A DNA stretch of 10,762 nucleotides from positions 1 through 10,762 of the forward strand of contig JAAEOI010000090.1 of assembly GCA_024244665.1 (NCBI GenBank), read 5' to 3'. Positions within the stretch are counted from its first letter, which is position 1. Each line of letters opens with the position of its first letter. Position numbers and translations under genes: made by a program. The DNA is from Bacteroidota bacterium (lineage in GTDB: Bacteria > Bacteroidota > Bacteroidia > Bacteroidales > GCA-2748055). A model generated the notes under the pieces. That model had not been told where the DNA came from. It searched no databases and saw only the letters and a list, made by a program, of their open reading frames with translations. Shown in pieces: positions 1-10,762 of this stretch.

Positions 1-3000
1 GAATCTTTCACCTGGAAATTCCGAAGAGATCAGGCTAAGGTCAAGCTTGTCCACGCTCATGTAGAAGGGGATTCCCACCTCTGTGATAATTGTATCCTGA
101 CCGCTAATCTCAATTTCAAAATCGCGTGAGGTCAGGCAGTCAAAACCCAGCATAAAGTCATCAATGGTGATCTCTTCACTCCCGGTAAAACTTGTTTCAG
201 GGAAGAACCAGACATCAATATCCTGAAGGTGTTTCCATTCGATGGCGGGATTTTCCCTGTCCCACATCTCAAACACTTCAGCAATGTTTACAATAAGCGA
301 TCCTTTGGAATCTGTGATTGGAATGTCAAACAGCACGGCTGTCCCTTCGGTTCCTTCAGAGGTCACATTCAGGGCCACAGGAATGGAGGTGGTCCCGGCA
401 GGCACAGCATAGGCGAACTCCAAAAGGGGATGGGGGCGCAGGATCATATTGATTCCCTTCAGCTTGAACTTATTTGAAAATGCTGTCCTGCCAGCGGCCG
501 GCCAGATTTTCAAACTATCGCCCACCACCCAGGTGCTGTCCTGGGTCATATATTGTGGTTCCCATATATTTTCATCCCAGGGATCATGGTTGGCATCATC
601 GTCACTCTTGTTGAAATTTTCCAGGTAGGTAAGGGGCAGTTCATTGCCGGTTTTACGGGTGCCGTTGGGCACGAAATGCCAGGTGTCGCCGGTGATAACC
701 GTACTGTCGGTCACTTCGTCCACCCTCCAGAAATAAATTTTCGTGGGATCCAGTTCGCCCGGATTATAGATATTGGTGTTCTGTTCACTCACCAGCGACA
801 TCCCGTCCATTGAGTTTCCCATATAGATCCGGTGTTTTTTGGCTCCCAGCGCCTCCAGCCACATCAGGTCGCAGTCTGCCAGTGCGGTGGCGGTTCCGTT
901 TGGAGGAACCGGCATGGTCGCTTTGTCTGCCCTCCGGCCAGGAAGCCAGTAGATGCTGTCCCCCCACTCATATGCCCCTATATCAATTGAATCACCCATC
1001 CATGTGGTCACAAAGGGTTGAAGATTGTATCCCTGATCCACAAGAGGTGAACCCTCCCGGGGTCTGAAATCCCGGTTATTCGGGTCCCTTAGCACCGTGG
1101 CAATATCGAGCCCGGTGACATAACCGTTCCAATTGTGTCCGCTGTTTCCCGGCAGGGGAAACTCCTCTAAAGTTCTGACCCGGTGTCCCGACATCCGTTC
1201 GGCGGCATTGTTATAGATCCAGCTATCCTCGTTTCCGCCAAAACGTTCATCGGCCAGCACAGTGATATCGCAACGCTTCGCACAATCGAAGAAGGTGTTG
1301 TTCACCACGTTCTGGGAATCGCCCTTGACCTGCAGCCCCTGCCACAGGTTCCAGCCCACGTTGGCAAACATGGTGCCCAGTTTACCGGCAGGCTCCCCGT
1401 CAAAGCGAATCCCTTTGTTTTCCGTATCGTGAAACCAGTTATACCGAAGGGTATCATAGTTCTGGGAGCCAGATTGGACCTGGATGCAGCTGGCATCCGA
1501 TCGGTGGGTGGCCAGGTTGTGCATGTAGTTGAACTCGGCCACAAAGTGACCGTAGGGACTCTTAAAGAATTTGATGCCATTCCCCCTTTCCGAGACGTAA
1601 AAGGTATTGTGTGCAGCGTATCCTCCCCTGCATTTGAAGAATTTGACCATATGGTCGAAGCGGCCGTTGTGGAACAGGGAGTTTACCACCTTGGGACTGT
1701 GGGTGTTGGAGGCGTCGAAGGCCAGTGCGCTTCCATCGAAATTGCTGAACTCACAGTTATATATCCGCACCGAGGAGTTGGTCATGATGTGCGGGGTATA
1801 GAAGAGGGTCCGCGTTTTCAGCATGGCAGGGAAGTAGCTGGGATAATTAAACACACAGCTGTTTACCTGGATGTTCACCGAGTTCTCCACCCTGAAATGG
1901 GTTCCGAAGAAGTGCAGGTTCTCCAGGACCACATGGCTTAAGTTGTTGATCTGCAGGGCCAGGTTCTGGGTTTTCATCCTTAGCTCTTTTTCGCCCGGAT
2001 CCCGGCCATCGGAGGTGTATAGATAGAGTTCGTTGGTCGATGCGTCAAAATACCACTCATCTGCATCGTCGAGGCAGGCCATATGGGCCAGGATATAGTA
2101 GTGCTGTTTACCCAGGGTCAGCAATTCCCCCCGGTTCTTCCCTTCGGTGGCCGAAGAGACAAAAATGTTGTCTCCCGCCTGGTGAGAAGTAATCTCCTCC
2201 AGAACCGTTTCATAGCCCATCTTCAGGGCCACCATAGCTCCGGTGAAGTTGATGCCTGTCCCGCCCAGACTCTGAATTCCCGTGCCCTCACTCCTCCAGG
2301 TCGCTATATCTGAGTCTTCACTCACCTGGGAAAAATCATCCTCCAGGGAGACAAAGGTGGTTCCCATGTCCCAATTGCTTCCCGGCTCCGGTTCACGAGC
2401 TGTATATTCAAAGTTAAAATCATCAGCAAATGTACCCCTGTTATTTGGCCAGCGGGCCACCTTCATCATCTTTCCGTCAAGCCAGACCTGGTGCGCCCCG
2501 TAGTTGATTACCTCGGGATGGGAGATCTTCATTTTCCAGATGTTTCCTTCATGCTGTTCCCAGGTGCCATCTATTACCACAGTTCCATCCAGAATGGCCT
2601 CCTCTCCAGGGTAACTTGTGATGGTCAGGGGTGCCGATTCCCAACCAGAAACTGTGACCATATTCTCCTCGTGATAACGACCCTCCCTTAATATGATTCG
2701 TCCTCCTTCCTCCACAGCGGAGAGTGCTCTCCCGATGGTTTTCAGGGGATTCATCTCCGATCCGTCACTCCCGTCACTCCCGCTGACCGATGAGACATAG
2801 ATTTCGGAACCGTAGGAGGGAAGGGTGGTGTCGGCTTTCTCTATCAAATGGATATTGTCCAGCCAGAAAGTATCCGCGGTGCCGAAATTGAATTTGCATC
2901 CAAAAGTTCCGGTAAGGGGAGAGGTGATACTGTAGCTGTATCTCTGCCAGTCCAGGGAGAGGTTAAAGGACTCTGTATGTCCATCCACCGGTTCATTGGA

Positions 3001-3348
3001 TCCACTGGTCATGGCTGCCGAGAGTTCAGATCCATCGCCTGCCGATTTGGCATAAAAAACCATCTCGTAATCATTTCCCTTAACCACATTAAAATAGGTG
3101 GTCCCTGAGGTCCTCAGCAAACCAAAACCTTCATAAATAATCTGAAGGGCATACTGGCCATCGTATACGTCTGAGGCGGCAGTGTCGGCTGACACGATCC
3201 TGGTGTCCAGGCCATTACGGGAGGACCATTTGCTTTTATCGCCCAGCTCAAATCCACCATTGGGGAATTCCAGGGTCCGGTCCGATGCAAACAGGGCTGC
3301 CGTTGAGAAAATCAGCAGGGTAACAATTGTGATAAGTTCTCTCTTCAT
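1..3348 (-). CDS. Secreted multidomain right-handed beta-helix protein, candidate polysaccharide lyase/glycosidase (partial, C-terminus off window)
   Basis: Translating the minus strand from ATG at 3346-3348 gives 1116 codons with no stop, running off the left edge. Residues 1-21 form a signal peptide (KREL start, hydrophobic core, cleavage near LFA). Residues about 23-175 look like a carbohydrate-binding beta-sandwich (NGGFELG near the start, FWLDNIHLIE at the end). About 177-796 is a parallel beta-helix: it opens with IYVSSVSGSDG and NPLKTI, has LDG and ARWPN (298-302), many Asn/Phe-rich coils, and closes with the typical SPLVDQG...DIGAYEW ending. About 805-895 is a fibronectin-like module (PVPPNG...YFWRVDEV...GDTWHF). 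About 897-1070 is another beta-sandwich ending IDDFMLGF, and an Ig-like module seems to begin near 1077. Beta-helix proteins of this type include PL6-like lyases and GH141-like hydrolases; I cannot place this one in a family or point to catalytic residues. It starts 4 bases after the sulfatase stop, so it is the downstream gene of the operon. A T9SS tail may lie in the missing end. Confidence 0.92.
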   Translation of the reverse strand, partial: MKRELITIVTLLIFSTAALFASDRTLEFPNGGFELGDKSKWSSRNGLDTRIVSADTAASDVYDGQYALQIIYEGFGLLRTSGTTYFNVVKGNDYEMVFYAKSAGDGSELSAAMTSGSNEPVDGHTESFNLSLDWQRYSYSITSPLTGTFGCKFNFGTADTFWLDNIHLIEKADTTLPSYGSEIYVSSVSGSDGSDGSEMNPLKTIGRALSAVEEGGRIILREGRYHEENMVTVSGWESAPLTITSYPGEEAILDGTVVIDGTWEQHEGNIWKMKISHPEVINYGAHQVWLDGKMMKVARWPNNRGTFADDFNFEYTAREPEPGSNWDMGTTFVSLEDDFSQVSEDSDIATWRSEGTGIQSLGGTGINFTGAMVALKMGYETVLEEITSHQAGDNIFVSSATEGKNRGELLTLGKQHYYILAHMACLDDADEWYFDASTNELYLYTSDGRDPGEKELRMKTQNLALQINNLSHVVLENLHFFGTHFRVENSVNIQVNSCVFNYPSYFPAMLKTRTLFYTPHIMTNSSVRIYNCEFSNFDGSALAFDASNTHSPKVVNSLFHNGRFDHMVKFFKCRGGYAAHNTFYVSERGNGIKFFKSPYGHFVAEFNYMHNLATHRSDASCIQVQSGSQNYDTLRYNWFHDTENKGIRFDGEPAGKLGTMFANVGWNLWQGLQVKGDSQNVVNNTFFDCAKRCDITVLADERFGGNEDSWIYNNAAERMSGHRVRTLEEFPLPGNSGHNWNGYVTGLDIATVLRDPNNRDFRPREGSPLVDQGYNLQPFVTTWMGDSIDIGAYEWGDSIYWLPGRRADKATMPVPPNGTATALADCDLMWLEALGAKKHRIYMGNSMDGMSLVSEQNTNIYNPGELDPTKIYFWRVDEVTDSTVITGDTWHFVPNGTRKTGNELPLTYLENFNKSDDDANHDPWDENIWEPQYMTQDSTWVVGDSLKIWPAAGRTAFSNKFKLKGINMILRPHPLLEFAYAVPAGTTSIPVALNVTSEGTEGTAVLFDIPITDSKGSLIVNIAEVFEMWDRENPAIEWKHLQDIDVWFFPETSFTGSEEITIDDFMLGFDCLTSRDFEIEISGQDTIITEVGIPFYMSVDKLDLSLISSEFPGERF

Positions 3349-3352
3349 TGGT

Positions 3353-5593
3353 TCAGTTTCTTATTTGAATTAGTGCCCTGAATAAGCCATCCACCGCAAG
3401 GATATAGGAGCCATCCGGCCAATCAGCCACATCCACCACCTCCAATGGTGAGTGAGTAGTTGCGGCTCGTACGACCATTCCCTTGATATTAAAGATTTTC
3501 AGGGCTGAACCGATCCGGGCCCCTTCAATAAACAGGGTGCCTGAGGCCGGATTGGGATAGATCTTTAATTGCTCCCCGTACTTACCCATCCCGGTTTGGA
3601 TCTCAGACAGGAGATACTCCATGGAGAGGTTCTCTCCCTGGATGGATATGGTATCACTCATGGTTTCATATCCTTCTGCATCAATGGAAATGGTGTATTG
3701 GCCCGATGGTATGCCGGTGGTCTCTATCTTACCTGCTCCGTCTGTGGTATAGGACTGCTCATTCACCCGGACCGTTGCTCCGGGATGGGGGCCAAGGGAA
3801 TTGCTTACCATAACCTCCAGCAGATAGAGCATGGGTGATAGCTGCAGGCTGAAAAGGGTATCGTTTGCCTGCTTATAGTTGGGCCGTGGCTCGATGGTGA
3901 TGGTGCCCGAGTACGGTTCGTAGCCGGTGGCTTCCGCCTGCAGGGTATAGGTGCCTGGCACTACATTATAGATGTTCGCATAGCCATTCTCCGAGATGGC
4001 GTGATCACTGGAATTGTTAAACCGGACATTTCCATGATCAAGTATGGCACCCTCCTGACCGGCCAGCTGAACCACCACTCTTCTATCAATATTCTTCTGG
4101 TCCTTTCCCGGGTAAAGTCCCTCTGAGAAACCGATTGCTCTCATCTCTGCTTCAAGCTTTTCATGCATTTCGCTTGCCACACAGACACAAGAAAGGTCTT
4201 CATAAATACTGTTCATCTCATAGGGGTCATTGACCAGATCATAGAGGTCATATCCCAGAATATCGCCGTTTTTCTTTCCCAGGTATACCAACATTTTATG
4301 CGTTTTGGTCCGAATGCCAATGTGCTTGGGACAGCTGCTGGAATAGAAATGATAGAATGAGGCCTCCCTGAGCGTATCGGGAGTCTGGCCATATACCAGG
4401 TCCCTGAAGCTTATACCCTGCATTTCAGAGGGAATACTTGCTCCCGCCATCTCAAGGAAAGTAGGGGCAAAGTCAACGATATTTACTAGTTCATCAATGA
4501 CTGTATCCCGAGCAATTTTCCCGGGGTAGCTTAGAATAAGGGGCATGCGCAGGGCTTCTTCAAGCCCGAGTCGCTTGTCATAAAAATTATGTTCGCCAAG
4601 GAACATTCCCTGGTCCGATGTGTAAATAATAATGGTATTCTCAAGTATCCCTTCATCTCTTAGTTTGCTAACCATCCGCCCTACATTATCGTCCACGCTT
4701 TTTACACAGCTTAGATAGTCGTGCATGTATTTTTGATAACAGGCTTTCAATATCTCCACATCGCTCATGCCAATGGTATCAATTGAACCGGTCACCCATG
4801 ACGGATCTGCGAAATCCTTTGAGAGGATGTCTTTATTTGTGTTATCGGGATTCAGGTAGTCATGAATTTTATGCTGTTTTTTCAGAACCCCGTTTACATC
4901 ACGATTGGCGTAATCATCCATCAGATTTATCGGTTCCGGAATTTCAATACCTTCCAGGAAGTCCGGATAGGTGATGGTATCATAATGCCAGGGAGCATGG
5001 GTGGCTTTCTGATGTACCATCAGGAAGAAAGGTTGGGCCTTGTCACGGGAATCCAGCCACTCCATGGCCACATCGGTATAGGCATCAGTGGTGTAACCGT
5101 TTCTGCTGAGTTTTCCCTCTTTGGTAGTCATGGTGGGATTCCAGTAACTGCCCTGTCCATGTGTGATGGCATAGTAGTCATAACCCTGAAGGTTATCTCC
5201 TTCTACGTGCCACTTCCCCACAGCAGCGGTACTGTAGCCCGCCTTTTTCAGCTCCTTGGCCAGGGTGGGCAGGTATTCTCCATTCAGATGCTCCCGCAGG
5301 GTATAGACACCATTGTGGTGACTGTACATCCCGGTGATGATCGAAGCCCGGCTTGGAGAACAGAGGGAATTGGTGCAAACCGAGTTGGTGAACATGGCCC
5401 CCTGGGCTGCCAGCTGGTCAATGTGGGGGGTGATATTCAGACTTTTCAACGATTCATTATAAGCCCCGATAGACCTGAATGAATGGTCATCCGACATGAT
5501 GAAGAGGATGTTGGGCGACTCCTGGGCGACCAGGGGGGAGAGGAGGCCAAAGAGAAGAGCCAGTCCGACTATATAGGGTGCAATGAATCTCAT
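3353..5593 (-). CDS. S1-family sulfatase with two regulatory-like domains and a T9SS sorting domain
   Basis: A 746-residue exported sulfatase that should hydrolyse sulfate esters on a glycan. Signal peptide 1-23 (cleavage after LVA). Sulfatase domain about 26-490: metal ligands in SDDH (Asp35, Asp36), formylglycine site C-S-P-S-R with Cys78, GKWH (Lys127, His129), Lys196/His199 in QKATHAP, and TSDQG (Asp327, Gln328). The catalytic set looks complete. Residues about 505-580 and 590-660 are two carboxypeptidase-regulatory-like/Cna-B-type beta-sandwiches (GTYTLQAEATGYEPY; GQYTISIDAEGYETM). Residues about 675-746 match the type A T9SS sorting domain (LKIYPNPASGTLFIEG...NIKG...DGSYIL), so the protein is probably secreted or anchored at the cell surface. 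I chose ATG at 5591-5593 because it begins a normal signal peptide; an in-frame TTG at 5603-5605 directly follows the upstream stop and is less likely. The gap to the upstream gene is 12 bases. The sulfatase part is a close paralogue of the second half of the upstream protein. S1 subfamily and exact substrate are not determined. Confidence 0.95.
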   Translation of the reverse strand: MRFIAPYIVGLALLFGLLSPLVAQESPNILFIMSDDHSFRSIGAYNESLKSLNITPHIDQLAAQGAMFTNSVCTNSLCSPSRASIITGMYSHHNGVYTLREHLNGEYLPTLAKELKKAGYSTAAVGKWHVEGDNLQGYDYYAITHGQGSYWNPTMTTKEGKLSRNGYTTDAYTDVAMEWLDSRDKAQPFFLMVHQKATHAPWHYDTITYPDFLEGIEIPEPINLMDDYANRDVNGVLKKQHKIHDYLNPDNTNKDILSKDFADPSWVTGSIDTIGMSDVEILKACYQKYMHDYLSCVKSVDDNVGRMVSKLRDEGILENTIIIYTSDQGMFLGEHNFYDKRLGLEEALRMPLILSYPGKIARDTVIDELVNIVDFAPTFLEMAGASIPSEMQGISFRDLVYGQTPDTLREASFYHFYSSSCPKHIGIRTKTHKMLVYLGKKNGDILGYDLYDLVNDPYEMNSIYEDLSCVCVASEMHEKLEAEMRAIGFSEGLYPGKDQKNIDRRVVVQLAGQEGAILDHGNVRFNNSSDHAISENGYANIYNVVPGTYTLQAEATGYEPYSGTITIEPRPNYKQANDTLFSLQLSPMLYLLEVMVSNSLGPHPGATVRVNEQSYTTDGAGKIETTGIPSGQYTISIDAEGYETMSDTISIQGENLSMEYLLSEIQTGMGKYGEQLKIYPNPASGTLFIEGARIGSALKIFNIKGMVVRAATTHSPLEVVDVADWPDGSYILAVDGLFRALIQIRN

Positions 5594-5605
5594 AGCTTGA
5601 TACAA

Positions 5606-8584
5606 TTACTGTTTTTGAAGTTTGCCCGGCAACTGTCCGGGTGCAATATCCACGTTTAACAACTCACTGGCGAGCCGTTTTTCCATCTTCTCCTGCAGGA
5701 TGCTGTGTACCGGGTTGCCATACAGGCTGACCAGTTCACGAGGATCTTCAGAAAGATTAAAAAGATCGGCCCCCATCACCTCACCCTCCTTATCCACGTA
5801 TTTCAGCAACTTGTACTCCTTTGTCCGTATTCCATAGTGCTTTGGGGAACCGTTGGAATAGAAGGCGTAAAATGAGGCCAGGCGAGGATTTTCCGGCTCT
5901 TTTCCCCTCAGCACTTCCCTGAAGCTGAAGCCCTGCATCTCTTCCGGTATTTTAATGTTTGCAAAATCGAGCAGGGTGGAGGGGTAGTCCACGTTATTGA
6001 CCAGCTGATCCACCACCATTCCACTCTCTATCTCCCCGGGATAGCGGATCAGGAAGGGCATCTTCATGGCCTCTTCCAGCCCCAGCCGCTTGTCAAAAAA
6101 GTTGTGCTCACCCACATACATTCCCTGGTCCGAGGTGTAGATAATAACCGTATTGTCCAGTTCTCCGGTCTGCTCCAGGTATGCGATAATCCGGCCCACT
6201 CCCTCGTCGATCCCCTTCACACATCGCATGTAGTCTTTGACATATTTCTGGTAGGTGGCCCTGGCCTGCTCCTGATCCGACTTCCCCTCAAGCTGCAGCT
6301 GCCCCGTGGGCCATGCACCCTCCTTCCCCTTCTTGTTGGTCTCGAACCAGTAGGAGAGGGACATCTTGCTTTTCTGTGCATGAATCCTCGCCTGGTTGTT
6401 TTCCACGCCTCCCGGAGCACGGTTTTCATAGCTGTCGAATAGGGTGGGTGGTTCGGGAATGGAATCCGCAGCAAAAAGTTCCTTGTGGCGTTCTGCATAT
6501 TGCCAGGGGCTGTGGGCTGCCTTGTAATGGGTAAAGAGCATGAAGGGGCCCCCTTTTTCTCTCTCCCGAAGCCATTCGATACTTAAATCTGTAATGATGT
6601 CGGTGGAATGGCCCTCCCGCCTTATCTTTCCCTCCCTGGTGTCGAAGGATGGATTGATATAGGCACCCTGACTGCGTGTGACCGCGTAATGGTCAAATCC
6701 ATGGAGGTTGTCGCCATGGATATGCCATTTGCCCACCACGGCGGTCTTGTATCCATGACTGCTGAAAAGTTTTGGCAGGGTGGGGATCCCGGTCGAATTT
6801 AATTCTTCACGCAGGGTGTAGACACCAGACTTATGGCTGTATAAGCCGGTTAATATGGAGGCGCGGCTCGGGGTGCAGAGCGAATTTGTGCAGACTACAT
6901 TGGTGAGCAGCGCTCCCTCTTTGGCCAGCCTGTCGATGTTCGGGGTTTGTACCACATCTTTCAGATGACTTTCATAGGCGCCCACTGCATTGGAAGCGTG
7001 GTCATCGGCCATAATGAAGAGGATGTTTGGCTGCTTGTGTTTTTTACCTGCCTTTTTCCTGTCGCTTTCAGTGAGCCCCGGACCCATGAGGAGGAGGGCA
7101 GAATCGCTCACCAGGCTGTAATCGGACCCTCTTCCGGCCAGTTCGGTATACACCCCGTAGTCTGATCCGGGACGATGGTGTCTTTGCCAATGATCCATCC
7201 ACCCATCGTAGAGGTTTTGCATATTTTCAAGATCGCCATGAAAGTCCGGGTTTACCGCTTCATTGGACAACTCCATCCTGTCTCTTCCCATGTGGTAGAG
7301 TTCTTCCTGCTGCTGGTATCCCTCTGCTCCATAGAACCAGTGAATGTATTTCCACTGTTCGGTAACCACAGCCACCGACTGTGCTGCCCTGGCACCCCAG
7401 GCATTGATCAGGAGTAGAGAAGGGTGAATAGAGGTGGCCTCTCCACTGAGCAGGGGCAGCAGGCTGCGGCCCACCATCTTCTCCGGTATATCGGCTCCTG
7501 CCAGCTCAAGGATGGTGGGTGCAATATCGATGTTTCCGGAGAGTGCTGTAACCACGCTGTTCTCCTGGTTACGGGCCCTGGGATCGAAGTAGAGCAGAGG
7601 TGCCAGTGAGCCCTCTTCATAGGGGTGTAGCTTCCCGCTGAAGCCCTTCACGCCGTTAAAATGGCCGTTATCCGATGTAAAGATGATCACCGTGTTCTCA
7701 TGGATCTGTTGTTTCTCAAGCTCGCTGATGATCGAACCTACGGCAGCATCCATTCCATAGACCATCTGGTGGTAGTTTCTCATGGATGTCTGGTAATCCT
7801 TAAGCCAGCTTTTCCCCTTACTGTAGGGTCTGCCTGCTTTCACATGGGGGGGCAGTGTTTCGACCTCGCCATAGTTTTCGGGTTTATGGAATTCCCACGA
7901 GGCATAGGTGCTGTCATAACGGGGGTCAGTATGATAGGGGGTATGCGGGGCTTTAAAACTGATGGAGAGGCAGAAGGGTTTCTTTTTGTCTGCATATTTT
8001 TTTATGAATGCTTTCCCCATCTCTCCAAGGGCATGGGTGGTGTGCTCCGATCTTGAGCCATGAAGTTTAATATACTCCTCGGCCTCACTGTTTCCGGCCA
8101 TGTCATACTTGCCCTGGCCCAGCCAGCCACACCACCAGTCGAAAGAGCGTTTCACGGTCTCCACCGATCCTTTCCCCCCCGGTTCGTCCACCCTGAAGCC
8201 AAATTTCCCCGCGAAGCCCGTGGTATAACCACTCTGTTTCAACAGGAATGGATAGGACTGCTCCCATAATTCGTGGGCCAGATTGTCCCGGTCGAAATTA
8301 CATCCCGTGGAGAATTCATAGAGGCCGGTCATGTACTGTGCCCTGCTTGCCATGCAGATGGCCGTGGTATTATAGAACCTCGTGAACCTGAAGCCTTTGT
8401 CAGCAATCCGGTCGAGATTCGGGGTCTTCATATCGGAACGGCCATAGGCTCCTATCCCGTCGAAGATGAGGTCGTCGGCCAGAATAAAGATGATATTGGG
8501 TTTCCCGGTTTCCCTGGCTGCTGCCGGATTGCTGCAGAGCAGAATTACAGCAAACAGGATGGTCCATATTTTAAAGCGTTTCAT
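5606..8584 (-). CDS. Double-headed sulfatase: two S1-family sulfatase domains in one exported protein
   Basis: A 992-residue protein, about twice the usual sulfatase length, with one signal peptide (1-23, cleavage after PAAA) and two sulfatase domains. Domain 1 (about 28-480) has ADD metal ligands (Asp37, Asp38), the formylglycine site C-M-A-S-R with Cys77, KAPHTP (Lys211, His214) and TSDNGH (Asp305, Asn306). Its third motif position is Ala79 rather than the common Pro, and the usual GKWH is GKFG (Lys127), so that His is missing. Domain 2 (about 518-985) has ADDH (Asp527, Asp528), C-T-P-S-R with Cys570, GKWH (Lys619, His621), KAAHSP (Lys688, His691) and TSDQG (Asp819, Gln820). The linker, about 485-517, is short, basic and polar after a small hydrophobic run. 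Domain 2 is closely similar to the next gene's sulfatase; domain 1 is distant from both. The two heads probably remove different sulfate groups from the same glycan, in the periplasm as there is no T9SS tail. It starts 6 bases after the fucosidase stop. CxAxR-type sulfatases are known and can be matured, so domain 1 is likely active, but this is inferred. Confidence 0.94.
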   Translation of the reverse strand: MKRFKIWTILFAVILLCSNPAAARETGKPNIIFILADDLIFDGIGAYGRSDMKTPNLDRIADKGFRFTRFYNTTAICMASRAQYMTGLYEFSTGCNFDRDNLAHELWEQSYPFLLKQSGYTTGFAGKFGFRVDEPGGKGSVETVKRSFDWWCGWLGQGKYDMAGNSEAEEYIKLHGSRSEHTTHALGEMGKAFIKKYADKKKPFCLSISFKAPHTPYHTDPRYDSTYASWEFHKPENYGEVETLPPHVKAGRPYSKGKSWLKDYQTSMRNYHQMVYGMDAAVGSIISELEKQQIHENTVIIFTSDNGHFNGVKGFSGKLHPYEEGSLAPLLYFDPRARNQENSVVTALSGNIDIAPTILELAGADIPEKMVGRSLLPLLSGEATSIHPSLLLINAWGARAAQSVAVVTEQWKYIHWFYGAEGYQQQEELYHMGRDRMELSNEAVNPDFHGDLENMQNLYDGWMDHWQRHHRPGSDYGVYTELAGRGSDYSLVSDSALLLMGPGLTESDRKKAGKKHKQPNILFIMADDHASNAVGAYESHLKDVVQTPNIDRLAKEGALLTNVVCTNSLCTPSRASILTGLYSHKSGVYTLREELNSTGIPTLPKLFSSHGYKTAVVGKWHIHGDNLHGFDHYAVTRSQGAYINPSFDTREGKIRREGHSTDIITDLSIEWLREREKGGPFMLFTHYKAAHSPWQYAERHKELFAADSIPEPPTLFDSYENRAPGGVENNQARIHAQKSKMSLSYWFETNKKGKEGAWPTGQLQLEGKSDQEQARATYQKYVKDYMRCVKGIDEGVGRIIAYLEQTGELDNTVIIYTSDQGMYVGEHNFFDKRLGLEEAMKMPFLIRYPGEIESGMVVDQLVNNVDYPSTLLDFANIKIPEEMQGFSFREVLRGKEPENPRLASFYAFYSNGSPKHYGIRTKEYKLLKYVDKEGEVMGADLFNLSEDPRELVSLYGNPVHSILQEKMEKRLASELLNVDIAPGQLPGKLQKQ

Positions 8585-8590
8585 GGGGGA

Positions 8591-10429
8591 TCATAAAACA
8601 GGTTCAAATGTCAGGATCTCCAGTGTAATGCCCAGGGACATGTATTTCCGGTCCTGCTTGTTAAACTCCTCCAGGGTGGGTTTAAATTCGAAGGTCTCCC
8701 CCTGTTCCAGTAAAAGTTCGTATTTGCCGGCTTCCTCAAACTCCATCATGCCGGCCATGAGGGTAAAACCACCATTCTTTGATTTATCCTTCTCCATCTC
8801 CAGGGCTTCATTTCCATCAAATTGGTACCGGGCCTTCTGGTTTTCCGCACTCTTATGGTTATAGAGATCAAAAGAGATGGCCTGGTCACCTGCCGACAGG
8901 ATAAATCTTTTCTGGTCGTGTTTCATCTTATAGTCCAGCTGCAGCTCGTATTTCCCGGGTTCGGGGATCTCAATGGTTACGGTCCTGTAGGAGTCCTTCA
9001 GGATCGACCTGTAGCTCACTTTTCCGTACTTCCCGTGCTTGATCCAATCACTTTCACCAATCCTGATTTTTCCGGATTCATCGGCTTTCAGAACCGGATC
9101 ATTGATCACCAGTTCATCTTCGTATTCAAGCACCAGGATGGTCAGGTAGGGATCTCTCCACTGCTCCTTCAGGGCCAGTGATTTTCCCTCTTCGATATTC
9201 CCCACTTCAATTGCCTGATCCGGATAGGCCAGGGGATAGGCTCGCTTAACACCACTCACCAGGCCCGGTATTTCAAGCCTTCCATTGTCCGGCCAGTTGG
9301 AGACATGGATGTAGAGCTTTCCAGGCTTCACGGTAGACTCCCCCCAGGGTGATTTTTCAAATGGGGTAGTCTCAGCGCCAAATATGGCTTCTTCATTCTT
9401 TTTTACCCAGTGACCCATCTCGGTCAGGACCTCCACTTCGTAAGGAACCACGGTTCCGTCACTGCGGGGTCCGATGTTGAGTAAAAAATTTCCGCCTCTG
9501 GCTGCAATAAGCGAGAGCTTGTGGATCTGTTTTTTAACCTGTACCGGCAGCGTATCACCTTTCACCCAGGATTTGTATCCCCAGGTGTGGTAGAAGGTTC
9601 CGGGCGTTTCCCAGGCCAGATCCTCAATAGGAAGATCCGGCACATGGTTGTCCGGCATGGTCAAAAAGTCACCCTGGTTATTCATGATGCGGCCGTTGAT
9701 CACGCAGCCCGGTTGAAGTGAATGGACCGTCTGTGCCCAGCGGGCACTCTGTTCGGCGGTGGGTTCTCCCATATCAAAGAAGAGCTCCACGATATCGCCG
9801 TAGTTACTCAGAAGCTCTTTTAGATGCGCATCCTGGTAGTCCTCGCTGGCTTTGGATACTTTAGAGAATACGGATATTTTCCCGTCTGCCGGATTGATCT
9901 CCGGATTGGGGCCATTAAAGTGCCAGTCGGGGGTGGAGTAGTAGAGGCCAAGCTTAATTCCGTGTTTCCGGCAGGTTTCTGCAAGCTGAGCAATGATATC
10001 CTTCTTATAGGGGGTGAAATCCACAATATCAAAATCGGTGTGCTTGGAATCCCACATACAAAATCCATCATGGTGTTTGGATGTGATCACGATGTATTTC
10101 ATGCCGGTGTTCTTGGCCAGCAGCACGATTTTCTCAGGATCGAAGTTTACCGGATTAAATTGCCTGGCTACCTCCTGGTAATCTTCATGGGATATGCGGG
10201 CATGGCGTTGAATCTGTTCGCCCAGCTTTTCTATCTGCTTCCCGTCCCACATTCCGGCCGGACCTGAATAGACTCCCCAGTGAATGAACATTCCAAATTT
10301 CATCTCTTTCCACTGCTGAAGGGCAGCTGCCCTGCTCTTGTTTTCGTTCTCAACCCTTTCCACGGGCTTACATCCTAGCGTTACAAGCAGAAGGATTAAT
10401 ACCAGTCTGCTTATTGTTTTCATGATCAT
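8591..10429 (-). CDS. GH29 alpha-L-fucosidase, probable lipoprotein
   Basis: Hydrolyses terminal alpha-L-fucose from a glycan by the retaining GH29 mechanism. Family hallmarks in the 612-residue product: KFGMFIHWGVYSGPAGMW (44-61), KYIVITSKHHDGFCMWDS (111-128), GLYYSTPDWH (161-170), and FFDMG, whose Asp219 aligns with the family nucleophile. RGGNFLLNIGPRSDG (311-325) and HWVKKNEEAIFG (340-351) mark the end of the barrel. The acid/base residue is not assignable by eye. Residues 365-440 fit the usual C-terminal beta-sandwich, and about 455-612 is a further beta-rich region longer than in minimal GH29 enzymes, perhaps a binding module. The N-terminus has a hydrophobic run ending TLGC (Cys20), a near-match to a lipobox, so it is probably lipidated; acidic residues follow (ERVENEN). 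The start is ATG 10427-10429; ATG 10421-10423 is equally plausible (two residues shorter). The longest possible frame begins at 10510 but would put 27 non-signal-like residues before the hydrophobic segment. No clear Shine-Dalgarno is seen, as is common in Bacteroidota. First gene of the tight cluster. Confidence 0.95.
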   Translation of the reverse strand: MIMKTISRLVLILLLVTLGCKPVERVENENKSRAAALQQWKEMKFGMFIHWGVYSGPAGMWDGKQIEKLGEQIQRHARISHEDYQEVARQFNPVNFDPEKIVLLAKNTGMKYIVITSKHHDGFCMWDSKHTDFDIVDFTPYKKDIIAQLAETCRKHGIKLGLYYSTPDWHFNGPNPEINPADGKISVFSKVSKASEDYQDAHLKELLSNYGDIVELFFDMGEPTAEQSARWAQTVHSLQPGCVINGRIMNNQGDFLTMPDNHVPDLPIEDLAWETPGTFYHTWGYKSWVKGDTLPVQVKKQIHKLSLIAARGGNFLLNIGPRSDGTVVPYEVEVLTEMGHWVKKNEEAIFGAETTPFEKSPWGESTVKPGKLYIHVSNWPDNGRLEIPGLVSGVKRAYPLAYPDQAIEVGNIEEGKSLALKEQWRDPYLTILVLEYEDELVINDPVLKADESGKIRIGESDWIKHGKYGKVSYRSILKDSYRTVTIEIPEPGKYELQLDYKMKHDQKRFILSAGDQAISFDLYNHKSAENQKARYQFDGNEALEMEKDKSKNGGFTLMAGMMEFEEAGKYELLLEQGETFEFKPTLEEFNKQDRKYMSLGITLEILTFEPVL

Positions 10430-10454
10430 GTGCTTTTGATTCATATAAATTGGT

Positions 10455-10460
10455 ATTATA
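10455..10460 (-). promoter_or_regulatory. Possible -10 element upstream of the fucosidase operon
   Basis: On the minus strand this reads TATAAT, inside the 10-base palindrome ATTATATAAT (10455-10464). It lies about 26 bases before the ATG at 10429. I see no good -35 hexamer at the right spacing and no match to the Bacteroidota -33 TTTG / -7 TAnnTTTG pattern. In AT-rich spacer DNA such a hexamer can occur by chance. The position is reasonable because this is the only gap in the cluster long enough to hold a promoter. Confidence 0.2.
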
Positions 10461-10557
10461 TAATGCATCATTGCAGTTCTTCCGTTACGAGATTGCAATT
10501 GAAGTAACATTAGTTAATAATACTTTGACCTGAACAGGGTTTAATGATACAAATAGA

Positions 10558-10569
10558 ACAATTAATTGT
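10558..10569. repeat. 12-base perfect palindrome after the upstream gene
   Basis: ACAATTAATTGT is its own reverse complement and begins just beyond the stop codon (10579-10581) of the partial upstream gene. It is all AT except two bases and is not followed by a run of T on the minus strand, so it is a poor intrinsic terminator. It could be an operator half-site pair or chance. A second short palindrome, ATTGCAAT, lies near 10493-10500, and a related CATTGCAG lies near 10469-10476. Confidence 0.25.
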
Positions 10570-10578
10570 ATTATTCTT

Positions 10579-10762
10579 TCATAAGAGGGGAAATTCAGAT
10601 TTTAATTCCTGGTAACGCTTGGTAAGTTGGGCCCAATCAATATTCGCAGTTTTAGCAAAAAGTGCTATCTGGTCGTATAAAGTTCCAGGGTCACCAACTT
10701 TTGCAAAAGAAGGGTAAGGATCAAATTCCTCATTGGAATATGAGATCGTTCTAAACGAAACA
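10579..10762 (-). CDS. C-terminal 60 residues of an unrecognised protein (partial)
   Basis: The minus strand is open from the right edge to a TGA at 10579-10581 and encodes 60 residues ending in KSEFPLL. The sequence is ordinary protein-like: a strand-like start (VSFRTISYS), an acidic/aromatic stretch (NEEFDPYPSF), then two probable amphipathic helices (TLYDQIALFAKTAN and DWAQLTKRYQELKSEF). There is no signal, membrane segment or sulfatase/glycosidase motif in this part. I do not recognise the family. It points the same way as the operon but is separated from it by about 147 bases, and it looks more AT-rich than the downstream genes, so it may not belong to the same functional unit. It could also be a spurious open frame, though its composition argues against that. 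Confidence 0.65.
   Translation of the reverse strand, partial: VSFRTISYSNEEFDPYPSFAKVGDPGTLYDQIALFAKTANIDWAQLTKRYQELKSEFPLL

What the first reader, a model, noticed from the sequence alone, without database searches (positions are those of the whole stretch)
5606..8584. Two different sulfatases fused into one 992-residue polypeptide
One uninterrupted frame carries two complete S1 sulfatase domains with distinct formylglycine sites (C-M-A-S-R at Cys77, C-T-P-S-R at Cys570) and a single signal peptide. Most sulfatases are single-domain and about 450-600 residues. Fusing two unlike heads would hold two desulfation steps in a fixed 1:1 ratio, perhaps acting on neighbouring sulfates of the same sugar chain. 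The possible internal start at Met500 (7085-7087) has no signal peptide after it, so separate export of domain 2 is unlikely.
Basis: partly seen in the sequence, partly recalled or inferred. Interest (0 to 1): 0.72.

Follow-up and report, generated by a model that had tools for sequence, protein, structure and literature searches.

The report
Two-headed sulfatase from fused neighbour genes
In a bacterium that probably feeds on sulfated sugars, two different sulfate-removing enzymes, encoded by separate neighbouring genes in relatives, appear to have become one exported protein, which suggests a testable order in which the sulfates are removed.

Summary
ORF 8584..5606 (-) is one 992-aa protein with two S1 sulfatase domains, each with its formylglycine motif, and one strong N-terminal signal-like segment. 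It is not an artefact: five other database proteins, 65-86% identical, share order, both active sites and parts of the junction. In three relatives the domains are adjacent separate genes in the same order, the second with its own signal-like start. Both domain trees group the six fused proteins together, consistent with one fusion. Met500 is not a restart codon; it aligns with a Met in the tail of unfused first-domain enzymes. Head 1 resembles S1_25 (known members: exo-3-O-sulfatases of fucose or rhamnose), head 2 S1_11 (6-O-sulfatases that read O3). I infer ordered desulfation, 3-O then 6-O, in the periplasm beside a GH29; no activity was tested. Multi-sulfatase proteins are already in print (Kim 2016; noted by the SulfAtlas authors), so the kind is known. 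New here: the S1_25/S1_11 pair, its split sister form, and roughly six or seven separate fusions of S1_25-like domains to other sulfatases.

The parts
5606..8584 (-). Fused two-sulfatase gene, 992 aa
8507..8584 (-). N-terminal signal-like segment (residues 1-26); no lipobox seen by eye
   Evidence: hydropathy only
7250..8506 (-). Head 1, S1_25-like sulfatase domain (about residues 27-445)
8342..8356 (-). Formylglycine motif CMASR, Cys77
8198..8206 (-). Lys127-Phe-Gly129: Gly in the place of catalytic HisA, reported as typical of S1_25
7031..7249 (-). Tail of head 1 and junction (residues 446-518): head-1 tail joined to the mature start of head 2
7085..7087 (-). Met500, an ordinary tail residue rather than a restart codon
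5609..7030 (-). Head 2, S1_11-like sulfatase domain (residues 519-992)
6863..6877 (-). Formylglycine motif CTPSR, Cys570
6086..6094 (-). Asp831-Lys832-Arg833: probable S1_11 Asp/Arg pair around the catalytic Lys
   Evidence: pairing with BT4656 D361/R363 from the alignment plus recall
5837..5839 (-). His916: probable S1_11 recognition His
   Evidence: assignment inferred
3353..5605 (-). Next gene: S1_11-like sulfatase with carboxypeptidase-regulatory/PEGA domain and T9SS sorting tail (perhaps starting at ATG 5593)
8591..10510 (-). Upstream gene: GH29 alpha-L-fucosidase family protein
1..3348 (-). Downstream gene (cut by the window edge): DUF1565-containing protein, weakly like a GH141 protein

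Best explanation
One exported, probably periplasmic, polypeptide carries two exo-sulfatase heads that act in order on the same oligosaccharide. Shown here: one reading frame, two sulfatase sites with their motifs, one strong N-terminal signal-like segment, a group of six fused proteins, and adjacent separate genes in three sister loci; most simply one deletion removed the end of gene 1, its stop and the signal segment of gene 2. Inferred: both cysteines become formylglycine; head 1 (S1_25 type) removes a 3-O-sulfate from a terminal L-fucose, L-rhamnose or like residue; head 2 (S1_11 type) then removes a 6-O-sulfate, probably from L-galactose or a glucosamine-type residue whose O3 must be free; GH29 then removes the bared sugar. 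The tether keeps two consecutive enzymes together, with one export event and equal amounts.
Confidence: 0.48

Rival explanations
1. The heads act on different residues of one heteropolysaccharide (for example 3-sulfated fucose and 6-sulfated L-galactose or galactose), alternating with a glycosidase, with no strict order on a single sugar.
For: The members of both subfamilies described act from the chain end; fucose lacks a 6-OH, so one sugar cannot be both fucose and 6-sulfated; GH29 is next door.
Against: None direct; it is the same enzymology without the single-residue order.
Confidence: 0.35
2. The fusion is neutral: a small deletion in a tightly packed operon joined two co-exported enzymes, and it persists without catalytic benefit.
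For: Genes here are 0 to 6 bases apart (12 if the next gene starts at ATG 5593), and the split genes of L002-L004 are from a 1-base overlap to 11 bases apart; similar fusions arose several times.
Against: Both heads, both motifs and several junction residues are kept in 6 of 6 proteins down to 65% identity.
Confidence: 0.25
3. Sequencing or assembly artefact (missed stop or frameshift).
For: The contig length listed for this protein equals the window length and one contig is listed, so only this contig carries it.
Against: Five other fused proteins from separate contigs; coding-type differences through the junction; no signal segment left in front of head 2 comparable to that of the split genes.
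Confidence: 0.01
4. One head is a non-catalytic binding module.
For: A distant double sulfatase, P0217, has lost the Arg of the motif in its first half.
Against: The sulfate-site motifs are present in both heads and their key residues invariant in 6 of 6; Gly for HisA is also found in the active enzyme SWF4.
Confidence: 0.06

Closest known systems
Two-sulfatase gene of Planctomycetes P1 and P2 (Kim et al. 2016, PMC4807772; passage and section 14 read)
   Same: One gene with two unrelated sulfatase domains, ascribed by the authors to fusion of adjacent genes.
   Different: Described heads are arylsulfatase-A-like then iduronate-2/choline-sulfatase-like; the section shows no split precursor and no mechanism. 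Whether it is related to any protein here was not tested.
Proteins with several FGly-sulfatase modules in SulfAtlas (PMC5066984, passages)
   Same: The authors say that such proteins were split into their modules for classification, so multi-sulfatase proteins were known to them.
   Different: The passages seen name no pair of subfamilies.
P36 of Formosa agariphila, S1_25 plus GH78 (PMC8511951, passages; PDB 6hr5)
   Same: S1_25 domain fused to a second enzyme that does the next step on the same oligosaccharide.
   Different: Partner is a rhamnosidase, not a second sulfatase.
SWF4 of Wenyingzhuangia fucanilytica, S1_25 fucan exo-3-O-sulfatase (PMC6315715, passages)
   Same: KFG in place of the HisA motif, as in head 1.
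   Different: Single domain; identity to head 1 not measured.
S1_11 6-O-sulfatases BT4656 and BuS1_11 (PDB 5g2v, 7lha, 7lj2; PMC10154612 and PMC9096561, passages)
   Same: Fold, catalytic set and probable recognition residues of head 2; 37-38% identity.
   Different: Single-domain enzymes; substrate of head 2 unknown.

Membership tests
S1 formylglycine sulfatases (head 1) | PF00884 domain with C-x-[PA]-x-R | tested here: met
S1 formylglycine sulfatases (head 2) | PF00884 domain with C-x-[PA]-x-R | tested here: met
SulfAtlas S1_25 (head 1) | HisA replaced by Gly (KFG/KYG) | tested here: met
   GKFG at 126-129; feature from PMC6315715 passages
SulfAtlas S1_25 (head 1) | Closest solved relative is an S1_25 enzyme | tested here: met
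   6hr5, E 4.3e-61, next best 5e-44
SulfAtlas S1_25 (head 1) | Formal subfamily assignment | not testable with these tools
   no SulfAtlas models held; the S1_25-GH78 rows lie across a strong branch of the tree
SulfAtlas S1_25 (head 1) | Exo-3-O-sulfatase activity | not testable with these tools
   needs assay
SulfAtlas S1_11 (head 2) | His plus Asp/Arg recognition triad | tested here: inconclusive
   candidate residues H916, D831, R833 present; residue numbers of the triad are from recall, the triad itself from PMC10154612 passages
SulfAtlas S1_11 (head 2) | Closest solved relatives are S1_11 | tested here: met
   by sequence 5g2v first and 7lha third, 9s03 between them of unknown subfamily; by structure BT4656 and BuS1_11 in the top rows, but 6hr5 (S1_25) follows closely
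SulfAtlas S1_11 (head 2) | 6-O-sulfatase activity | not testable with these tools
   needs assay
Double-sulfatase fusions (Kim 2016) | Two unrelated sulfatase domains from adjacent genes in one gene | tested here: met
   as a kind, not as an orthologue

The most novel reading that the evidence does not exclude
S1_25-type 3-O-sulfatases are a repeated fusion hub: they have joined several times with heads for other positions (S1_11-like 6-O here, S1_16-like probably 4-O elsewhere, others unassigned), because removing the 3-O-sulfate unlocks the next desulfation on the same terminal sugar. Each two-headed protein would then record which sulfates occur together on one residue of a natural glycan; here that residue would be a 3,6-disulfated L-galactose-like cap.
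Probability: 0.2. Interest if true: 0.7.

Novelty: new variant of a known kind. Interest (0 to 1): 0.45.

Why it matters
The order in which sulfates must leave a sulfated sugar is known for few substrates. A natural fusion with a split sister form gives a matched test of whether tethering orders or speeds two desulfations, and the partner of each S1_25-like head is a cheap clue to sulfates that occur together. The kind of protein was already noted in print, so the surprise is moderate.

Tried and rejected
Rejected: artefact; internal restart at Met500; tandem duplication as the source of the two heads (27% identity; each head is closer to separate relatives), although head 2 and the next gene's sulfatase (49%) fall in one clade.

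Led nowhere: whole genome of the window is not held. Viral contigs: 45 stretches matched a pattern, none confirmed. Genome scans at E<=1e-140 gave only genomes already found: 1 of 393 in the order of G003 (G003 itself), 2 of 71 in its family (G003, G004), 2 of 28 in the family of G001 and G002 (the same 28 genomes). No paper in the library names the PDB entries 9s03, 9rzy, 9rzx, 9s8y or 9s7x. Searches for earlier reports of double sulfatases; on S1_25, S1_11 and fucoidan: 28, 34, 48, 56, 65. Most listed papers were not opened; subscription papers are mostly not held.

Limits: alignment A2 laid single head-1 enzymes over head 2, so I used it only for head-2 columns, not for the fold. The fold alignment A3 has 14 rows, of which 8 are single head-2 relatives, so head 1 rests on 6 rows. 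In the tree (103 rows, quick method, no bootstrap) I left out P0137, P0145, P0165, P0171, P0174, P0184, P0188, P0192, P0196, P0215, P0216, P0218, P0220, P0221, P0225 and P0227; P0217 sits on a long branch. The search behind it took only proteins of 0.55 to 1.75 times 992 aa and scored 7996 candidates, so the share of fusions is not a frequency. In the structure list head 1 was hardly tested.

Full report
What is there. All four large genes of the window run on the minus strand, 0 to 6 bases apart (12 at one place if the third gene starts at ATG 5593): GH29 (10510..8591), the two-sulfatase gene (8584..5606), a sulfatase with a T9SS sorting tail (5605..3353) and a DUF1565-containing protein cut by the window edge (3348..1). 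The 992-aa product has two stretches each of PF00884 and PF16347, formylglycine motifs at Cys77 and Cys570 and the other sulfate-site motifs in both halves. The heads share 27% identity; head 2 and the next gene's sulfatase share 49%.

Is it real. A database search gave five further full-length fused proteins, P0002-P0006, at 65-86% identity. In 6 of 6 the key motif residues of both sites and, in the junction, Met500-Gly501, Glu506, Arg509 and Lys510 are invariant. Comparison with the DNA of L001 shows an excess of third-position differences through the junction, with weaker constraint there (no dS was returned). So a missed stop or a single bad assembly is excluded for practical purposes.

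How it arose. Of 7 genome loci that encode a relative, L001 carries the fusion; L002, L003 (Labilibacter sediminis) and L004 (Carboxylicivirga marina) carry the two domains as separate, adjacent, co-directional genes in the same order; L005, L006 and L007 carry a relative of head 2 (40-52%) but none of head 1 above about 28% over a full domain. In the three split cases the second gene has its own hydrophobic N-terminus. Trees of both domains recover the six fused proteins as one group (support 100/98 and 100/99), with P0006 branching first in both; the split pairs lie beside them, with less support for that link (91/92 for the split group including P0007 in the head-1 tree, 89/88 for the joint group in the head-2 tree). 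Aligned tails show that Met500 and the residues around it are the C-terminal tail of head 1 (13 of 13 rows have the Met), and that the fused chain passes from this tail to the mature start of head 2. The simplest reading is one deletion of the end of gene 1, its stop and the signal segment of gene 2. Fission of an older fusion is less simple, since it would need a new signal segment, but the root was not tested.

How it would work. An S1_11 head needs a free O3; an S1_25 head frees O3. If both act on one terminal residue, head 1 must go first. This order, on one sugar or along one chain, is inference. Pfam finds no T9SS tail on the fusion, whereas the next sulfatase has one, so I place the fusion in the periplasm and the next sulfatase at the surface; also inference. 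The substrate is probably a fucose- or L-galactose-containing sulfated glycan: GH29 lies next door, and in G003 the split pair lies among SusC/SusD pairs, a GH141_M-containing protein, GH29 and several sulfatases. Against this, in G001 the neighbours of the fused gene on the open side of the contig are a 287-aa protein without a Pfam match and a DUF4861 protein, and the window's own DUF1565 protein is only weakly similar to the GH141 protein (30% over 142 residues, E 8e-06).

How tight is the pairing. At the thresholds S1_25-like matches were found in 6 of 71 family genomes; 3 of the 11 have an S1_11-like match within 350 bases, two in the order of the window and one in the reverse order (G386). 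At most 22 candidates per genome were scored. G002 holds a further reverse-order neighbour pair. So the pairing recurs but is not the rule.

A wider pattern. A search with head 1 alone among long proteins (115 proteins at E<=1e-60) and an architecture check showed 28 proteins of 800 aa or more among the 227 then held; 17 of the 28 have sulfatase matches in both halves. In 15 of these I call one half S1_25-like: the six of the window's type, and P0009, P0126, P0128, P0129, P0130, P0139, P0211, P0214 and P0217 (31-44% identical to head 1), of which 8 of 9 show GK[FYL]G in that half. Pfam finds two PF00884 stretches in 8 of the 8 of these nine that I scanned (P0130 was not scanned). Partner halves of the nine fall into five groups that share 23-38% identity between groups. 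One partner group, best matched by the S1_16 sulfatase 9fo1 (E 6.9e-113 for P0128), occurs after the S1_25-like half in P0128 and P0130 and before it in P0129, with 81-82% identity between P0129's partner and the others. On a 103-row tree the double label needs 7 changes, at least 6 forced by well-supported branches. Hence roughly six or seven separate fusions (some could instead be losses). The tree is a quick one, the sample is biased towards long proteins, and most rows are unnamed metagenomic records.

Structure. AlphaFold2 on 14 sequences gave mean pLDDT 74.0 and pTM 0.53; 151 residues are under 50, among them 501-516 at the junction but also eleven other segments. It gives no information on the mutual orientation of the heads.

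Known or new. A gene with two sulfatase domains was reported in two Planctomycetes and ascribed to fusion of adjacent genes (PMC4807772, section 14). The SulfAtlas paper says that proteins with several FGly-sulfatase modules were split for classification (PMC5066984, passages). Passages of PMC6388578 mention sulfatase fusions with glycoside hydrolases. In ten paper searches, whose listings I mostly did not open, I saw no report of an S1_25/S1_11 fusion or of repeated sulfatase-sulfatase fusion; subscription papers are mostly outside the library. I therefore rate it a new variant of a known kind.

Noticed in passing
L002 700-2334 and 2338-3861: Both split genes of this Bacteroidales locus have Ser in place of the motif Cys (SMASR, SAPSR), which by recall points to a radical-type (anaerobic) maturase; the six fused proteins have Cys.
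   Followed up: partly
P0128, P0130, P0129: The same two sulfatase families are fused in both orders, with P0129's partner half 81-82% identical to the others; S1_25-like halves of P0128 and P0130 carry CMACR.
   Followed up: partly
P0010 and P0216: Two further double sulfatases without a clear S1_25-like half; P0010 has an S1_11-related C-terminal half grouping with L006 and L007.
   Followed up: partly
P0217, first half: Formylglycine motif reads C-R-P-S-L, the Arg lost, so that head may be inactive.
   Followed up: no
window 3353-5605: Second S1_11-like sulfatase with carboxypeptidase-regulatory and PEGA domains and a T9SS sorting tail; L001 has a 79% identical gene right behind the fused gene, and P0006 and P0008 are listed with the same longest-contig length, 6837.
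   Followed up: partly
window 1-3348: 1116-aa open-ended protein with DUF1565, only weakly like xylosidase 3vst and a GH141 protein; family unsettled.
   Followed up: partly
G002:C272 (L027) and G386:C1: S1_11-like and S1_25-like genes adjacent in the reverse order to the window.
   Followed up: partly
PDB 9s03, 9rzy: Second-best head-2 hit and best GH29 hit have nearly consecutive PDB codes, perhaps one deposition series; no paper found.
   Followed up: partly
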